Source: Ruminococcaceae bacterium OttesenSCG-928-A16 (GTDB taxonomy: Bacteria; Bacillota; Clostridia; Oscillospirales; Ruminococcaceae). From it: DNA of 64,000 nucleotides. The notes below the pieces were generated by a model. The model was not told the DNA's origin. It made no database searches and saw only the letters and a list, made by a program, of their open reading frames with translations. Position numbers and translations under genes: made by a program. Within the stretch, counting starts at the first letter, position 1, and the number at the start of each line of letters is the position of its first letter. Positions 1 through 64,000 of the stretch are shown here, in pieces. The stretch covers positions 62,001 to 126,000 of the forward strand of contig JAJDJP010000001.1 of NCBI GenBank assembly GCA_030267215.1, written 5' to 3'.

Positions 1-571
1 CATCGGGCGAAATATTATTAAGCCCGGTTACAATAATTACAAAGTAATAACCAACATACTGCCACATAACCGGGGTAAACATGGTAAACATCCAATGGTC
101 CTCTTTCCAGTTTACCAAATGGTCCCACCCAAATTGCAGTAAAATGGTGTTAATGGGGCCGGTATCGTACCAAAACAACAGGTTAAACATTAGCCCAAGC
201 GCTGTGGCCGAAATTACAATGGGAAAGAAGTATACCGTGCGGAAGAACCCGCTGCCACGGCGGATATTATCTACCAGCATGGCCAAAATTAGCGCAATAC
301 CTACCTGAAACACAATGGTGCAAAGCATCATAAGCATGGTGTTAACAAAGGCGGTGCGCATGTAGGGGTCGGTAACCAGGCGCTGATAGTTGGAATACCA
401 GGGGTCCAGCCATCCTTTGCTGCTAGCCCCCAGCGAGGGGATATCGCTAAAGCTGTTAATAATATTCATAACAAAGGGGTAAAACAGGTAAACTGCCATA
501 AAGGCAAACGCTGGTACAAGAAACACCAATAGCGGGGTTTTCTTTTTAAATATCATTGAATTGTTATGCAT
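1..571 (-). CDS. Carbohydrate ABC transporter permease (MalF/UgpA-like), 3' part outside window
   Basis: Reading frame on - strand from ATG at 571 (MHNNSMIFKKKTPLLVFLVPAFAFMAVYLFYPFVMNIINSF...) open to the window edge; adjacent to a sugar-binding protein gene. Confidence 0.85.
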   Translation of the reverse strand, partial: MHNNSMIFKKKTPLLVFLVPAFAFMAVYLFYPFVMNIINSFSDIPSLGASSKGWLDPWYSNYQRLVTDPYMRTAFVNTMLMMLCTIVFQVGIALILAMLVDNIRRGSGFFRTVYFFPIVISATALGLMFNLLFWYDTGPINTILLQFGWDHLVNWKEDHWMFTMFTPVMWQYVGYYFVIIVTGLNNISPD

Positions 572-593
572 GAAAAGGCCCCTCCTTCTTAAA

Positions 594-626
594 AAGCCGG
601 AGAGTGCTTCTGCTACTCTCCGGCTT
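594..626 (-). terminator. Hairpin between solute-binding protein and permease genes
   Basis: AAGCCGGAGAGT...ACTCTCCGGCTT perfect 12-bp stem, followed by a T-run on - strand. Confidence 0.6.
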
Positions 627-663
627 ATGGCACACAATGGTACTAAAACTGTTTGCTTGCTAA

Positions 664-2001
664 TTAGCCGTTGGCTTTAATCATGTTTTCCAAAGCTTGG
701 GCAGCAGTAATACTGCCGTTAGCAACCAATTTGGTATCGGTTTCTAAAATTTGGGCTTTGGCTTCGGGTTTAATATAGTCTTGCACGGCGGGGGTTACGC
801 TGGTGGCGCCGGCAACCATGTTAAAGGCAGCTTCTTGCAGGCTATTCAAATCGGCAGGTTTGGGCGGGGCAACTTTTAAAGCGGTAGCAGCCGAGCCAGC
901 AGCCATCTCGATAATAACTTCATCAGTGGTCAAAGCTTCTACAAAGCTTACGGCAGCAGCACGTTTGTCTGGGTCTGCCCATGCTTTTTCGGTAATATAG
1001 TAACCCATCGAAAGGCCGCCGATAATATCGGTAGGTTTGCGGTCGCCTTTGGCAGGTACGTAGGTACAGGTGTAGTCGGCCAGGTGGTCGGCGTCTACGT
1101 TATCTACAATTTGGCCGGTTTTCCAGCTGCCGTCGATAGCAAAAGCAGCTTTGCCGTCGTACATCAGTTGGAAGGTTTCTTCGTCGCTGGCAGAAAGGGT
1201 GTTAGCGGGGAAGTAGCCTTTTTCATACAATACTTTAATGTCTTCCAGGCCAGCTTGCCATGCTTTACCAGCAGCATCGTCGGCAGTTGCAGGTACGTTC
1301 AGGTGGCCGGTAACGCCATCGTTATTTAGGATGGTGAACTCGAACCAGTAGTGAGGAACCTGCTGCAAAGAAGCGGCAATAGGGGTATAGCCTTTGGCTT
1401 TAATGGTTTCGCACATTTCCAAAAATTCATCCCAAGTGGTGTTGGCATCTGGGGCGGTTAGGCCGCAGTCTTCCAGCACTTTGGTGTTGGTAAACATGCC
1501 TTCCCAGTAGCCAGCAGTGGGCACAGCGTATTGCTTGCCATCTACGGGCGAGGCGGGAATCGAAGAATCGTTCATGTTGGAAGCATAGTTCGGGTATTCT
1601 TTGCGGATATCTTCGATAGAAACAACTTTGCCACCTTCTACAATGGTGTTGGCGTCGTTGCCATTAAAGAAGAAAAGAACGTCGGGGTCGCTGCCGGTTT
1701 CAAAGTCGGCCAAAACTTTGGCTTTCCAAGTTTCGTCCGAAGTTTGAGATTCGTCTTTAACGGTGTTGCCGGTAGCGGCTTCCCATGCTTTATAAGCAGT
1801 TTCGAAAGCTTTGCGGTTACCGTCGGTGCCAGAGAAGGACGAAACCACGCGTAGCTCTACAGGTTTTGCTTCGGCGGCTGTGCTAGCGGCTCCAGCGGTA
1901 GAGCCGGTGCTTGCCGGGGTAGAAGCCGGGGCGCTGGCGCAGCCGGCTAACAAAGCGGCAGAAAGGGTAAGAGCAGAAACAAGTGCAAGTAGCTTTTTCA
2001 T
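664..2001 (-). CDS. Extracellular sugar-binding lipoprotein of ABC transporter (family 1 SBP)
   Basis: Lipobox signal peptide (LSAALLAGCASA) and family 1 SBP-like body. Confidence 0.9.
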   Translation of the reverse strand: MKKLLALVSALTLSAALLAGCASAPASTPASTGSTAGAASTAAEAKPVELRVVSSFSGTDGNRKAFETAYKAWEAATGNTVKDESQTSDETWKAKVLADFETGSDPDVLFFFNGNDANTIVEGGKVVSIEDIRKEYPNYASNMNDSSIPASPVDGKQYAVPTAGYWEGMFTNTKVLEDCGLTAPDANTTWDEFLEMCETIKAKGYTPIAASLQQVPHYWFEFTILNNDGVTGHLNVPATADDAAGKAWQAGLEDIKVLYEKGYFPANTLSASDEETFQLMYDGKAAFAIDGSWKTGQIVDNVDADHLADYTCTYVPAKGDRKPTDIIGGLSMGYYITEKAWADPDKRAAAVSFVEALTTDEVIIEMAAGSAATALKVAPPKPADLNSLQEAAFNMVAGATSVTPAVQDYIKPEAKAQILETDTKLVANGSITAAQALENMIKANG

Positions 2002-2097
2002 AATTTACCTCCTGATAAATTCGCGGCACATATGTTGTGCCTGCTGTCACTATTATGATAAGCCAGCTCGAACCTGTTTTCCATGGTTACTCTTGTT

Positions 2098-3912
2098 TTA
2101 TCTTGTATTATCTTGCGGTTCTTGTAAATGTCGTATACACATTGACGAAATTGTGTGCCCACTTTTGGTAGTTTTGATGGATAAACCGCTTTTTGGCCCG
2201 TAAATAATGCGCAAACGCTGGTGCACATTGCGTATGCCAATGTTGCGGGCGGTGTCGTTTTCGGGGGGCAGGTCATTTTCTAGCAGCTTGCGCACATTCT
2301 CTTCGTCTTCGGGGGTCATGGCGTTGTTGTTTTCCACTTCCAGCAGCATCCAATTGTTGCTGGTTGGGGTGGCGCGTATAGTAATAACACCCATGGTGTG
2401 GGGGTTTACGCCGTGCTCTACGGCGTTTTCTACAATGGGCTGCAATATCAGGCGTGGCACATACCAATCCAGCAGGGCGGGGTCCAGCTCCTGCCGTATT
2501 TCCAGCCGTTTACCCAGCCGCTCGCCAATAATATACAGGTAAGAGTTTACATACATCATCTCTTCCGAAAGGTGGATAAGGGGGCGATGGCGGCGGTCCA
2601 GCACGGCTTCCAGCATGGTGGACAAGGCCTCTAGCATTTGGCTTACCTTTACGTTGCCAGCAAGCCTTGCTTCCCAGTTAATAATTTCTAGCGTGTTGCC
2701 CAAAAAGTGGGGGTTTATTTGGCTTTGCAGGGCTTTTATGCGGGCGTCTCGCAGGGCTAGTTCTTCACGGTAAATGCGTTCAAACTGGCTTTCTAGCCGG
2801 GCGCTCATGTTGTTCATTTGGCCGCCAAGGTGGGCAAACTCGCGGCTGCCAAGCCCCTGCGGGTGTATCTGTGCGCCAAAATCGCCTTCTTCTATAATGC
2901 CGGCAAACTGGGTAAGGGTATCGATAGGGAGGGTAACCTTGCGGTAAAAGAACAAAAATACCAGGGCGATGAGTGGAATAACCAGCAGCGCTAAAAATAC
3001 AATGATGTAGGTGGAACCGCTCATTTCTTTAAGCAGGGGCTGCAGGTTGCCGTGCGCATAATATTGCAAGGAAAAGCGGGTGCTTGGCAGGCTGCCATAT
3101 ACCAGTAGCTGGCCGTCCCCCAAATTGGTTTGCTGGGGCTGGGTAGCTTCGGCGGCTTTTTCCATAGGCTCAAGGGCATTTCCGTACGCAACCAGGGGGA
3201 TATCGTTTAAATATAAGGTTACATCGGTGAGGGTGGGCAGGTTTTGCAGGCTTTCGTACAAGGGGGCCAGGTTTACCTCTACGGCTAAAATGGCATAGGG
3301 GTTAAATTTATTTTCCACCACGGTTAGCATGCGCACGGCATACAGGTGTTCGTCTTGCTGAATAAAAGCAATATCGCTGCCAAGCCCGGGCATTAAATTT
3401 AGCGCCTGCTGCGCCGCGCCATTTTGGTAAAAGGCAAGGCTGCTGGTAAAAGATGTGGTGCCTGCGTTATAGGCATAAAAGTCCTTTTCGGGCACCGAGG
3501 GGAAGAGGATATAGGAGGCATGAATCATAGAATTGCGGGAATAACTGCGGGTTAAAAAGGTTTGTATGCTGTTGCGCAGCGTAACCAGGCTTAGTGCTTT
3601 TTGGGCGGGGTCCTGCGCGGTTTTGGCTTCTCGCTCGTAGGTGGTGTAAGCACTGCGGATATCGGGCACATAGCTGGCGTTTAACATTTCGCCAATGGTG
3701 CTTTCAATATCGCGCTTCACAATATCGGTGGCGTTTTCTACCGAAAAGGTAACAATATCTGAAACGTGGGCGTAGGTTTTTTGCGAGTTTAAGTACCCGC
3801 TAAAGCCCACGGTTAACATAATGGGCAGCACCCAGCAGCCCAGTATTAAAAAAACAAGGCTCCACTGCAACGAGGGGGATTTTTTATTTTTTTGCTTGGT
3901 TTTGGGTTGCAT
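2098..3912 (-). CDS. Membrane sensor histidine kinase, YesM-like (HAMP, His_kinase, HATPase)
   Basis: Two TM segments, ALQSQINPHFLGNTLEIINW H-box, LILQPIVENAVEHG N-box; likely start ATG at 3912. Confidence 0.9.
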   Translation of the reverse strand: MQPKTKQKNKKSPSLQWSLVFLILGCWVLPIMLTVGFSGYLNSQKTYAHVSDIVTFSVENATDIVKRDIESTIGEMLNASYVPDIRSAYTTYEREAKTAQDPAQKALSLVTLRNSIQTFLTRSYSRNSMIHASYILFPSVPEKDFYAYNAGTTSFTSSLAFYQNGAAQQALNLMPGLGSDIAFIQQDEHLYAVRMLTVVENKFNPYAILAVEVNLAPLYESLQNLPTLTDVTLYLNDIPLVAYGNALEPMEKAAEATQPQQTNLGDGQLLVYGSLPSTRFSLQYYAHGNLQPLLKEMSGSTYIIVFLALLVIPLIALVFLFFYRKVTLPIDTLTQFAGIIEEGDFGAQIHPQGLGSREFAHLGGQMNNMSARLESQFERIYREELALRDARIKALQSQINPHFLGNTLEIINWEARLAGNVKVSQMLEALSTMLEAVLDRRHRPLIHLSEEMMYVNSYLYIIGERLGKRLEIRQELDPALLDWYVPRLILQPIVENAVEHGVNPHTMGVITIRATPTSNNWMLLEVENNNAMTPEDEENVRKLLENDLPPENDTARNIGIRNVHQRLRIIYGPKSGLSIKTTKSGHTISSMCIRHLQEPQDNTR

Positions 3913-4156
3913 AATAGGCTTCCTCTCTATTGGCTTGCCGCGGTGTGCTGTAAATGATATGATTAAAACTATCATACCAATTTTTTTAGCAAAAGTCAGT
4001 ACTTCAATAATAGTGGAAGTGCCCTACAAGCGTGTGTAATAGCAAAAAAGAAAAAATAGATGTGCTTCCCCGGCCGGAGGTGGGGAAAGTACACTAAAAA
4101 TCCATTTGGCAACAACGCAGAAAGGACACCTCAACAAGAGTAAAGGGAGATTGCTT

Positions 4157-4903
4157 ATGTATACCAAACAAGATTTGCTGGGGCACCTGCAGGGGCTGGG
4201 CATTCAGCGCGAGGGCACCTTGATGGTGCATTTATCGTACAAGGCAATTGGCGAAGTAGACGGGCGTGGCGATACCGTGCTGGACGCACTGGCAGAATAT
4301 ATGGAGCCCGGCCTGCTGGTGCTTGCCAGCCACACCTGGGCCAATGTTAATGTAACAAACCCGGTGTACGATGTGCTGTATACCCCCAGCTGTGTGGGCG
4401 CTATAACCGAGCTATTTCGCCACCGGCCTGGGGTGCACCGTTCTTTGCATCCCACCCATTCGCTGGCGGCCCTTGGCGCCGGTGCTGCCCAGTTTGTGGC
4501 AGGCGAAGAAAATATAGGTACCCCCTGTGGGGAAGGCGGGGCTTACTATAAGCTGTGGCAACGCAACGCGCAAATTTTGCTGCTGGGTGTTAACTTTTCG
4601 CGCAATACCTTTGTGCATGGCATTGAAGAATGGGATGGCGCAATTGACACCATTTCGCCCGAAAAGACCGATTTATATACCATTACCGCCGAAGGGGAGC
4701 GGCTGTATACCCCGCAAAACCGGCATTGTGCGCCGGTTGGCTCGCTAACCTTTACCAAGCTAGAGCCACAGGCGATACAAGAAGGTATTGTAACGCTGGG
4801 CCATTTTGGCGATGCCACCACCCGCTTAATGAATACGGTACCGCTGCGGGAAATGACGGCGGCCCACCTGAAAAAGAACCCTAAATATTTACTGCGGTAT
4901 TAA
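4157..4903 (+). CDS. AAC(3)-family aminoglycoside N-acetyltransferase-like protein
   Basis: LMVHLSYKAIGEVDGRGDTVLDAL...HPTHSLAALG typical of AAC(3)/YokD family; start taken at second ATG with upstream AGGGAG. Confidence 0.85.
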   Translation: MYTKQDLLGHLQGLGIQREGTLMVHLSYKAIGEVDGRGDTVLDALAEYMEPGLLVLASHTWANVNVTNPVYDVLYTPSCVGAITELFRHRPGVHRSLHPTHSLAALGAGAAQFVAGEENIGTPCGEGGAYYKLWQRNAQILLLGVNFSRNTFVHGIEEWDGAIDTISPEKTDLYTITAEGERLYTPQNRHCAPVGSLTFTKLEPQAIQEGIVTLGHFGDATTRLMNTVPLREMTAAHLKKNPKYLLRY

Positions 4904-4935
4904 ATAGTCGCCAGTTAAGGGCGAAAAGAAAAGGT

Positions 4936-4973
4936 CAATCCCCCAGCGTAACTACGCTGGGGGATTGGTTTTA
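4936..4973. terminator. Intrinsic terminator, bidirectional position
   Basis: CAATCCCCCAGCGTA/TACGCTGGGGGATTG perfect 15-bp stem followed by GGTTTT. Confidence 0.75.
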
Positions 4974-4990
4974 AGGTTTGCTATTTACGC

Positions 4991-6403
4991 TTACAGCGCT
5001 AAAAATTCTTGTAGGGTATCGGCTACCTGGTTTGCGCTTTTTTCGTCCTGCATTTCGCAAAAAATGCGCAGCAGTGGCTCGGTGCCAGAAAAACGCCCAA
5101 TAACCCAGCCGCCGTTTTTAAAGTATACCTTGCAACCATCTAGGTAGCTTACGTGGTCAACTTCAAACGGGAAAGAGGGCAGCAGCTTATCTTCTAACAG
5201 GGTTTTATATACCTCTTTGCGCTTTTGCTGGCTAAAGTGGTAGTCCCGTTCCACCATTTCAAAATGGCCGTAGGTTGCTTCAATGTCTTCCCATATTTCG
5301 CTAAGCTTGCGCCCGGTAATCGCAAGCATTTCTACCAGCAAGGCAGCGGCATAAATACCGTCTTTACCCTGGATATGCCCACGCACGGTAAGCCCGCCGC
5401 TGCTTTCGCCGCCAATAATGGCGCCGGTTTCTACCATTTTAGAGGAAACATATTTAAAGCCAACCGGTACTTCGTAGCAGGTTTCGCCAAAGGCATCGGC
5501 TACTTTATCTAGCAAATGGGTGGTGGCAATGTTGCGCACAACCGCCCCACGCCAGCCCTTGTATTTTAGCAGGTAGTAATACAAAATAACCAAAATTTTG
5601 TTGGGGTGCAAAAACTCGGCCTTGTCATCAATAACACCAAGGCGGTCGGCGTCGCCATCGGTGGCAATACCAATGTCGCAGTGGTTTTCTTCTACGTGGT
5701 TTAGCAGGCTGGCAAGGGTGTGCACGTTGGGGGCAGGCAGGCGGCCGCCAAACAAGGTGTCGCGCCGCTCATGTATCACCTCAACATCGCAGCGGGTGGT
5801 TAGCAAAATGGTTTGCAGTGCGGTTTTGCTAACGCCGTACATAGGGTCTAGCACTACTTTTAGGCCACGGTTACGTATGGCGGTGGTATCAATGGCATCT
5901 AAAATGCTGTCAATATAATCGTTCATCGGGTCAATCAATTCAATTAACCCTTTGGCCAAAGCCTCGTTATACTCCATAGGGTGGATATCATCGGGGGTGA
6001 GCTCGCTAATATAACCCTCAAACTCCTGGGTTAGGTTTTCGTCGGCATCACGGCCACCGTCCATAAATACCTTAACGCCGTTATAAATAGCGGGGTTATG
6101 GCTGGCAGTTACGGCCATGCCGTACGGAATTTTAGAGCGGTTAACTGCGAACATAATAAGTGGGGTGGGGCTTTCGCGGTTGATAATTTGGCAATGAATA
6201 CCCTCGCCAGCCATTACTTCGGCAGCCCAACGGGCGGCAACCTCGCTTAAAAAGCGGCGGTCGTACCCAATTACAAAGCCATAATCTCCCATATCGTCGT
6301 CTTTTAGTTTGCGGGCAATGGCGGTGGTAAGCAGTTGCATGTTTTCCTTGGTAAATTCATCTCCAATTATTGCGCGCCAGCCGCCTGTTCCAAATTTAAT
6401 CAT
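4991..6403 (-). CDS. Phosphoglucomutase/phosphomannomutase family phosphohexomutase
   Basis: KFGTGGWRAIIG start, TASHNPAIYNG active-site serine loop, DGDADR metal loop, FSGTEPLLR phosphate-binding loop. Confidence 0.92.
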   Translation of the reverse strand: MIKFGTGGWRAIIGDEFTKENMQLLTTAIARKLKDDDMGDYGFVIGYDRRFLSEVAARWAAEVMAGEGIHCQIINRESPTPLIMFAVNRSKIPYGMAVTASHNPAIYNGVKVFMDGGRDADENLTQEFEGYISELTPDDIHPMEYNEALAKGLIELIDPMNDYIDSILDAIDTTAIRNRGLKVVLDPMYGVSKTALQTILLTTRCDVEVIHERRDTLFGGRLPAPNVHTLASLLNHVEENHCDIGIATDGDADRLGVIDDKAEFLHPNKILVILYYYLLKYKGWRGAVVRNIATTHLLDKVADAFGETCYEVPVGFKYVSSKMVETGAIIGGESSGGLTVRGHIQGKDGIYAAALLVEMLAITGRKLSEIWEDIEATYGHFEMVERDYHFSQQKRKEVYKTLLEDKLLPSFPFEVDHVSYLDGCKVYFKNGGWVIGRFSGTEPLLRIFCEMQDEKSANQVADTLQEFLAL

Positions 6404-6556
6404 GTTGTGCCTCTCTTTCAGTAAGGGTTACGATACTGTTGGGATACGCCCCCACCAGCGGGCAGGGAGCAGGCCTGAAAATTATGTTGTGCATTGCTTA
6501 AAAACGGTAAAATTTATTACAATAGTTTGCCTTGCGGGGGTATTTGGGGCACTATA

Positions 6557-8947
6557 CTATCCCATTACTACCCGCACTTCGCATTCGGTGCCACCGGCCA
6601 GCACGGGTATTTCTTGCATAAGTTGGCCGTTTACAAAAATTTGTTTAATGCCACGGCTTACGTGGTTGGGGTTTTCTACCTTGATATTGTACAGTGCCCC
6701 ACGGAAACGGCGAGAGAGGCTGAACCCATCCCAATCGGCCGGAATGCAGGGGTCCACCGTGAGAGAATCGAACTCGGGCTTAATACCCAGCATAAAGCGG
6801 GTGGCGGCGTAGTAGCTCCAGCCGCCGGTGCCCGTCATAAACGGGTGGTGTGCTTCGCCAAATTTGGGGTGATCCTTGCCGGTGATAAACTGGCAGTAGC
6901 TGTAAGGCTCGCACTTGCGGGTTTCAATTTTATCGTTTTGGTAGTAGGGGCAAAGGGCGTTGTAATACTCCATGGCGCGCTCGCCACGGCCCAGCTTGCA
7001 CTCGGCCGCCCAGGCCCAGGGGTTGGGGTGGCTAAAAATAGCGCCGTTTTCTTTTAAACCGGGGTATACACGGGTTACAAACCCAATGTCATCATCGGGC
7101 ACGGTGTAGGCCGGGGCGTTTAGCATAAGCCCCCAAGGGGTAGAAAGATATTCACGCACCGAATCCATGGCTTTAAGGCCGTGCTGCTGGCTGGCAGCGC
7201 CCGAAATAACCGCCCAGGTGTTGCTTTCCATGTGCACCTTGCCCTCGGCATCGGCGTGGGTGCCAATGGGGCGGCCGGTTTTGGTAAAGCCACGCAGGTA
7301 CCACTCGCCATCCCACAGGTTGCTTTCGCACACCTGCATTACGGTTTGGCGCATGTGGGTGTAGGTTTCCACATCTTCGGTGCGGCCCAGGCGCTGTGCC
7401 AGGGCAATAAAATGGTCTAGCGCCCAAACGTGCAAAAAGCTAACCATAGCACTTTCGCCGCCGCCCAGGTTCAGGCAGTCGTTCCAATCGGCCCGCAGGC
7501 CAAGGCACACGCCATGAATACCCGTCATGCGGGCGGAGAAGTTAAGAATGGTTTTCATGTGGTCGTACACAGTGTCTACGCCGGCATCGGCATAGGGTAC
7601 GGGCAAATCGGCAAAGGCAAAGTCGCCGGTTTCGCGTATAAACTCTACAATAGAGGGGATAAGCCACAGGGCGTCATCGCTGCAGGCATCGTCGATGCCG
7701 TGAATCATGTTGTTGGCATCGAAGGTGGGCACCACGGTGGGGCTTTTAAAGCTTTGTTGCTCGCCGCTTGCTTCAAACCATTCTGGTTGAAACAGGTGTA
7801 AACCGTACCCCTCGCTGGTAAGGCCGTTTAGCAGCTGCAAAATGCGCATGCGGCAGCGGGCTGGGTTACTGTGCTGCACCGTCATCGAGTCCTGCGCGGT
7901 GTCACGGTAGCCAAGGCCGGTGCGCCCGCCAACCTCTATAAAGCTGGCAAACCGGCTAAACTTAACGTTAATTTCAGATTGGTACAGCGTCCAGATATTG
8001 ATCATGGTGTTCATGCCTTGGTTGGGGGTGTTTATTTGCAAGGCTTTGCACTTTTCGTCCCAGTAGCTGGCAAGGGCAGCAAGGGCGTCGTCGCGCTGGG
8101 CAGGCTGGGCATATTTTTCGCGCATTTGGCGGCCATCTTCACGGTTGCCCTCGCCCAGCATAAAGCAAAGGCGCTGGGTGGTGCCGGCCTCTAGCACAAA
8201 CACTTTGTGCAGGGCAGCACACTGGTTGCCACCTTTTTCAAAGCTGCCACTTAGGCGGCCACGCTCTACCCCAATGGGGTTGTCTTCGGTGCGGTAGGGG
8301 CCAATAAATTCTTCGCGTACCGCGTCAAAGCTATCGGGCATAAAGCTGGCGGCAAAATATTGGTAGCCGTTTTCTTCATAGTGCAGGTCCTGCTCAATAA
8401 TGCCGTCGGCATAATCGGCCCCGGCGGCGTACAGGCTCATTTGGAAGTTGCGGTTGTCCATATCAATAAGATGGAACGAGAGCTCGGCGTACGAAAACAC
8501 ACTTATTTTGCGGGGCTTGCCGCTGCGGTTTTCTATTTTAACATCCCACAATTCCACGGCATCTCCACGTGGAATGAAGAGGGTTTGCTCGGCATAAATG
8601 CCGTTGTATTCGCAGCTATAAGTAGTGTACGAAAGGCCGTGACGGCAAACGTATTTGGCTTCATCCAGCGGTTTTGCCACCGGCTGCCAGCTAATGCTCC
8701 AGTATTCGCCGGTTTCATCATCGCGCAGGTATACATAGTGGCCGGGGCGGTCCATTGGTACGCTGTTGGCCCTAAAGCGGGTAATGCGGTGATATTCGGC
8801 GTTTTTATAAAACAGGTAACCACCGGCGGTATGGTTTACTACCCCCACCATATCATCAGTTCCAAGGTAATTGGTCCAGCTCATGGGCACGTCAATTTTA
8901 TCAATTACATATTCGCGGCGTGCGTCATCAAAATAACCATACTGCAT
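6557..8947 (-). CDS. GH94 disaccharide phosphorylase (cellobiose or N,N'-diacetylchitobiose phosphorylase type)
   Basis: 796 aa; MQYGYFDDARREYVIDKIDVPMSWTNYLGT N-terminus; SDDALWLI catalytic region; ADWNDCLNLGGGESAMVSF. Confidence 0.88.
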   Translation of the reverse strand: MQYGYFDDARREYVIDKIDVPMSWTNYLGTDDMVGVVNHTAGGYLFYKNAEYHRITRFRANSVPMDRPGHYVYLRDDETGEYWSISWQPVAKPLDEAKYVCRHGLSYTTYSCEYNGIYAEQTLFIPRGDAVELWDVKIENRSGKPRKISVFSYAELSFHLIDMDNRNFQMSLYAAGADYADGIIEQDLHYEENGYQYFAASFMPDSFDAVREEFIGPYRTEDNPIGVERGRLSGSFEKGGNQCAALHKVFVLEAGTTQRLCFMLGEGNREDGRQMREKYAQPAQRDDALAALASYWDEKCKALQINTPNQGMNTMINIWTLYQSEINVKFSRFASFIEVGGRTGLGYRDTAQDSMTVQHSNPARCRMRILQLLNGLTSEGYGLHLFQPEWFEASGEQQSFKSPTVVPTFDANNMIHGIDDACSDDALWLIPSIVEFIRETGDFAFADLPVPYADAGVDTVYDHMKTILNFSARMTGIHGVCLGLRADWNDCLNLGGGESAMVSFLHVWALDHFIALAQRLGRTEDVETYTHMRQTVMQVCESNLWDGEWYLRGFTKTGRPIGTHADAEGKVHMESNTWAVISGAASQQHGLKAMDSVREYLSTPWGLMLNAPAYTVPDDDIGFVTRVYPGLKENGAIFSHPNPWAWAAECKLGRGERAMEYYNALCPYYQNDKIETRKCEPYSYCQFITGKDHPKFGEAHHPFMTGTGGWSYYAATRFMLGIKPEFDSLTVDPCIPADWDGFSLSRRFRGALYNIKVENPNHVSRGIKQIFVNGQLMQEIPVLAGGTECEVRVVMG

Positions 8948-9160
8948 AGGGCTTGCTCCTTTTCATAAAGAACGTAATGGTACACTAGCTTTACAACGGT
9001 TTGCCTGTGTTGGTTTTAAAACCGGTTTACTCTACCTGTATCATAAGGCATTCATGTTTTTAAGAAAAGGGTATGGTTTGGCATTAATTGACAATTCTTG
9101 TTTGTTGAAAAAATAAACTATGCAACCTTACTAAAATTATGGTTGGGTTTTTGCCCTAAA

Positions 9161-9198
9161 ACACAAAAGGCATACCAACCGGGGCATGCCTTTTGTGT
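9161..9198 (-). terminator. Intrinsic terminator
   Basis: ACACAAAAGGCAT/ATGCCTTTTGTGT stem directly downstream of the GNAT gene. Confidence 0.65.
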
Positions 9199-9202
9199 AT
9201 GC

Positions 9203-9706
9203 TTATTGGTTACCGGCAAAGCTGTTTAGTGCTTGCCCTTGTAAGGCAAAAGAGGTGTTGCCATTTTGTATGGTGGCACCAAGATGCAGGTAAAAATCGA
9301 TGCTGGGCTGGTTCCAGTCAAGGCAGCTCCATTTAAGGGCGGGGCAGCCACGGCTTTGGGCCAGTTTTGCCAGTTGGCGCAGGGTTTCTTTGCCAAGACC
9401 TTTGCCACGTAGGGTGGGGTTTATAAATAAATCTTCTACATACAAGCTGGGCACCCCGGCAAACGAGCTAAAAACAGGATAAAACAGAGCATACCCCACC
9501 GTTTCCCCCTCGTATTCGGCCAGCAGCACCTCGGCGTATTTGCCATTAAACAAGCTGTCTGCCAGTATTTGTTCGGTGGCGTGTACATCTTGGGGGCGTT
9601 TTTCGTACAGGGCCAGCTTTTGAATAAAGCCAAGCACCAGCGGTACATCGTGCCGGGTGGCAAACCGCAGCGAAAAATTTGGTATGCTTGTGGAAATAAT
9701 TGGCAT
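9203..9706 (-). CDS. GNAT-family N-acetyltransferase
   Basis: LRFATRHDVPLVLGFIQKLALYE...LYVEDLFINPTLRGKGLGKETLRQLAKLA acetyl-CoA motif. Confidence 0.9.
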   Translation of the reverse strand: MPIISTSIPNFSLRFATRHDVPLVLGFIQKLALYEKRPQDVHATEQILADSLFNGKYAEVLLAEYEGETVGYALFYPVFSSFAGVPSLYVEDLFINPTLRGKGLGKETLRQLAKLAQSRGCPALKWSCLDWNQPSIDFYLHLGATIQNGNTSFALQGQALNSFAGNQ

Positions 9707-9750
9707 GGGAGAGAACCTCGCTTATATAAAGTAGTATATGCCTACATTTT

Positions 9751-10674
9751 TTAAAACCACTTTTTACGTTTAAAAACAATAAGGCAAACCAGCACAATGG
9801 CAATGCTAACCGCAATAACAATGGGGTAAGCGTAAGGGGCGTGTATTTCGGGCATGGCTAGGTTCATGCCATACCAGCCTACAAGCAGGGTAAGCGGCAT
9901 AAAAATGGCCGAAAGAACCGTGAAAAGCTTCATGGTTTGGTTCAGGCTAATGTCAATTTGCGCCTGATAAGACTCTCGCACCTGGGTAACGTAATCTCGC
10001 AGGTTTAAAATGGCACGGCTCAACCTGTCGGCCCGGTTGGTTAAGATGTGAAAATAGTGCAGCTGGGCTTTGGTAAACAGGCCATTTTGGTTTTCCTCAA
10101 GGTCCACCAGCAAATCAAATAAAGATTCGTAGTAGCGTTTCCACTGCAGCAGCTTTTTGCGCAGCAGGCTTATTTCGTCGGTGTAATTAATCTCGGTGTT
10201 ATCTTTGGCAAGTTCGTCCTCTAGGGCGGCAATCTCTTCCTCAATGTCCTGCAAAAAAGAACTGTCCTTTTCGGTTAGCAAGTTAAAAAAGATATACAAG
10301 GCCCGCTCGGGCTGCATGGGGGCATCGTGCGGGGTGTTTAATAGGGCAATTAGTGCATCTACAGCCGGCAGCGGTTCGTAAATAAAAATAAGCCGGTTTT
10401 GGGTAAGGTAGGCCTGCACATGGGTAAGGGGTTTTTCAATGTCTTGCTGGTTCGGTATGCTAAGGGCAATGCAATCCATGCCGGTGTGGCTTTCAAAGCG
10501 CGAAGATTTATCGTGCTGCTGGCTGGGCGCCAATGGGGTAAGCAGGGTTTGCAGTTGCAGGGTATCGTTGGCCTGTGCAATTTCATCGGCCGGTATAAAA
10601 AGAATAGCCGGGGCGTTTATATTTTTGGCGTATTGGCTGCCCCGCACCGGCAGGCCGTTTAAAAAAATCGTCAT
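9751..10674 (-). CDS. CorA-family divalent cation transporter
   Basis: Two C-terminal TM helices with WYGMNLAMPE (GMN motif). Confidence 0.92.
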   Translation of the reverse strand: MTIFLNGLPVRGSQYAKNINAPAILFIPADEIAQANDTLQLQTLLTPLAPSQQHDKSSRFESHTGMDCIALSIPNQQDIEKPLTHVQAYLTQNRLIFIYEPLPAVDALIALLNTPHDAPMQPERALYIFFNLLTEKDSSFLQDIEEEIAALEDELAKDNTEINYTDEISLLRKKLLQWKRYYESLFDLLVDLEENQNGLFTKAQLHYFHILTNRADRLSRAILNLRDYVTQVRESYQAQIDISLNQTMKLFTVLSAIFMPLTLLVGWYGMNLAMPEIHAPYAYPIVIAVSIAIVLVCLIVFKRKKWF

Positions 10675-11052
10675 AGTGTTATATCCTTATATAATGTTGG
10701 TAGGGTTGTAAAAACATAGCTACATTGTACCCTACATAGATAGATGTCTGCAATCGTGGGTTTTACTGGCAGGGTATTCCGGGGCTTTTCGCTTGCCCTT
10801 TGCCCAGGTAGTTCGGCAAAAGAGATTCGAGCCCGTAGCTATATTTTAAACAAACATCTTCTGGTTTTAACGCTCCTTAGCAAGGTCAAGGGCGTTTCCT
10901 TAAGGCCATTTAGCGGTAAATGGCCGAAACCGCCGGGGTCTTGCCCCCCGGACGACGAAAAGGGAGGGTGTAGCTTAGCACAGTGATGTGTTCTACTCGT
11001 CTTCCATGGGAATTCACCAGCCAAATTCAAATGGTAAATTTCTGCTTCCCAG

Positions 11053-11247
11053 TTGTTTCCTTTGGTGGGATAAATTACGCTACGAAATTCCCCATTGGCA
11101 TGGAAATAGGTAGCCATATCGGGAAAGCTAACGGCGGCTTCTTACCTTAAAGCCATGGAAATACTTTGGCCGGTGCAACAAATAGCCTGTCGCTCCGCAT
11201 TTGTTTCCTTTGCACAGTAAATTACGCTGCGAAATTTCTTATTGGCG
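11053..11247. repeat. Pair of diverged direct repeats in non-coding region
   Basis: TTGTTTCCTTTGGTGGGATAAATTACGCTACGAAATTCCCCATTGGCA (11053-11100) versus TTGTTTCCTTTGCACAGTAAATTACGCTGCGAAATTTCTTATTGGCG (11201-11247). Confidence 0.7.
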
Positions 11248-11294
11248 GGGTTGCATAAGGTCAAGTTCGAGATTGGGAAGCAATGCCCGGCAGC

Positions 11295-13136
11295 TTAGGT
11301 CAGCTCAAACTGGCCGGTGTACAGTTGGTAATACCGCCCTTTGGCGGCTACCAGTTCATCGTGGTTGCCGCGCTCTATAATCTCGCCGTTTTCTAGCACC
11401 AGTATGGCGTTGGCGTTGCGCACGGTAGAAAGCCGGTGCGCAATAACAAACACTGTGCGGCCCTGCATCAAATGGTCCATGCCAATTTCCACCATTTTTT
11501 CGGTGTAGGTGTCTATGCTGCTGGTGGCTTCGTCTAAAATAAGCACGGGCGGGTCGGCCACGGCAGCCCGTGCAATGGCAAGCAATTGGCGCTGGCCGGC
11601 ACTTAAATTGCCGCCGTCGCTAGTTAAAAAGGTGTTGTACCCCTGTGGCAGGCGCCGAATAAACGAATCGGCATTGGCCAGTTTTGCGGCCTCTATCACC
11701 ATGGCATCGTCGGCCGCAAGGTTGCCGTAGCGGATATTATCGGCAATGGTACCGGTAAACAGGTGGGTGTCTTGCAAAACCACCGATAAAGTTTGCCGCA
11801 GCGATGATTTTTGCATTTGTCGAATGTCGATACCATCGTAGGTAATTTTGCCGCCGTCAATTTCGTAAAAACGGTTAATAAGGTTGGTAATGGTGGTTTT
11901 GCCAGCCCCGGTAGAGCCAACAAACGCAATTTTTTGGCCGGGTGCCGCATGTAAACTAATGTTTTTTAGCACCTTGTGGGTAGGGGTGTAGCCAAAGGTT
12001 ACCTCTTCAAAACGCACATCGCCCTTTATGGGGGTGTAGTGTGCGCCGCCGGGGGCGGGGGTTTTCCACGCAAACTGGTTCGAAAGCTCGGCTTCTTCGT
12101 AGCTGCCATCGGCTGTGTGGCGCACCTTTACAAGGCTAACGGTGCCGCTGTCGGTTTCGGGCGCCTCGTCCATCACCTCAAAAATATGCTCGGCCCCAGC
12201 CAGGGCGGCCAAAATCATGTTTACTTGCTGCGAAAACTGGTTGATGGGCATAGAGGTTTGCCGCACAAACACAAGGTAAGAGGCAAGGGTGCCTAAATCG
12301 ATGCTGCCGGAGATGGCGAAAACAGCGCCCAGGCAGGCGGTTATGGCATAGTTTAAGTACGAAATGCTGACGCTGACCGGAATAAGAATGCCCGAAAAGG
12401 TAAGTGCACCGGTGCCGGCTTTGCGCAGTTCTTCGTTTAGGGTGGTAAAGTTAGCCAGGTTTTCCTCTTCGTGGTTAAAAACCTTTACCACTTTTTGGCC
12501 GTCCACCATTTCCTCTATAAAGCTGTTTACACCCGCCATATGTTTTTGTTGCCGGGCAAAATAGCGGTGGCTTTTTTTACCGCTGTACCTAAAAAACAAA
12601 AACATAAGCACAAAAGAACCAATAACAATAAGCGAAAGCCGATAATCGAGCACAATGAGCAGGGTAAAACTGCCGGCCACCGTTACAAAACTTTGTATAA
12701 GCACGGTAAAGCTGTTGTTCAGGGCTTCGGCAATGGTGTCAATATCGTTGGTAAAGCGGCTCATCACATCGCCGTGGGTATGGGTGTCAAAAAAGCGCAG
12801 CGGCAGGGTTTGCACATGGTTAAAAAGGTCGTCTCGCAATTCGCGAATAATGCGCTGGCCCACCCGCACCATTAGCTGCGAATAACCCAAGGTGCAAAGC
12901 ACCCCAAGCAGGTACATGCCCCCCATAAGCAGCAGCGCACGCAACAGCCCCGGTATGTTGCCGGGTAAAATATAGTTGTTGATAATTGGTTTTAACAGGT
13001 AGGTACCCAGCACCCCGGTAAAGGCGCTAACGGCGGCCATAAAACCAACCAGCGTTAGTGTAAAGGCGTGGTTTTTAAAGTATACGCTAAACTTTTTTAG
13101 TGTGTATTTTATATTTTTGGGTTTAGAACGTGCCAT
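11295..13136 (-). CDS. ABC exporter half-transporter (permease + ATPase)
   Basis: Six-TM domain; Walker A GSTGAGKTT; LSAGQRQLLAIARA; overlaps upstream gene by one nucleotide (TAATG). Confidence 0.93.
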   Translation of the reverse strand: MARSKPKNIKYTLKKFSVYFKNHAFTLTLVGFMAAVSAFTGVLGTYLLKPIINNYILPGNIPGLLRALLLMGGMYLLGVLCTLGYSQLMVRVGQRIIRELRDDLFNHVQTLPLRFFDTHTHGDVMSRFTNDIDTIAEALNNSFTVLIQSFVTVAGSFTLLIVLDYRLSLIVIGSFVLMFLFFRYSGKKSHRYFARQQKHMAGVNSFIEEMVDGQKVVKVFNHEEENLANFTTLNEELRKAGTGALTFSGILIPVSVSISYLNYAITACLGAVFAISGSIDLGTLASYLVFVRQTSMPINQFSQQVNMILAALAGAEHIFEVMDEAPETDSGTVSLVKVRHTADGSYEEAELSNQFAWKTPAPGGAHYTPIKGDVRFEEVTFGYTPTHKVLKNISLHAAPGQKIAFVGSTGAGKTTITNLINRFYEIDGGKITYDGIDIRQMQKSSLRQTLSVVLQDTHLFTGTIADNIRYGNLAADDAMVIEAAKLANADSFIRRLPQGYNTFLTSDGGNLSAGQRQLLAIARAAVADPPVLILDEATSSIDTYTEKMVEIGMDHLMQGRTVFVIAHRLSTVRNANAILVLENGEIIERGNHDELVAAKGRYYQLYTGQFELT

Positions 13137-14863
13137 TAGCCAGCCACCCCCTTTTGCTGTGCGGCTACAATATCTTGGTAAATGGGGTTGTGGGCCAGTA
13201 GTTGTTGGTGGGTACCAATTTCGTTTATCTGGCCGTTTTCTAAAATGATAATTTGATCGGCATGCTCTACGCTGGTAATGCGCTGGGCAATAATAATTTT
13301 GGTGGTGCCGGCAAGGCCACTGGCAAGGCCGGCGCGTATACGGGCCTCGGTGGCGGTGTCTACCGCACTGGTAGAATCATCTAAAATAAGTACCTTGGGG
13401 TTTTTTAGCAGGGCGCGCGCAATGCAAATGCGCTGTCTTTGCCCGCCCGAAACCCCGGCCCCTTGCTGCCCCAATACCGTGTTTAGGCCATTTGGCAATT
13501 TGTCTATAAAATCGGTTACACAGGCAATTTGGCAGGCACGGTCTATTTGGGCGGCGGTGGCAGTGGGGTTGCCCCACAGCAGGTTTTCGCGTATGGTGCC
13601 GCTAAACAAGGTGTTGTTTTGCAGCACCATGGCAATGGCGTTGCGCAGGTGGGCCACCGGGTAACTTTTTACATCGTGGCCATCTACCAGCACCTGGCCG
13701 GATGAAACATCGTACAAGCGGGGGATAAGCTGCACCAGCGATGTTTTAGCAGAGCCGGTGCCCCCAATAATGCCAATGGTTTGCCCGGCCTTAATGCTAA
13801 TGTTAATGTTCGACAGCACAAACTCTTTGGCCGATTGCTGGTATTTAAAATACACCTGCCTAAACTCTACCGAGCCATGCTGCACCGTGTTGGTGGCATT
13901 TTCATGGTCTGCAATATCAATGGGCTCGTCCATAATTTCTAAAATACGGCGGGCCGAGGTAATAGAGCGGGTGAGCATCATAAACACGCCCGAAATCATC
14001 ATTAAACTGTTTAAAATAAGCAAAACATAGCTTAAAAAGCCGGTTAACTGCCCCACCTGCATGCCGCCAGTTTGCACCAGCCCCCCGCCAAACCATAACA
14101 GGCAAACAATGGTGGCGTACATTACACCCTGAAACACCGTGGTGTTTAATACGGCGTAGCCAAACGCTTTTTCTGATGTTTTTTGCAGCTCCTCGTTTAC
14201 GGTGCCAAATTTTTCACTTTCGGTTTGGCCCCGCACATAGGCTTTTACCACCCGTATGGCGGTTAGGTTTTCTTGCACAATAGAGTTTACTTTATCTAGC
14301 GCATGTTGCAATTTGCCATACATGGGCCGTAGTTTGCGCATAATAAGCAGCAGCAAGCCTGCTAGCACCGGAATAGCCACAAGAAACACAAGGGTAAGCT
14401 TGTAGTTAATAAGCAGTGCCATAACAAGGCCCATAATAATCATGGCAGGGCCGCGCACAATGGGGCGTATGCCGTTGCTTAGCGCATTTTGCAGTATGTT
14501 TACGTCGCTGGTAAGGCGGGTAACAATAGAAGATGTTTGGAAATGATCGAGGTTGGAAAAAGAAAATTGCTGTATTTTTTCGTATTCGGCACGGCGCAGC
14601 TGGGCACCAAAGCCCATGCCGGCCACAGCGGCCATGCGGTTATATAAGGTGCCCAGCACCAGCGAAACAACGGCGCAAACCACCATAATGGCACTGCGGG
14701 TAAAAATATAGGGCAGGTCTCGGTTGGCTACCCCAACGTCTACCATGTCGGCCATTAAAAACGGAATAATCAGCTCAAACCCGCATTCGGCAATGGCAAA
14801 AATAACAGCAAGAATCAATTCTTTTTTGTATTTTCCAGTGTAACCAGCAAACCGCTTTAACAA
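13136..14863 (-). CDS. ABC exporter half-transporter (permease + ATPase)
   Basis: Six-TM domain; Walker A GGTGSAKTS; VSGGQRQRICIARALL; likely heterodimer partner of the 11295-13136 product. Confidence 0.93.
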   Translation of the reverse strand: MLKRFAGYTGKYKKELILAVIFAIAECGFELIIPFLMADMVDVGVANRDLPYIFTRSAIMVVCAVVSLVLGTLYNRMAAVAGMGFGAQLRRAEYEKIQQFSFSNLDHFQTSSIVTRLTSDVNILQNALSNGIRPIVRGPAMIIMGLVMALLINYKLTLVFLVAIPVLAGLLLLIMRKLRPMYGKLQHALDKVNSIVQENLTAIRVVKAYVRGQTESEKFGTVNEELQKTSEKAFGYAVLNTTVFQGVMYATIVCLLWFGGGLVQTGGMQVGQLTGFLSYVLLILNSLMMISGVFMMLTRSITSARRILEIMDEPIDIADHENATNTVQHGSVEFRQVYFKYQQSAKEFVLSNINISIKAGQTIGIIGGTGSAKTSLVQLIPRLYDVSSGQVLVDGHDVKSYPVAHLRNAIAMVLQNNTLFSGTIRENLLWGNPTATAAQIDRACQIACVTDFIDKLPNGLNTVLGQQGAGVSGGQRQRICIARALLKNPKVLILDDSTSAVDTATEARIRAGLASGLAGTTKIIIAQRITSVEHADQIIILENGQINEIGTHQQLLAHNPIYQDIVAAQQKGVAG

Positions 14864-14899
14864 GTGGCGTCCCTCCTTAAAAATAATGTAGCTGGTGGT

Positions 14900-15328
14900 T
14901 TAATCGAAGATGCGGCCGGTAAAATTTTGGTAAAGCCGTTGCAGGTAATTTTCAAACGCCTGCTTTTCTTCTGGGGTAAACCCATGCAGCTCGGTTTGTT
15001 CTACTTCGCTGCAAATTTCTTCCCAGCGGGCGTTGGCTGCCCGCCCCTTGGCGGTAATGCAAATAGCGGCTGCCCGCCGGTTGCCCTTGGCCGCCGTGCG
15101 TTCAATCAAGCCTTTTTCTTCCATATTATTTAAAATGCGCGAAACGGTGGCCGGTTCAATATCGCAGTGTATGGCAATATCTTTTTGCATGCTGTTGTTG
15201 TGCCCGGCAAGGTAGTACAAAATTTTGGGCTGCCCGGGCGAAAGCCCCACGCTGCCCATACGCGGGCGCAGGGCGTTTTTTTGCGCATGGTAGGCATGGG
15301 TAAGCGCCGAGTGAAATGGTATAGCCAA
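14900..15328 (-). CDS. MarR-family transcriptional regulator
   Basis: wHTH body (SPGQPKILYYLAGHNNSMQKDIAIHCDIEPATVSRILNNMEEKGLIER); probable TTG start at 15328 with upstream AGAAAGAAGGG. Confidence 0.88.
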   Translation of the reverse strand: MAIPFHSALTHAYHAQKNALRPRMGSVGLSPGQPKILYYLAGHNNSMQKDIAIHCDIEPATVSRILNNMEEKGLIERTAAKGNRRAAAICITAKGRAANARWEEICSEVEQTELHGFTPEEKQAFENYLQRLYQNFTGRIFD

Positions 15329-15388
15329 AGTATCCCTTCTTTCTATTACAATAGGGTAAACCCTCAATCAGTAGCATCCTAATAGTTA

Positions 15389-15435
15389 GCAAGCTAATTA
15401 TAAAACTGGCAAGCTAATTATAAAACTGGCAAGCT
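15389..15435. repeat. Tandem 20-bp repeat, 2.35 copies
   Basis: GCAAGCTAATTATAAAACTG x2 then GCAAGCT. Confidence 0.95.
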
Positions 15436-15445
15436 GTATTGTCAA
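15417..15445 (-). promoter_or_regulatory. Sigma-70-type promoter for marR/ABC operon
   Basis: On - strand TTGACA (15445-15440), 17 bp spacer, TATAAT (15422-15417); embedded in the 20-bp tandem repeats. Confidence 0.85.
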
Positions 15446-15525
15446 TCCTCTTTAGGGGGTTATAATTGCTTTTTAAGGTGCAAATATGGTTTAATGTAAG
15501 CACCAAAATAAAGGCAGGTGTGCGT

Positions 15526-16509
15526 GTGAGCGCAAAAGACAACAAAGTTGTAAAATGGGTGCTTATTTTTAAAACCCGCTTTACCCAGGCCGAGGTTTCG
15601 TCCTCCTCGGTAATTGTGGCGTATTATTTGCTGCTTTCTTTGTTTCCGCTGCTTATTGCTGTGGGCAATATTTTGCCTATGTTTAATATTACGCCGCAAT
15701 CGTTACTGCCGTATTTAAATATCATTGTGCCTGCCAGCTTGCAATCGGTGTTAGACCCCATTGTGGTAAGCCTACTTACCACTAGCAGCGGGGGGCTTTT
15801 TTCTATTAGTGCTATTGGGCTGGTGTGGAGCGCCAGCAGGGGCATTGGGCACCTGCAAAAATGCATGAACAAAGCCTATGGCGTAGAGCCCGAAAGTGGG
15901 CTGGTGGTAAAAAAGGGTATTTCGTTGCTAATGGTGCTGGTGCTATTGCTGCTAATGGTTGCGTTTGTGCTTGTGTTTAGCGTGGGGCAGGTGGTGCTAG
16001 ATAAATTATCGGAAGTTTTTTTGTGGGCAGAGCACCTTGTTGCCTATTTAAACGATTTTAAATGGCCGGTTGCCATTGTGGTTATTTTTGTTGTTTTAAT
16101 GCTGGTATACCGCATTACCCCCGATGTTAAGCTGCGCCTGCGAGATGTTTGGCCGGGCAGCCTGGTGGGGCTGGTGGGGTTGTTGGCACTTACCCAGCTG
16201 TTTACGGTGTATTTACAGTTTGTTGCGGGCCGGGTTAGCAGTTATGGCGCACTGGGTACCTTTATTGTGCTTATGTTTTGGCTTAACTTTTCGGCTATTA
16301 TTATATTGTCTGGCACCATATTAAATGCCACTTTGTACGAGTATAAATACGGAAAAGCGCAGCCCCAAAATAGCCGGTTAGACCAATACCTGCGCCAAAA
16401 AGCCGCTGTAAGGCTGGCCAAGCTGCAAAAAAAGTTGCCGCCTACCGTTTTGCCCAAAGAAACCGGGCCAGAGGAGCCACAAGAGCAAAAAGAGGATACC
16501 CACCCTTAG
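15526..16509 (+). CDS. YihY/BrkB-family inner membrane protein
   Basis: Multi-TM protein with SSSVIVAYYLLLSLFPLLIAVGN and WPGSLVGLVGLLALTQLFTVYLQ; GTG start at 15520 or 15526 more plausible than ATG at 15466. Confidence 0.88.
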   Translation: MSAKDNKVVKWVLIFKTRFTQAEVSSSSVIVAYYLLLSLFPLLIAVGNILPMFNITPQSLLPYLNIIVPASLQSVLDPIVVSLLTTSSGGLFSISAIGLVWSASRGIGHLQKCMNKAYGVEPESGLVVKKGISLLMVLVLLLLMVAFVLVFSVGQVVLDKLSEVFLWAEHLVAYLNDFKWPVAIVVIFVVLMLVYRITPDVKLRLRDVWPGSLVGLVGLLALTQLFTVYLQFVAGRVSSYGALGTFIVLMFWLNFSAIIILSGTILNATLYEYKYGKAQPQNSRLDQYLRQKAAVRLAKLQKKLPPTVLPKETGPEEPQEQKEDTHP

Positions 16510-16580
16510 AATGGGCGGAGCTTGGCTATAAAGTTGCAAAATTAGCTGCTATAAAATAAGCAAATGCGCGAGGTGATAGA

Positions 16581-16706
16581 ATGCCAGTAGTAACCCCAAA
16601 CCCCACCAATGCAGGCGATGGGCTGGACGAAGAACTGAACGAGGACGACATTGTGCTGGTGGATGAAAACGGCAATAAAATTAGGTTTAGCACTTATTTA
16701 GAGTAA
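16581..16706 (+). CDS. Small acidic protein, 41 aa, unknown function
   Basis: ATG preceded by GAGGTGATAGA; MPVVTPNPTNAGDGLDEELNEDDIVLVDENGNKIRFSTYLE; too short for the supplied ORF track. Confidence 0.55.
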   Translation: MPVVTPNPTNAGDGLDEELNEDDIVLVDENGNKIRFSTYLE

Positions 16707-16817
16707 CTGCACCGGCGTGCCGCAACCGGCTACATTTGTTTGGTTTTAAATAAATGTGGTCGGCTTGGCTTGTGGGTGATAAAAGTGCGCCCTATTTGCG
16801 TTGTTACCGCATATATT

Positions 16818-16866
16818 TCGGGTGTATTTCCCCCGCCGCAGGCGGGGGAAATACACCCGATTTTTT
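16818..16866 (+). terminator. Strong intrinsic terminator
   Basis: Perfect 20-bp stem TCGGGTGTATTTCCCCCGCC-GCA-GGCGGGGGAAATACACCCGA followed by TTTTTT. Confidence 0.9.
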
Positions 16867-16918
16867 CTCTTTTGCTATTCAATACGCTCGCAAGGCACTT
16901 CCATGTAATAAATATTGA

Positions 16919-16947
16919 TTGACGGCGTGGGTAAAATGCGGTATTAT
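16919..16947 (+). promoter_or_regulatory. Sigma-70-type promoter upstream of trpX-like gene
   Basis: TTGACG, 17 bp, TATTAT. Confidence 0.6.
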
Positions 16948-17039
16948 AATTTGCAAGCACGTTATTACAGCAAAGTGATAAATTGCTAAATTATTACCTG
17001 GCTGGGTAAAAGGCACAACAACCAGAGGAGTGGGAAAGC

Positions 17040-18011
17040 ATGAAAAAAGTTTTGGCGTTATGTTTGGCCGTGGCCTGCACGGCTTTGGTTTTAGCGGGCT
17101 GCAATACTGGTGGCGCAGGCAGCGCAGGGCAAAAGGTTAAAATTGGGGTTATCCAATTTGTGGCGCACGATGCACTGGACGCTGCTTATAAAGGCTTTGT
17201 AGATGGCCTTGCCGAGGCCGGCTATAAAGAGGGTGAAAATGTCAGCTTCGATTTTCAGAACGCGCAGGGCGAAATTGCCAACTGCAGCAGCATTGCCACC
17301 AAATTGGTAAACGATAAAAACGACCTGATTTTGGCCATTGCTACCCCGGCAGCACAGGCTGTTGCGCAGGCAACGGGCGACGCAAAAAACCTGCCGGTGC
17401 TGGTTACCGCTGTAACCGACCCGCAAGACGCCGGCCTTGTGGCCAGCAACGAGGCCCCGGGCGGCAATGTTACCGGCACTAGCGACCTTGCCCCCGTGGC
17501 AAAACAAATAGAACTGTTAAAGCAACTGGTACCCGAGGCAAAAACCATTGGCTTTTTGTATTCGTCCAGCGAGGCAAACTCGGTGTTTCAGATAGACCTT
17601 GCGCGTGCTGCCGCCGAAGAACTGGGCCTGACTACGCAGGACTTTACGGTGTCCAGCACCAACGAGATGCAGCAGGTGGTGCAATCGATGGTGGGCAAGG
17701 TAGATGCGGTGTATGCCCCTACCGATAACATGATTGCCAGCGGCATGCCGGCCGTGGCTGCCATTGCCAACCAAAATAAGCTGCCAGTTATTGTGGGCGA
17801 GGTTGGCATGGTGCAAAATGGTGCCCTTGCCTCTTATAGCTTAGATTATTATGAACTGGGCAAAATAACCGCTGGGCAAGCTGTTAAAATTTTAAAGGGA
17901 GAAGCCACCCCCGCCACCATGCCTATAGAATACCAAACCGAGTTTAAGCTGGAATTGAACGAGGAAACCGCCCAAACGCTGGGCATTACCATACCGGCAG
18001 ATTTACAATAA
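17040..18011 (+). CDS. ABC transporter substrate-binding lipoprotein, TrpX-like (PF04392 type)
   Basis: Lipobox ALVLAGCNTG; VKIGVIQFVAHDALDAAYKGFVDGLAEAGYKEG; followed by permease and ATPase. Confidence 0.88.
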   Translation: MKKVLALCLAVACTALVLAGCNTGGAGSAGQKVKIGVIQFVAHDALDAAYKGFVDGLAEAGYKEGENVSFDFQNAQGEIANCSSIATKLVNDKNDLILAIATPAAQAVAQATGDAKNLPVLVTAVTDPQDAGLVASNEAPGGNVTGTSDLAPVAKQIELLKQLVPEAKTIGFLYSSSEANSVFQIDLARAAAEELGLTTQDFTVSSTNEMQQVVQSMVGKVDAVYAPTDNMIASGMPAVAAIANQNKLPVIVGEVGMVQNGALASYSLDYYELGKITAGQAVKILKGEATPATMPIEYQTEFKLELNEETAQTLGITIPADLQ

Positions 18012-18073
18012 AACCGTGCTTTTTGTACTTTGCAAAAAAAGCTATTCCATTCTTGAAAAAGGAGAATGGGGCT

Positions 18074-18108
18074 TGGGGAAGAGGGCCACGACCCTCTTCC
18101 CCATTTTT
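18074..18108 (+). terminator. Intrinsic terminator/attenuator between binding protein and permease genes
   Basis: TGGGGAAGAGGG/CCCTCTTCCCCA 12-bp stem then TTTTT. Confidence 0.85.
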
Positions 18109-18316
18109 AGATAACCAATATTTTGGCGTAAATATGTATTTTATAAAAACCGCTTTGGAATAACAGCGTTAAAACAAGCGTTTAATTTTTGTGTGGTTTA
18201 CACATAACGCTTTACAATGGTAGCAAACCCCTTTATTATACTAACAATGCTAAAGAATAAAATGGATGTTGGGGTGCGCTAAAGGATAGATTTTATGGGA
18301 TGGGAGAGGGAAGCGG

Positions 18317-19231
18317 ATGAGTATATTACTTGCCTTGCAGGTGGCGGCGGCACAAGGCCTTTTGTGGGGTGTTATGACATTGGGTGCCTACATTAGCTAC
18401 AAGATACTGGATTTTCCGGATCTTTCGGTGGATGGCACCTATGCGCTGGGCGGCGCAGTTTGCGCCGTGCTAATTGTGAATGGGTGGAACCCGGTTTTAA
18501 GCATGTTTGTTGCTATGCTGGCCGGCATGCTGGGCGGGCTTGCCACAGCATTGCTGCACACCAAAATGAAAATGACCGGCCTTTTAGCGGGTATTTTGGT
18601 AATGCTGGGGCTGTATTCCATCAACCTGCGCATTATGGGCAAATCCAATACGTCGCTGCTAAACGCAAACACAATAAATGCCCTTTTAAAGCGGGTTATT
18701 CCGGCCAGTAACGAGGTGCTAAGCATTATTTCGGGCGCGGTTATTTGCGCTTTGCTTATTGCGCTGTTGTATTGGTTTTTTGGCACCGAGGTTGGTTGTG
18801 CCCTGCGTGCCAGCGGCAACAACAAAAACATGGCCCGTGCCATGGGCGTAAATACCGACCAAATGGTTGTTCTTGGCCTTGTGCTTTCCAACGGGCTGGT
18901 GGGGCTTTCGGGGGCGCTTTTTGCGCAGTACCAAGGCTTTGCCGATGTTGGCATGGGCACTGGCACCATGGTAATGGGGCTTGCCTCTATTATTATTGGC
19001 GAGGTTATTTTCCGTTTTATGCGGCGCAGCTTTGCGCTGCGTATGCTTTCGGCCGTGTTTGGCACAGTGGTGTACCGTGTAATTATTGGCATTGTGCTGC
19101 AACTGGGCATTATGGACGCAAACGACATGAAATTAGCATCGGCCATTATTGTGGTGCTGGTGTTTGCGCTTTCGATGCTGTTGGATAAGGTGCGGGCAGC
19201 AAAAGGGGGGCAGCAAAATGTTAAACCTTAA
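18317..19231 (+). CDS. ABC transporter permease, TrpY-like
   Basis: LGAYISYKILDFPDLSVDGTYALGGAVCAVL; multi-TM. Confidence 0.88.
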   Translation: MSILLALQVAAAQGLLWGVMTLGAYISYKILDFPDLSVDGTYALGGAVCAVLIVNGWNPVLSMFVAMLAGMLGGLATALLHTKMKMTGLLAGILVMLGLYSINLRIMGKSNTSLLNANTINALLKRVIPASNEVLSIISGAVICALLIALLYWFFGTEVGCALRASGNNKNMARAMGVNTDQMVVLGLVLSNGLVGLSGALFAQYQGFADVGMGTGTMVMGLASIIIGEVIFRFMRRSFALRMLSAVFGTVVYRVIIGIVLQLGIMDANDMKLASAIIVVLVFALSMLLDKVRAAKGGQQNVKP

Positions 19232-20012
19232 CAATGTAAGCAAAACTTTTTTGGCCGGCACTGTAAACGAAAAACAAGTGCTGGCAAACCTAAACCTGCA
19301 CATTAAACCCGGCGAATTTGTAACGGTAATTGGTGGCAACGGGGCGGGTAAATCTACCCTGTTAAACCTTGTTGCCGGGGTGTTTCCGGTATCGGCCGGC
19401 AGCATTGTGCTAGATGGCAACGACATTACCCGCATGCCGGAGTTTAAGCGTGCCAAACTGCTGGGGCGGGTGTTTCAAGAGCCTACCATGGGCACCGCGG
19501 GCGATATGATTATTGAAGAAAACCTTGCCATGGCAAAGCGGCGGGGTATGCACCGTGGCCTTAGCTGGGGCATAACCCGGCAAGAGCGTGAATTTTACAG
19601 CACCTATCTTCGGCAGCTGGGTTTAGGGCTAGAGAATCGGCTTTCGGACAAGGTGGGCTTGCTTTCGGGCGGGCAGCGGCAGGCATTAACGCTGCTAATG
19701 GCAACGCTGCAAGAGCCAAAGCTGCTGCTGTTAGACGAACACACCGCTGCGCTAGACCCCAAAACTGCCCGCAAAGTGCTGGAGCTTACCCAAAAAATTG
19801 TGGATGAACACAGCCTTACCACCCTAATGATTACCCATAACATGAAGGACGCCATACGGGTGGGCAACCGCCTAATTATGATGTATGACGGCCAAATTAT
19901 TTACGATGTAGCCGGCGAAGAAAAGAAAAACCTGCACACCGCCGATTTAATGGCCAAGTTTGAAGCCGCCAGCGGCGGCGAGTTTGCCAGCGACCGCATG
20001 ATGCTGGGATAG
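19218..20012 (+). CDS. ABC transporter ATP-binding protein, TrpZ-like
   Basis: Walker A GGNGAGKST, LLSGGQRQALTLLMA, LLLLDEHTAALD; ATG at 19218 overlaps permease end. Confidence 0.92.
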   Translation: MLNLNNVSKTFLAGTVNEKQVLANLNLHIKPGEFVTVIGGNGAGKSTLLNLVAGVFPVSAGSIVLDGNDITRMPEFKRAKLLGRVFQEPTMGTAGDMIIEENLAMAKRRGMHRGLSWGITRQEREFYSTYLRQLGLGLENRLSDKVGLLSGGQRQALTLLMATLQEPKLLLLDEHTAALDPKTARKVLELTQKIVDEHSLTTLMITHNMKDAIRVGNRLIMMYDGQIIYDVAGEEKKNLHTADLMAKFEAASGGEFASDRMMLG

Positions 20013-20026
20013 TGGAATAGAGCAAT

Positions 20027-20068
20027 AAAACCCTGCCAATGTTGCAACAATTTTTGGCAGGGTTTTTG
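20027..20068 (+). terminator. Intrinsic terminator of Trp-like ABC operon
   Basis: AAAACCCTGCCAA/TTGGCAGGGTTTT stem with T tail. Confidence 0.8.
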
Positions 20069-20152
20069 TTTCCATGTTTTGGTGACATAGTTACAGAAAG
20101 AAAAACGAATAGAGAATATACTAAACCAATAGTAACCTATTGGAGGAAAAAC

Positions 20153-20482
20153 ATGTTTAATATATTTAGAAAAAAATATGAAACCAAAGACATTAACACC
20201 GCCGGGCAAGAGCTAGCCGAAAACCCCAACATATTGCTGCTGGATGTGCGCACCCCGGCAGAATACAATGCGGGGCATTTGCCCGGCAGCATCAATTTGC
20301 CGTTGGACGCAATAGAGGGTATTGCGCAGAAATACCCCGACCGTGACCGCCGCATTTTTGCCTATTGCCAAAGTGGGGCACGCAGCGGCGCAGCTTGCAA
20401 TATACTGGCCAAACTTGCCTATACCGATGTAACCAACATTGGTGGTATTATGGCTTGGCAGGGCAAAATAACCACAAAATAA
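20153..20482 (+). CDS. Rhodanese-like domain protein
   Basis: ILLLDVRTPAEYNAGHLPGSINLPL and YCQSGARS active-site loop; ATG with TGGAGG RBS. Confidence 0.93.
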   Translation: MFNIFRKKYETKDINTAGQELAENPNILLLDVRTPAEYNAGHLPGSINLPLDAIEGIAQKYPDRDRRIFAYCQSGARSGAACNILAKLAYTDVTNIGGIMAWQGKITTK

Positions 20483-20484
20483 TT

Positions 20485-20527
20485 TAGCAAAAACCCCCTT
20501 ACCTAATTGGCAAGGGGGTTTTTGCTA
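20485..20527. terminator. Bidirectional intrinsic terminator
   Basis: TAGCAAAAACCCCCTT/AAGGGGGTTTTTGCTA. Confidence 0.85.
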
Positions 20528-20539
20528 AGCGGCAATTTT

Positions 20540-22060
20540 TTAGGGTGCTTTTTCTATATAGTCCAGCATCTGCTGGCGGGTTACACGCTTTATGCCGTCA
20601 CGTTCAATATCGGTGCGGGGGTCAAAGGTGATGTTTGGCTGCTGGGCCATTATGGCGGCGGTGCGGGGGCGGCAAAAAGTGCCCCCGCAAAAACCCATGC
20701 CCGCCCGTATACGGCGTTTTACCGCATCGGCAGTGGTAACCGGTATACCACGGGTTATAGCGTCTTGCAGGGCGGCTTCGGGTATTTGCTCGCACCGGCA
20801 CAGCATGCGGCCGGGGGCACCCTGGGGCAGGTTTAGCAGCGGGGTAAGTTCACTTGCGGGCAAAGTGGCATGCGGGGTATAGGTGGGGCGGCGGTTTGGG
20901 TTAAAGTTTGGTTTTTGGGTTAGCACAAGGCCGTTCTGCTGCAAAATATCCTGCACCATGGCCGCAATAGCAGGCGAAGCCGTTAGCCCCGGAGACTGAA
21001 TGCCAGCCACATTAATAAACCCTTTTACCCGGGTTTCACCAATCACAAAATCATCGGTGCTGCTAACCGGCCGCACCCCGGCAAAACTACGCAAAAACTG
21101 GGTAATATCCAGCGCAGGGGCGGTTTGCAAAGCAGCGGTATAAATGGCATGCAGCCGTGGGGCATGGGTGCCACGGTCGGCACTTTGCTCGTCAATGGCA
21201 TCGGGGCCAATAAGCAGGTTGCCATACACGGTGGGGGTAACCAAAATGCCCTTGCCCATTTTGGTGGGCATTTGGAACAACACGCTATTAACCAGCGCCC
21301 CGCTGCCTTTGCGCAGCAAAATATATTCGCCCGAGCGAGGGTGCACCGTAAAATCATCTACCCCCACCATGGCAGAAACCTGCCCCGATTGCAGCCCGGC
21401 GGCATTTACCACATAACGAGATTTAAAGCTGCGGCCTGTGTTGGTGGTAACGGTAAACCCGTCTATGGTTTTTTCAATGCCGGTAACAGCGGTGCTTAAA
21501 AATAGCTCCAGCCCATTTTGTACAGCGTTTTCGGCCAAAGCAATGGCGTATTCAAACGGCGAGCACACCCCGGCACCTTCGCAGTACAGGGCGTATTTTA
21601 CGGCGGGGTTTATGCCCGGTTCTTTTTCCAGTATCTGGCTGCGGTTTAAAATGGCAAGGTCTGGCAGGCCATTCTGCCTGCCATTTTCTAGCAGGGTTTG
21701 CAGCTTAGGCAGCTGTTCTTCTTCAAACGCCAGCACCATGCTGCCAATGGGCTTAAAACCAAAATTAAGCTGCTGGTTTAAGGCGGCAAACGCAGTGCGC
21801 CCCGGGTAGCAAAGGCGGCCTTTTAAGGTGGTGTGTGCCTCGGCATAGCCGCCGTGCACAATGGCGCTGTTGGCCTTGGTGGCGCCGGTGGCTACATCGG
21901 CGGCCCCTTCTAGCAGGGCAAGTTTTAGGTTATAGCGGCTTAGCTGCCGGGCAATGGCTGTGCCGCACACACCGCCGCCAATAATCAGCACGTCAAACAA
22001 TTGCTTCACCCCTTGTGTTTGTATTTCCTCTATTTTAGCATTGCGAAGAGAATGAATCAA
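20540..22060 (-). CDS. FAD-dependent oxidoreductase, GlpA-like with C-terminal BFD-type [2Fe-2S] domain
   Basis: DVLIIGGGVCGTAIARQLSRY dinucleotide motif; C-terminal CRCEQI...CGGTFCRP cysteines. Confidence 0.88.
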   Translation of the reverse strand: MIHSLRNAKIEEIQTQGVKQLFDVLIIGGGVCGTAIARQLSRYNLKLALLEGAADVATGATKANSAIVHGGYAEAHTTLKGRLCYPGRTAFAALNQQLNFGFKPIGSMVLAFEEEQLPKLQTLLENGRQNGLPDLAILNRSQILEKEPGINPAVKYALYCEGAGVCSPFEYAIALAENAVQNGLELFLSTAVTGIEKTIDGFTVTTNTGRSFKSRYVVNAAGLQSGQVSAMVGVDDFTVHPRSGEYILLRKGSGALVNSVLFQMPTKMGKGILVTPTVYGNLLIGPDAIDEQSADRGTHAPRLHAIYTAALQTAPALDITQFLRSFAGVRPVSSTDDFVIGETRVKGFINVAGIQSPGLTASPAIAAMVQDILQQNGLVLTQKPNFNPNRRPTYTPHATLPASELTPLLNLPQGAPGRMLCRCEQIPEAALQDAITRGIPVTTADAVKRRIRAGMGFCGGTFCRPRTAAIMAQQPNITFDPRTDIERDGIKRVTRQQMLDYIEKAP

Positions 22061-22249
22061 TATAACATAAAATAAAAATATTTATTGTAATTGTTGAAAT
22101 AATCATATATAATATAACAAATACAAAATTTTATTGCTGGGGTGTGGTTGCTTGCTTTGATGACTGAATATATAACACATGACTTTATTTTACAGATTGC
22201 ATGACAGTAGTCGAATCGCGAGTTAGACAACTTAAGGAGGAATACAACT

Positions 22250-22741
22250 ATGTTAAGAAAAATCACATCTGTAATGTTGCTTTTTATTGTATTACTTACA
22301 GCTTTTTCCACTCCAGCTTTTGCGGCAACAACTGATGCCCCAGGACTGGTATCAGAACGTATTGAATCTGACGGTAATGGGAATGAAGTAATAATTCGCG
22401 TATATAAGCTTGATGAAAACGGGAACTTACCAATCCCTCAAACTAGAGCGAGCAGATTATTATATAATAATGGAACTTGGGTATCAACAGGCGGTTATTC
22501 AACACTTGTCTCACGCCAAGCAGTGCAAGGTTTATATAAAGAGGCGGTATCTTGTTACAACGATGGGACTGGTGCGCTGACTTTTTATTGTAATTATGCT
22601 TCGGTATCTGAACAAGCTGTAAGTCCCGGATATGCAGTTCAATTTATCATACAGTGGTCTGGTTCTAGGCCAATGTATGATGTTGGTGTCAAGGCAAATT
22701 GGAGTGCCCACCAGACTTGGATAAGGATATACGCTGGGTAG
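22250..22741 (+). CDS. Small secreted protein of unknown family
   Basis: Signal peptide MLRKITSVMLLFIVLLTAFSTPAFA; RBS AAGGAGG; AT-richer than surroundings. Confidence 0.8.
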   Translation: MLRKITSVMLLFIVLLTAFSTPAFAATTDAPGLVSERIESDGNGNEVIIRVYKLDENGNLPIPQTRASRLLYNNGTWVSTGGYSTLVSRQAVQGLYKEAVSCYNDGTGALTFYCNYASVSEQAVSPGYAVQFIIQWSGSRPMYDVGVKANWSAHQTWIRIYAG

Positions 22742-22817
22742 AAGTGGATTATTTACACATAAGATTTTTATATTAACTTTCAATCTGTAAAATTGGCTAG
22801 TTTGGCGTAATAGATTA

Positions 22818-22846
22818 TTGACAAAAACAATACTTAGGTATACTAT
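22818..22846 (+). promoter_or_regulatory. padR promoter
   Basis: TTGACA, 17 bp, TACTAT overlapping the palindrome. Confidence 0.7.
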
Positions 22847-22873
22847 GCATAGTATACCTAAGTATTGTTTTTG
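22822..22873. promoter_or_regulatory. 52-bp perfect palindrome, likely PadR operator
   Basis: CAAAAACAATACTTAGGTATACTATG|CATAGTATACCTAAGTATTGTTTTTG. Confidence 0.8.
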
Positions 22874-22891
22874 AAGTTGGAGATTAATAAA

Positions 22892-23233
22892 GTGGAAAGA
22901 TATGAGCAGCAATTTAAAAAAGGCGTGCTGGAGTTGATGATATTGAAGCTAATTTCGGTTGAAAAAACCTATGGGTACGATTTAATTACCAAGCTTAAGC
23001 GAAATAGCAATGGGCTGTTTTGCCTAAAGGAAGGAACGCTGTACCCTCTTTTATATCGTTTAGAGGGAGATGGGCTGATTTGCTCAACCGAAGAAGTCTT
23101 AGCGGGTAGTAACAAGAGAAAAAAGAAATACTATGAAATAACGGAATTGGGCCGTGAAACACTGGATGGCTTAATAGATTACTGGGATAGTTTTTCTGGA
23201 CATGTTAACAAAATATTGCAGTTGGGAGATTAG
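22892..23233 (+). CDS. PadR-family transcriptional regulator
   Basis: QFKKGVLELMILKLISVEKTYGYDLITKL...KEGTLYPLLYRLEGDGLI; GTG start with TTGGAGATT upstream. Confidence 0.93.
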   Translation: MERYEQQFKKGVLELMILKLISVEKTYGYDLITKLKRNSNGLFCLKEGTLYPLLYRLEGDGLICSTEEVLAGSNKRKKKYYEITELGRETLDGLIDYWDSFSGHVNKILQLGD

Positions 23234-23235
23234 CC

Positions 23236-23961
23236 ATGAAAACTGAATATTATGTGGGCAAAGTGATGAAAAAAATTAGACTGTTGCCGAAGCGAATTAG
23301 GAATAGAATTAAAAGAGATATGGAAAATAGCATAACCGACAGGCTGGAGAATGGGGAAACCCTGCAAAACATTGAAACGGAGATGGGAATTCCATCACAA
23401 ACAGCTTTGGATATCCTTGATGGCTTTCGCCCAGAGTTTAAATGGCGGGTGAGCCTGCTTCGCTATGCCTATATTTTTTGTGCACTGGTTCCCCTTTTAT
23501 ACATTCTGTCTGTTCTAGTCTATGTTTTTACTACACCCAACCCAGGCGGTTTTATTTCGTATACCAAGTTTTTTGCGGAGTTATTTCGCGAGCTTTCAGC
23601 AGTGGCTATGAGGCCAACAATTATAAGGCTTATGGTTAATTTTGTGCTATATTTGTTCATATGTGCTTTCGGATATATATTGTATAGCCAGCAATTGCTA
23701 TTAAAGCGAAATTATATATTGGCAATGTTTTGCTTATCCTTGGTTATTGGCATAACGCTTCATCCATCTGTTTATGGAGTAGACACATCGCATATACTAT
23801 ACAATACGGTGGGCATATCTATATTTGGAAATAGCCCGGTTTTATGGGGGTTGCTACAGCCACAATTTTTTCTTGCAATATACACGGCAATAGCATGCTT
23901 GCTATTTTATATCCGGAAAAGTTCACAGCTTACTACTTTTCAAAACGAGTTTCCAGAGTAA
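23236..23961 (+). CDS. Membrane protein with N-terminal HAAS/DUF1700-like domain
   Basis: Directly follows padR; N-terminal helical segment (YYVGKVMKKIRLLPKRIRNRIKRDMENSI) then several TM helices. Confidence 0.7.
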   Translation: MKTEYYVGKVMKKIRLLPKRIRNRIKRDMENSITDRLENGETLQNIETEMGIPSQTALDILDGFRPEFKWRVSLLRYAYIFCALVPLLYILSVLVYVFTTPNPGGFISYTKFFAELFRELSAVAMRPTIIRLMVNFVLYLFICAFGYILYSQQLLLKRNYILAMFCLSLVIGITLHPSVYGVDTSHILYNTVGISIFGNSPVLWGLLQPQFFLAIYTAIACLLFYIRKSSQLTTFQNEFPE

Positions 23962-24146
23962 TTATAAATTGTTTCCGATAAACAGGATAAAATTTTATTT
24001 ATCATCCATCTTTACGGTGGGTGATTTTTTTATATTTTGCCTTTTTATCGCTAATATTGCCAAAAACATTGATTTCATCACTTTAGCAGGGTACAATACA
24101 ACTACATAGCAAGCGCAACCCATTAGCAAGAAAGAAGGGGAGAGAA

Positions 24147-24881
24147 ATGAACAGTTTTTTGCAAATGGCAAACAGCGGCACCATGTACCTAATTGTGGGT
24201 GTGGTAATTTTGTTTGTTACGGTAATGGCAATTGTTTTTATGGTAAAAGCATGGCGCGAAGGCATTAAAATTGGCATGGATAAAAAGAAGATGCGCAAGG
24301 CCATTACGGCCAGTGCCACCTTTACGCTGGTGCCCTCTGTTGGTATTTTAATTGGGGTTATTGCGCTGGCGGGTTCTTTGGGGGTGCCGGTGCCGTGGCT
24401 GCGGCTTTCGGTAATAGGGGCGCTGCACTACGAAACCATGGCCGCCGATGTTGCCGCCAAAGCGGCCGGGCTGCCCGCCCTTGCGGCCGAGTATATGACC
24501 GGGGAAGCCTTTGTTTCTATTATTGCGGTAATGACGGTTGGCATTATTTGGGGCGCTATTTTTTGCATTTTTGGGCTTAAAAAATACCAAAGCAAGGTAT
24601 TAAACAAGGTTGGTAAAAAAGATGACCGCTGGGGCAACATTATGTTTAATGCCATGTTTGTGGGCATGGTGTGCGCCTTTATTGGTGCCGGCTTTGCCGA
24701 TTTGCGCAAAGGCAGCATTACCAGCATTGTTGTAATTGCGGTGGCGGCGGCCTTTATGGCGCTGTTTAGCTGGCTTATCGATAAAAAAGGCCAAAAATGG
24801 CTAGAAAGTTTTTCGCTTTCGTTTGCCATGGTGCTGGGTATGGGGGCATCGGTAGTAATGGGCCTTTTGGGGGTGAAATAG
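24147..24881 (+). CDS. DUF5058-like membrane protein
   Basis: MNSFLQMANSGTMYLIVGVVILFVTVMAIVFMVKAWREG; multi-TM. Confidence 0.75.
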   Translation: MNSFLQMANSGTMYLIVGVVILFVTVMAIVFMVKAWREGIKIGMDKKKMRKAITASATFTLVPSVGILIGVIALAGSLGVPVPWLRLSVIGALHYETMAADVAAKAAGLPALAAEYMTGEAFVSIIAVMTVGIIWGAIFCIFGLKKYQSKVLNKVGKKDDRWGNIMFNAMFVGMVCAFIGAGFADLRKGSITSIVVIAVAAAFMALFSWLIDKKGQKWLESFSLSFAMVLGMGASVVMGLLGVK

Positions 24882-24882
24882 C

Positions 24883-25557
24883 ATGGAGAAAAACAAAATG
24901 ATGGAAAAAAGCTTTGATGACAGCATGCACCGTTATGGCCGCGCGTTTAGTGCGGTTGCCATTGTTTTAATGCTATTGGTACCGGTGTTTGTGGCTTTTT
25001 ATTTTAAAACCACCCCTAATATGCGGGGGCTTTTGGCGGGGCTGGCCAGCATATGCCTTATTTACCTGCCCAGCAGCATTGTAGAGGTTGTAACCTATGC
25101 CCCCATGCTGGGCACCGGCGCTACCTACCTTGCTTTTATTACCGGCAACCTTACCAACCTAAAAATACCCTGCGCCATGAGCGCCCGCGAAATTGTGGGC
25201 ACCGAGTTTGGCACCAAAGAAAACGAAATTGTGTCCACTCTTTCGGTGGCGGTGTCCTCGTTGGTAACCTGTGGTGTGCTGGCCATTGGGGTATTGCTAT
25301 TGGTGCCGCTAACCCCCGTTTTAAGCTCGCCGGTGTTGCAGCCTGCTTTTAGCATGGTGGTGCCGGCGTTGTTTGGGGCACTGGGGTACAAATATTTTTC
25401 TAAAACGCCGCTGGTTGCGGTGGCGCCGTTTGTTAGCATGGTGCTGCTTTGCCTGCTGGTACCAGCCGCGGCAAGCCAGGTGGCGGTGCTGGTGCCGGTT
25501 TCGGCGGTTATCTCTATTGCGGTGGCCCGCTTGTTGTATAAAAAGGGGAAGATATAG
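24883..25557 (+). CDS. Multi-pass membrane protein, partner of DUF5058-like protein
   Basis: Begins 2 nt after the previous stop; several TM helices. Confidence 0.75.
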   Translation: MEKNKMMEKSFDDSMHRYGRAFSAVAIVLMLLVPVFVAFYFKTTPNMRGLLAGLASICLIYLPSSIVEVVTYAPMLGTGATYLAFITGNLTNLKIPCAMSAREIVGTEFGTKENEIVSTLSVAVSSLVTCGVLAIGVLLLVPLTPVLSSPVLQPAFSMVVPALFGALGYKYFSKTPLVAVAPFVSMVLLCLLVPAAASQVAVLVPVSAVISIAVARLLYKKGKI

Positions 25558-25768
25558 AAAGGCCAAACCCCGACGGCTTCGGGGCCTTGCAGAACAAGTT
25601 CTGCATTTTGGGATAGGGCTCCAAAACCGAACCGTTGCTATGCGAATTTGCTGGTAAATGGCCAAAAAAACACGCCCTTGACCTTGGTTTTTGACGTTGG
25701 AGTTATCAATGCACCTGCGTTGAAAAGAAGTTTATAGTTTGAGTTTGTCTGTTAAACAGGAGGGGAAA

Positions 25769-27223
25769 ATGATAATCCTTTATATTTTGTTGGCCTTGCT
25801 GGGGGTTGTAGCGCTTTTGTTGCTGGCGGCTTGCATTAACACGCTGCGCATTAAAAACAAAACCCCGCTGGGCAGTGCCCTGCCGGTAAACGAAGAACTT
25901 GCGATGAAATATGCCAAAGACCTTGGCCGCATGCTACAGTGCGAAACGGTGAACGACCCGGGGGCAGACCCCGCCAAAACCAGCGCCGAATTTGCGGGTA
26001 TGCGCAGAGTGTTGGCAGAATTATTTCCCTTAAGCCACCAAACCCTGCACACGGTAGAGGGCCTTGGCGATGCCCTGCTGATGCGCTGGCAAGGCAAGGA
26101 CCCTAAGCGCGGTGCCATTGTGCTAATGGCCCACAGCGATGTTGTGCCCGCCACCGGCGAGTGGAAGTACCCGCCCTTTAGCGGCGAAGTGGCCGAAGGT
26201 TGTGTTTGGGGCCGTGGCGCGGTAGACACCAAGGGCTCGCTTTGTGCCATTTTTGAAGCCGTGGAAACCTTGCTGGCCGAAGGTTTTACCCCGCCGTGCG
26301 ATGTATATATAAGCAGCAGCAACAACGAAGAAACTATGGGCGATGGTGCCCCAAAGGCCCTTGCTTGGCTGCAAGAACAAGGGGTAAGCATTGATGTGGT
26401 AAGCGATGAGGGCGGTGCCATTTTACAAGCGCCGCTGCCCGGGTTAACCGGCAGCTTTGCCATGCTTGGCATTGTAGAAAAAGGCTTTGCCAACCTGCGG
26501 TTTACCGCCAAAAGCACCGGCGGGCATGCCAGCATGCCGCCCAAAGGCAGCCCCATTGTCCGGCTGGCCGCTTTTGTAAATAGGGTGGAAAAAAAGTCCC
26601 CCTTCAAAAAAGAAATATCCAAGCCGGTGCGGGATATGTTTAGAGAGCTTGCCCCCTACATGAGGTTTGGCATGCGGCTGGTGCTGGGCAACATTTGGCT
26701 GTTTGGGCCACTGTTAAAAGTGGTGCTGCCCAAGGTTAGCGCACAGGCGGGCGCTATGCTGCAAACCACCTGCGCCTTTACCATGGCCAGTGGCAGCGAG
26801 GCCGCCAACGTAATGCCCGAAACCGCCAGTGTAACCGCCAACCTGCGGTTTATTATGCACCAGCCGGGGGCAGAATCGATTGCGGTGATTAAAGCCCTTG
26901 CGGCCGAATATGGCCTTGAAACCGAGGTGCTGTATTCGCACGATTGCTCGCCCTATGTGGATATTGCCAGCTCCAAATATCAGTACATGATGGACTGTGT
27001 GAAAAAAGCCTTCCCCGATGTGGGGGTTGCGCCCTACATTATGCTTGGCGGCACCGACGCCCGGCATTTTGCCCATGTGTGCCCCTGCACGGTGCGGTTT
27101 GCCCCGCTTAAAATGAACAAGCAGCAACTGGGCAGCATGCACGGCCTAGATGAAAATGTGGACATAGACGCACTGGCAGGCGGGGTGGGTTTTTACCTTA
27201 CGGTGCTAAGAGATTATGTGTAA
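25769..27223 (+). CDS. M20-family metallopeptidase (CPG2/carboxypeptidase type) with N-terminal TM anchor
   Basis: VLMAHSDVVPA, WGRGAVDTKGSL, NNEETMGDGA, GGTDARHF metal/catalytic motifs. Confidence 0.92.
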   Translation: MIILYILLALLGVVALLLLAACINTLRIKNKTPLGSALPVNEELAMKYAKDLGRMLQCETVNDPGADPAKTSAEFAGMRRVLAELFPLSHQTLHTVEGLGDALLMRWQGKDPKRGAIVLMAHSDVVPATGEWKYPPFSGEVAEGCVWGRGAVDTKGSLCAIFEAVETLLAEGFTPPCDVYISSSNNEETMGDGAPKALAWLQEQGVSIDVVSDEGGAILQAPLPGLTGSFAMLGIVEKGFANLRFTAKSTGGHASMPPKGSPIVRLAAFVNRVEKKSPFKKEISKPVRDMFRELAPYMRFGMRLVLGNIWLFGPLLKVVLPKVSAQAGAMLQTTCAFTMASGSEAANVMPETASVTANLRFIMHQPGAESIAVIKALAAEYGLETEVLYSHDCSPYVDIASSKYQYMMDCVKKAFPDVGVAPYIMLGGTDARHFAHVCPCTVRFAPLKMNKQQLGSMHGLDENVDIDALAGGVGFYLTVLRDYV

Positions 27224-27241
27224 TAAGCACGATGTTTCATC

Positions 27242-27279
27242 AAAACGATGCCCCTGCTTTTGTGGGGCATCGTTTTTTT
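27242..27279 (+). terminator. Intrinsic terminator
   Basis: AAAACGATGCCCC/GGGGCATCGTTTT with T-run. Confidence 0.85.
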
Positions 27280-27396
27280 AAGGCACAGTGATGGCCGGCA
27301 GGCTTAGTTTGGTTTGCCAAAATCGGCTGGCTTTATTCAGGTGCCTATGGTAAAATATTTGCTGGGTAATTTATCATTTGTTTTGGAGGACCATGC

Positions 27397-28812
27397 ATGG
27401 TTTTTAGCAGTGTTCCGTTTTTATTTTACTTTTTGCCGGTGCTTATTATTGTGTACGTCATCACCCCCAAAAAGCTAAAAAATGGCGTTATGATTTTGGC
27501 CAGCATGGTGTTTTTTGCCTGGGGAGAAATTCGCTTTATCCCGGTTATGCTGGCGCTTTCGGTAGTAGATTTTGTTTGTGGCCGCATGATGGAGCAAAAC
27601 CGAGACAACCAAAAACGGCGGTTGGCATTTATGCTAATTGGCGTGGGTGCCAACCTGTTTGTGCTGTTGTTTTTTAAATACACCAACTTTTTTGTGGCAA
27701 ACATTAACGGTGTGCTTGGCACCGCGATACCCGACCCCAACATCATTTTACCCATTGGTGTTTCATTCAACTCGTTTCAATCTATGAGTTACGCCATAGA
27801 CGTATACCGCGGCACCACCCGGGCCGAGAAAAAATATTACGATTACCTTTGCTATACCACCCTTTTCCCGCAAATTATTGCGGGGCCTATTGTGCGTTAT
27901 GTAACGGTAGAAAAAGATTTGGATGACCACGAAATTACCCGGGACGGGTTTTCGGAAGGAATGCGGCGGTTTTTAATTGGCCTTGGCAAAAAGGTGCTTA
28001 TTGCCAATAATGTGGGTTTGCTGTGGAGCCAGGTGTCCGCCGGTACGGCGGGGCAGCCCACTGTAATGCTGTATTGGCTGGGCATTATAGCCTACACCTT
28101 CCAAATTTATTTCGATTTTTCGGGCTACAGCGACATGGCAATTGGCCTGGCCCGTGTGTTTGGCCTTACCTTTGACGAAAACTTTGACACCCCCTACATT
28201 GCCAAAAGTATTACCGAATTTTGGCGCCGCTGGCACATTACGCTAAGCGCCTGGTTCCGAGATTATATTTATATCCCTATGGGGGGCAACCGCAAGGGTA
28301 AATTGCGGCAGATGCTGAACATTTTTGTGGTGTGGGCGCTAACCGGGTTTTGGCACGGTGCCAGCTGGAACTTTGTGCTGTGGGGCCTTTATTTTGCCGT
28401 GCTGCTGGTGTTCGAAAAATTTGTTCTGTTCCGTTTTTGGCAAAAGGTGCCCAAGGTCTTCCAGCATGTTTACACCATGCTGCTGGTTATTATCAGCTGG
28501 GTAATTTTTGCCGCCGATGATTTGGTAGGGGTAACCCTGGGGCAATATTTAGCCGGGCTATTTGGGCTTGGCAACCTGCCGCTATACAACAACGGGGCCC
28601 TGTTTTACCTGCTGCAATACGCCATTATTTTTGTGGTGGCGGCCTACTTTGCCACCCCGCACTTTAAAACCCGGGTGCTGCAACCGGCCGAAAAAAACCA
28701 AAGCAAACTACTATGGGGTTTTACTACCGCTGGTTACGTAATTGTGTTTTTGGCCTGCGTAGCCTTTATTGTAAATAGTAGCTACAATCCGTTTTTATAT
28801 TTTAGGTTTTAA
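27397..28812 (+). CDS. MBOAT-family O-acyltransferase (AlgI/DltB-like)
   Basis: SFNSFQSMSYAIDVYRG, SITEFWRRWHITLSAWFRDYIYIPMGGN, FWHGASWNFVLWG. Confidence 0.95.
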   Translation: MVFSSVPFLFYFLPVLIIVYVITPKKLKNGVMILASMVFFAWGEIRFIPVMLALSVVDFVCGRMMEQNRDNQKRRLAFMLIGVGANLFVLLFFKYTNFFVANINGVLGTAIPDPNIILPIGVSFNSFQSMSYAIDVYRGTTRAEKKYYDYLCYTTLFPQIIAGPIVRYVTVEKDLDDHEITRDGFSEGMRRFLIGLGKKVLIANNVGLLWSQVSAGTAGQPTVMLYWLGIIAYTFQIYFDFSGYSDMAIGLARVFGLTFDENFDTPYIAKSITEFWRRWHITLSAWFRDYIYIPMGGNRKGKLRQMLNIFVVWALTGFWHGASWNFVLWGLYFAVLLVFEKFVLFRFWQKVPKVFQHVYTMLLVIISWVIFAADDLVGVTLGQYLAGLFGLGNLPLYNNGALFYLLQYAIIFVVAAYFATPHFKTRVLQPAEKNQSKLLWGFTTAGYVIVFLACVAFIVNSSYNPFLYFRF

Positions 28813-28830
28813 GGAAGGAGGGCAACCACC

Positions 28831-29952
28831 GTGCAAAATTTTAAAAATAAGTTTTTCTTTATTATATTTGTGGTGGTTTGGGGCGCTATTATTGTGTGGA
28901 ACTTTGTTACCCCAAACCAAAGTTTTTCCGAAGCTGAGAACCGCACGTTGGCTTCTTTCCCCCATTTTACGGTAGAAACCCTGCTGGATGGCGATTATAT
29001 GGACGGGGTGGACACCTACCTGAACGATCATTTTGCTGGTCGGCCCTATTGGGTAAGTGGGCAAAGCTTAATGGAGTACGGCCTTGGCAAGCGTGAAATT
29101 AACAATGTGTTTATTGGCAATAATGCCCTGCTTGGCAGCACCGGCCAGCCCGATGCCGACATTGCCGCCGCCAATATTGCCGGGGTAAATGCCTTTGCTG
29201 CCCAGTATAAAATACCCACCTATACCTTGCTAATACCCAGCAGCACGGCGGTGCAGCCCCAAAACCTGCCCACCTTTGCCGAAGACTGGGACGAAGAGGG
29301 CTTTATTAAAACCAGCAATGTAGCTTTTGGGCAAGGGGTAACCCCAGTAGATGCCTGGACACCGCTTGCCGCCCACAGCGATGAATATATTTACTACCGA
29401 ACCGACCACCACTGGACCACCTACGGGGCCAGCCTTGCCTATGCACAACTGGCTGGTGCCATGGGCCTGCCCAACCGTGCACAAGAGTTTACAACGCAAA
29501 CGGTAAGTACCACGTTTGAAGGAACCTATCAATCTAAAACGGGGTTCCCGCTTGTTCAAAAAGACACCATTGAGCTATACCAAGCAGGGCAGGCCACCAC
29601 TTTTAGCGTGTTTAATGGTGCCGAAGAAGTGGAGTATGATTCGATTTTCTTCCCCGAGTTTTTGCAAAAGAAGGACCAATATTCTTACTTTTTGGGGCAG
29701 GTGCAGCCTTATGTAACGGTGTATACCGGTGCGGGCACCGGCAAAAAACTGCTGCTTTTTAAAGATAGCTACGCCCACTGCCTTACCCCCATGCTACTGG
29801 CAGATTACGACGAAATACGATTGGTGGATTTGCGCTACTTAAACGGTGCCAACATTGGCAGCCTTGTGCAGGCCGAACAATACGACGAGGCTTTGTTTTT
29901 ATACAGCGCCGATGTATTCGCTCATCAAAAGGTATCCGGTAAGTTGCAATAG
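28831..29952 (+). CDS. DHHW/AlgX-like SGNH-type protein, partner of MBOAT acyltransferase
   Basis: FSEAENRTLASFPHFTVETLLDGDYMDGVDTYLNDHFAGR; YYRTDHHWTTYGA; LLLFKDSYAHCLTPML. Confidence 0.9.
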   Translation: MQNFKNKFFFIIFVVVWGAIIVWNFVTPNQSFSEAENRTLASFPHFTVETLLDGDYMDGVDTYLNDHFAGRPYWVSGQSLMEYGLGKREINNVFIGNNALLGSTGQPDADIAAANIAGVNAFAAQYKIPTYTLLIPSSTAVQPQNLPTFAEDWDEEGFIKTSNVAFGQGVTPVDAWTPLAAHSDEYIYYRTDHHWTTYGASLAYAQLAGAMGLPNRAQEFTTQTVSTTFEGTYQSKTGFPLVQKDTIELYQAGQATTFSVFNGAEEVEYDSIFFPEFLQKKDQYSYFLGQVQPYVTVYTGAGTGKKLLLFKDSYAHCLTPMLLADYDEIRLVDLRYLNGANIGSLVQAEQYDEALFLYSADVFAHQKVSGKLQ

Positions 29953-30231
29953 GCATTCAGCATGTTTCCATAGGCCGAACAAATGAAGAAATTATGAACG
30001 GAAAGCTGCCTGCCTACAAAACTAATTGTGTGAAACTTTGTAAAACGGGTTGTTTTGGCGGCGGGGTTCATGTATCATTGTAAAGGTTGGAAGAATATGT
30101 GTAACCATTTTGTAATGTTTAAAGCAATGTGGTTGGCTATAGAACCAGCCGCTGATAGATAGCACAAAGCGTGCAATGTTTGCACTGTGCAGCTGCAAAA
30201 ATTAATTTGGCAAAAGAGAGGAATTTGGTTT

Positions 30232-31284
30232 ATGGCAATTACGTTAGCCGAGTTTTTGGGCGAACTAACCACCAATATACCATTGTTAATAACATCGCTG
30301 CTTACCTTGGCGGTTATTTTGGTAAATGGATGGACAGACGCCCCCAACGCAATCGCTACCTGTATTTCCACCCGCTCTATGGAGCCACGGCCGGCCATTT
30401 TAATGGCTGCTGTGTTTAACTTTTTGGGCATTTTGGTAATGACCTTTATTAACAAAACAGTGGCTGAAACCATTTATAATATGGTAGATTTTGGGAATAA
30501 CTCTCACGATGCGCTGGTGGCGCTGTGTGCGGCCATGGTAGCCATTGTGGTGTGGGCAACCGCCGCATGGTGGTTTGGTATACCCACCAGCGAAAGCCAC
30601 GCCCTAATTGCCGGGCTTTCGGGCGCGGCCATTGCCATACATGGCGGGCTGGGCGGCATTAACGGCGGCGAATGGATAAAGGTAGTTTACGGGCTTGTGC
30701 TTTCTACCCTGTTGGGTTTTGCCATGGGCTGGGTAACCGTGAAACTGGTAGAATTAATTTTTAAAGGGATAGACCGGCGCAAAACCAGCGGGTTTTTTCG
30801 TGGGGCGCAAATTGGCGGCGGTGCCGCCATGGCCTTTATGCACGGCGCGCAAGATGGCCAAAAGTTTATGGGCGTATTTTTGCTGGGCACTGCCCTTGCC
30901 AAAGGGCAAAGCGGCGGCGGCATGGTAGAAATTCCATTTTGGCTTATTATTTTATGCTCGCTGGTAATGGGGCTTGGTACCTCCATTGGCGGCTACCGCA
31001 TTATTAAAGCGGTGGGTATGGATATGGTAAAGCTGGAGAAATACCAGGGATTTGCCGCCGATGCCGCAGCGGCGGGCTGCTTGCTTATTTCCTCGTTAAC
31101 CGGCATACCGGTTAGCACCACCCACACCAAAACCACTGCCATTATGGGCGTGGGCGCGGCCAAACGCCTGCGCAGCGTTAACTGGGGCGTGGTAAAAGAA
31201 ATGATTTTAACCTGGGTGCTCACTTTTCCTGGTTGTGGGCTTATTGGCTTTTTAATTGCAAAGCTGTTTTTACAAATATTTTAA
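30232..31284 (+). CDS. PiT-family inorganic phosphate transporter
   Basis: VNGWTDAPNAIATCISTRSM and IPVSTTHTKTTAIMGVG motifs. Confidence 0.93.
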   Translation: MAITLAEFLGELTTNIPLLITSLLTLAVILVNGWTDAPNAIATCISTRSMEPRPAILMAAVFNFLGILVMTFINKTVAETIYNMVDFGNNSHDALVALCAAMVAIVVWATAAWWFGIPTSESHALIAGLSGAAIAIHGGLGGINGGEWIKVVYGLVLSTLLGFAMGWVTVKLVELIFKGIDRRKTSGFFRGAQIGGGAAMAFMHGAQDGQKFMGVFLLGTALAKGQSGGGMVEIPFWLIILCSLVMGLGTSIGGYRIIKAVGMDMVKLEKYQGFAADAAAAGCLLISSLTGIPVSTTHTKTTAIMGVGAAKRLRSVNWGVVKEMILTWVLTFPGCGLIGFLIAKLFLQIF

Positions 31285-31391
31285 GGTTGCAACTACACTT
31301 GTGGGTTGGTTGCATTTATGCAAACCAGCTTTAATAAAAAGTAATTTTGTGCCTGCAACACCGCAGGTAAAACAGAAAGGGAGAACCCAGT

Positions 31392-32009
31392 ATGGCTAAA
31401 AAGAATGAATATTTTGATACTTTTCAAACCTTGGTAGATTTTTCTTGCCAGGCGGCTAAAGAGTTGCAAACCTCTTTGCAAGAGTTTGACCCGATGACCC
31501 TGCAGGGCAAAATGGAAAGCATGCACGAAATTGAGCATAACGCCGATGATGAAAAACACACCATGATGACCAAATTGGCGCAGGAATTTGTTACCCCCAT
31601 AGAGCGGGAAGACATTATTTTGCTTGCCAACGAAATTGACGAAGTAATTGATAAAATTGAAGATGTGCTAATGCGCATATATATGTACAATATTAAGGCA
31701 ATACGCCCAGAGGCCCTTGCCTTTACCGATGTTATTGTGCGCTGCACCATGGCTTTGCAGGTGGCGATGGCCGAATTTTATAATTTCCATAAATCGAAAG
31801 AGATTAAGCAGTGCATTATTGATGTAAACACCATGGAAGAAGAGGGCGATGCCCTTTATATCGAGGCTATGCGCACCCTGTATACCTCCGATGCTGACGC
31901 CGTTACCATTGTAGCCTGGAGCGAAACCTTTGACCGGCTGGAAGAATGCTGCGATGCTTGCGAGCATGTGGCCAATGTGATGGAAAGCGTAATGATGAAA
32001 AACGCCTAG
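31392..32009 (+). CDS. DUF47/PhoU-like phosphate transport regulator
   Basis: HEIEHNADDEKHTMMTKLAQEFVTPIEREDIILLANEIDEVIDKIEDV. Confidence 0.92.
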   Translation: MAKKNEYFDTFQTLVDFSCQAAKELQTSLQEFDPMTLQGKMESMHEIEHNADDEKHTMMTKLAQEFVTPIEREDIILLANEIDEVIDKIEDVLMRIYMYNIKAIRPEALAFTDVIVRCTMALQVAMAEFYNFHKSKEIKQCIIDVNTMEEEGDALYIEAMRTLYTSDADAVTIVAWSETFDRLEECCDACEHVANVMESVMMKNA

Positions 32010-32351
32010 GCAAATGGGCACATACAACAAGCGCTCAAACACAATCCCCAAGATGTGCCTCTCGTTCAAAAGCCCCAACGAGGTTCCGGGATGCACTGTG
32101 TAGCACGTCATTGGCCGGGGAAGCCCCCTCGCCCATGGCTTCCGCCCTTCCTTGGCTGGTTTACACCGCAGTTTCTTCTTTTTAGAGAAAAGCGTCCCCT
32201 CATCATGGACAACCCAACACGGTTTTTACCATTGTTTCCAGCAAAATCATTGCATTTTGCGAATATTTGTGCTATAGTTTTAACTACCTTTTTGGGCTTT
32301 CATTATGCTTAAAAAGAAGAAGTCTGAATTTCAAAAAACAGGAGGAAGATT

Positions 32352-33485
32352 ATGAAAAAAGTTCTAGCTATGGTTTTCGCGGCGATTATGCTGTTTAGCT
32401 TTACAGCTTGTCGCGACGCTTCGGCCGGGGCCGACAACGGTGATTACAAAATTGGCATTATCACCGGCACTGTGTCTCAGGGTGAAGAAGAGTTCCAGGC
32501 TGCGCAGGCAATGCTTAACAAATACGGCGCGGACAAGATCATCACCGCCACCTATCCCGACAAATTTAGCGATGAGGTTGAAACCACCATTGCCCAGGTT
32601 TTGAGCCTGGCTGACCAAGGTGCTAAAGCAATCGTGTTTGTGCAGGCTGTTCCGGGCGCTATCGCGGCGATAGAGAAAACCCGCGAGACCCATCCCGACA
32701 TCCTGTTTGTTTGCGGTGTTGCGGCCGAGCCTCCCCGTGAGATTGCCGCTGCTGCCGACGTTGTAATGCTGGTTGACGAAATAGGCATGGGCACCACGGT
32801 TATTGAGCAAGCTGCCAAGCAGGGTGCCAAAACTTTTGTGCACTACTCTTTCCCCCGCCACCTGGGCTACGAGACCATCGCTGCCCGCACCGCGCTGTTT
32901 AAAGAAACCTGCGCCGCCATGGGCATTGAGTATGTTGAAGCCACCGCCCCAGACCCCACTGGTGATGCCGGCGTTTCTGGTGCACAGCAGTTTATTGTAG
33001 AAGATGTGCCGCGCAAGGTTGCCGAGTATGGCGCCGACACCGCTTTCTTCTCCACCAACTGCTCTATGCAAGAGCCACTTATTCGCAGCGCATTAGAGCA
33101 GAAAGCTGTTTACCCGCAGCAGTGCTGCCCGTCTCCCTACCATGGCTATCCCGCTGCGCTTAACATCGCAACCGACGGCCACGAGGGTGACGTACAATAC
33201 ATGCTAGACCAAATTGCTGCCAAGGTTGAAGAGGGCGGGAATACGGGCCGTATGTCTACATGGCCGCTGCCTGTAAACATGCTAATGGTGCAGGCTGGTG
33301 TCGAGTACGCCATCGAGTTCTGCGAGGGCAATACCGAAGGCCGTTACGATGAAGCCAAATTCCGCGCAGCGGTTGACAAGGTTGCCGCTGAGTACGATGC
33401 CAGTGCCACTTTGTCTTACTACGCCGACGACGAGGGCGAAGTTGACAACTTCTACATGATCCTTTGTGATTTCTACAATTTCTAA
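32352..33485 (+). CDS. DUF3798-type periplasmic-binding lipoprotein
   Basis: Lipobox FSFTACRDAS; YKIGIITGTVSQGEEEFQAAQAMLNKYG; followed by ABC ATPase and two permeases. Confidence 0.85.
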   Translation: MKKVLAMVFAAIMLFSFTACRDASAGADNGDYKIGIITGTVSQGEEEFQAAQAMLNKYGADKIITATYPDKFSDEVETTIAQVLSLADQGAKAIVFVQAVPGAIAAIEKTRETHPDILFVCGVAAEPPREIAAAADVVMLVDEIGMGTTVIEQAAKQGAKTFVHYSFPRHLGYETIAARTALFKETCAAMGIEYVEATAPDPTGDAGVSGAQQFIVEDVPRKVAEYGADTAFFSTNCSMQEPLIRSALEQKAVYPQQCCPSPYHGYPAALNIATDGHEGDVQYMLDQIAAKVEEGGNTGRMSTWPLPVNMLMVQAGVEYAIEFCEGNTEGRYDEAKFRAAVDKVAAEYDASATLSYYADDEGEVDNFYMILCDFYNF

Positions 33486-33510
33486 GGACCGATTGAACTA
33501 AATCATTCGG

Positions 33511-33545
33511 AGCCGCCGGGCTCTTGTGAACCCGGCGGCTTCGTT
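33511..33545 (+). terminator. Hairpin downstream of DUF3798 gene
   Basis: AGCCGCCGGG/CCCGGCGGCT, weak T tail. Confidence 0.6.
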
Positions 33546-34094
33546 GTATATTGAAAACCACTTGCTAGGCCAGTGGTTACTGGCAAAGTTTTGGCCTATA
33601 ATGCGAACACAAACTCCTTTGCTATCATTCAGGTGTGGCCGCATGCTGTATAGGTAGTTTTCTGAACTAAAACTCAAGTATCGAAACCAAGAATGTTAGC
33701 GCCGCGGGCACTATGTGGGCATTGCAGGTAAAAATGCAAAGAAGATACCGGGGTACATACAGAATTAACTTGAAGAAGACCAGATAGGGGAACAACTGAC
33801 GATGAGCAGCCAGGCCGTTTACGGGTGGCAAGCAACAAAACCCCGCAGATGTTAGGCTCTTATTTACACCATGTGGGGCGTAGCGAGTGTTTAGGGGCTG
33901 TGGTTGCACACAAAATACTACCGGCTATGCCGGGGAAGGGTTATTTGGTGTTTGTCTCTGCCCGCGCTTTTTGCCAAGTACGGCTAGGTTGGCCGGCTGT
34001 TTGGCTGATAGCGCGAATGGAGACCGAAAGTTGTTTAAACTAGATGCTTTTTGTAGTGTGTATCACACGCTATAAATGTTAATAAGATAAAAAA

Positions 34095-34140
34095 CAGGAT
34101 GCTAAGCCGGGGCATATGCAGCCCCGGAAGCGGCAACCTG
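34095..34140 (+). promoter_or_regulatory. Candidate structured leader element upstream of ABC ATPase gene
   Basis: CAGGATGC-TAAG-[CCGGGGC-ATATGCA-GCCCCGG]-AAGC-GGCAACCTG: nested outer (one mismatch) and inner (perfect) stems immediately before AGGAGG RBS. Confidence 0.45.
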
Positions 34141-34157
34141 CACAGGAGGCTTGAAAG

Positions 34158-35753
34158 TTGGAACCTGAGTACATATTACAGATGGAACATGTCTCTAAAA
34201 GTTATGGAGACAACCTGGTGTTGAAAGACGTAAGCTTCAACGTAAAACCAGGAGAAATTTTTGCCCTTGTGGGCGAAAATGGCGCGGGCAAATCAACCTT
34301 GATGAACATCCTTTTCGGCATGTCGGTTATTCACAACACCGGCGGCTTCGAGGGGGATGTAAAGCTGTGTGGAGAAAAAGCAAACTTTGCTTCGCCCAAC
34401 GATGCCATGAAAGCCGGTATTGGCATGGTTCATCAGGAGTTTATGCTTATCCCTGGCTTTACGGTGGCCGAAAACATCAAGATAGGCCGCGAGGATACTA
34501 CCCCCACGCTGGCAAGCCGGGTGTTTGGCAAAACCCTTGAAAAGCTTGACCGCGAACAGATGAACAAAGACGCAAAAAAGGCCTTGGACACCATTGGCAT
34601 GAACATTGACGAGCATGTTAAGGTGGCCGGGCTACCGGTTGGATATATGCAGTTTGTAGAAATTGCCCGCGAGATTGACAAGGCGGATATTAAGCTGCTG
34701 GTGTTTGATGAGCCCACAGCGGTGCTAACCGAAACCGAGGCCGCGCGGCTGCTAAAGGTAATGCAAACGCTGGCCGCAAAGGGCATTGCCATTGTTTTTA
34801 TTACCCACCGCCTTGGCGAAGTAATGGATGTGGCACAGCGCATTGCGGTGCTGCGTGACGGTGAAGTGGTGAGCACCATGAAGCCTGAGGACACCGACAT
34901 TGTAAAAGTAGCGCAGCTTATGGTAGGGCGCAAAATTGAAAAAATGGTGGACGACAGCCAAGTGCCAGAGAACCTTGACACTGCCCCGGTGGCTGTGCAC
35001 ATAAACAAGCTGTATGTGGATATGCCTGGCGAGGTGGTTAAAGGTGTTTCGCTGGATATACGTGAGGGCGAAATTTTTGGCATTGGCGGCTTAGCAGGGC
35101 AGGGTAAAATTGGCATCCCTAACGGGATTATGGGGCTGTTTCCCGCCGTGGGCGATGTGGAGATTTTTGGCCAGAAAATAGCCTTTTCTAAGCTGGGCGA
35201 CGCGTTGCACAAGGGCGTGGCGTTTGTGTCGGAGGACCGGCGCGGCGTGGGCCTGCTGCTGGACGAATCGATTGAAGATAACATTGCTTTTAATGCGGTG
35301 GCAGTTAAAAAAGAGTACCTGACCAATTTTGGCCTTACCAAGCTGCTAAGCCGCAAAAAAATACGGGAGCATGCGCTGAACATGATCAAGCTGCTGGATA
35401 TTCGCTGCACCGGCCCTGCGCAGCGTGTGGGCAGCTTGTCGGGGGGGAACCAGCAAAAGGTTTGCCTTGCAAGCGCGCTTACGCTGCACCCCCGCCTGCT
35501 AATTGTGTCCGAACCTACGCGCGGCATCGACATTGGCGCAAAAAAGCTGATTATGGAGCATCTTGTTAAACTGCGTTGTGAAGAGGGCGTTACCATCATT
35601 ATGGTTAGCAGCGAGCTGGTAGAGCTACGCAGCATCTGCGACCGTATCGCCATTGTCTCCGACGGCGCGGTGGCGGAAATTCTTCTGCCGGACGCGCCGG
35701 ACGCGGATTTTGGCCTTGCGATGAGCGGTGCACGTGCAAAGGGGGTGCGATAA
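34158..35753 (+). CDS. ABC transporter ATP-binding protein with two ATPase domains (sugar/nucleoside type)
   Basis: GENGAGKST; second domain SLSGGNQQKVCLASAL; TTG start with AGGAGG 9 nt upstream. Confidence 0.93.
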   Translation: MEPEYILQMEHVSKSYGDNLVLKDVSFNVKPGEIFALVGENGAGKSTLMNILFGMSVIHNTGGFEGDVKLCGEKANFASPNDAMKAGIGMVHQEFMLIPGFTVAENIKIGREDTTPTLASRVFGKTLEKLDREQMNKDAKKALDTIGMNIDEHVKVAGLPVGYMQFVEIAREIDKADIKLLVFDEPTAVLTETEAARLLKVMQTLAAKGIAIVFITHRLGEVMDVAQRIAVLRDGEVVSTMKPEDTDIVKVAQLMVGRKIEKMVDDSQVPENLDTAPVAVHINKLYVDMPGEVVKGVSLDIREGEIFGIGGLAGQGKIGIPNGIMGLFPAVGDVEIFGQKIAFSKLGDALHKGVAFVSEDRRGVGLLLDESIEDNIAFNAVAVKKEYLTNFGLTKLLSRKKIREHALNMIKLLDIRCTGPAQRVGSLSGGNQQKVCLASALTLHPRLLIVSEPTRGIDIGAKKLIMEHLVKLRCEEGVTIIMVSSELVELRSICDRIAIVSDGAVAEILLPDAPDADFGLAMSGARAKGVR

Positions 35754-35754
35754 A

Positions 35755-36843
35755 ATGGGAGCTACTTCTATTAAAAAAACAATTAAAAACTTTGGCTTAC
35801 CACGCATTATTATCTTTTCTTTCTTTGTTTTATTAATGATTACCGCCGGTATCATTAATATGGATGTGCAGAGTTTGATGGGCGACGTAATACGCCGCTG
35901 GGGCATGTATGGCATTCTTGTGCTGGCAATGGTACCGGGTATCCAAAGCGGCATTGGCCCCAACTTTGGTGTTACCATTGGTATTGTGGGCGGCCTGTTG
36001 GGCGCGCTAATTTCAGTGGAACTGCGTTCAAATGACTTTTTTGCCGCCTACGCCAGCAATCCAACACTGGTTGCCATGATGAGCATTCTTGTGGCGCTGG
36101 TGCTGGCCGTTATCATTTCTAGTGTATTTGGTATTTTATATGGCATGCTGCTTAACCGTGTAAAGGGCAGCGAAATGACCGTTTCAACCTATGTTGGGTT
36201 CTCGGTTGTGGCGCTTATGAACATTATGTGGCTGATACTGCCTTTTCGCAGCCAAACCTCCATCTGGCCCATAGCACAGGAGGGGCTGCGCAATACTATC
36301 AGCCTGGAGGCCGACTTCAGCAACGTCTTTAATAACCTGTTGGGTTTCTACATCGGCCGCACCTATATCCCTACCGGCCTGCTTTTAATGTTCTTTTTGC
36401 TTTGCGTGCTGGTGTGGCTGTTTACCAAAAGCCGCATTGGTGCCATGATGGCCGCAGCGGGCACAAACCCCATCTATGCAAAGGCAAGCGGTATCAATGT
36501 AAACCGCATGCGTATTTTGGGCACCACCATTTCCACGGCACTGGGTGGTGTTGGCATTGTAATGTATGCGCAAAGCTTTGGCTTTTTGCAGCTGTACAAC
36601 GCGCCCCAAATGATGGGCTTCTCCTGTGTTGCGTCAATTCTCATCGGTGGCGCTTCTATTCGCAAAGCGCGTATTTTTAACGTGCTACTGGGCACCTTCC
36701 TTTTCCATGGTATTATGGCGGTGGCGTTGCCGGTGGCTAACAACTTGATACCGGAGGGCAACCTCTCTGAAATTTTGCGCATCATCATCTCTAACGGCAT
36801 CATTCTGTATGCGCTGTCCAAGTCAAAGGAGGAGGGGAAATGA
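35755..36843 (+). CDS. ABC transporter permease of DUF3798-linked system
   Basis: Multi-TM with branched-chain/sugar permease-type signatures; operon position. Confidence 0.88.
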   Translation: MGATSIKKTIKNFGLPRIIIFSFFVLLMITAGIINMDVQSLMGDVIRRWGMYGILVLAMVPGIQSGIGPNFGVTIGIVGGLLGALISVELRSNDFFAAYASNPTLVAMMSILVALVLAVIISSVFGILYGMLLNRVKGSEMTVSTYVGFSVVALMNIMWLILPFRSQTSIWPIAQEGLRNTISLEADFSNVFNNLLGFYIGRTYIPTGLLLMFFLLCVLVWLFTKSRIGAMMAAAGTNPIYAKASGINVNRMRILGTTISTALGGVGIVMYAQSFGFLQLYNAPQMMGFSCVASILIGGASIRKARIFNVLLGTFLFHGIMAVALPVANNLIPEGNLSEILRIIISNGIILYALSKSKEEGK

Positions 36844-38318
36844 AAAATCCATTAAGAGAAAACGTTGGCGGTTTTTTTGCCCGAAACAACGTAACAATTC
36901 TGTTTATTGTCCTGTGTATCGGCAGCTATATTGCCTCCGGTACAAGCATGAGCTACCTTCTGCCGGAGCTGTTTACACGGTTTGGCCGTAACGCATTTTT
37001 GGTTTTGAGCCTGCTGGTGCCGGTTGTGGCCGGCCTTGGTTTAAACTTTGGTATTGTTATTGGTGCTGTAGCTGCACAAATTTCCATCTTTTTGGTGGTG
37101 CTGTGGGGCTTTAGCGGGTTTGGCGGGTTGATGCTGTGTGTGGCCATTTGCACGCCGTTGGCCATTTTGTTTGGCTGGCTTATAGGCAAGCTGTTTAACA
37201 GCATGAAAGGCACCGAGATGATTGGCGGCCTTGTAACGGGGTACTTCTCCGACGGCCTGTATCAGCTGTTGTTTCTGGTTATTTTGGGCGGCGTAATTCC
37301 CATCAACAATCCTACGCTGATGATTTCTACCGGCGTGGGCGTAAAAAACACCATCAACCTGAAGGACAACCTCAAGTATGCGCTGGATGACGTGTCGATG
37401 CTTACCGTTATCCGCGTGGCATTTTATGTGGTGGCGGCAGTTTCGGTTATTCTGCTAATTTTCCGTATTGTCAAAAAGCAAGGTTTAAAAATTTCGAGCC
37501 TGCTTAAACCGCTGGTGCCGCTGGCTATTTTGTATGGTGCAAGCTTTATTCCGGCGGCAAAAACCTTTTTAGACACAACCCGGCTGGTGCTGGTAACCGC
37601 TGTTGAGATTGCTGCGCTGGTTACGGTGGCGTATAACCTGTATCTCATTATCCGCAAAAAAGCCATAAATAAAGAGCCGGGCGTGCCCAAAAAAGAGCTT
37701 GCCCGTATTGGCTTAATGGTAGCGTTGTATGCCGTTACATGGATACCGCAAATGTACGATGCCATGATGGCGGTGCATCTGCCGGTGCTCACCTACCTGT
37801 GCATCGGTGCCCTGTGCTTGTTTATCCCGTGGTTTATGGATACCAAGCTGGGCCAAAACATGCGCACCGTTGGGCAAGATCGCGGTGTGGCGGCCTCCGC
37901 CGGCATCAATGTAGACCGCACGCGTATTATCGCGATGATTATATCTACAGTGCTGGCTAGCTACGGGCAGCTGATAAGCTTGCAAAACATTGGTACATTG
38001 CAAACCTACGGCTCTCACAACCAGGTGGGGCTGTACGCTATTGCGGCGCTGCTGGTGGGCGGTGCGTCGGTAAATAAGGCCACCACAAAACAGGCGGTGC
38101 TGGGCATTTTGCTGTTTCACACCCTGTTTATTTTGGCGCCCAATGCCGGCAAGGCCTTGTTGGGCAATGCGCAAATTGGCGAATATTTCCGCGTGTTTGT
38201 TGCTTATGGTGTTATTGCGCTGGCTCTTGCTATGCATGCATGGAATTCTAAGGGTAAAAAGAGAAAAGCACCAAATGAGGTGGAAGACGGCTCTATGGCT
38301 ATTCCGTTTGGCTTGTAG
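36840..38318 (+). CDS. ABC transporter permease of DUF3798-linked system
   Basis: ATGA overlap with previous gene; multi-TM. Confidence 0.88.
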   Translation: MKNPLRENVGGFFARNNVTILFIVLCIGSYIASGTSMSYLLPELFTRFGRNAFLVLSLLVPVVAGLGLNFGIVIGAVAAQISIFLVVLWGFSGFGGLMLCVAICTPLAILFGWLIGKLFNSMKGTEMIGGLVTGYFSDGLYQLLFLVILGGVIPINNPTLMISTGVGVKNTINLKDNLKYALDDVSMLTVIRVAFYVVAAVSVILLIFRIVKKQGLKISSLLKPLVPLAILYGASFIPAAKTFLDTTRLVLVTAVEIAALVTVAYNLYLIIRKKAINKEPGVPKKELARIGLMVALYAVTWIPQMYDAMMAVHLPVLTYLCIGALCLFIPWFMDTKLGQNMRTVGQDRGVAASAGINVDRTRIIAMIISTVLASYGQLISLQNIGTLQTYGSHNQVGLYAIAALLVGGASVNKATTKQAVLGILLFHTLFILAPNAGKALLGNAQIGEYFRVFVAYGVIALALAMHAWNSKGKKRKAPNEVEDGSMAIPFGL

Positions 38319-38354
38319 GCAAAGGCCTTATAGGCCAATTTAGGGCAACCACCG

Positions 38355-38390
38355 GCCACAGCAAACCGCAGTGTTTGCTGTGGCTTTTTA
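38355..38390 (+). terminator. Intrinsic terminator of DUF3798 ABC operon
   Basis: GCCACAGCAAAC/GTTTGCTGTGGC then TTTTTA. Confidence 0.85.
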
Positions 38391-38397
38391 GCTATAA

Positions 38398-38446
38398 AAA
38401 AATAGCCTGCTTCCCTTTTACATGCTTAGGGAAACAGGCTATTTTT
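38398..38446. terminator. Second hairpin, bidirectional
   Basis: AAAAATAGCCTGCTTCCC / GGGAAACAGGCTATTTTT, one mismatch. Confidence 0.7.
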
Positions 38447-38491
38447 GTGAGAGTGTCCTATCTGCGTTGCTACCAAATAAATTTTCAGCAT

Positions 38492-38525
38492 ACTCCCCCG
38501 CCTCCGGCGGGGGAGTTCGTTTTTA
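38492..38525. terminator. Third hairpin in the convergent gap
   Basis: ACTCCCCCGCC-TCC-GGCGGGGGAGT followed by TCGTTTTT. Confidence 0.7.
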
Positions 38526-38542
38526 TAAACAGCTAACACTGC

Positions 38543-39040
38543 TTATTTGCTTAGCTCTTGCAGTTTGGCATACACAGCGTCGTAATTAGGGTGGTCGGTC
38601 ACTTCGGGCACATACTCGGCATAGGCCACGGTGTTGTCGTTATCCACTATAAAAATGGCACGGGTTAGTAGGCCCAGTTCATCTATATAAGTACCGGTAG
38701 CCTCGCCAAAGCTGCGGTGGTGGTAGTCCGACAGTGTCTTCACGGCTTCGATGCCGTTGGCACCACACCAGCGTGCTTGGGCAAAGGGCAAATCCATACT
38801 AACGGCGTAAATATGCACACCGGGCAGGCTGGCCGCTTTTGCATTAAAATTGCGCACCTCTAAATCGCACACGCTGGTATCTAAAGAGGGAACCACCACA
38901 AATGCACGCAGGCCGGTAAGGTCCTCGCTTTTCACTTCCTTCAGGTCGTTATCTACCAAACTGAATGCGGGAATTTTGTCTCCTTGCTTTAGGGCGTTGC
39001 CTTTTAGGGTAACGGGGGAACCACCAAATGTAATTGCCAT
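38543..39040 (-). CDS. tpx: Thiol peroxidase
   Basis: VTLKGNALKQGDKIPAFSLVDNDL; VVPSLDTSVCDLEVRNFN peroxidatic cysteine motif. Confidence 0.94.
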   Translation of the reverse strand: MAITFGGSPVTLKGNALKQGDKIPAFSLVDNDLKEVKSEDLTGLRAFVVVPSLDTSVCDLEVRNFNAKAASLPGVHIYAVSMDLPFAQARWCGANGIEAVKTLSDYHHRSFGEATGTYIDELGLLTRAIFIVDNDNTVAYAEYVPEVTDHPNYDAVYAKLQELSK

Positions 39041-39183
39041 TATAAAAGCCTCCTGTTATTTATTAAATAGTTTAATGCTTGGGTATAGTTATTGGGCGCA
39101 TAACCAATAACCACTTATTACTTAGTATACCATAAATATAAATGTTTGTATACTGTTTTTGTATAGTTAAAAAAACACAAAAA

Positions 39184-39212
39184 TGATGACAGCAGTTTTA
39201 AACCGCTGCCAT
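39184..39212 (-). terminator. Intrinsic terminator
   Basis: GATGGCAGCGGTTTAAAACTGCTGTCATC on - strand followed by ATTTTTGTG. Confidence 0.65.
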
Positions 39213-39237
39213 CACCTATTATATCTAAGTTAGCAAC

Positions 39238-40740
39238 CTAGAAAGTAAGGCCAAAGTTTTTAGAAATCTCACGGAACTCTGGGGAGTAAACAAAGCTGTT
39301 AAAAACATCCACACGGGTAGAGCCGCTTTTTAGAATGTTTTGCCAGTAGGCAAGGCCCCCTGCATCAGCTTCGCGGCCCATAAAGGCACGGTACATCACC
39401 TTTAAAAATTCGGTATCATTTAGCTTGCGGCCGTTCATTTCATTCGAGAATACAAAGCCATGGGCTATGCTTGGCACAGCGGCACCGCCAAGTAGTTGCC
39501 CGCACCAGTAGTTTAAGCCGCTAATATCTAGGTTACCATCGCGGCCTAGGCATTGTTTGTACATGCGGTATACAAACATGGTAAGGTCTGGGCGTTGGTC
39601 GCGGGGTTCAAGGCCGGTAACTTCGCCAGCCTCTATGCCAGAATCTAAGCAAAGGTTAACAAATTCGGGGCTTTTGGTAAACTGGGCAACAATGCCGGGG
39701 CGGCCAACACCATTATCTAGGCGCAGGGTCCAGTATGCTTTACCGGCGGGGTCGCTTGCACGGTTCATGTAGGTTTTATAAAGGGTTTCTAAAAAGGCGG
39801 CATTGTTTAGTTTGCGGCCTGCAAACTCTTTGCTGAAGAAAAACTCGGCAGCAACCTGTGCGCCGGTGCCTCTGCCAGTAAGCAGCTGGCTCCACCAATA
39901 CTCGTGGCCTGCCAGTTCTGGATCGCGAACCAATGCAACATTATACATACGTTCTACAAAATCATAGGCGGTAGCGCCAAACCACCAATAGCTGGTAAGG
40001 CAAGCCCAATACCTAACACCTTCATAGGTGTAGCAGGCAATACCTATGCTACCAGGGTAATCGTCTCTTAGCCAATCAAGGTCATATGTTTTCACATACT
40101 CCATAAATTGGGCAGCAGTTGTATCGGGGCCGCCATATGCGATGAATAGAGCATAATAATCACTTCGGTCATCAAGAACGGTATAAGAGGGCAAACCATT
40201 TGGGCGGGTATTTATATCTTTATTTATAGCATATTCAGCAGCACGGGTTCTGGCACCTTCGGCTAAATACCAGCTCCACTCCAGCGGGTAAAGGTTTTTG
40301 ATTTTTGCATCTACACGATATTGATTGATTTGGTAAAAAAGTTCTTTCGCTCCAGCATCATTATATACGCCGCCGGCTAAAGGAGAATTAAGGGTGCTAA
40401 AACTGATAGCAGGTTCTTCTTTGTTACGGTTGCCAGTAAGGCCGCTGCCTTCACCAGTGTTTTCTACAGTAACAAAGCCGTCTTCTTCAAGGGTATCTAG
40501 GCTGGCAGTTTCGTCTAAAGGGGTTTCCTCGGCCGCTTCTTCCAAAACAAAAACTTCCTCGGCAGGTGCAGCTTGTTCAGTTTTGGGTGCTGTTTTTTCG
40601 GCTTCTTCTACTTCAGGCAGCACAGAGGTTGCCTGGCTTTCTGACAAAGCAGGAACTTCTTCGGCTGCGCTTGCAAATACCGGCAGGGTGAATTGCAAAG
40701 CAAGCAACGCAACAAGTAGAAACGATGTGATTTTTTTCAT
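39238..40740 (-). CDS. Secreted protein with CAP-like domain and C-terminal DUF4214 repeats
   Basis: Signal peptide; EWSWYLAEGARTRAAEYA; repeats FVERMYNVALVRDPELAGHEYW, LYKTYMNRASDPAGKAYW, VMYRAFMGREADAGGLAYW. Confidence 0.88.
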   Translation of the reverse strand: MKKITSFLLVALLALQFTLPVFASAAEEVPALSESQATSVLPEVEEAEKTAPKTEQAAPAEEVFVLEEAAEETPLDETASLDTLEEDGFVTVENTGEGSGLTGNRNKEEPAISFSTLNSPLAGGVYNDAGAKELFYQINQYRVDAKIKNLYPLEWSWYLAEGARTRAAEYAINKDINTRPNGLPSYTVLDDRSDYYALFIAYGGPDTTAAQFMEYVKTYDLDWLRDDYPGSIGIACYTYEGVRYWACLTSYWWFGATAYDFVERMYNVALVRDPELAGHEYWWSQLLTGRGTGAQVAAEFFFSKEFAGRKLNNAAFLETLYKTYMNRASDPAGKAYWTLRLDNGVGRPGIVAQFTKSPEFVNLCLDSGIEAGEVTGLEPRDQRPDLTMFVYRMYKQCLGRDGNLDISGLNYWCGQLLGGAAVPSIAHGFVFSNEMNGRKLNDTEFLKVMYRAFMGREADAGGLAYWQNILKSGSTRVDVFNSFVYSPEFREISKNFGLTF

Positions 40741-40955
40741 GTCTGACTCTCCTTTTAAATAATTTTCAATGAAGATACACCTTCATGGGGGAACGAGATA
40801 AAAGGGCCGCAGGCAGAATGGTTGCAATTAAAACCAGCTTTTTTACCCATAAAGGATAAAAAAATTCAAAATAACATTCATATCAACAGTATTAGTATAT
40901 CGTATTTTGTGGTAAATAGAAACAGATAATTTACATTTTTACGAAAAAAATTTAT

Positions 40956-42368
40956 TTAGAAGGCAAGGCCGAATTTGCTAGCGATGGTACGGAACTCGGT
41001 GGAATAAACAAAGCTGTTAAATACATTGGTACGAGAAGCCCCACTATTTAAAACTGCTTGCCAGTGGGCAAGGCCTGCCGCATCGGCTTCGCGGCCCATA
41101 AAGGCACGGTACATCACCTTTAAAAATTCGGCATCACTTAGGTTGCGGCTGTTCATCTCGTTCGAGAATACAAAGCCGTAAGCTATATTGGGTACGCTGG
41201 TGCCGCCAAGCAGCTGCGCACACCAGTAGTTTAGGCCGCTAACGTCTTGGTTGCCATTGCGGACCAGGCATTGCAGGTACATGCGGTGCACAAACATGGT
41301 AAGCTCTGGGTATTGGTCACGTGGGTCAAGGTTTGTCACTTCGCCGGCTTCTATACCAGAATTTAAGCAAAGGGTAACAAATTCGGTGCTTTTGGTAAAC
41401 TGGGCAACAATGCCGGGGCGGCCCACGCCATTATCTAGGCGCTGGGTCCAGTATGCTTGTCCGGCGGGGTCACTTGCCCGGTTCATGTAGGTTGTATAAA
41501 GGGTTTCTAAAAAAGCGGCATTGCTTAGTTTGCGGCCCGCAAATTCTTCGCTGAAAAAGAACCGAGAAGCAACATCGGCGCCGGTGGCAGTGCCGGTAAG
41601 CAGGGTTTGCAGCCAGTACAGGTGGCCAGGTTGCTCGGCGGGGCGGCCCAAGGCAACGGTATACATACGGCTAACAAAACCAGCGGCCGTAGCATTGGGG
41701 GTGGCCATGCTGGTAATAAGTGCCCAATACCAGCTGCCGTTTATAGCGTAGCAGCCAACCCCAATGCTGCTAACATTTGGGTCCAGCAATATTAGTTGTA
41801 TGCTTTTTTGCTGTAGCCATTCGGCAATGGTGGCGGTGGGGTTATTGTAGGCGCTGGCCCCCACCACGTGGCCGGTTATGCTTTGCCCGGGCAAAACGGT
41901 GTGCCAGGGTGTGCCATTGGGGCGGATGGCGGTTTTAGGCAGGGTATGGTATTCCTGTGCGCGCACCTGGGCGCCGGTGTGCAGTGTGGCTGCCCATTCC
42001 AGCGGGGGCACCTTATTGGCAATACGGGCTTTGTTCAGCTCGTAAAAAAAGGTTTTTGCGCTGCTTATATCCTGCTCTCCGGCGGCCAGCGGGGCAATGG
42101 TACCCTGCTGCAAAGCGGGCGGCTCCTCAATTATTAGCGAAGAAACAGGCGCTTCGGCCTCTTCGGTTACGGCATTTGCGGCCGTCAAATCTTCCAAGGC
42201 TGTGCCGGCGGGCAAAGGCTCGCTAATTTCCTGTGTGCCAGGCAAAGCTCCCGAGGTAGATTCGCTTATTACCGGCCCAGCAGCAGCACCACCACCGGCG
42301 AATACCGGCACCGCCAGTTGAAAGACAACCAGCATGCAAAGGAACAATACCAGTGTCGCTTTTTTCAT
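40956..42368 (-). CDS. Secreted CAP-like/DUF4214 protein, tandem paralog of 39238-40740
   Basis: Same architecture; C-terminal half highly similar; start at MKKATLVLFL (42368). Confidence 0.88.
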   Translation of the reverse strand: MKKATLVLFLCMLVVFQLAVPVFAGGGAAAGPVISESTSGALPGTQEISEPLPAGTALEDLTAANAVTEEAEAPVSSLIIEEPPALQQGTIAPLAAGEQDISSAKTFFYELNKARIANKVPPLEWAATLHTGAQVRAQEYHTLPKTAIRPNGTPWHTVLPGQSITGHVVGASAYNNPTATIAEWLQQKSIQLILLDPNVSSIGVGCYAINGSWYWALITSMATPNATAAGFVSRMYTVALGRPAEQPGHLYWLQTLLTGTATGADVASRFFFSEEFAGRKLSNAAFLETLYTTYMNRASDPAGQAYWTQRLDNGVGRPGIVAQFTKSTEFVTLCLNSGIEAGEVTNLDPRDQYPELTMFVHRMYLQCLVRNGNQDVSGLNYWCAQLLGGTSVPNIAYGFVFSNEMNSRNLSDAEFLKVMYRAFMGREADAAGLAHWQAVLNSGASRTNVFNSFVYSTEFRTIASKFGLAF

Positions 42369-42576
42369 AGCACCCTCCAAATTCGACATTATTTTACAAA
42401 AACCGCGCAAAATATGGCAAAAGAATACCGGCCAAAATGAAGTTTTAGCCGGAATGCAACGCTGCAAAACCATAGTAGCATGATAATTAATGATAATTAT
42501 ACTATAATATTGGGCTTTTTGGAAGGTAAAATATAAAAACTAAAAAAATATGATACATTTGCCTGCTAAAAACAAA

Positions 42577-42606
42577 CCCCTGTTTTGCGGGGAAGCAAAG
42601 CAGGGG
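42577..42606 (-). terminator. Intrinsic terminator
   Basis: CCCCTGTTTTGC/GCAAAGCAGGGG hairpin, T-rich on - strand. Confidence 0.7.
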
Positions 42607-42620
42607 CAGTAACAATAACT

Positions 42621-43181
42621 TTATGAATGGTTTGCCCGGTTAAGCAGCTTGTTATAGAGGGAGAAATCTGCCGGATTAAACAGCGTAGGGGTAAATTGCT
42701 GCCGGGTAAACCAGCGCACACCCGTGTTTTCATCGGGTTTTATCTGCACCGCTTCGGCTTCGTCGCAAACCAAAATATACGCTACCGAAAGATGCAGGTG
42801 TGCATTTACATACTGGCCGTTTTTTATGTGTGCCGGCACCGGTAAAATGTCCAGTGCGGCAATGGTAGGCAGCAGCGGCTTTACTTGGCAAACACCGGTT
42901 TCTTCCTTTGCCTCCCGCAGGGCAACAGCCAACAAGTCGGCATCGCCATCGGCATGGCCGCCCGGCCACACCCAAGTGTTTAGTATGTTGTGGTGCACCA
43001 GCAGTGCCTTGTTACGTGCGGGGTTTACCACAAAAGCCGAGCTAGTAAGGTGCGCCAGCTTATTCTTTCGCAGCAAAATATTGTGTGGGTACTGCCGTAT
43101 GGCCTCTACCATTACCTGTTGGTCGTTTTTTTCTTGCGGGTTTTGGGGTTGGTAGTTGGCAATTTGTGCAAAAATATCCAT
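42621..43181 (-). CDS. NUDIX hydrolase
   Basis: GGHADGDADLLAVALREAKEETGV Nudix box. Confidence 0.94.
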   Translation of the reverse strand: MDIFAQIANYQPQNPQEKNDQQVMVEAIRQYPHNILLRKNKLAHLTSSAFVVNPARNKALLVHHNILNTWVWPGGHADGDADLLAVALREAKEETGVCQVKPLLPTIAALDILPVPAHIKNGQYVNAHLHLSVAYILVCDEAEAVQIKPDENTGVRWFTRQQFTPTLFNPADFSLYNKLLNRANHS

Positions 43182-43261
43182 CTGCGCTATCCTCCTGTGG
43201 CGGCAACTTTTGTGGCGCCCTTGTTAAGGGGGAATGTGTGCCCCTTTTTATCGCACAACCT

Positions 43262-43627
43262 TTATTCTGGGGTATGTGCCTCCATCGAGCAATTAATTTC
43301 CTGCCCGTTTTCCTCTAAATAATCGGCCCCCCAGGCATACATGGCCTCTAAAATGGGGCGCAGGCTGTGCCCAAAGGCAGAGAGCGAATACTCTACCTTT
43401 GGCGGCACCACGGGGTATACCTTGCGGGTTAGCAGTGCGTCGTCCTCTAGCTCTCGCAGTTGTTGGGTTAGCATTTTAGGGGTGGCCCCCGGTATTAACT
43501 TTTGTAGCTGGCTAAAGCGTAGGGTGCCATCTATTAAATGCCACAATATAAGGGCTTTATACTTGCCGCCTATTAGCGAAATAGTTGCGCCCACCGGGCA
43601 GTTATAGGGTTTGGCTGTGGTTTTCAT
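43262..43627 (-). CDS. HxlR-family transcriptional regulator
   Basis: [52 protein letters not shown]. Confidence 0.94.
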
Positions 43628-43643
43628 AAGTGGTCTCCTTAAA

Positions 43644-43656
43644 TAACCATTGGTTA
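43644..43656. promoter_or_regulatory. Palindrome in HxlR gene leader, candidate operator
   Basis: TAACCA-T-TGGTTA; upstream on - strand is TTGGTA-17-TAGTAT. Confidence 0.4.
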
Positions 43657-43889
43657 AATGGCTGTTGTTATACTATCTTTTAGGGTACTATATACCAAAA
43701 AAGTGCATTCTTGCTATTTTTGCTGTACATGTTACCATAATATCATGAAGAATAAATGGCGTCAAAAAAAATAGTATGGCACTGCTTGGCGCTAGGCACT
43801 TCCACAACAAAATAAGAAGCAGGAATAAATGAACAACAAGCAGCAAAACACGTTAAAAGCGTTTGTTTGTATAGAAAGCAGAGGATAGC

Positions 43890-46448
43890 ATGCGTAAAGA
43901 ACAATTTGATGTTACAGGGATGACCTGCAGCGCCTGCGCAGGCCATATTGAAAAAGACGTTGCCAAGTTGCCGGGGGTTAAAACGGTGGCGGTAAACCTG
44001 CTGCAAAATAGCATGGCGGTAACCTACGACGAAGCCACCGCCAACACAGCGGGCATTGTAAGCGCCGTAGAGGCCGCAGGCTACGAGGCCGCCCCGGTGG
44101 TAAAAGGCGGCACGGCCCCGGCCGCTAAAAAAGCCGTTAACCCCGCCGTGCAAGAGGCTGAAAACCTCAAGTTCCGCCTTATTAGTTCTATTATTTTACT
44201 CATTCCCCTTATGTACATTTCTATGGGGCACATGTTGGGCTTGCCGCTGCCGTCGTTTTTCCATGGCACTGGCAACGCAATGATATTTGCACTTACCCAG
44301 TTTTTGCTAACGCTGCCGGTGGTGTACATCAACCGCAAATTTTTTACGGTGGGCTTTAAAGCGCTGTTTCGCCGTGCCCCTAATATGGATTCTTTAATTG
44401 CGCTGGGGGCAACGGCGGCCATGGTGTATGGCGTTGCTGCCTTGTATGCCATTGGCTATGGCCTTGGGCATGGTAATACCGCTTTGGTAAACCAATATAC
44501 CATGGATTTGTATTTTGAATCGGCCGCTACCATTTTAACCTTAATAACCGCCGGCAAATATTTAGAAGCACGCTCTAAAAGAAGAACCTCGGACGCGATT
44601 GAAAAATTGCTGGATTTGGCCCCTAAAACAGCCGTTGTGCTGCGAAACGAAGCCGAAGTAGAGGTGCCGGTGGAAGAAGTGGTGCCCGGCGATGTTGTTG
44701 TGATGCGCTCGGGGCAGGCCATACCGGTAGATGGTGTGGTGCTGGAGGGCACTGCGGCGGTGGACGAAGCCGCCCTTACCGGCGAAAGCCTGCCGGTGGA
44801 CAAAACCCCCGGAGATAAAGTGATTGGGGCTACCATCAATCGTTCGGGTTATTTTACGTTTAAAGCAACCAAAGTGGGCGACGACACCACCCTTGCCCAA
44901 ATTGTAGAACTGGTGCGCGAGGCCAACAGCAGCAAAGCACCCATTGCCAAATTAGCCGATACAGTAAGTGGCATTTTTGTGCCGGTGGTGCTTGGCATAG
45001 CGCTGGTTGCCACGGTGGTGTGGCTTTTGCTGGGCTACCCGTTAAGCTTTGCGCTTTCTATTGGCATAGCGGTGCTGGTTATCTCTTGCCCGTGTGCGCT
45101 GGGGCTTGCCACCCCCACCGCTATTATGGTGGGCACCGGCAAAGGGGCCGAGCAAGGTATCCTAATTAAATCGGCCGAGAGTTTGGAAATTGCCCACAAG
45201 GTAAACACCATTGTGCTGGATAAAACCGGCACCGTTACCGAGGGCAAGCCCAAGGTTACCGGCTTGGTGCCGGCGGCTGGTGTAACCGAAGAACAGCTGC
45301 TTTCGGTGGCCGCTTCGGTAGAAAAAATGTCGGAACATCCGCTGGCACGTGCCATTGTAGAAGAAGCCCAGCGGCAAAACCTGCCGCTGCTGCCCGCCAC
45401 CAATTTGCAGGCCACGGCGGGCAGGGGGGTGGCCGCCCAGGTGGGCGAGGGCACCATTTATGCGGGCAACCTGCAAATGATGACCGAACTTGGCGTAAAC
45501 ACCGATGATTTTGTGCCACAAACCGAGGCGCTGGCCCAGCAGGGCAAAACCCCGTTGTACTTTGCAAGCGGCAGCAAAATGCTGGGCGTAATTGCCTTGG
45601 CCGATGTTGCCAAACCCACCAGCAAGGCCGCCATAGCCGAGCTTAAGGCGATGGGCATAGAGGTGGTTATGCTAACCGGAGATAATGCCCGCACTGCCGA
45701 GGTGATACGCCGTGAAATGAATATAGACCGGGTGGTGGCCGAGGTGCTGCCCCAGGATAAAGAAGCCGAGGTGCGGCGCATACAGCAGCAGGGCAAAAAG
45801 GTTGCGATGATAGGCGACGGCATTAACGATGCGCCTGCCCTTGCCCGTGCCGATGTGGGCATTGCCATTGGCGCCGGTACCGATGTAGCGATAGAATCGG
45901 CCGATATAGTGCTGATGCGCAGCGATTTGCAGGACGCAGTAACCGCCATTCAGCTAAGCCGTGCGGTTATTCGCAATATTAAGCAAAACCTGTTTTGGGC
46001 GTTCTTTTACAATGCGGCGGGTATTCCGCTTGCGGCGGGTGTGTTTTTTGGCCTGCTGGGCTGGCGGCTTAACCCCATGTTTGCCGCTGCAGCTATGAGT
46101 TTAAGTTCGGTTTGTGTGGTGTTAAATGCCCTGCGCCTAAAATTTTTTAAGCCCCGCAGCCATGCGGGTAAAAACACTGTTGCAGCCCAGGTGGCCACCC
46201 CGGCCCCTGTATCTATACCAATTAAAAAGGAGAATGTACAAATGAAAAAAACCATAACCATTGAAGGCATGACCTGCGGGCATTGCTCTGGCAGGGTAGA
46301 ACAAGCGTTAAATGCCCTTGAAGGCGTAGAGGCCAAGGTGGATTTGGACGCAAAAACCGCCGAGGTAACCCTGCAAGCCGATGTAGCCGATGATGTGCTG
46401 CGCAAAGCAGTGGAAGAGGCAGGCTACCAAGTGATAAGCATTGCGTAA
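43890..46448 (+). CDS. copA: Copper-translocating P1B-type ATPase with N- and C-terminal HMA domains
   Basis: GMTCSACAGHIEK; SCPCALGLATPTAIMVGTGKG; DKTGTVTEGKPKV; C-terminal GMTCGHCSGRVEQAL. Confidence 0.93.
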   Translation: MRKEQFDVTGMTCSACAGHIEKDVAKLPGVKTVAVNLLQNSMAVTYDEATANTAGIVSAVEAAGYEAAPVVKGGTAPAAKKAVNPAVQEAENLKFRLISSIILLIPLMYISMGHMLGLPLPSFFHGTGNAMIFALTQFLLTLPVVYINRKFFTVGFKALFRRAPNMDSLIALGATAAMVYGVAALYAIGYGLGHGNTALVNQYTMDLYFESAATILTLITAGKYLEARSKRRTSDAIEKLLDLAPKTAVVLRNEAEVEVPVEEVVPGDVVVMRSGQAIPVDGVVLEGTAAVDEAALTGESLPVDKTPGDKVIGATINRSGYFTFKATKVGDDTTLAQIVELVREANSSKAPIAKLADTVSGIFVPVVLGIALVATVVWLLLGYPLSFALSIGIAVLVISCPCALGLATPTAIMVGTGKGAEQGILIKSAESLEIAHKVNTIVLDKTGTVTEGKPKVTGLVPAAGVTEEQLLSVAASVEKMSEHPLARAIVEEAQRQNLPLLPATNLQATAGRGVAAQVGEGTIYAGNLQMMTELGVNTDDFVPQTEALAQQGKTPLYFASGSKMLGVIALADVAKPTSKAAIAELKAMGIEVVMLTGDNARTAEVIRREMNIDRVVAEVLPQDKEAEVRRIQQQGKKVAMIGDGINDAPALARADVGIAIGAGTDVAIESADIVLMRSDLQDAVTAIQLSRAVIRNIKQNLFWAFFYNAAGIPLAAGVFFGLLGWRLNPMFAAAAMSLSSVCVVLNALRLKFFKPRSHAGKNTVAAQVATPAPVSIPIKKENVQMKKTITIEGMTCGHCSGRVEQALNALEGVEAKVDLDAKTAEVTLQADVADDVLRKAVEEAGYQVISIA
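46242..46448 (+). CDS. Possible internally initiated CopZ-like copper chaperone (68 aa) within copA
   Basis: In-frame ATG preceded by AAAGGAG with 9-nt spacing; MKKTITIEGMTCGHCSGRVEQALNALEGVEAKVDLDAKTAEVTLQADVADDVLRKAVEEAGYQVISIA. Confidence 0.55.
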   Translation: MKKTITIEGMTCGHCSGRVEQALNALEGVEAKVDLDAKTAEVTLQADVADDVLRKAVEEAGYQVISIA

Positions 46449-46458
46449 AGAGATAGAA

Positions 46459-46496
46459 CAAAACCCCCACTTGCCACCCGGCAAGTGGGGGTTTTG
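46459..46496 (+). terminator. Intrinsic terminator
   Basis: CAAAACCCCCACTTGCC-ACCC-GGCAAGTGGGGGTTTTG. Confidence 0.85.
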
Positions 46497-46767
46497 CCCG
46501 GTAAATGGGCCAGTTTGTTTTAATAATTTGGGATAGTTACCTTTTATTACTTTTTTTAAACTTATTATTGAGTTTGTAGCGATGGTGCGGTACAATTATA
46601 AAATAGTATTACTGCTGGTAAAAAGATTGTAATGCCATTGCTTTTTTAAACAGAAGGGTTTAAAAAGCAGCAATGGCTTATGGGTACAAAAGGCTTGCTG
46701 GGGAGGCCGTAAAACAGCCTGGTGTAGCTTTGCAACAAAGCAACACAATAAAAAGGGGAATTATAAA

Positions 46768-49700
46768 ATGAAGCAAAACAAAAAGAGCCTAAAACGTGCC
46801 TTGGTACTGCTATTGGTAGCGGTGCTATCTCTCTCTCTTTTGCCATCGGCGTTTGCGGCAGGCGAAGCCATGAACGAGAGCAGGCAGGCGGCTAGCTTGG
46901 TGGCAAGCCTGCCCGCGCAAGAAACTGGCGAGGAGCCTAGCGGCCAGCAGCCGCCGGCCAGCGAAAGCTTGCCAGTGCAACAAGTGGATATTTTTGAGCC
47001 ACGGCACCAGCCCCTGGGTATGGAGCCCCAGCTGGAAGATGCCTTTGCCGTGCAGCAAACGGCTGCCCTTGATGAAGTGCCCGAGGGTATGCTTGCCCCA
47101 TTGGCAGCGGCCGAGCCAACCTTCCAGTGGGAGATACCGGATAATGGCGGCTATGCCAACGACCTTACCACCGCAGAATTACAAACCGATAACTGGACGG
47201 GCATACTGTTTTTTAGCTACCCGGTGCCCGAAGGCGGGGACGATGTTGCACCCGGGGCCTTGGTGGCTACCATTGATATGGGCGCTGCCTTTACCGGCGA
47301 GTTAAGCCTGCAATCAGGCGGATTGTTCGAGATTTCTTCCCTTGGCAGTGGCAAATGGCAGCTTACCAACACAGCGGCCTTAACCACTGGCTTTAATGCC
47401 GATGTTGGCATTAAAGCTACGCTGGATGGAAAAATACGCGCCCTGGCTACCGACACAAACGGTATTATTTCGTTTGCCGATATTAAGATGAATTATACCG
47501 ACCCGCTAACCGAAGCCCCGCAAAGCTTTGCCCTAACCCTAAATGTGGTTACCAAAAAAGATAACTTTACAATTAGCAAAACAGCCCAGCCAATCGATCT
47601 TACGGCTAATATTGGCCTTGCCAATGCCGCCGATTTGCTAACCTATAATTTTGTAGATTATCGCATTGTTGTGGGGCAAAACCTATATACCCGCGAAATA
47701 TATGAGTATGTTTTGTCCGATGCTGTTCCCGCTATTGGGGCAGGGCAGGGGGCTATTGTTTCGGTTGCGCGTGGCACCACCTTTTTGTTTAGCGAGGTGA
47801 ATGGAACCACAGCCGAGGGTACCGCAGCGTTTGGTGCCGGCAACAACCTTGCCACCGGCAACTTGGTTATTAATGCACCCAGTGGTAGCGGCCTTGGCAA
47901 CAGCGTTACCTATTCGGTGGTGGTAAAATACCCCAAAGCCACCAACAGTGTTACCAACATAGCCAATATCAATGGCCGGTACGACGGTAACGCCAGTAGC
48001 GAGCTGCTGGGTACCTCGCAGGTAACCATAGATACTGGCGACGGCCGTTTTGCGGTAGATGGCAGCAAGGCTTACAGCATTAGCAAAGCATTGCGCAGTA
48101 ACTTCCAAACCTACATGGGGCGCAGCGGTGTGGTGCCCAGCAACAAGTTTGGGCAAAAACAGGGCGAAATAAACGAGCAGATTGTTGCCGAAATTGTGGC
48201 CCGCAAAACCTTACCCGGAGACCCCGCAAACGGAACCAATGCTGCGGTAGACATGATTATATACGACGACGTGCTTACCTTTAACAACGGTGCTTCTACC
48301 ACAGGCCGCCTGTTAACCGGGGCCGAGCTGTATATCGAAAATATTAACGTTACCGCGTTTGGCGGTGCTACCGGCGTGCAAAGTGCCGATGTATATTTAA
48401 AGCAAAATGCGGCCGACGCTTGGCCTGCTGCACCTACCTATACCCTAACTGTACCGGCCGATAGTACCAATATTAGCCAAGCTGTGCCAGCGGATAGCCG
48501 GTATGGCTATGCCAAAATTGTGTATAAAAATGTGCACGATACCGGCAGTGCTACCATTAAGCTAACCTATTCGGCTTCAGAGGCTTTTACCGATGAAGAG
48601 CGCACCGCCGCCGAAAGCTTAATTGCAAACTATGCGGCGCTTTCGGTAATGGTGGCCGGCACAAACACCAATGCGCTGCCAGCAGTGCCCGATGAACAAG
48701 CCTACCCCAACACCACCATTAGCAAAGGGGTAACCAGGTATCTGGGTGTGCTAGAGGTGTTGGATTCTTTGCAGCACAAGCTGGACAATGGGGCAACACC
48801 GGTGCTGCGTGCCCTTGGTGCGCTGCATTTTGCCACCTACCTTTCGTTCGATCATTACTACCTGTACCCCAACACCTATGCAACCTGGAGCCCTGAACTG
48901 GAGCGCTACGATTTTAATGCCCATATTGGTATGTTTATTAGCGGCGCGCAGGGCTCGCCCGTTAAAAATGTAACCTATGTAACCTACCTGCCCACCAACA
49001 TTTTTTTGAACCAAGACCAGATTTATGAGGGAAAAAGCATTGGCAGCTTTGATGCAAACGGCGCTGCCATTATTGAAAAATTAACCACCGAAACAGTGAT
49101 GGTGAACGGCGAGCCACGCCAAAAGGTTACGGTAAAATTGAAAGAGCTTGCTGGCAGTGGCTTTCAGGAGAGAAATGCCCGCATAACTTTAAGCTTTTAC
49201 ACCTACGATATCGAGCGGTATCAGCCGGGCACCTCGGTTCCATTTCCTAACAACTACACAGTAATTGGAGATTATAGCCACCTTTCACGTGGGTATATAT
49301 CGGGCAGCACTGCAGAATACCGTATTATGCAGGACAATGGCAAAAGTACCCCCGATGGTGCCAAGATGACCAACCAAGACAACGACACGGTGGATTGGGT
49401 TTATTTAACCGATTACCAAAGTATTGCCCTGCCGGCGGTGGCAAACATCACTTACTCTGGCGTAACCAAAGGCATACTAGAAGAAGATGGCAGCGTGGTG
49501 CGCAGCGCAGTGCGCAACGTTGGCAAAACATGGCAGTACCAGCTAAAGGTGGTTTCTAACAAGGGCAAGCTGCAAAATGTTGTGGTGTACGATGTTTTGC
49601 CCGAGATAGGCGATGCTTCGATGGGAACAAATACCGCCCGTAATAGCCAATATCAGGCGCAATTGCTGGATATTGATATTACCAATGCGGTAGAAAATGG

Positions 49701-50979
49701 GCATACACCGGTGGTGTACTACAGCACCGTGGCCCAGCCCGGCACAAACCTTACCAGCGGCGAGTGGAGCACCACCCCGCCCGAAAATGTAAGCGAGGTA
49801 CGCGCCCTGGCTTTCGATTTTGGGGAGAGCCTGTTTAACGGCAACAACCCAACCAACACCCCCGACGAAGCCAATATTATAATTACGGTACGCAGCGATG
49901 CCGACCCCTTGCTGGACCAAAAAATTTCATACAACAATGTTTACTCTACCTACGATATTATAAGAACCGGCGTAAACCAGGGTAACCCGGTGGCCGCCCC
50001 CAAACGCGACACCCTGCCTGTAGATGTGAAGCTGTTGGCCTCGAACGTGCTAATTGGCTCTACCTTGTTTGCCGATGTTGATGCCGATGGCATTATGGGC
50101 ACAGAAGAAGTGGGTATAGAAGGCCGGAAGGTATTTTTATACCAACTTAACCCCGAAACTGGTGAAAAAGATTTGGTAGACCAAGTGCTTACCGATGGCA
50201 ACGGAAACTACCTGTTTGCCGCCCCAAGCGATGGAACTTTTTATGTAGGTTTTGAAAAAACCGACAAAGAAAAATTTTCTCCCCGGCCAGAGACTCTACC
50301 GGTGGCCGCCGAGGGTGAGGAAGAGGTTGTATTTAGCAAAATAGACCCCGCAACCATAGAGGGTAACCTTGGGCTAACCAGCCCCGTTGTGGTAGATGTT
50401 AACGACTTTTTAGACCCCGGCCGCAAAATTTTGGATATGGATGCTGGCGTAAGCATTTGGCACAAGGTAATTTACGATGCCAATGGCGGTACTGGCGAGC
50501 AAATCGATAAGCAATCTCCCTATTTAGATGGCAGCACCGTAACCATACTGGGGCAGGGCGGCATAACCCGCCCGGGCTATACCTTTAAAGGATGGAACCT
50601 GGCCCCCGATGGCAGTGGAACCATGTACCAAGCAGGGGATACCTTTGTAATTACCGAGGACACCACCCTGTACGCTATTTGGGTGCCGGAAGAAACGCCC
50701 CCGGTTAGCAGCAACCCAACGGTTTCAGAAGACCCCGCCAGCGAGCCTATTAGCGGAGTGCCCTCTACCAGTACCCCTGTTAGTGAAGTGCCGCCTAGCA
50801 GCACGCTTACCAGCCAAACACCTTCGGCCAGCGCACCGGCTGGTGGTGGCAACGGGCAAAGTGGCACCGCCGCAACCGGCGATGCCACCCCGCTGGTTTG
50901 GGTGCTTGCATTGTTTGCTTTAGCGGGTTGCGCAATTGTGGTTATTGTTGTGCGCCGCAAAAATGCCAGCAATAAATAA
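46768..50979 (+). CDS. Large surface protein (1403 aa) with SdrD/Cna-B-like and InlB-like repeat domains and C-terminal membrane anchor
   Basis: Signal peptide; IGSTLFADVDADGIMGTEEVGIEGRKVFLYQL; VIYDANGGTGEQ...RPGYTFKGWN; C-terminal TAATGD + TM + RRKNASNK. Confidence 0.88.
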   Translation: MKQNKKSLKRALVLLLVAVLSLSLLPSAFAAGEAMNESRQAASLVASLPAQETGEEPSGQQPPASESLPVQQVDIFEPRHQPLGMEPQLEDAFAVQQTAALDEVPEGMLAPLAAAEPTFQWEIPDNGGYANDLTTAELQTDNWTGILFFSYPVPEGGDDVAPGALVATIDMGAAFTGELSLQSGGLFEISSLGSGKWQLTNTAALTTGFNADVGIKATLDGKIRALATDTNGIISFADIKMNYTDPLTEAPQSFALTLNVVTKKDNFTISKTAQPIDLTANIGLANAADLLTYNFVDYRIVVGQNLYTREIYEYVLSDAVPAIGAGQGAIVSVARGTTFLFSEVNGTTAEGTAAFGAGNNLATGNLVINAPSGSGLGNSVTYSVVVKYPKATNSVTNIANINGRYDGNASSELLGTSQVTIDTGDGRFAVDGSKAYSISKALRSNFQTYMGRSGVVPSNKFGQKQGEINEQIVAEIVARKTLPGDPANGTNAAVDMIIYDDVLTFNNGASTTGRLLTGAELYIENINVTAFGGATGVQSADVYLKQNAADAWPAAPTYTLTVPADSTNISQAVPADSRYGYAKIVYKNVHDTGSATIKLTYSASEAFTDEERTAAESLIANYAALSVMVAGTNTNALPAVPDEQAYPNTTISKGVTRYLGVLEVLDSLQHKLDNGATPVLRALGALHFATYLSFDHYYLYPNTYATWSPELERYDFNAHIGMFISGAQGSPVKNVTYVTYLPTNIFLNQDQIYEGKSIGSFDANGAAIIEKLTTETVMVNGEPRQKVTVKLKELAGSGFQERNARITLSFYTYDIERYQPGTSVPFPNNYTVIGDYSHLSRGYISGSTAEYRIMQDNGKSTPDGAKMTNQDNDTVDWVYLTDYQSIALPAVANITYSGVTKGILEEDGSVVRSAVRNVGKTWQYQLKVVSNKGKLQNVVVYDVLPEIGDASMGTNTARNSQYQAQLLDIDITNAVENGHTPVVYYSTVAQPGTNLTSGEWSTTPPENVSEVRALAFDFGESLFNGNNPTNTPDEANIIITVRSDADPLLDQKISYNNVYSTYDIIRTGVNQGNPVAAPKRDTLPVDVKLLASNVLIGSTLFADVDADGIMGTEEVGIEGRKVFLYQLNPETGEKDLVDQVLTDGNGNYLFAAPSDGTFYVGFEKTDKEKFSPRPETLPVAAEGEEEVVFSKIDPATIEGNLGLTSPVVVDVNDFLDPGRKILDMDAGVSIWHKVIYDANGGTGEQIDKQSPYLDGSTVTILGQGGITRPGYTFKGWNLAPDGSGTMYQAGDTFVITEDTTLYAIWVPEETPPVSSNPTVSEDPASEPISGVPSTSTPVSEVPPSSTLTSQTPSASAPAGGGNGQSGTAATGDATPLVWVLALFALAGCAIVVIVVRRKNASNK

Positions 50980-51006
50980 AACCCATGTTTTAACATAAGT
51001 TTATGC

Positions 51007-51040
51007 AAAACCGCCCTTCGCTATAGCGAAGGGCGGTTTT
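51007..51040. terminator. Bidirectional intrinsic terminator
   Basis: AAAACCGCCCTTCGC-TATA-GCGAAGGGCGGTTTT. Confidence 0.85.
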
Positions 51041-51112
51041 ATGTTTGCTAAAAAATAATGGTTTATACCTGTGCTTTGGGTTAAAGGGTGGTGGGCGGTT
51101 TATACGGCGGGT

Positions 51113-51742
51113 TTATACCAATCCGCTTATGTTTCCGCTTTGAATGAATGGTAAATGGCGCTGTATCTCATCAAAAGGCCAATGCCACCATTCACTTTGC
51201 AGTAGCTGCCTTATGGTTGCTTCATCAAATCGTTTTTTTATTTGTTTTGCAGGCACACCACCAACAATAGAGTAAGGGGCAACATCTTTTGTAACAACTG
51301 CGCGCGCCCCAACAATAGCGCCATCGCCAATGCAAACGCCCGATAGCACAATCGCTTCATAGCCAATCCAAACATCGTTGCCAATAATAATGTCACCCTT
51401 GTTGTCCCACGCTGCGGTAACATCTCTTTTGTCCAACCCCCATTCCTCGTAAAAAAGAGGGAAAGTATAGGTGGATAACGATTGCATGGTGTGGTTAGCG
51501 CTGGTAAAGATGAACTTTGCCCCGCAAGCAATAGAGCAAAACCTGCCAATTGTTAACGTATCGTTATTAACGGGGTAATGGTACAGTACGTTGTTTTTTT
51601 CAAACTGGATAGGGTCGGCAGTAAAATCGTTATAAATGGTGTAATCTCCAACCCGGATATTAGGATTGCTAATAACACTTTTTAAGTAAATGGTTTGTGT
51701 GTCGCCAGCCCGTGGGTATATTTTTTTCTCTGGAATAGTCAT
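51113..51742 (-). CDS. CatB/Vat-type hexapeptide-repeat O-acetyltransferase
   Basis: IGRFCSIACGAKFIFTSANHTMQSLSTYTFPLF; DVWIGYEAIVLSGVCIGDGAIVGARAVVTKDVAPYSIVGGVPAK. Confidence 0.9.
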   Translation of the reverse strand: MTIPEKKIYPRAGDTQTIYLKSVISNPNIRVGDYTIYNDFTADPIQFEKNNVLYHYPVNNDTLTIGRFCSIACGAKFIFTSANHTMQSLSTYTFPLFYEEWGLDKRDVTAAWDNKGDIIIGNDVWIGYEAIVLSGVCIGDGAIVGARAVVTKDVAPYSIVGGVPAKQIKKRFDEATIRQLLQSEWWHWPFDEIQRHLPFIQSGNISGLV

Positions 51743-51848
51743 AAAGTCCTCCTATAGAGTATTTATTGCCCAACTATTCCAGCCGCTACAATGCACCGTT
51801 TCACTCCATCACCTTCGATATAATAAATTTGCACTATCTATAACCCAA

Positions 51849-52430
51849 CTAGGAATACATGTTTTTGCCAAAAGCATGGGCTTTTTCAAGCCAATCGGTC
51901 TTGTCAATTTGTGGTTTTCCGTTGGTGTCTCCGCAACCACCGGCCAGCAGCATGCCTTTATCAGCAAAACCAATATAGTTAACAAGCGTAAACTGATAAT
52001 ACGACACTGCCTGTTCAAAGGTCCAAAACAAATTATCTGCCGCGGTCATCAGTAGTGCACAATCCTTTACGGGGTACTTTTCATATCGCCCAAGTGGTGG
52101 GGCGGCGTCCTCCTCTGCCAGGCAATAAAACCGTTCAATAAAAGCCTTAATGCGCGAGGAAAAAGTCCAGAAATAAAGTGGCGACGCAAACACAATTAGG
52201 TCTGCCGTTTTAATTTTGGGTGCAAGGTTATAAAAATCATCCTTAATAACGCAGGGCTTGCCAAAACGGCAGGCATTACAACCCATGCAGCCTTTTATCT
52301 CGGTTTTTGCCAAGGCCACCACTTCTACATGGTGGCCGGCTTCTTCGGCGCCTTTAACAAAGGCATGGGTAAGTTGTGCGGTGTTGCCATTGGGGCGCCC
52401 GCCGCCTAAAACCACTAAAATGCTCTTCAT
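51849..52430 (-). CDS. Flavodoxin-fold NAD(P)H-dependent oxidoreductase
   Basis: SILVVLGGGRPNGNTAQLTHAFVKGAEEAGH; GCMGCNACRFGKPCVIKDD; start ATG at 52430. Confidence 0.88.
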   Translation of the reverse strand: MKSILVVLGGGRPNGNTAQLTHAFVKGAEEAGHHVEVVALAKTEIKGCMGCNACRFGKPCVIKDDFYNLAPKIKTADLIVFASPLYFWTFSSRIKAFIERFYCLAEEDAAPPLGRYEKYPVKDCALLMTAADNLFWTFEQAVSYYQFTLVNYIGFADKGMLLAGGCGDTNGKPQIDKTDWLEKAHAFGKNMYS

Positions 52431-52769
52431 GTATAACCACCCTTCTCTTAATAAAAAGGAGCTTATTTTACGATAAATAGCTACTTTATTATACATTACC
52501 CACCTGCCAAAAACAACAAAAAGGGGCAACCCTTTAACAACAAATCAGTTTGCAATAACGCCAGCTTTAGCGGCAAAACAACACCATAAGGCTGTACCTT
52601 ATGGCAGAACAATAGCCAGTTTTGCTGACTTTTTGCCCTAAAAAAGGTATAGTAAAAATAAAATCACAAAAAAGTGGCGGATTTTTTGGGCTTGCTGTGC
52701 CTTATATAATAGAGGCCTGAAAACTCTTTTCCGTTTACGCAAATATAAAGTGATTCTGGGGGGAGTCTC

Positions 52770-54401
52770 ATGAAAGAGGAACAGGCAAAGTTATTGGTGC
52801 AAAAGGCCATGCAGGGAGACAACCAAGCTTTTGTAGCCCTGTGCGAAGCCAAAGGCAGCGAGATTTTGTATGTCTGCATAAAAATAATGCAAAACCAACA
52901 GGACGGAGAAGATGCCGCCCAGGAGGTTTTTATTCAGATGCAAAAATATATTTTGGGGTTGCAAAGTGCCGATGCATTTAATGTGTGGCTAAACCGCATT
53001 ATATTTCATGCTTGCCTAAACCTAAAACGCAAAACAAAGCGGGCCAAGGGGGAGCTACCATTGGAACACTATGTTGGTTTGTTGGAAGAAAATCGCGCAG
53101 AGTTTTTGCCCGAAAGTTATCTGGAAGATAAACAAAAGCAACAGCTTATTATGGAAAGTATAAACCGTCTTTCGCCAAAATACCGCAAGGTGGTTTTGCT
53201 GTACTATTTCGAGGGATTGAACCAGCAGGAAATTGCGCAAGCAATGGAAATTAGCGAAAATGCAGTGAGCCATGTTTTGCGCCGTGCCCGCAATATTATA
53301 AAAAAAGAGGTAGGTGCCCCCCAGCAAGATTTATTAGGCTTTACAGCGGGGCTTCCGGTAATTTCCAGGCTGCTTATGGATGAAGCAACACAACTGGCGC
53401 CCAACGCTACGGTGCAAAAAATAATTTTTGCCAGCGGCATAAAAAATGCCACTATTGGTACGGTGTCAACCGGTGGTGGTGCAGCGGCTGCAAGCCACCT
53501 TTTTGCACGGGTAGCCGGCATGTTGTTTTTGGGTGCCGGTGTACTTGTGGGAGGTACAATGCTTGTTACCACCCAAACAAAGCCCAACACCCCTGCTGCC
53601 AGTGTTGCAAGTATCCCCCAATACTTGCAGCCAGGCAGTAACAAGGGTTTGGATATAGAAGATGCTACCGAAAGCCAAGCGCCTGGCGGTAATTGGCAAC
53701 CGGGCAAAGCAGTGTCTTCAGGGGTCTCTTCGTTGCCACCTGCCGGGGCACCGGCAGGTGGCAGAGGGGACGCCACAAAGCAAAAAGATGGTTTTGTGGT
53801 TTCTTTTGGCGGCGGGGTTGTTTTTGTAAATGTTGATGGCCAAACCGTACAAAATAAAGGGCACTACACCGAAGGCTGTATGGTGCAATTGGTAGATGCA
53901 AACCAAACCGTGCTGGCACAAACAACAACAAATAGCCAAGGGAATTATATATTTGAAAACCTGGAACTGGACGCAGCAGGAGAATATACCCTGCAACTAA
54001 TTTTGCCCCAAGGCAAAGGCCTTGTGTTTGCCCCACAAATGGCGGGTGGCCAGCAGCAGGTGCTGTTACAACAAAATGCCACTGTTACCCCAAAGCCGTT
54101 TGCCATTACGGCAGGGGCGGGGCCAACCGTGGGCCTGCTATTATACAATGCGCAAAACCAGCGCAGCAATATTAACCCGGTTAGGGCCCAGGTTATAACA
54201 AAGGGCCCGGCACAAACCACTTATAGTTGGGAAATAGCCGACCGGAATGGACAGATTATTTTGCAAGGTGGCGAAGCGATAGGTGAAACGTTAGCCCAAA
54301 TGCAGGCCAGCGGGTATAGGGGGCTGTTCACCCTTACCGTAGCTGTAACCGATGACGCAGGAAACAGGGCGGGGGAATGGCAAACAATTTATATTAGGTA
54401 A
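52770..54401 (+). CDS. ECF-type sigma factor fused to TM helix and extracytoplasmic SdrD/Cna-B-like domains
   Basis: N-terminal sigma region 2 (DGEDAAQEVFIQMQ) and region 4 (LSPKYRKVVLLYYFEGLNQQEIAQAMEISENAVSHVLRRAR); TM VAGMLFLGAGVLVGGTMLV; C-terminal TTTNSQGNYIFENLELDAAGEYTLQL. Confidence 0.9.
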   Translation: MKEEQAKLLVQKAMQGDNQAFVALCEAKGSEILYVCIKIMQNQQDGEDAAQEVFIQMQKYILGLQSADAFNVWLNRIIFHACLNLKRKTKRAKGELPLEHYVGLLEENRAEFLPESYLEDKQKQQLIMESINRLSPKYRKVVLLYYFEGLNQQEIAQAMEISENAVSHVLRRARNIIKKEVGAPQQDLLGFTAGLPVISRLLMDEATQLAPNATVQKIIFASGIKNATIGTVSTGGGAAAASHLFARVAGMLFLGAGVLVGGTMLVTTQTKPNTPAASVASIPQYLQPGSNKGLDIEDATESQAPGGNWQPGKAVSSGVSSLPPAGAPAGGRGDATKQKDGFVVSFGGGVVFVNVDGQTVQNKGHYTEGCMVQLVDANQTVLAQTTTNSQGNYIFENLELDAAGEYTLQLILPQGKGLVFAPQMAGGQQQVLLQQNATVTPKPFAITAGAGPTVGLLLYNAQNQRSNINPVRAQVITKGPAQTTYSWEIADRNGQIILQGGEAIGETLAQMQASGYRGLFTLTVAVTDDAGNRAGEWQTIYIR

Positions 54402-54447
54402 AAATGATGTGGGGATTTATACGCAATATTATGGGAGGCCAGAGAAA

Positions 54448-57400
54448 ATGAGAAAAAGTAAGCATTCTATTGCCCAAAAATGGAAAGCGATGCTGTGTAG
54501 CCTGCTTGTTGTGGGGCTTATTGCCACAGCCATGCCGTTTGCAGCGCGTGCCCAGGGTGAGGAACCGGCAGAAATTTTGGCAACGCAGCAAAATAGCACA
54601 GCCCCGGGCGATGATTTAGGGATTGAAAATGACGAATTGCCCGAAAACGAAGTGGAAGTTATTGAAGAAGATATTGCAGCAGGCGAGCAAACGGCCGACG
54701 ATGCTGAAATAGAGGAACTTTTGGCAGAAAACCAAGAAGCCGAAAAACCAGAAAAGGTTGAGGAACCTGAAGACGAGCCCGAAGACGAGCCGGCTATGGT
54801 GGACGAGGAAACCGAAGAGGAAGATGCCCCGGCAAAGGCCCAGGCCGATGTGATAGGGGAAACCGAAGCCTTTCAAATGGCTTCGGCTTTTGGGCTGCAG
54901 GCGTTAGCGATGGATTTTGCAACCCTGCAACAGATGATTGATGATGCACCAGCCGGCGAGCAAACGGTTATCACCATCGATAATGAAATAGTGGTAGAAG
55001 ATACGCTGCTGATATTGGGAAAAAATATTTTGCTAAATGGTACCGGTACGCTGCAGCTGGATCCCAGTATTTCTGATGGATTTTCGGTGGAAGAAAACGG
55101 TGCCCTTACGGTTACCGGCATCACGCTGCAAGGGCAGGAGTATTCGCCTTTTGGTATATACGTAGAAGGTACCTTTGAAATTGGAGCGGATGCCGTACTG
55201 CGGGAAACCACCACATATGTTAATGAAAATGCAATTTTAAACCTGAGTGGCGGTTTAATAACCGGTAATACAGATGTGTCGGTTATTAAAAACCATGGTA
55301 CATTTACCATGGCCTCTGGTAGTATAAACGATAATATAGTGGGCAATAAGCTGATAGAAAACAGCGGTGTTTTTACCATGGCCGGCGGTAGCATACAGGG
55401 CAATACAGTGGATGATGCGCTGATAGAAAATGATGGTGTATTTACTATGGAAGGCGGCAGTATTCACAATAACCATCTAACGTATGAATCTGACGATGCC
55501 AGTGTTATCTCTAACCAAAAAACATTTGTTATGCAAGGGGATGCTGTAATTTCTGGCAACGAAATGCGAGCAGTTACCAGCGAGGGCCTGGCCAGTAATA
55601 TCATGCAGGGAAAAGCGGCTATAACAAACAACACCAGCACGGGCAATGGCGGCGCTTTTTATTTATATTATGGTGCTAGCCTTACCATGCAGGGCAATGC
55701 CCGCATAGAGGGGAATAAAGCCGTAAGTGGCGGCGGTATTTATGCCGAACAAAAAAGTGGCACAACCAAAACCGCAGTTACCCTGGCAGAAAATGCCCTT
55801 GTAACGGGTAACCAGGCACAAAGTAGTGGTGGCGGCGTTTATATTGGCCAGTTTGGTTTTTTTACCATGCAGCAAAATGCTGCTATTACTGGCAATACCG
55901 CCTTTAGCAAGGACCCCGACAGCAGTGGCGATGAAGAAGAGGAAGAACCCCCCGAAGAGGACGAGCGTACCCTGGAAGAAATAGCCTACGACTATAAAAG
56001 CATTGCCTATGGTGGCGGCGGCCTGTTTATAATGGATGGCGGCAACCTTTTGGGCGGAGAAATTAGTGGCAATATTGCCCAAAATGGCAATGGCGGCGGT
56101 ATATATGCAGCCGTAAGCAACCAACAAACCGATGATTTTGTGATTGATGGTACCAATATTAATAACAACACCGCCACCTATGCCGGTGGTGGCATGTTCT
56201 CCGAGGGAAGCTCGATTTACAACTCAGATCGCCATCAATTGTTAAAATCTGTTATTTCGGGTAATATGGCAGAGTATGGTGGGGGGCTTTTTTCCTCCAG
56301 CTTGCATATAGAAGATGTAGAAGCGGCAAATGCCGACGAGTTTGTGCCAAGCGGCCAAATAGAAGCCCCACTGGTAACGATTAGCACAAACAAGGCGCTT
56401 GTAGCTGGCGGCGGTATTTATGTAGCCGGAGACATCGAGAACTCAGATCGCTCGGTGCTGGTGGAAGGCAATGAGGCAGCTTATGGTGGCGGCATTTATG
56501 TGCCCACCTATAGCGGGCGCTGGCATTCTGTGTGCCACCCAACCAACGCCGGGCACGACCAGCTAATAGAATTAGCTGAAAATGCAAATGCCCCAATGCC
56601 CTATATCCTTACCATAACCAACAACAAGGCAAGCCAAAGTGGCGGGGGTATCTATAATAATGGCGAAATAGGTATATCCCTTATACACGTGGAAGTGAGC
56701 AAAAACACTGCCGCTGATGGCGGCGGCATGTACCTTGCCGAAGCAGGAAAATGGGCATGGCAAGACGGCGGTGAGGATGAAGGCTACCCCTATAGCTGTA
56801 AGGCAGAGTTTACCGGCAACACCGCAACACAAAACGGTGGCGGCATATATTATGCCAGCCAAGAATGGAACATGTTTAACAGCTACTATAACCTGGTTAC
56901 CTACGAAAGCCAAGAGGGCAGTGAAGAAGATATAACGGCTTATTTAGAAAAACCGATGTCTATTTATGGCAACGTGGCACAGGGCGATGGTGGCGGCATG
57001 TACGTTGCAAGTGGCAGTGCGCTACTGCTAGGCGTAAATTTTGGCCAAAATAACGCACAGGGCAACGGTGGCGGCATGTATGTTGCAACCGGTGCCGAAG
57101 CGCTGATTCGTGCGCTGGGTAGCGAGGAAGATATTGTTGTTTTAGAAACACCGGAGCCCACTACTTTTACCGGCAATACAGCCCAGAACGGTGGTGCTAT
57201 TTACAACAGCGGTACCGTAAAATTGCACGGAGCGGTTATGGACAATAACACTGCAAGCCTGCTTGGCCAAGGTGCCTGCCATAACGGCGAACTGTTTGTT
57301 ATTTGCAGCGATGCAGAATTTGGCGCCGAGAGTGAAAACAGCATCTTTTTGTACCCAGATAAATTTTTAACCATCGAGCCGGACGGCCTGAGTGGAATTT

Positions 57401-58308
57401 ATTCTATTGAGGGCTTTTTACCAGGAGATGCGTATGAAGGCCGGGTAGTTGCCGTGCGTTCTTCCGGCAACAGCGCCGAAAGTGAAGTAGAGGCGTTTTC
57501 GTACCTGCCAAAAACCCACCCGGTAACCTTTGCCAGCCCCAATATGGTGGTGCTGGGCGAAGGAGCAACAGCAACCCTTACCTATGTAACCATTAATGGC
57601 GCGGCCCAAAGTAATGCGCCAGCAGATGAAAATGCACCGGAACCCCAAGCATATGTTATGGGTACCGAGGTTAGCATAACCAGCCATATACCGGTGTGTG
57701 TAGGGTGGGAGTTTACCGAATGGAATACCGATCCCGATGGAAATGGCGATGCATATAGTGGTGGGCACCTGCTTACTATTACGCAAGATACTATCCTGTA
57801 TGCACAATACATCCATACGCCTTATTGGGTAACCTTTAACTATATGGGGGCAGCGCCCTCAAGCTTGGAAAAATACTATTACAACGACCTGCTAAACCAG
57901 CCCAATGGCATAGAGTATGAAGGGTATACTTTTGGCGGCTGGCAAAAAGAGGATGGAAGCTTTTGGGATTTTGAAAAAGATACCATGCCAACAGAGGATA
58001 TTGAATTGTTTGCCTATTGGGTGGCAAACCCTGCTTCGTCAAGCAGCCAGGATGTATCCTCCAATGTACCACCTGTTTCCTCTTCTTCTCAACCAGAAGC
58101 GGTAAGCTCGTCTTTGCCGGTATCTTCTCAGGGCGAACAACCTGCCAGCACAAGCACGCCGCAGGGTAATAGTACAGTAGCAAACACGGCAGGCACGCCA
58201 CTAACAGGCGATGACTTTAGCATTGTACTGGCAATAAGCTTGCTGCTAATTGGGTTTGCAACCACCTGCGTAACCCTTATAATTTATAGAAGAAGAAGCA
58301 AACAGTAA
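54448..58308 (+). CDS. Large surface adhesin with beta-helix (GGGIY) repeats, InlB-like domain and C-terminal TPLTGD-TM anchor
   Basis: RBS GGGAGG; signal peptide; many SGGGIY/NGGGMY repeats; VTFNYMGAAPSSLEKYYYNDLLNQPNGIEYEGYTFGGWQ; TPLTGDDFSIVLAISLLLIGF...RRRSKQ. Confidence 0.9.
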   Translation: MRKSKHSIAQKWKAMLCSLLVVGLIATAMPFAARAQGEEPAEILATQQNSTAPGDDLGIENDELPENEVEVIEEDIAAGEQTADDAEIEELLAENQEAEKPEKVEEPEDEPEDEPAMVDEETEEEDAPAKAQADVIGETEAFQMASAFGLQALAMDFATLQQMIDDAPAGEQTVITIDNEIVVEDTLLILGKNILLNGTGTLQLDPSISDGFSVEENGALTVTGITLQGQEYSPFGIYVEGTFEIGADAVLRETTTYVNENAILNLSGGLITGNTDVSVIKNHGTFTMASGSINDNIVGNKLIENSGVFTMAGGSIQGNTVDDALIENDGVFTMEGGSIHNNHLTYESDDASVISNQKTFVMQGDAVISGNEMRAVTSEGLASNIMQGKAAITNNTSTGNGGAFYLYYGASLTMQGNARIEGNKAVSGGGIYAEQKSGTTKTAVTLAENALVTGNQAQSSGGGVYIGQFGFFTMQQNAAITGNTAFSKDPDSSGDEEEEEPPEEDERTLEEIAYDYKSIAYGGGGLFIMDGGNLLGGEISGNIAQNGNGGGIYAAVSNQQTDDFVIDGTNINNNTATYAGGGMFSEGSSIYNSDRHQLLKSVISGNMAEYGGGLFSSSLHIEDVEAANADEFVPSGQIEAPLVTISTNKALVAGGGIYVAGDIENSDRSVLVEGNEAAYGGGIYVPTYSGRWHSVCHPTNAGHDQLIELAENANAPMPYILTITNNKASQSGGGIYNNGEIGISLIHVEVSKNTAADGGGMYLAEAGKWAWQDGGEDEGYPYSCKAEFTGNTATQNGGGIYYASQEWNMFNSYYNLVTYESQEGSEEDITAYLEKPMSIYGNVAQGDGGGMYVASGSALLLGVNFGQNNAQGNGGGMYVATGAEALIRALGSEEDIVVLETPEPTTFTGNTAQNGGAIYNSGTVKLHGAVMDNNTASLLGQGACHNGELFVICSDAEFGAESENSIFLYPDKFLTIEPDGLSGIYSIEGFLPGDAYEGRVVAVRSSGNSAESEVEAFSYLPKTHPVTFASPNMVVLGEGATATLTYVTINGAAQSNAPADENAPEPQAYVMGTEVSITSHIPVCVGWEFTEWNTDPDGNGDAYSGGHLLTITQDTILYAQYIHTPYWVTFNYMGAAPSSLEKYYYNDLLNQPNGIEYEGYTFGGWQKEDGSFWDFEKDTMPTEDIELFAYWVANPASSSSQDVSSNVPPVSSSSQPEAVSSSLPVSSQGEQPASTSTPQGNSTVANTAGTPLTGDDFSIVLAISLLLIGFATTCVTLIIYRRRSKQ

Positions 58309-58357
58309 GCCGAAAGCTTTTATAAATTAACCTATAACATGCTTTTGCAAACCACAC

Positions 58358-58396
58358 AAACCCAGCCCCGGCTTTTTGGCCGAGGCTGGGTTTTGC
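58358..58396 (+). terminator. Intrinsic terminator
   Basis: AAACCCAGCC..CGGC/GCCG..GGCTGGGTTTT. Confidence 0.8.
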
Positions 58397-58677
58397 TACG
58401 ATGATACGATTGGAGATAGATAGCTTTTTCAATAAATTTAATTAAAATCAATGGTTTGCATGCGGTTGAAAGCCAATAGTTCCAACATTTTTGCAAAACG
58501 ATAACTTTTAAGTAGCGTGAACTTAAAATAACCACCCTTTTGTGTGGGGCAATTGTGTATTAAATCTGATATAATTTTTAAAAGACTATATTGCGGTACA
58601 ACACAAACCACCTTACAAAAGTACATTTTAAACGGTACAAGCTAAACACCATGCGGTGTGTAACAGAGGGTGACCTT

Positions 58678-60348
58678 ATGATGTTGCGAAACTGGAAGAA
58701 AGTGAAATGGCTTGCAGTGGCTTTTTTGGTGTTGCTGGCCGTCTCCATCTATCGGCAAATTTGCATACAGTTTTTTCCAAACGACATGGTGCGCCCGGTT
58801 ATTGTTTACTTTGTGTACCTGTTGTTGCTTTCGGGGTGGAGTGCCTCTATCCGTAACCGCATTACCCACGGCAGTATGCGAATGTTTTTGCTGGTAACCC
58901 AAATTTTAATGCTGCTGGGCATCACCATTCGGTTTTTGCACGATGCCATGGTGCCGCACTACGATTTTTTTATGCAGCACTATGCGCCCCTGATGCGTTC
59001 TAGCGGGTATTTGGTTGGTATGCCTATCTTTATTCTTCCCCTGTTTGGCTTGTACGCAGCTTTTTGCCTGGGCCGTTCAGAAGAATACCGTTTTAACAGG
59101 GGCTGGTATGCCTTGCTTATCCCGGCCGTAATACTTGTTTTTTTGCTGCAAACCAACGAATACCACCACCTTATTTTTGGTGCGTTTGAGGAAGATATTT
59201 TGTCTTACCGCCCAACCGTGGGCATGGTGGTTATTGTGCTGTGGGCGCTGGCCCTGTATTTGGCCCGCATGTTTGTTATTTACCGCAGAAGCCGGGAGGT
59301 AAAGGACTTTCCCCGCTTGCGCTTTGCACCCCTGCTTTTAATTGTTTCTATGCTGGCGCTGTGCATTTACTACTTTTCCATTTCGTTTGTTGTTAGTTTT
59401 GAGATAATAGAGTTTAATGTGCTTGTTTATTTTTGCGAGATTTTGATTTGGGAAAGCTGCATTTATATGGGAATGGTGCCGGTGAACACAAATTATGAAG
59501 AGGTGTTTGACCGCTCTACAGTGGCCATGCAACTGGTGGATAGCAATGGAATATCCCACATGAAAAGTACCAATGCGCCAGCGTTATCCAACGAAATATT
59601 TGTGCAGCTAAAAAAACAATCCCCCATCCTTACAAATGAGGGAAAAGAACTGCATTTGCACGCCATTAATGGCGGCTATGCCATTTGGCAAAACGATATG
59701 TCGCAAACGCTTGCGGTAATTGAAGAGCTGCGAAAGAGCGTGGAACGCTTAGAGTATGAGGGGGTTATCCTGCGCAATGAATTGCGGATTCAATCGGACA
59801 ATGCGACGGTGAAAGAGCAAAACCGCCTTTATAACCAATTAACAGAGGAAATACAAGGGCAGCTTACGCTGCTGCAAAATTTGCTAAACAAGCGGGAATG
59901 GACGGAGGACAAAACTACACTGTTTAAAAAGGTTTGCTTGGTTGCCACCTACATTAAAAGAAGGTGTAATTTGCGGCTTGTAGAGCAGGCCGAAGGTATA
60001 ATATCTAACGAAGAGCTAAAACTTTGCTACGATGAAATGAGTGCCTGCTTGCGGCAACTGGATATAGGGGCGGGTGCAGTTTGGCACAACGCGAACCCGC
60101 TTGCCCCCGAATTGGCAATTTTTTCGTTAGATTTATTTGAGCTTTTGCTGGAATACGATGACTTTAATTTGTATACCATCCATATTTCTTTCGAATCCGA
60201 GACCAAATTCATGTTATATATCCATTCCAAAAGCGATGCTTCTGCCCAAATTCCCACCGGCCAACTAAAAGCGCTTAACAAAGAAAATTATCTGGTAAAA
60301 TGGCAGCCAGTGGAAAAGGGTGCGCGGGTTGTGGTGCAAATGGTATAG
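58678..60348 (+). CDS. Histidine-kinase-like membrane protein with multi-TM N-terminus; apparently lacks catalytic motifs
   Basis: Multi-TM N-terminal half resembling the histidine kinase 7TM region; coiled-coil then C-terminal ATPase-like fold with no recognizable H-, N- or G-box. Confidence 0.7.
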   Translation: MMLRNWKKVKWLAVAFLVLLAVSIYRQICIQFFPNDMVRPVIVYFVYLLLLSGWSASIRNRITHGSMRMFLLVTQILMLLGITIRFLHDAMVPHYDFFMQHYAPLMRSSGYLVGMPIFILPLFGLYAAFCLGRSEEYRFNRGWYALLIPAVILVFLLQTNEYHHLIFGAFEEDILSYRPTVGMVVIVLWALALYLARMFVIYRRSREVKDFPRLRFAPLLLIVSMLALCIYYFSISFVVSFEIIEFNVLVYFCEILIWESCIYMGMVPVNTNYEEVFDRSTVAMQLVDSNGISHMKSTNAPALSNEIFVQLKKQSPILTNEGKELHLHAINGGYAIWQNDMSQTLAVIEELRKSVERLEYEGVILRNELRIQSDNATVKEQNRLYNQLTEEIQGQLTLLQNLLNKREWTEDKTTLFKKVCLVATYIKRRCNLRLVEQAEGIISNEELKLCYDEMSACLRQLDIGAGAVWHNANPLAPELAIFSLDLFELLLEYDDFNLYTIHISFESETKFMLYIHSKSDASAQIPTGQLKALNKENYLVKWQPVEKGARVVVQMV

Positions 60349-60500
60349 GGCATGCCTTGCTATAGCAATAAACTTCAAAGCTGGCCGGCTTTGTGTGTGC
60401 AATAGGTTTGCGTACGCACCCAAAAGGGTGGCGTTTACGCCGTTGCTAGTTGCTTTGTTTAACAATAAAAGCATTAAAAACAGGGAAGAGGTGATGGGTT

Positions 60501-61814
60501 TTGAATCTTTCTGCCAGCTTTGTTTGGGCGGGTGCGGTGCAATTGTTTTTACTGATATTTGCCGTGTATAGCCTTACCTTTTGGCAGATAAGCCGGAAAA
60601 TCTCCCCGACGGTAATCGACCTTTTTTTGCTGGGTGTGCAGGTGGCAAATCTGGTTGTTCTGCTGCAATATATGTCCGGCACCAGCCAACTTATTTTTTC
60701 CAGGAAAGAAAACTATGGGTTCCTTTTGGGTATTCAGGCCCTCATTGCCCTGCTTGTGCTTTTCCGCTTTTTCTTTTTAATTTTTAGGCGCCGCACCCAA
60801 CACCAAAAAGTGCTGTCGCCCACGTCGGTTCGCGAAGCGATTGATTACCTGCCCGGTGGTATTTGTTTTGCCGCTGTAAATGGCCGGCCAATTTTAACCA
60901 ACCATAAAATGAACGAATTGGTTTTTAGGCTTACCGGCCACACCATTATGAATGCCGAAACCACCTGGAAAGAACTCAATATCTTAAAAAATGCCAATGG
61001 ATATACCAAGCTGGAAAACCCTTGGCTGAACCAAGAGCATTTGGGGCAGGCTTCCGATGATTCTATTTATTTTTCTCATGCCGGCGGCAGTATTTGGCGG
61101 TTTCGTAAGGAAGAGTTGACCGAGCAAACGCCACACTACATTCAGCTGGATGTTATGGAGATAACCGAGCTGTACCATTACAGCAAAGAATTGTACGATA
61201 ACAACCGGCGGCTTGCACAGCAGTATGCACGCCAGCAAAATCTTCTTGCCAACATTGTAAAAATAAACAACGACAAAGAGATTTTGTCAATGAAGATGAG
61301 AATTCATGATGACCTGGGGCGCAGCATTATAACCACCAAACAGTATTTGAACGATCAAACACTTTCAGAGAACACCCCTTATTTAGCAGAAATTTGGAAA
61401 CACACCATTCGAGGCCTGGAGGATTTTTCACAGATGTCTCCCCAAGAGGATATTTCGCCCGAAATTGAGCTACGAAAAGCCGCCGAAATGATTGGTTGCC
61501 AAATTCATTTTGCGGGCCAGCGCCCGACGGGCCGCAAGGCGACACTTTTGCTGTATGCAACTGTGCGAGAGGCCCTAACCAATGCGGTAAGGCATGCTAA
61601 CGCAAACCAGCTGTATGTTACCCTTCGGCACAAAAACAATAGCTACCACGCTACCATTAAAGACAATGGAACCATGCCGGTGGCACAGGTGCAAGAGGGC
61701 AATGGGCTTGGTAACCTGCGAAGAAGGCTGGAGCAGGAAGGGGCCACCCTTTGGGTGCAGCATGGGCAGGGGGTTTCGTTGGTGGTAGAGCTTCCGGCAG
61801 ATGAGCTATTTTAG
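60501..61814 (+). CDS. Sensor histidine kinase (NarX/DesK-like, HisKA_3-type)
   Basis: MKMRIHDDLGRSIITTKQYL phospho-acceptor motif; VREALTNAVRHANANQLYV N-box; GNGLGNLRRRLEQEGATL G-box; TTG start. Confidence 0.88.
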   Translation: MNLSASFVWAGAVQLFLLIFAVYSLTFWQISRKISPTVIDLFLLGVQVANLVVLLQYMSGTSQLIFSRKENYGFLLGIQALIALLVLFRFFFLIFRRRTQHQKVLSPTSVREAIDYLPGGICFAAVNGRPILTNHKMNELVFRLTGHTIMNAETTWKELNILKNANGYTKLENPWLNQEHLGQASDDSIYFSHAGGSIWRFRKEELTEQTPHYIQLDVMEITELYHYSKELYDNNRRLAQQYARQQNLLANIVKINNDKEILSMKMRIHDDLGRSIITTKQYLNDQTLSENTPYLAEIWKHTIRGLEDFSQMSPQEDISPEIELRKAAEMIGCQIHFAGQRPTGRKATLLLYATVREALTNAVRHANANQLYVTLRHKNNSYHATIKDNGTMPVAQVQEGNGLGNLRRRLEQEGATLWVQHGQGVSLVVELPADELF

Positions 61815-61831
61815 AAGGAGGAAAAGAGCGA

Positions 61832-62455
61832 ATGGTGAATGTTCTACTGGTAGAGGATTCGAAAATAACCCGAGATATGGTGGAAAGATACATTAATATG
61901 TCGCAAAATTATGTGCTTACAACCACGCTGGAAAATGCGGCCAATGCAGAAATTGTGTGCATGAAAGGCAAAATAGACCTTGTTTTAATGGACGTTTGCA
62001 CAGCAGACGATGAATCGGGGTTGGAAGCTGCTGCCAAAATAAAAAAACATTATCCAACCATCAAGGTTATTGCCATGACTTCGATGCCGGAACACTCTTT
62101 TATACAAAAAGCAAAGGAGGCCGGTTGCGAAAGTTTTTGGTATAAAGAATATGGCAATATGGAACTGATTGATGTGATGAACCGCACCATGCAGGGGGAA
62201 AGTGTTTACCCGGATAAAACGCCTGCCATTGCAATAGGCAATGTAAATAGTGGCGAAATAACCGAGCAGGAAATGATTGTGTTGCGCCAACTTTGCCTTG
62301 GCTATAAATACGAGGAAATTGCTGAAAACCTCTCGATAACCCTTAACACGGTAAAATTTCATGCCAAAAACCTGCTGGCAAAAACCGGGTACCGCAGCAC
62401 ACTGCAACTGGTGGTAGATGTGGTAAGTAAGCGGCTGGTGCTGCCCAAGTTTTAA
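61832..62455 (+). CDS. NarL/LuxR-type response regulator
   Basis: VNVLLVEDSKITRDMVERYI receiver, DLVLMDVCTADD, C-terminal LSITLNTVKFHAKNLLAKTGYRS HTH. Confidence 0.93.
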   Translation: MVNVLLVEDSKITRDMVERYINMSQNYVLTTTLENAANAEIVCMKGKIDLVLMDVCTADDESGLEAAAKIKKHYPTIKVIAMTSMPEHSFIQKAKEAGCESFWYKEYGNMELIDVMNRTMQGESVYPDKTPAIAIGNVNSGEITEQEMIVLRQLCLGYKYEEIAENLSITLNTVKFHAKNLLAKTGYRSTLQLVVDVVSKRLVLPKF

Positions 62456-62620
62456 AATGGGTGCCAATTTGCGGCCGATTGAACCGTAGGCCGATAGAGG
62501 CAGCGGGGCTTTTAGCGTCGGCTAAAAAAAGCGGAGCTTGCTCAGCGACCGCACGCTGCGTAGCGGCGAGGCTGTTGGACGGTATTGTATCTGCAAATTT
62601 AGGTAAAACATTAAATAAAC

Positions 62621-63358
62621 CTAGCGGGTATAGTCTGCTTCAAACCCTTGCACTGCTTGTTCATCAAACACATAGCATGTGCCTGCGTGCCCGGCAAATG
62701 CCCCCACCGGCAGTGTGTGCTGCCCCGCCAAAATGCTTGTTGCAGCGGCTTTTTTGCTGGTGCCAGTGGCAATTATAATAATGCGGCGGGCTTTTTTTAG
62801 TGCTTGCAAAGTAATGGTAGCACCCTGCTGCGGGGTGTGCTTGCCGGCAAAATATTTTCGTCCCACGGTTTGGGTTGTTTCGCTTAAAGCAACAAGAGAA
62901 AAATCCCCACTGGTGGGTATGCCCGGTTCGTTAAAGCCAATATGCCCATTTACGCCAACCCCTAAAATGGCCAAATCTAACGGGTTTTCATGCAAAATTT
63001 CACGCATGCGTATAAGTTCGGCATCAATGTTTTTGGCACGGCCATCAAAAGCGTTTATCTGCTGTTGTGGAATACCCGCCGGCCAATAATAGCCCTTATT
63101 CATGTAATGCAGGCAACTTCCCTCATCATTGGGGCCCAGCCCAATCCATTCATCAAGGCCAATATACTGGGCTAGGTTTAGCTGCAAGCCCTCGTTTTGT
63201 TGTTTTTGAATAAGGCTGTGATAGCAGGAAAAGGGGGTGTCTCCCGCGGCAAAGGTGGCGGTAAGGCCCGGATTTTGGGCAAACTCTGCCGCTGCCAGCT
63301 TTGCAGCATATAGGCTGGCCTCTTGGTGGTTTTTGCAAATAACTATCTGTGCTTTCAT
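62621..63358 (-). CDS. nagB: Glucosamine-6-phosphate deaminase/6-phosphogluconolactonase family
   Basis: YIGLDEWIGLGPNDEGSCLHYM; LAILGVGVNGHIGFNEPG. Confidence 0.92.
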   Translation of the reverse strand: MKAQIVICKNHQEASLYAAKLAAAEFAQNPGLTATFAAGDTPFSCYHSLIQKQQNEGLQLNLAQYIGLDEWIGLGPNDEGSCLHYMNKGYYWPAGIPQQQINAFDGRAKNIDAELIRMREILHENPLDLAILGVGVNGHIGFNEPGIPTSGDFSLVALSETTQTVGRKYFAGKHTPQQGATITLQALKKARRIIIIATGTSKKAAATSILAGQHTLPVGAFAGHAGTCYVFDEQAVQGFEADYTR

Positions 63359-63384
63359 ATATATACCCTTTCATCCGCTGCCTT

Positions 63385-64000
63385 TTATGTAAGGCGGCGG
63401 TTTAGTTTTGCTACCCAAAGCCCAGCAACAGCGGCGGCTACTGTGGTGCCCGCCGGTAGCAGCATGCCCACAACCACCGATACCGAGTTGCTTACGTAAG
63501 CCATTATTAGCGGGACAACAATACGTGCCAGCCCCATAACAACAATTAAAATAGAGGTGGGGAAGGAGGTTTTTCCTTTATATTCCCGCGCGCATTCGCC
63601 AAACAAAACCTGCATAAAGTGGCCACTGCACAACCCCATGCCACCCATAGCAAGGCACATGCCCATTGCACTGCCAGAAAGCACCCCGCCCCCAAGGCAT
63701 ACCGCCGTTGCCAACGCCCCCCAAACAAACAGGTGTGTGGGTGCTATAGAGAGGCGCGAAACCCCAAACCGGTTAATTGTTGCGCAAACCCAATAAACCG
63801 AGATAGAGACAGCGCCCAGTGCCCCGGCATTAAAACGAAGTACCATATAGCGCAATATCCAAACCAAAATACCGGTTTGGGTGGCAGTGGCAAAAATAGA
63901 GGCTACCAGCACGGCAATGTTACGTGGATTTTTAATATAACTTAGCAAATCGTTGCGGCACAGGCTTGTGCGTGGTGTGTGATTTCCCCTTTGGGCTTTC
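63385..64000 (-). CDS. MFS transporter, C-terminal half (5' part outside window)
   Basis: - strand frame open to window edge (KAQRGNHTPRTSLCRNDLLSYIKNPRNIAVLVASIFATATQTG...); six hydrophobic segments. Confidence 0.75.
   Translation of the reverse strand, partial: KAQRGNHTPRTSLCRNDLLSYIKNPRNIAVLVASIFATATQTGILVWILRYMVLRFNAGALGAVSISVYWVCATINRFGVSRLSIAPTHLFVWGALATAVCLGGGVLSGSAMGMCLAMGGMGLCSGHFMQVLFGECAREYKGKTSFPTSILIVVMGLARIVVPLIMAYVSNSVSVVVGMLLPAGTTVAAAVAGLWVAKLNRRLT

Follow-up and report, generated by a model that had tools for sequence, protein, structure and literature searches.

A predicted membrane-tethered ECF sigma factor with an SdrD_B-type ectodomain and its paralogs preceding surface-protein genes in Clostridia

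Analysis of a 64,000-nucleotide window from Ruminococcaceae bacterium OttesenSCG-928-A16 (contig JAJDJP010000001.1, positions 62,001 to 126,000) reveals a gene (window positions 52770-54401, + strand) for a membrane-tethered ECF sigma factor, in which the sigma domain, the predicted membrane anchor and a sensor- or adhesin-type ectodomain are parts of one 543-aa polypeptide. ECF sigma factors are normally soluble and held by a separate membrane anti-sigma factor. We propose, with moderate confidence, that the protein is a one-piece transducer, whose anchored sigma domain would be released by cleavage in response to the outer sensor and would then drive an autoregulated operon containing its own gene and a surface-protein gene. 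This proposal is built on the architecture, the paralogy, the single clade, the operon order and the shared promoter-like elements, all read from the sequence. A broader and more tentative scenario, which we hold to be possible rather than probable, is that an ancient fusion gave rise to a clostridial clade of one-protein ECFs without the classical anti-sigma domain, a large one that was amplified here to some 14 switches of surface proteins. Each switch would have a separate ectodomain and, in part, a separate -35 specificity, and through these tethered sensors of its surface the cell would choose the displayed adhesin.

The gene is one open frame with an ATG start and no internal stops. Its product begins with sigma region 2 (residues 1-92, 52770-53045), matched by Sigma70_r2 (residues 31-91, E 3e-6), and sigma region 4 (residues 115-181, 53112-53312), matched by Sigma70_r4_2 (residues 125-174, E 9e-15) and containing the recognition helix AVSHVLRRAR; both Pfam matches are above the cut-off. 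The TIGR02937 sigma70-ECF model gives a score of 76.2 against a cut-off of 42.9, and regions 2 and 4 are the only sigma regions present, as is typical of the ECF (group 4) members. They are followed by a juxtamembrane linker of 60 aa (residues 184-243, 53319-53498), a single predicted transmembrane helix (about residues 244-266, 53499-53567), a disordered spacer rich in Pro, Gly, Ser and Ala (residues 267-340, 53568-53789), an SdrD_B domain (residues 348-430, 53811-54059; E 3.3e-9, 37.4 bits against a gathering score of 29.7) and a second beta domain (about residues 454-543, 54129-54398), in which the Pfam matches to the Ig-like families Big_13/Big_3_2 (residues 456-535) are weak and below the cut-off. 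Pfam detects nothing between residues 183 and 345, including zinc-finger or anti-sigma domains, and cysteines occur only at positions 25, 36, 82 and 370. The neighbors of the gene are a surface protein and unrelated enzymes, with no separate anti-sigma gene adjoining it among the window frames searched with Pfam. The original prediction, which had described one 543-aa frame with sigma regions 2 and 4, a linker, one hydrophobic helix and a Pro/Gly/Ser spacer, is thus borne out, and HMM searches identify both halves above the cut-offs. Its label "Cna-B/SdrD-like" holds for the SdrD_B part, while Cna-B finds no support by name in this protein, and the second Ig-like segment that it listed is present as a weaker beta domain with a subthreshold match.

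The transmembrane segment was assigned from hydropathy only, where a single strong hydrophobic stretch (~244-266, Kyte-Doolittle 19-residue mean 2.08) agrees with the one membrane span claimed originally. An AlphaFold2 model, calculated from 14 sequences with the paralogs of the same genome left out, is confident for both sigma regions and for the first beta domain (pLDDT about 70-96); it shows a helix of low confidence at 238-254, leaves the spacer disordered (255-338), and models the linker poorly (pLDDT around or below 50). In the PDB, Foldseek matches the sigma part best to SigW/RsiW and AlgU/MucA, and the ectodomain best to SdrD B1-B2 and UafA. In the 47 tethered relatives described below, Lys and Arg are more numerous before the transmembrane segment in 27, after it in only 6, and equal in 14, and this positive-inside bias favors the location of the sigma domain inside the cell.

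The original prediction treated this protein singly, but it turns out to be one of about 14 long tethered members in its own genome (2.17 Mb in 95 contigs, 78% complete) and part of a broad clostridial clade. The order of sigma domain, linker and hydrophobic segment is retained in the paralogs at identities of about 22-38%, which also conserve region 4, W73 and the region 2 motif DGEDAAQEVF. In an alignment of 12 of the members, identity to the 543-aa protein is 22-36%. Two further ECFs of this genome are of the ordinary soluble type, and each is accompanied by a separate gene, overlapping or adjacent, for an anti-sigma-like protein with a single transmembrane segment; therefore fusion is not the way in which the assembly renders every ECF. 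In the paralog C89 (L021:8613-10391) an in-frame TAA after the transmembrane segment parts the sigma domain and anchor from the ectodomain, which may reflect decay, a sequencing error or a real truncated form. A stretch of 48 bases at the gene's 3' end, where both contigs stop, is identical in the paralogs L022 (C67) and L024 (C65), possibly owing to recombination or to a repeated downstream sequence.

Four incomplete congeneric genomes contain about 6, 1, 1 and 0 tethered relatives, and such a sharp variation in copy number makes the 14 genes look like an expansion specific to this lineage. A search that covered 299 genomes from the family and 243 from the class turned up many long sigma frames. 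When a protein was counted as tethered if a transmembrane segment occurs within 170 residues after region 4, the fetched sequences comprised 47 distinct tethered ECFs from many genera of Oscillospiraceae/Ruminococcaceae and other Clostridia; close relatives by name are Ruminococcaceae bacterium OttesenSCG-928-D13 and -I18 and Oscillospiraceae AS06rmzACSIP_408. When labels are mapped on a tree of 94 sigma domains, that of the tethered ECFs requires 2 changes, compared with a mean of 31.6 for shuffled labels. Two sequences are exceptions, one whose transmembrane segment is weaker (1.56) and one truncated where its contig ends but with the linker present; if they are relabelled or left out, a single change suffices, and the tethered ECFs lie on one side of one branch. 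The simplest reading of this single change is that one old fusion founded the clade. The survey also disposes of the concern that a frameshift or an assembly error had joined two genes: nothing was found in favor of such an artifact, which we regard as hardly credible, given the one intact frame and the recurrence of this domain order in 47 distinct proteins whose assemblies are independent. Four members from other genera (L091, L092, L095 and L096) are frames of more than 1100 aa with sigma domain, transmembrane segment, ectodomain and further membrane helices, followed with a 4-nt overlap by a gene of conserved size (about 216 aa).

Two parts of these proteins behave differently in the clade. 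The linker carries the pattern aPLPxLxxxLQxEA before the membrane throughout, is not a zinc finger, and is a candidate built-in inhibitory segment, which may play the role of an intramolecular anti-sigma factor. The ectodomains vary, and include BspA-type LRR, LRR_4 with Fn3-like parts, CAP and DUF5640/lipocalin-like domains, or none recognized. Since SdrD_B resembles the stalk domains of adhesins, and LRR and CAP in the relatives are also adhesin-type domains, one could argue that the ectodomain is mainly structural or adhesive, that processing is constitutive and regulation transcriptional, and that the fusion merely ties the level of the sigma factor to the capacity of the envelope. We find this rather improbable, because a sigma-linker-transmembrane core that is kept while the type of ectodomain changes is what would be expected of interchangeable input modules. 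The claim that a sensor- or adhesin-type ectodomain, anchor and sigma factor form one polypeptide is in any case supported by the domain matches, the model, the fused relatives and the tree.

The stop codon of the sigma gene is followed after 46 nt by the ATG (54448), preceded by a good ribosome site, of a gene (54448-58308, + strand) for a surface protein of about 1286 aa, which has a signal peptide, Chlam_PMP-type and List_Bact repeats and a sorting-like (LPXTG-like) C-terminus, PLTGD-TM-RRRSK. No terminator-like site was found between the two genes on the + strand, and a hairpin resembling an intrinsic terminator (58367-58390, + strand) closes the pair, so that they are probably co-transcribed. 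Next genes with a signal peptide follow all 11 readable paralogs of the genome, compared with 36 of 127 control co-directional neighbors, and products of at least 500 aa are encoded by the next gene in 7 of 10 cases versus 7 of 127 (e.g. 2439, 1834 and 2226 aa); the large proteins of these operons include some with List_Bact, SpaA, SdrD_B or DUF11 domains. In other genera the link between tethered sigma factor and surface protein is seen in some cases only. The genome has seven sortase matches. SdrD_B is also found in some of its surface proteins, which makes it an attractive idea that the regulator may sense its own partner. Elsewhere in the window, 46768-50979 encodes a 1403-aa surface protein with SdrD_B, a List_Bact repeat and a sorting-like ATGD-TM end, whose gene is not immediately preceded by a tethered sigma gene, and 58591-62455, right after the surface-protein operon, encodes two membrane kinase-like proteins and a LuxR-type response regulator.

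Upstream of the sigma gene we found a -35-like element, AAAAGTGGCGG (52670-52680, + strand), which recurs in three paralogs of the same recognition-helix class, and a -10-like element, GTGCCTTATATAATAG (52697-52712, + strand). An ECF-like -10 of the type GTCTATATTAnTAG precedes the start by 41-113 nt in 11 of the 14 tethered-sigma genes, the exceptions being C49, C23 and C11a, and similar elements precede relatives in other species. These sites were initially chosen by visual inspection. In leave-one-out scans, 7 of the 11 true upstream regions were matched or outscored by three or fewer of 163 controls. Being almost a palindrome, the motif could alternatively serve as an operator. The -35 region varies among the paralogs, with G[C/T]GGCG common to the window gene, C1:44262, C65 and C89. 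The helix V[S/E/D]H.LRRAR is confined, among 16 sequences compared, to these four proteins and C49, which has no visible -35 element and whose contig ends 121 nt upstream. Within the four-gene class a 13-nt -35 block is 81% identical as opposed to about 30% for the adjoining spacer, i.e. the spacer has diverged and the -35 element has not. Across 15 genes the similarity of recognition helices correlates with that of -35 elements (Mantel r 0.40, p 0.0008), a signal partly explained by shared ancestry, as the H-type helices form a subclade (SH-aLRT 94). A genome-wide search for GYGGCG promoters gave 11 matches against 6 for the reversed pattern; apart from the tethered-sigma promoters the matches are at about the control level, and one of them (C90) lies inside an ABC-transporter gene, so we do not claim a wider regulon. 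Our view that each factor drives the operon to which it belongs is based mainly on the promoter comparison and this pattern search, and is probable given the -35 element shared by the H-helix class. The promoter comparison also bears on the notion that the sigma domain has lost its function in transcription and plays another role. Nothing speaks for it directly, except that some paralogs may be decaying, as the TAA in C89 could indicate; with DGEDAAQEVF, W73 and region 4 conserved in the paralogs and region 4 covarying with the -35 elements, we consider it very unlikely.

The transducer that we favor would operate as follows. At rest the N-terminal sigma domain would be held in the cytoplasm by the single helix, with the anchor and the conserved linker withholding it from RNA polymerase, and the SdrD-B/Ig-like region outside would sense the state of the envelope or surface, the input being possibly a ligand, or the presence or folding of the partner surface protein. 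A signal would lead to cleavage, first outside and afterwards inside the membrane, and the freed sigma domain would bind the class-specific -35 (here G[C/T]GGCG) and the GTC(T/C)-type -10 before its own gene, switching on the sigma gene and the downstream surface-protein gene. With about 14 such switches of diverged -35 specificity, the surface proteins could be controlled more or less separately. The topology, the inhibition at rest, the signal, the proteolytic release and the autoregulation are the points that we infer. Release by proteolysis is likely, even though the site-2 protease (M50, PF02163) was not found in the 78%-complete assembly of the genome itself: all four congeneric genomes searched carry PF02163, so that its absence probably reflects incompleteness. 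If this absence were taken at face value, the sigma domain might instead act while anchored, a change or oligomerization of the ectodomain making the linker let go and RNA polymerase being recruited at the membrane, close to where surface proteins are exported; the exported products of the operon and the conserved linker motif, which could be a conformational switch, would fit such a scheme. We nevertheless judge it unlikely in view of the M50 proteases of the congeners and of IutY, the sole biochemically studied fused transmembrane ECF in the literature searched, which works by cleavage (PMC5411451).

The ~14 genes, nearly all of which precede a gene for a secreted surface protein, suggest that gut-type Clostridia possess self-contained switches leading from the outside of the cell to the gene, a one-gene layout for which a single Pseudomonas protein and a few groups of Actinobacteria are otherwise the main known examples. 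If so, many of these bacteria would control large surface proteins via one-gene transmembrane sigma factors, and the switches would offer a way to study when adhesin-like proteins are displayed by uncultured gut symbionts. The paralogs would also form a natural series for the joint divergence of sigma region 4 and -35 elements, with parallel circuits kept apart, and a compact set from which externally gated sigma factors could be drawn.

Among known systems, SigW/RsiW and SigV/RsiV share the sigma fold (according to Foldseek) and the outside-to-inside logic, but have a soluble sigma factor and the anti-sigma factor as a separate protein. The SigI/RsgI systems of cellulolytic clostridia also occur as several paralogs per genome, with differing extracellular domains, and control extracellular proteins; in contrast to the tethered factors, sigma and membrane anti-sigma are separate genes, and SigI is not a typical ECF. 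A zinc-finger-free clostridial clade with exchangeable ectodomains, amplified before surface-protein genes, was not described in the literature searched, although it may already be catalogued, e.g. as ECF262 (type from Ruminococcus albus), a group from a clostridial genus that appears in a list of ECFs bearing regulatory extensions (PMC8999054). Transmembrane ECFs made in one piece are not new in principle, since IutY and ECF48/52/53 were already known (PMC8999054, PMC5826349, PMC5411451), a correction to the original prediction. IutY (ECF243) of Pseudomonas putida is a sigma/anti-sigma hybrid cut by Prc and then RseP (PMC5411451, PMC8999054), and likewise has an ECF sigma factor, a single transmembrane segment and an extracytoplasmic domain joined in one chain. 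It is, however, a Gram-negative protein, whose periplasmic cell-surface-signalling anti-sigma domain reads an outer-membrane siderophore receptor; this domain and a TonB-dependent receptor partner are the hallmark of ECF243, in place of which the 543-aa protein has SdrD_B and Ig-like domains, and IutY has neither an adhesin-type domain nor a set of paralogs heading surface-protein operons. In the actinobacterial groups ECF48/52/53, for which cleavage has been proposed (PMC8999054, PMC5826349), the polypeptide likewise continues after a transmembrane helix (assigned by hydropathy in the 543-aa protein) into an extracytoplasmic domain. The ECF52 protein SCO4117 of Streptomyces coelicolor comprises the sigma domain, the transmembrane segment, a Pro-rich spacer and an extracellular carbohydrate-binding domain, and autoregulation has been proposed for it (PMC5826349). 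These groups differ from the 543-aa protein in possessing a zinc-finger (ZAS) anti-sigma domain between region 4 and the membrane, and ECF52 has a carbohydrate-binding module instead of SdrD_B and a single copy in S. coelicolor; they are restricted to Actinobacteria, whereas the tethered clade described here belongs to Clostridia.

Follow-up and report, generated by a model that had tools for sequence, protein, structure and literature searches.

Predicted membrane-tethered ECF sigma factors paired with surface-protein genes in an uncultured Ruminococcaceae-type bacterium

Introduction

Membrane-tethered ECF sigma factors have so far been known mainly as single cases, such as IutY, or as predictions, such as the groups ECF48, ECF52, and ECF53. 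IutY of Pseudomonas putida is a sigma/anti-sigma hybrid of group ECF243, the sigma domain of which is freed by Prc and RseP (PMC5411451, PMC7593790). The ECF48, ECF52, and ECF53 fusions have been proposed to be freed in the same way as IutY, and in ECF52 the extension consists of a proline-rich region plus a domain (PMC8999054).

Here, we describe a gene for a predicted tethered ECF sigma factor located in a 64,000-nt stretch of DNA (the window) from Ruminococcaceae bacterium OttesenSCG-928-A16, together with its paralogs in the same genome. The genome of this uncultured Ruminococcaceae-type bacterium was represented by an assembly of 2.17 Mb in 95 contigs (78% complete). No description of this fusion family was found in the open-access literature searched.

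Results

The sigma fusion encoded in the window

The features of the locus are listed in Table 1. The 543-aa protein, whose gene ends with TAA at 54399-54401, matched the Pfam families Sigma70_r4_2 (9e-15), Sigma70_r2 (3e-6), and SdrD_B, and scored 76.2 bits against TIGR02937, above the cut-off of 42.9. It contains sigma2 and sigma4 only, without sigma1 or sigma3, as is characteristic of ECF (group IV sigma70) factors, and its best structural neighbours were SigW, AlgU, and SigE. In the AlphaFold2 model, sigma2 and sigma4 were well modelled, with helices in both and block pLDDT mostly 70-97; the C-terminal third was predicted, with medium to low confidence, to form two beta domains, and the linker and transmembrane (TM) helix were poorly modelled, with low confidence. 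A profile built from 13 fusions also matched the B domains of SdrD and UafA in the PDB. With a predicted C-terminal TM helix and an SdrD_B/Ig ectodomain on the sigma polypeptide, the protein has the plan of a tethered ECF fusion.

With neither a zf-HC2 match (Pfam, window fusion) nor an HxxxCxxC zinc anti-sigma motif (0 of 14 fusions), a zinc anti-sigma segment in the linker, of the kind present in ECF52 and ECF53, was rejected. Pfam likewise gave no FecR match for the window fusion and no ligand-binding family for its ectodomain, and no separate anti-sigma gene adjoins the window copy.

Table 1. Coordinates of the features discussed, numbered from the first nucleotide of the window.
Feature	Position	Strand	Basis or details
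SigmaA-type promoter of the 1403-aa gene	46568-46596	+	TTGAGT-N17-TACAAT
1403-aa SdrD_B/Flg_new surface protein, probably outside the regulon of the window sigma	46768-50979	+	
Putative ECF-type autoregulatory promoter of the window sigma	52674-52710	+	-35-like GTGGCGGA (52674-52681), -10-like GTGCCTTATATAAT (52697-52710)
CTGGGGGG ribosome-binding element, characteristic of the sigma family in the genome	52756-52763	+	
Membrane-tethered ECF sigma factor gene, 543 aa	52770-54401	+	ORF, Pfam, structure model
Sigma2-sigma4 domains, aa 1-181, nearest solved structure SigW	52770-53312	+	Pfam, structure comparison
Cytoplasmic linker, aa 182-243, low-confidence helices, no known anti-sigma domain matched	53313-53498	+	
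Predicted single TM helix, aa 244-262	53499-53555	+	Hydropathy
Pro/Ser/Ala-rich extracellular stalk, aa 263-340	53556-53789	+	
SdrD B-like domain, aa 348-430	53811-54059	+	Pfam 3e-9, structure comparison
C-terminal Ig-like domain, aa 456-535	54135-54374	+	Weak Big_13 / Big_3_2 matches
GGGAGG ribosome-binding site of the partner surface gene	54433-54438	+	
Partner surface protein, 1286 aa	54448-58308	+	Signal peptide, PMP-type repeats, Flg_new/InlB-type repeats; C-terminal PLTGD-like anchor, TM helix, and basic tail

The partner gene and its neighbourhood

As the sequence-only reading had stated, the ATG of the partner gene (54448) lies on the same strand, 46 nt past the sigma stop (54401), and is preceded by a GGGAGG ribosome-binding site; no terminator-like site was listed between the two genes. 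The window sigma gene is probably co-transcribed with the surface gene. A longer start in the ORF listing, 54352, overlaps the sigma gene and was considered less likely, because the ribosome-binding site and the signal peptide belong to 54448. The same reading had called the product a beta-helix adhesin. Its Chlam_PMP repeats (Pfam, 5.6e-15), accompanied by Flg_new, fit a beta-helix, whereas "adhesin" is best taken as a presumed role. A PDB search with the 1286-aa protein gave no matches. Just 3' of this gene, at 58591-62455, are genes for a membrane protein (weak 7TM-type match), a histidine kinase, and a NarL-type response regulator; a terminator-like hairpin lies in between, and these genes are probably unrelated.

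The upstream 1403-aa surface protein had been thought to resemble the sigma ectodomain in its SdrD-like domain, and a search for an ECF-type motif common to its gene and the sigma gene had been proposed as a check. The resemblance held at the level of the Pfam family (SdrD_B, 3.5e-9 in the 1403-aa protein) but not in direct BLASTP, where similarity was insignificant (E = 0.18 for the SdrD part), and direct homology was rejected. The shared motif was discarded as well: the 1403-aa gene has a sigmaA-type promoter of its own, and no ECF-like box was seen upstream of 46768.

Twelve fusions and their partners

In total, 12 tethered sigma fusions were found in the genome, most of one plan; L025 and L029b have ectodomains of other kinds, and that of L031 is short. 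Two of the 12 were left out of the pairing count because the contig edge lies about 20 nt past the stop. For all ten fusions with usable downstream sequence, the nearest same-strand gene downstream codes for an exported surface protein, at a gap of 32-431 nt. This sigma-to-surface-gene order, recurring in 10 of 10 testable paralogs, exceeds chance. Surface genes lacking a sigma neighbour also exist (46768, C9, and C50), and the adjacency is therefore not forced by the abundance of such genes. Only a few clades were resolved in the phylogeny of the sigma paralogs.

The partners fall into several types, with the SdrD-B/Ig ectodomain of the fusions conserved. Their lengths are 1286, 2439, ~2050 (with a frameshift in the assembly), 1834, 546, and 2226 aa; the partners of L026, L028, L029a, and L031 are truncated by contig ends. 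A pilus-like unit begins with L023 and comprises a SpaA-domain adhesin, a GramPos_pilinD1 backbone with an LPXTG anchor, and sortases.

Individual copies showed peculiarities. In L023 (C89), an in-frame TAA at 7700-7705 lies within the Pro-rich stalk and may reflect a pseudogene, readthrough, or an assembly error. An apparent frameshift in L022 (C49, 6482-6489) splits the partner gene near the N-terminus (212 + 1835 aa), through either phase variation or an assembly error. L024 (C67) and L027 (C65) have identical sigma C-terminal residues, TATDIAGNQTTAELIFYIV, encoded by the last ~60 nt of the genes; together with the contig breaks shortly past the stop, this suggests a repeated or recombining sigma-surface junction. 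Many of the surface proteins at L021, L022, L025, C57, C9, and C39, partners and orphans alike, have three or four TM helices at the C-terminus, in most cases with an acidic tail (EEEEEVEE, EEEEQDEEA) rather than a sortase motif; such a membrane anchor is unusual.

Promoters and translation signals

In most sigma copies, an ECF-like -10 element (GTGTCTTATATTAT / GCGTCTATATTA) precedes the start codon by 39-80 nt; in L022, L023, L025, and L029b it is weak or missing, and L026 and L028 carry other boxes. The element was aligned by eye, with an admitted selection bias, and a subsequent leave-one-out procedure recovered 8 of 12 sites, with p-values that are optimistic because of the choice by eye. 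An unsupervised EM motif search of the upstream regions performed no better than on shuffles. Outside the training set, the G004 ortholog L034 has GTGTCTTATTAATG at -51 (p = 0.01), and G020, from a more distant genus, has ACGTCTTTATTATA (p = 0.015).

The window copy, L021, and L027 have a common -35-like GGCGR and represent one promoter type. The genome-wide promoter scan was confined to pattern searches, in which GGCGR-N15-16-GYGYCYWWW had six matches: three at these copies, one upstream of the surface gene at C11, and two within coding sequence. The reversed pattern also gave six matches, so the count alone is insignificant and only the match locations matter. The most telling promoter evidence comes from C11 (L029a). 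Here, a terminator-like hairpin lies between the sigma and surface genes, and AACACGAT-N15-GTGTC is found before the sigma gene and, past the terminator, before the surface gene; the spacers are equal in length but have diverged in sequence. No other perfect sites occur in the 2.17 Mb, with about 0.07 expected by chance as estimated from base counts. The surface gene beside the sigma gene in G004 has GCAAT-N15-GTGTCTTATC, and the sigma gene itself ACAAT-N15-GTGTCTTATT, the same promoter type. Because the partner genes at C11 and in G004 carry the promoter type of the sigma gene, the sigma factor probably drives both itself and its partner.

A second box of group-I type, GGCGA-N16-GTGTCTATT (L029 17763-17793, C11:29763-29792), precedes the surface gene of this group-III paralog ~100 nt upstream of the cognate-type site and hints at cross-control by another paralog. 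The unpaired 1403-aa and C9 surface genes have sigmaA-type promoters. A sigmaA-like site (CTGACT-N17-TATAGT, 52625-52653) is also present upstream of the sigma gene in the window, which may therefore be transcribed at a basal level without the ECF promoter.

The heptamer CTGGGGG occurs 6-10 nt before the start of eight sigma-fusion genes (window 52756; L021 8227; L022 8819; L026 4194; L027 1654; L028 7613; L029 15954; L031 7718) and of the L023 surface gene (8487), which suggests a family-specific ribosome-binding or regulatory element. Among its other copies in 261 kb of the genome, only three are near a possible start (11-18 nt), and these are apparently inside coding sequence.

Distribution in relatives

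Among 398 genomes of the family, full-length relatives of the fusion were detected in the same genus only (G001, G003, and G004); the other matches had the sigma, linker, and TM parts in common but differed in their ectodomains. Named congeners are Ruminococcaceae bacterium OttesenSCG-928-D13, Ruminococcaceae bacterium OttesenSCG-928-I18, and Oscillospiraceae bacterium AS06rmzACSIP_408. In these three, a sigma gene comes after a surface gene on the same strand, the reverse of the arrangement in the window genome; conservation thus extends to the linkage with surface genes but not to their precise order. No surface gene follows L034 or L040, and the one downstream in G001 stands behind a terminator and has its own sigmaA-like promoter. 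Beyond the genus, exported proteins are encoded by 20 of the 36 genes after such fusions, compared with 31% of background ORFs (p = 0.002, based on a crude hydropathy test for signal peptides).

Discussion

Our main reading, to which we assign a probability of about 0.72, is that the fusion and its partner constitute one copy of a duplicated module, in which a tethered ECF sigma factor heads a surface-protein transcription unit and drives it via its own ECF promoter. The earlier proposal that the sigma factor controls surface-protein transcription is thereby retained for its own partner, given the 10 of 10 pairing, the ECF-like sigma promoters, and the promoter copies at two loci, and given up for the 1403-aa gene. 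Partner transcription is supported by the promoter duplication at those two loci; in the window, it is deduced from the 46-nt gap. The N-terminal sigma2-sigma4 part would be cytoplasmic, tethered by one TM helix, with the stalk and the SdrD-B/Ig-like domain facing outward. In the tethered state, the sigma factor would be held inactive. On the model of IutY and RsgI, a signal received by the ectodomain would lead to cleavage, with site-1/site-2 proteolysis releasing the sigma domain, which would then bind RNA polymerase and activate transcription at its own promoter (positive autoregulation), and hence of the partner gene. As the promoter boxes of the paralogs have diverged, each sigma factor probably serves mainly its own surface gene, and each surface protein probably comes with a private outward-facing on-switch.

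The chances are about even that what the ectodomain detects is an environmental cue (a glycan from host or plant, mucin, or envelope stress) and not the state of the partner, the surface protein being the output; the sequence-only reading had suggested that the sigma factor may sense cell-surface or adhesin assembly. There are precedents in the substrate-binding ectodomains of RsgI (PMC6056542) and the carbohydrate-binding domain of SCO4117/ECF52 (PMC8999054). Moreover, the conserved SdrD-B/Ig ectodomain is found with very diverse partners, and a common partner-binding site is therefore not obvious. The ectodomain, however, matched no ligand-binding family, and SdrD-B and Ig-like domains are commonly spacers rather than ligand binders. 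A sigma factor acting on a wider shared surface-gene regulon, beyond its own partner, appears rather doubtful: the GGCGA-N16-GTGTCTATT box of another paralog group at C11:29763 and the single promoter type of the window copy, L021, and L027 would fit such a regulon, but AACACGAT-N15-GTGTC is confined to a single sigma/surface pair and unpaired surface genes have sigmaA-type promoters.

Activity of the sigma factor in its tethered state, or its release by a means other than site-2 proteolysis (signal peptidase, rhomboid, or regulated turnover), is unlikely. No Peptidase_M50 (site-2 protease) and one weak rhomboid match were found in the window genome (G000) assembly; yet a full-length M50 protease is present in 4 of 4 congeners and the assembly is 78% complete, so the gene is probably just missing from G000, and its absence as a real feature was rejected. 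In addition, the characterised tethered ECF factor IutY requires Prc and RseP (PMC5411451). Mere hitch-hiking, with pairs duplicated together and sigma genes having no control over the surface genes, is very unlikely. The partners of L022, L028, and L031 and the orphan C57 are mutually homologous, so that pairs were partly co-duplicated, and some sigma copies look damaged (the stop in L023, the short L031). The partners of the window copy, L023, and L029b, however, are mutually unrelated over most of their length, yet paired, and promoter boxes are conserved despite diverged spacers.

The strictest version of this module, one sigma for one surface protein, is probably an overstatement: it would have a dozen tethered sigma factors that look outward, amplify themselves, and are insulated from one another, each turning on a single giant surface protein or pilus, with the ectodomain reporting its own partner or the ligand thereof. 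If true, it would imply a surface coat that is modular, can be switched piece by piece, and may be bistable. The set of fusions also offers a simple model of how adhesins or pili could be turned on one by one by outside signals in a gut-type bacterium, without a separate anti-sigma factor. The 12 fusions, nearly all beside their own surface gene and with diverged boxes, are a natural set for studying the divergence of sigma-promoter specificity that follows duplication, and provide ready candidates for orthogonal sense-and-express parts.

Compared with known systems, the fusion resembles IutY in combining an ECF sigma factor, one TM helix, and an extracytoplasmic domain in one polypeptide, with an adjoining surface receptor gene. 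IutY, however, is Gram-negative, present in a single copy, equipped with a CSS anti-sigma ectodomain, and works with a TonB-type receptor, whereas the window system is of Gram-positive type, with 12 paralogs, an SdrD-B/Ig ectodomain in place of an IutY-type FecR periplasmic domain with TonB receptor, and giant surface-protein partners. The actinobacterial ECF48, ECF52 (SCO4117), and ECF53 share the C-terminal TM helix with an extracytoplasmic extension (PMC8999054), but have a zinc-finger anti-sigma-like segment that the fusions in the window genome lack, and the review describing them reports no pairing with surface proteins (PMC8999054). Among solved sigma folds, that of Bacillus subtilis SigW (5wuq) is the nearest in both sequence and structure, but SigW is a soluble sigma factor with a separate zinc anti-sigma, RsiW, and a stress regulon. 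The SigI/RsgI systems of Clostridium thermocellum and P. cellulosolvens also comprise many autoregulated sigma paralogs per genome with outward sensor domains, and their promoters have diverged in the -35 "region of specificity" (PMC6056542), as the -35 boxes have here along with paralog expansion. There, the sigma and the tethered anti-sigma are separate proteins, cellulosome genes are regulated, and SigI is not a canonical ECF factor, whereas the window sigma matches ECF families and has no adjoining separate anti-sigma gene. By analogy, the system would appear to work like the IutY/ECF52 fusions combined with a SigI-style paralog expansion.
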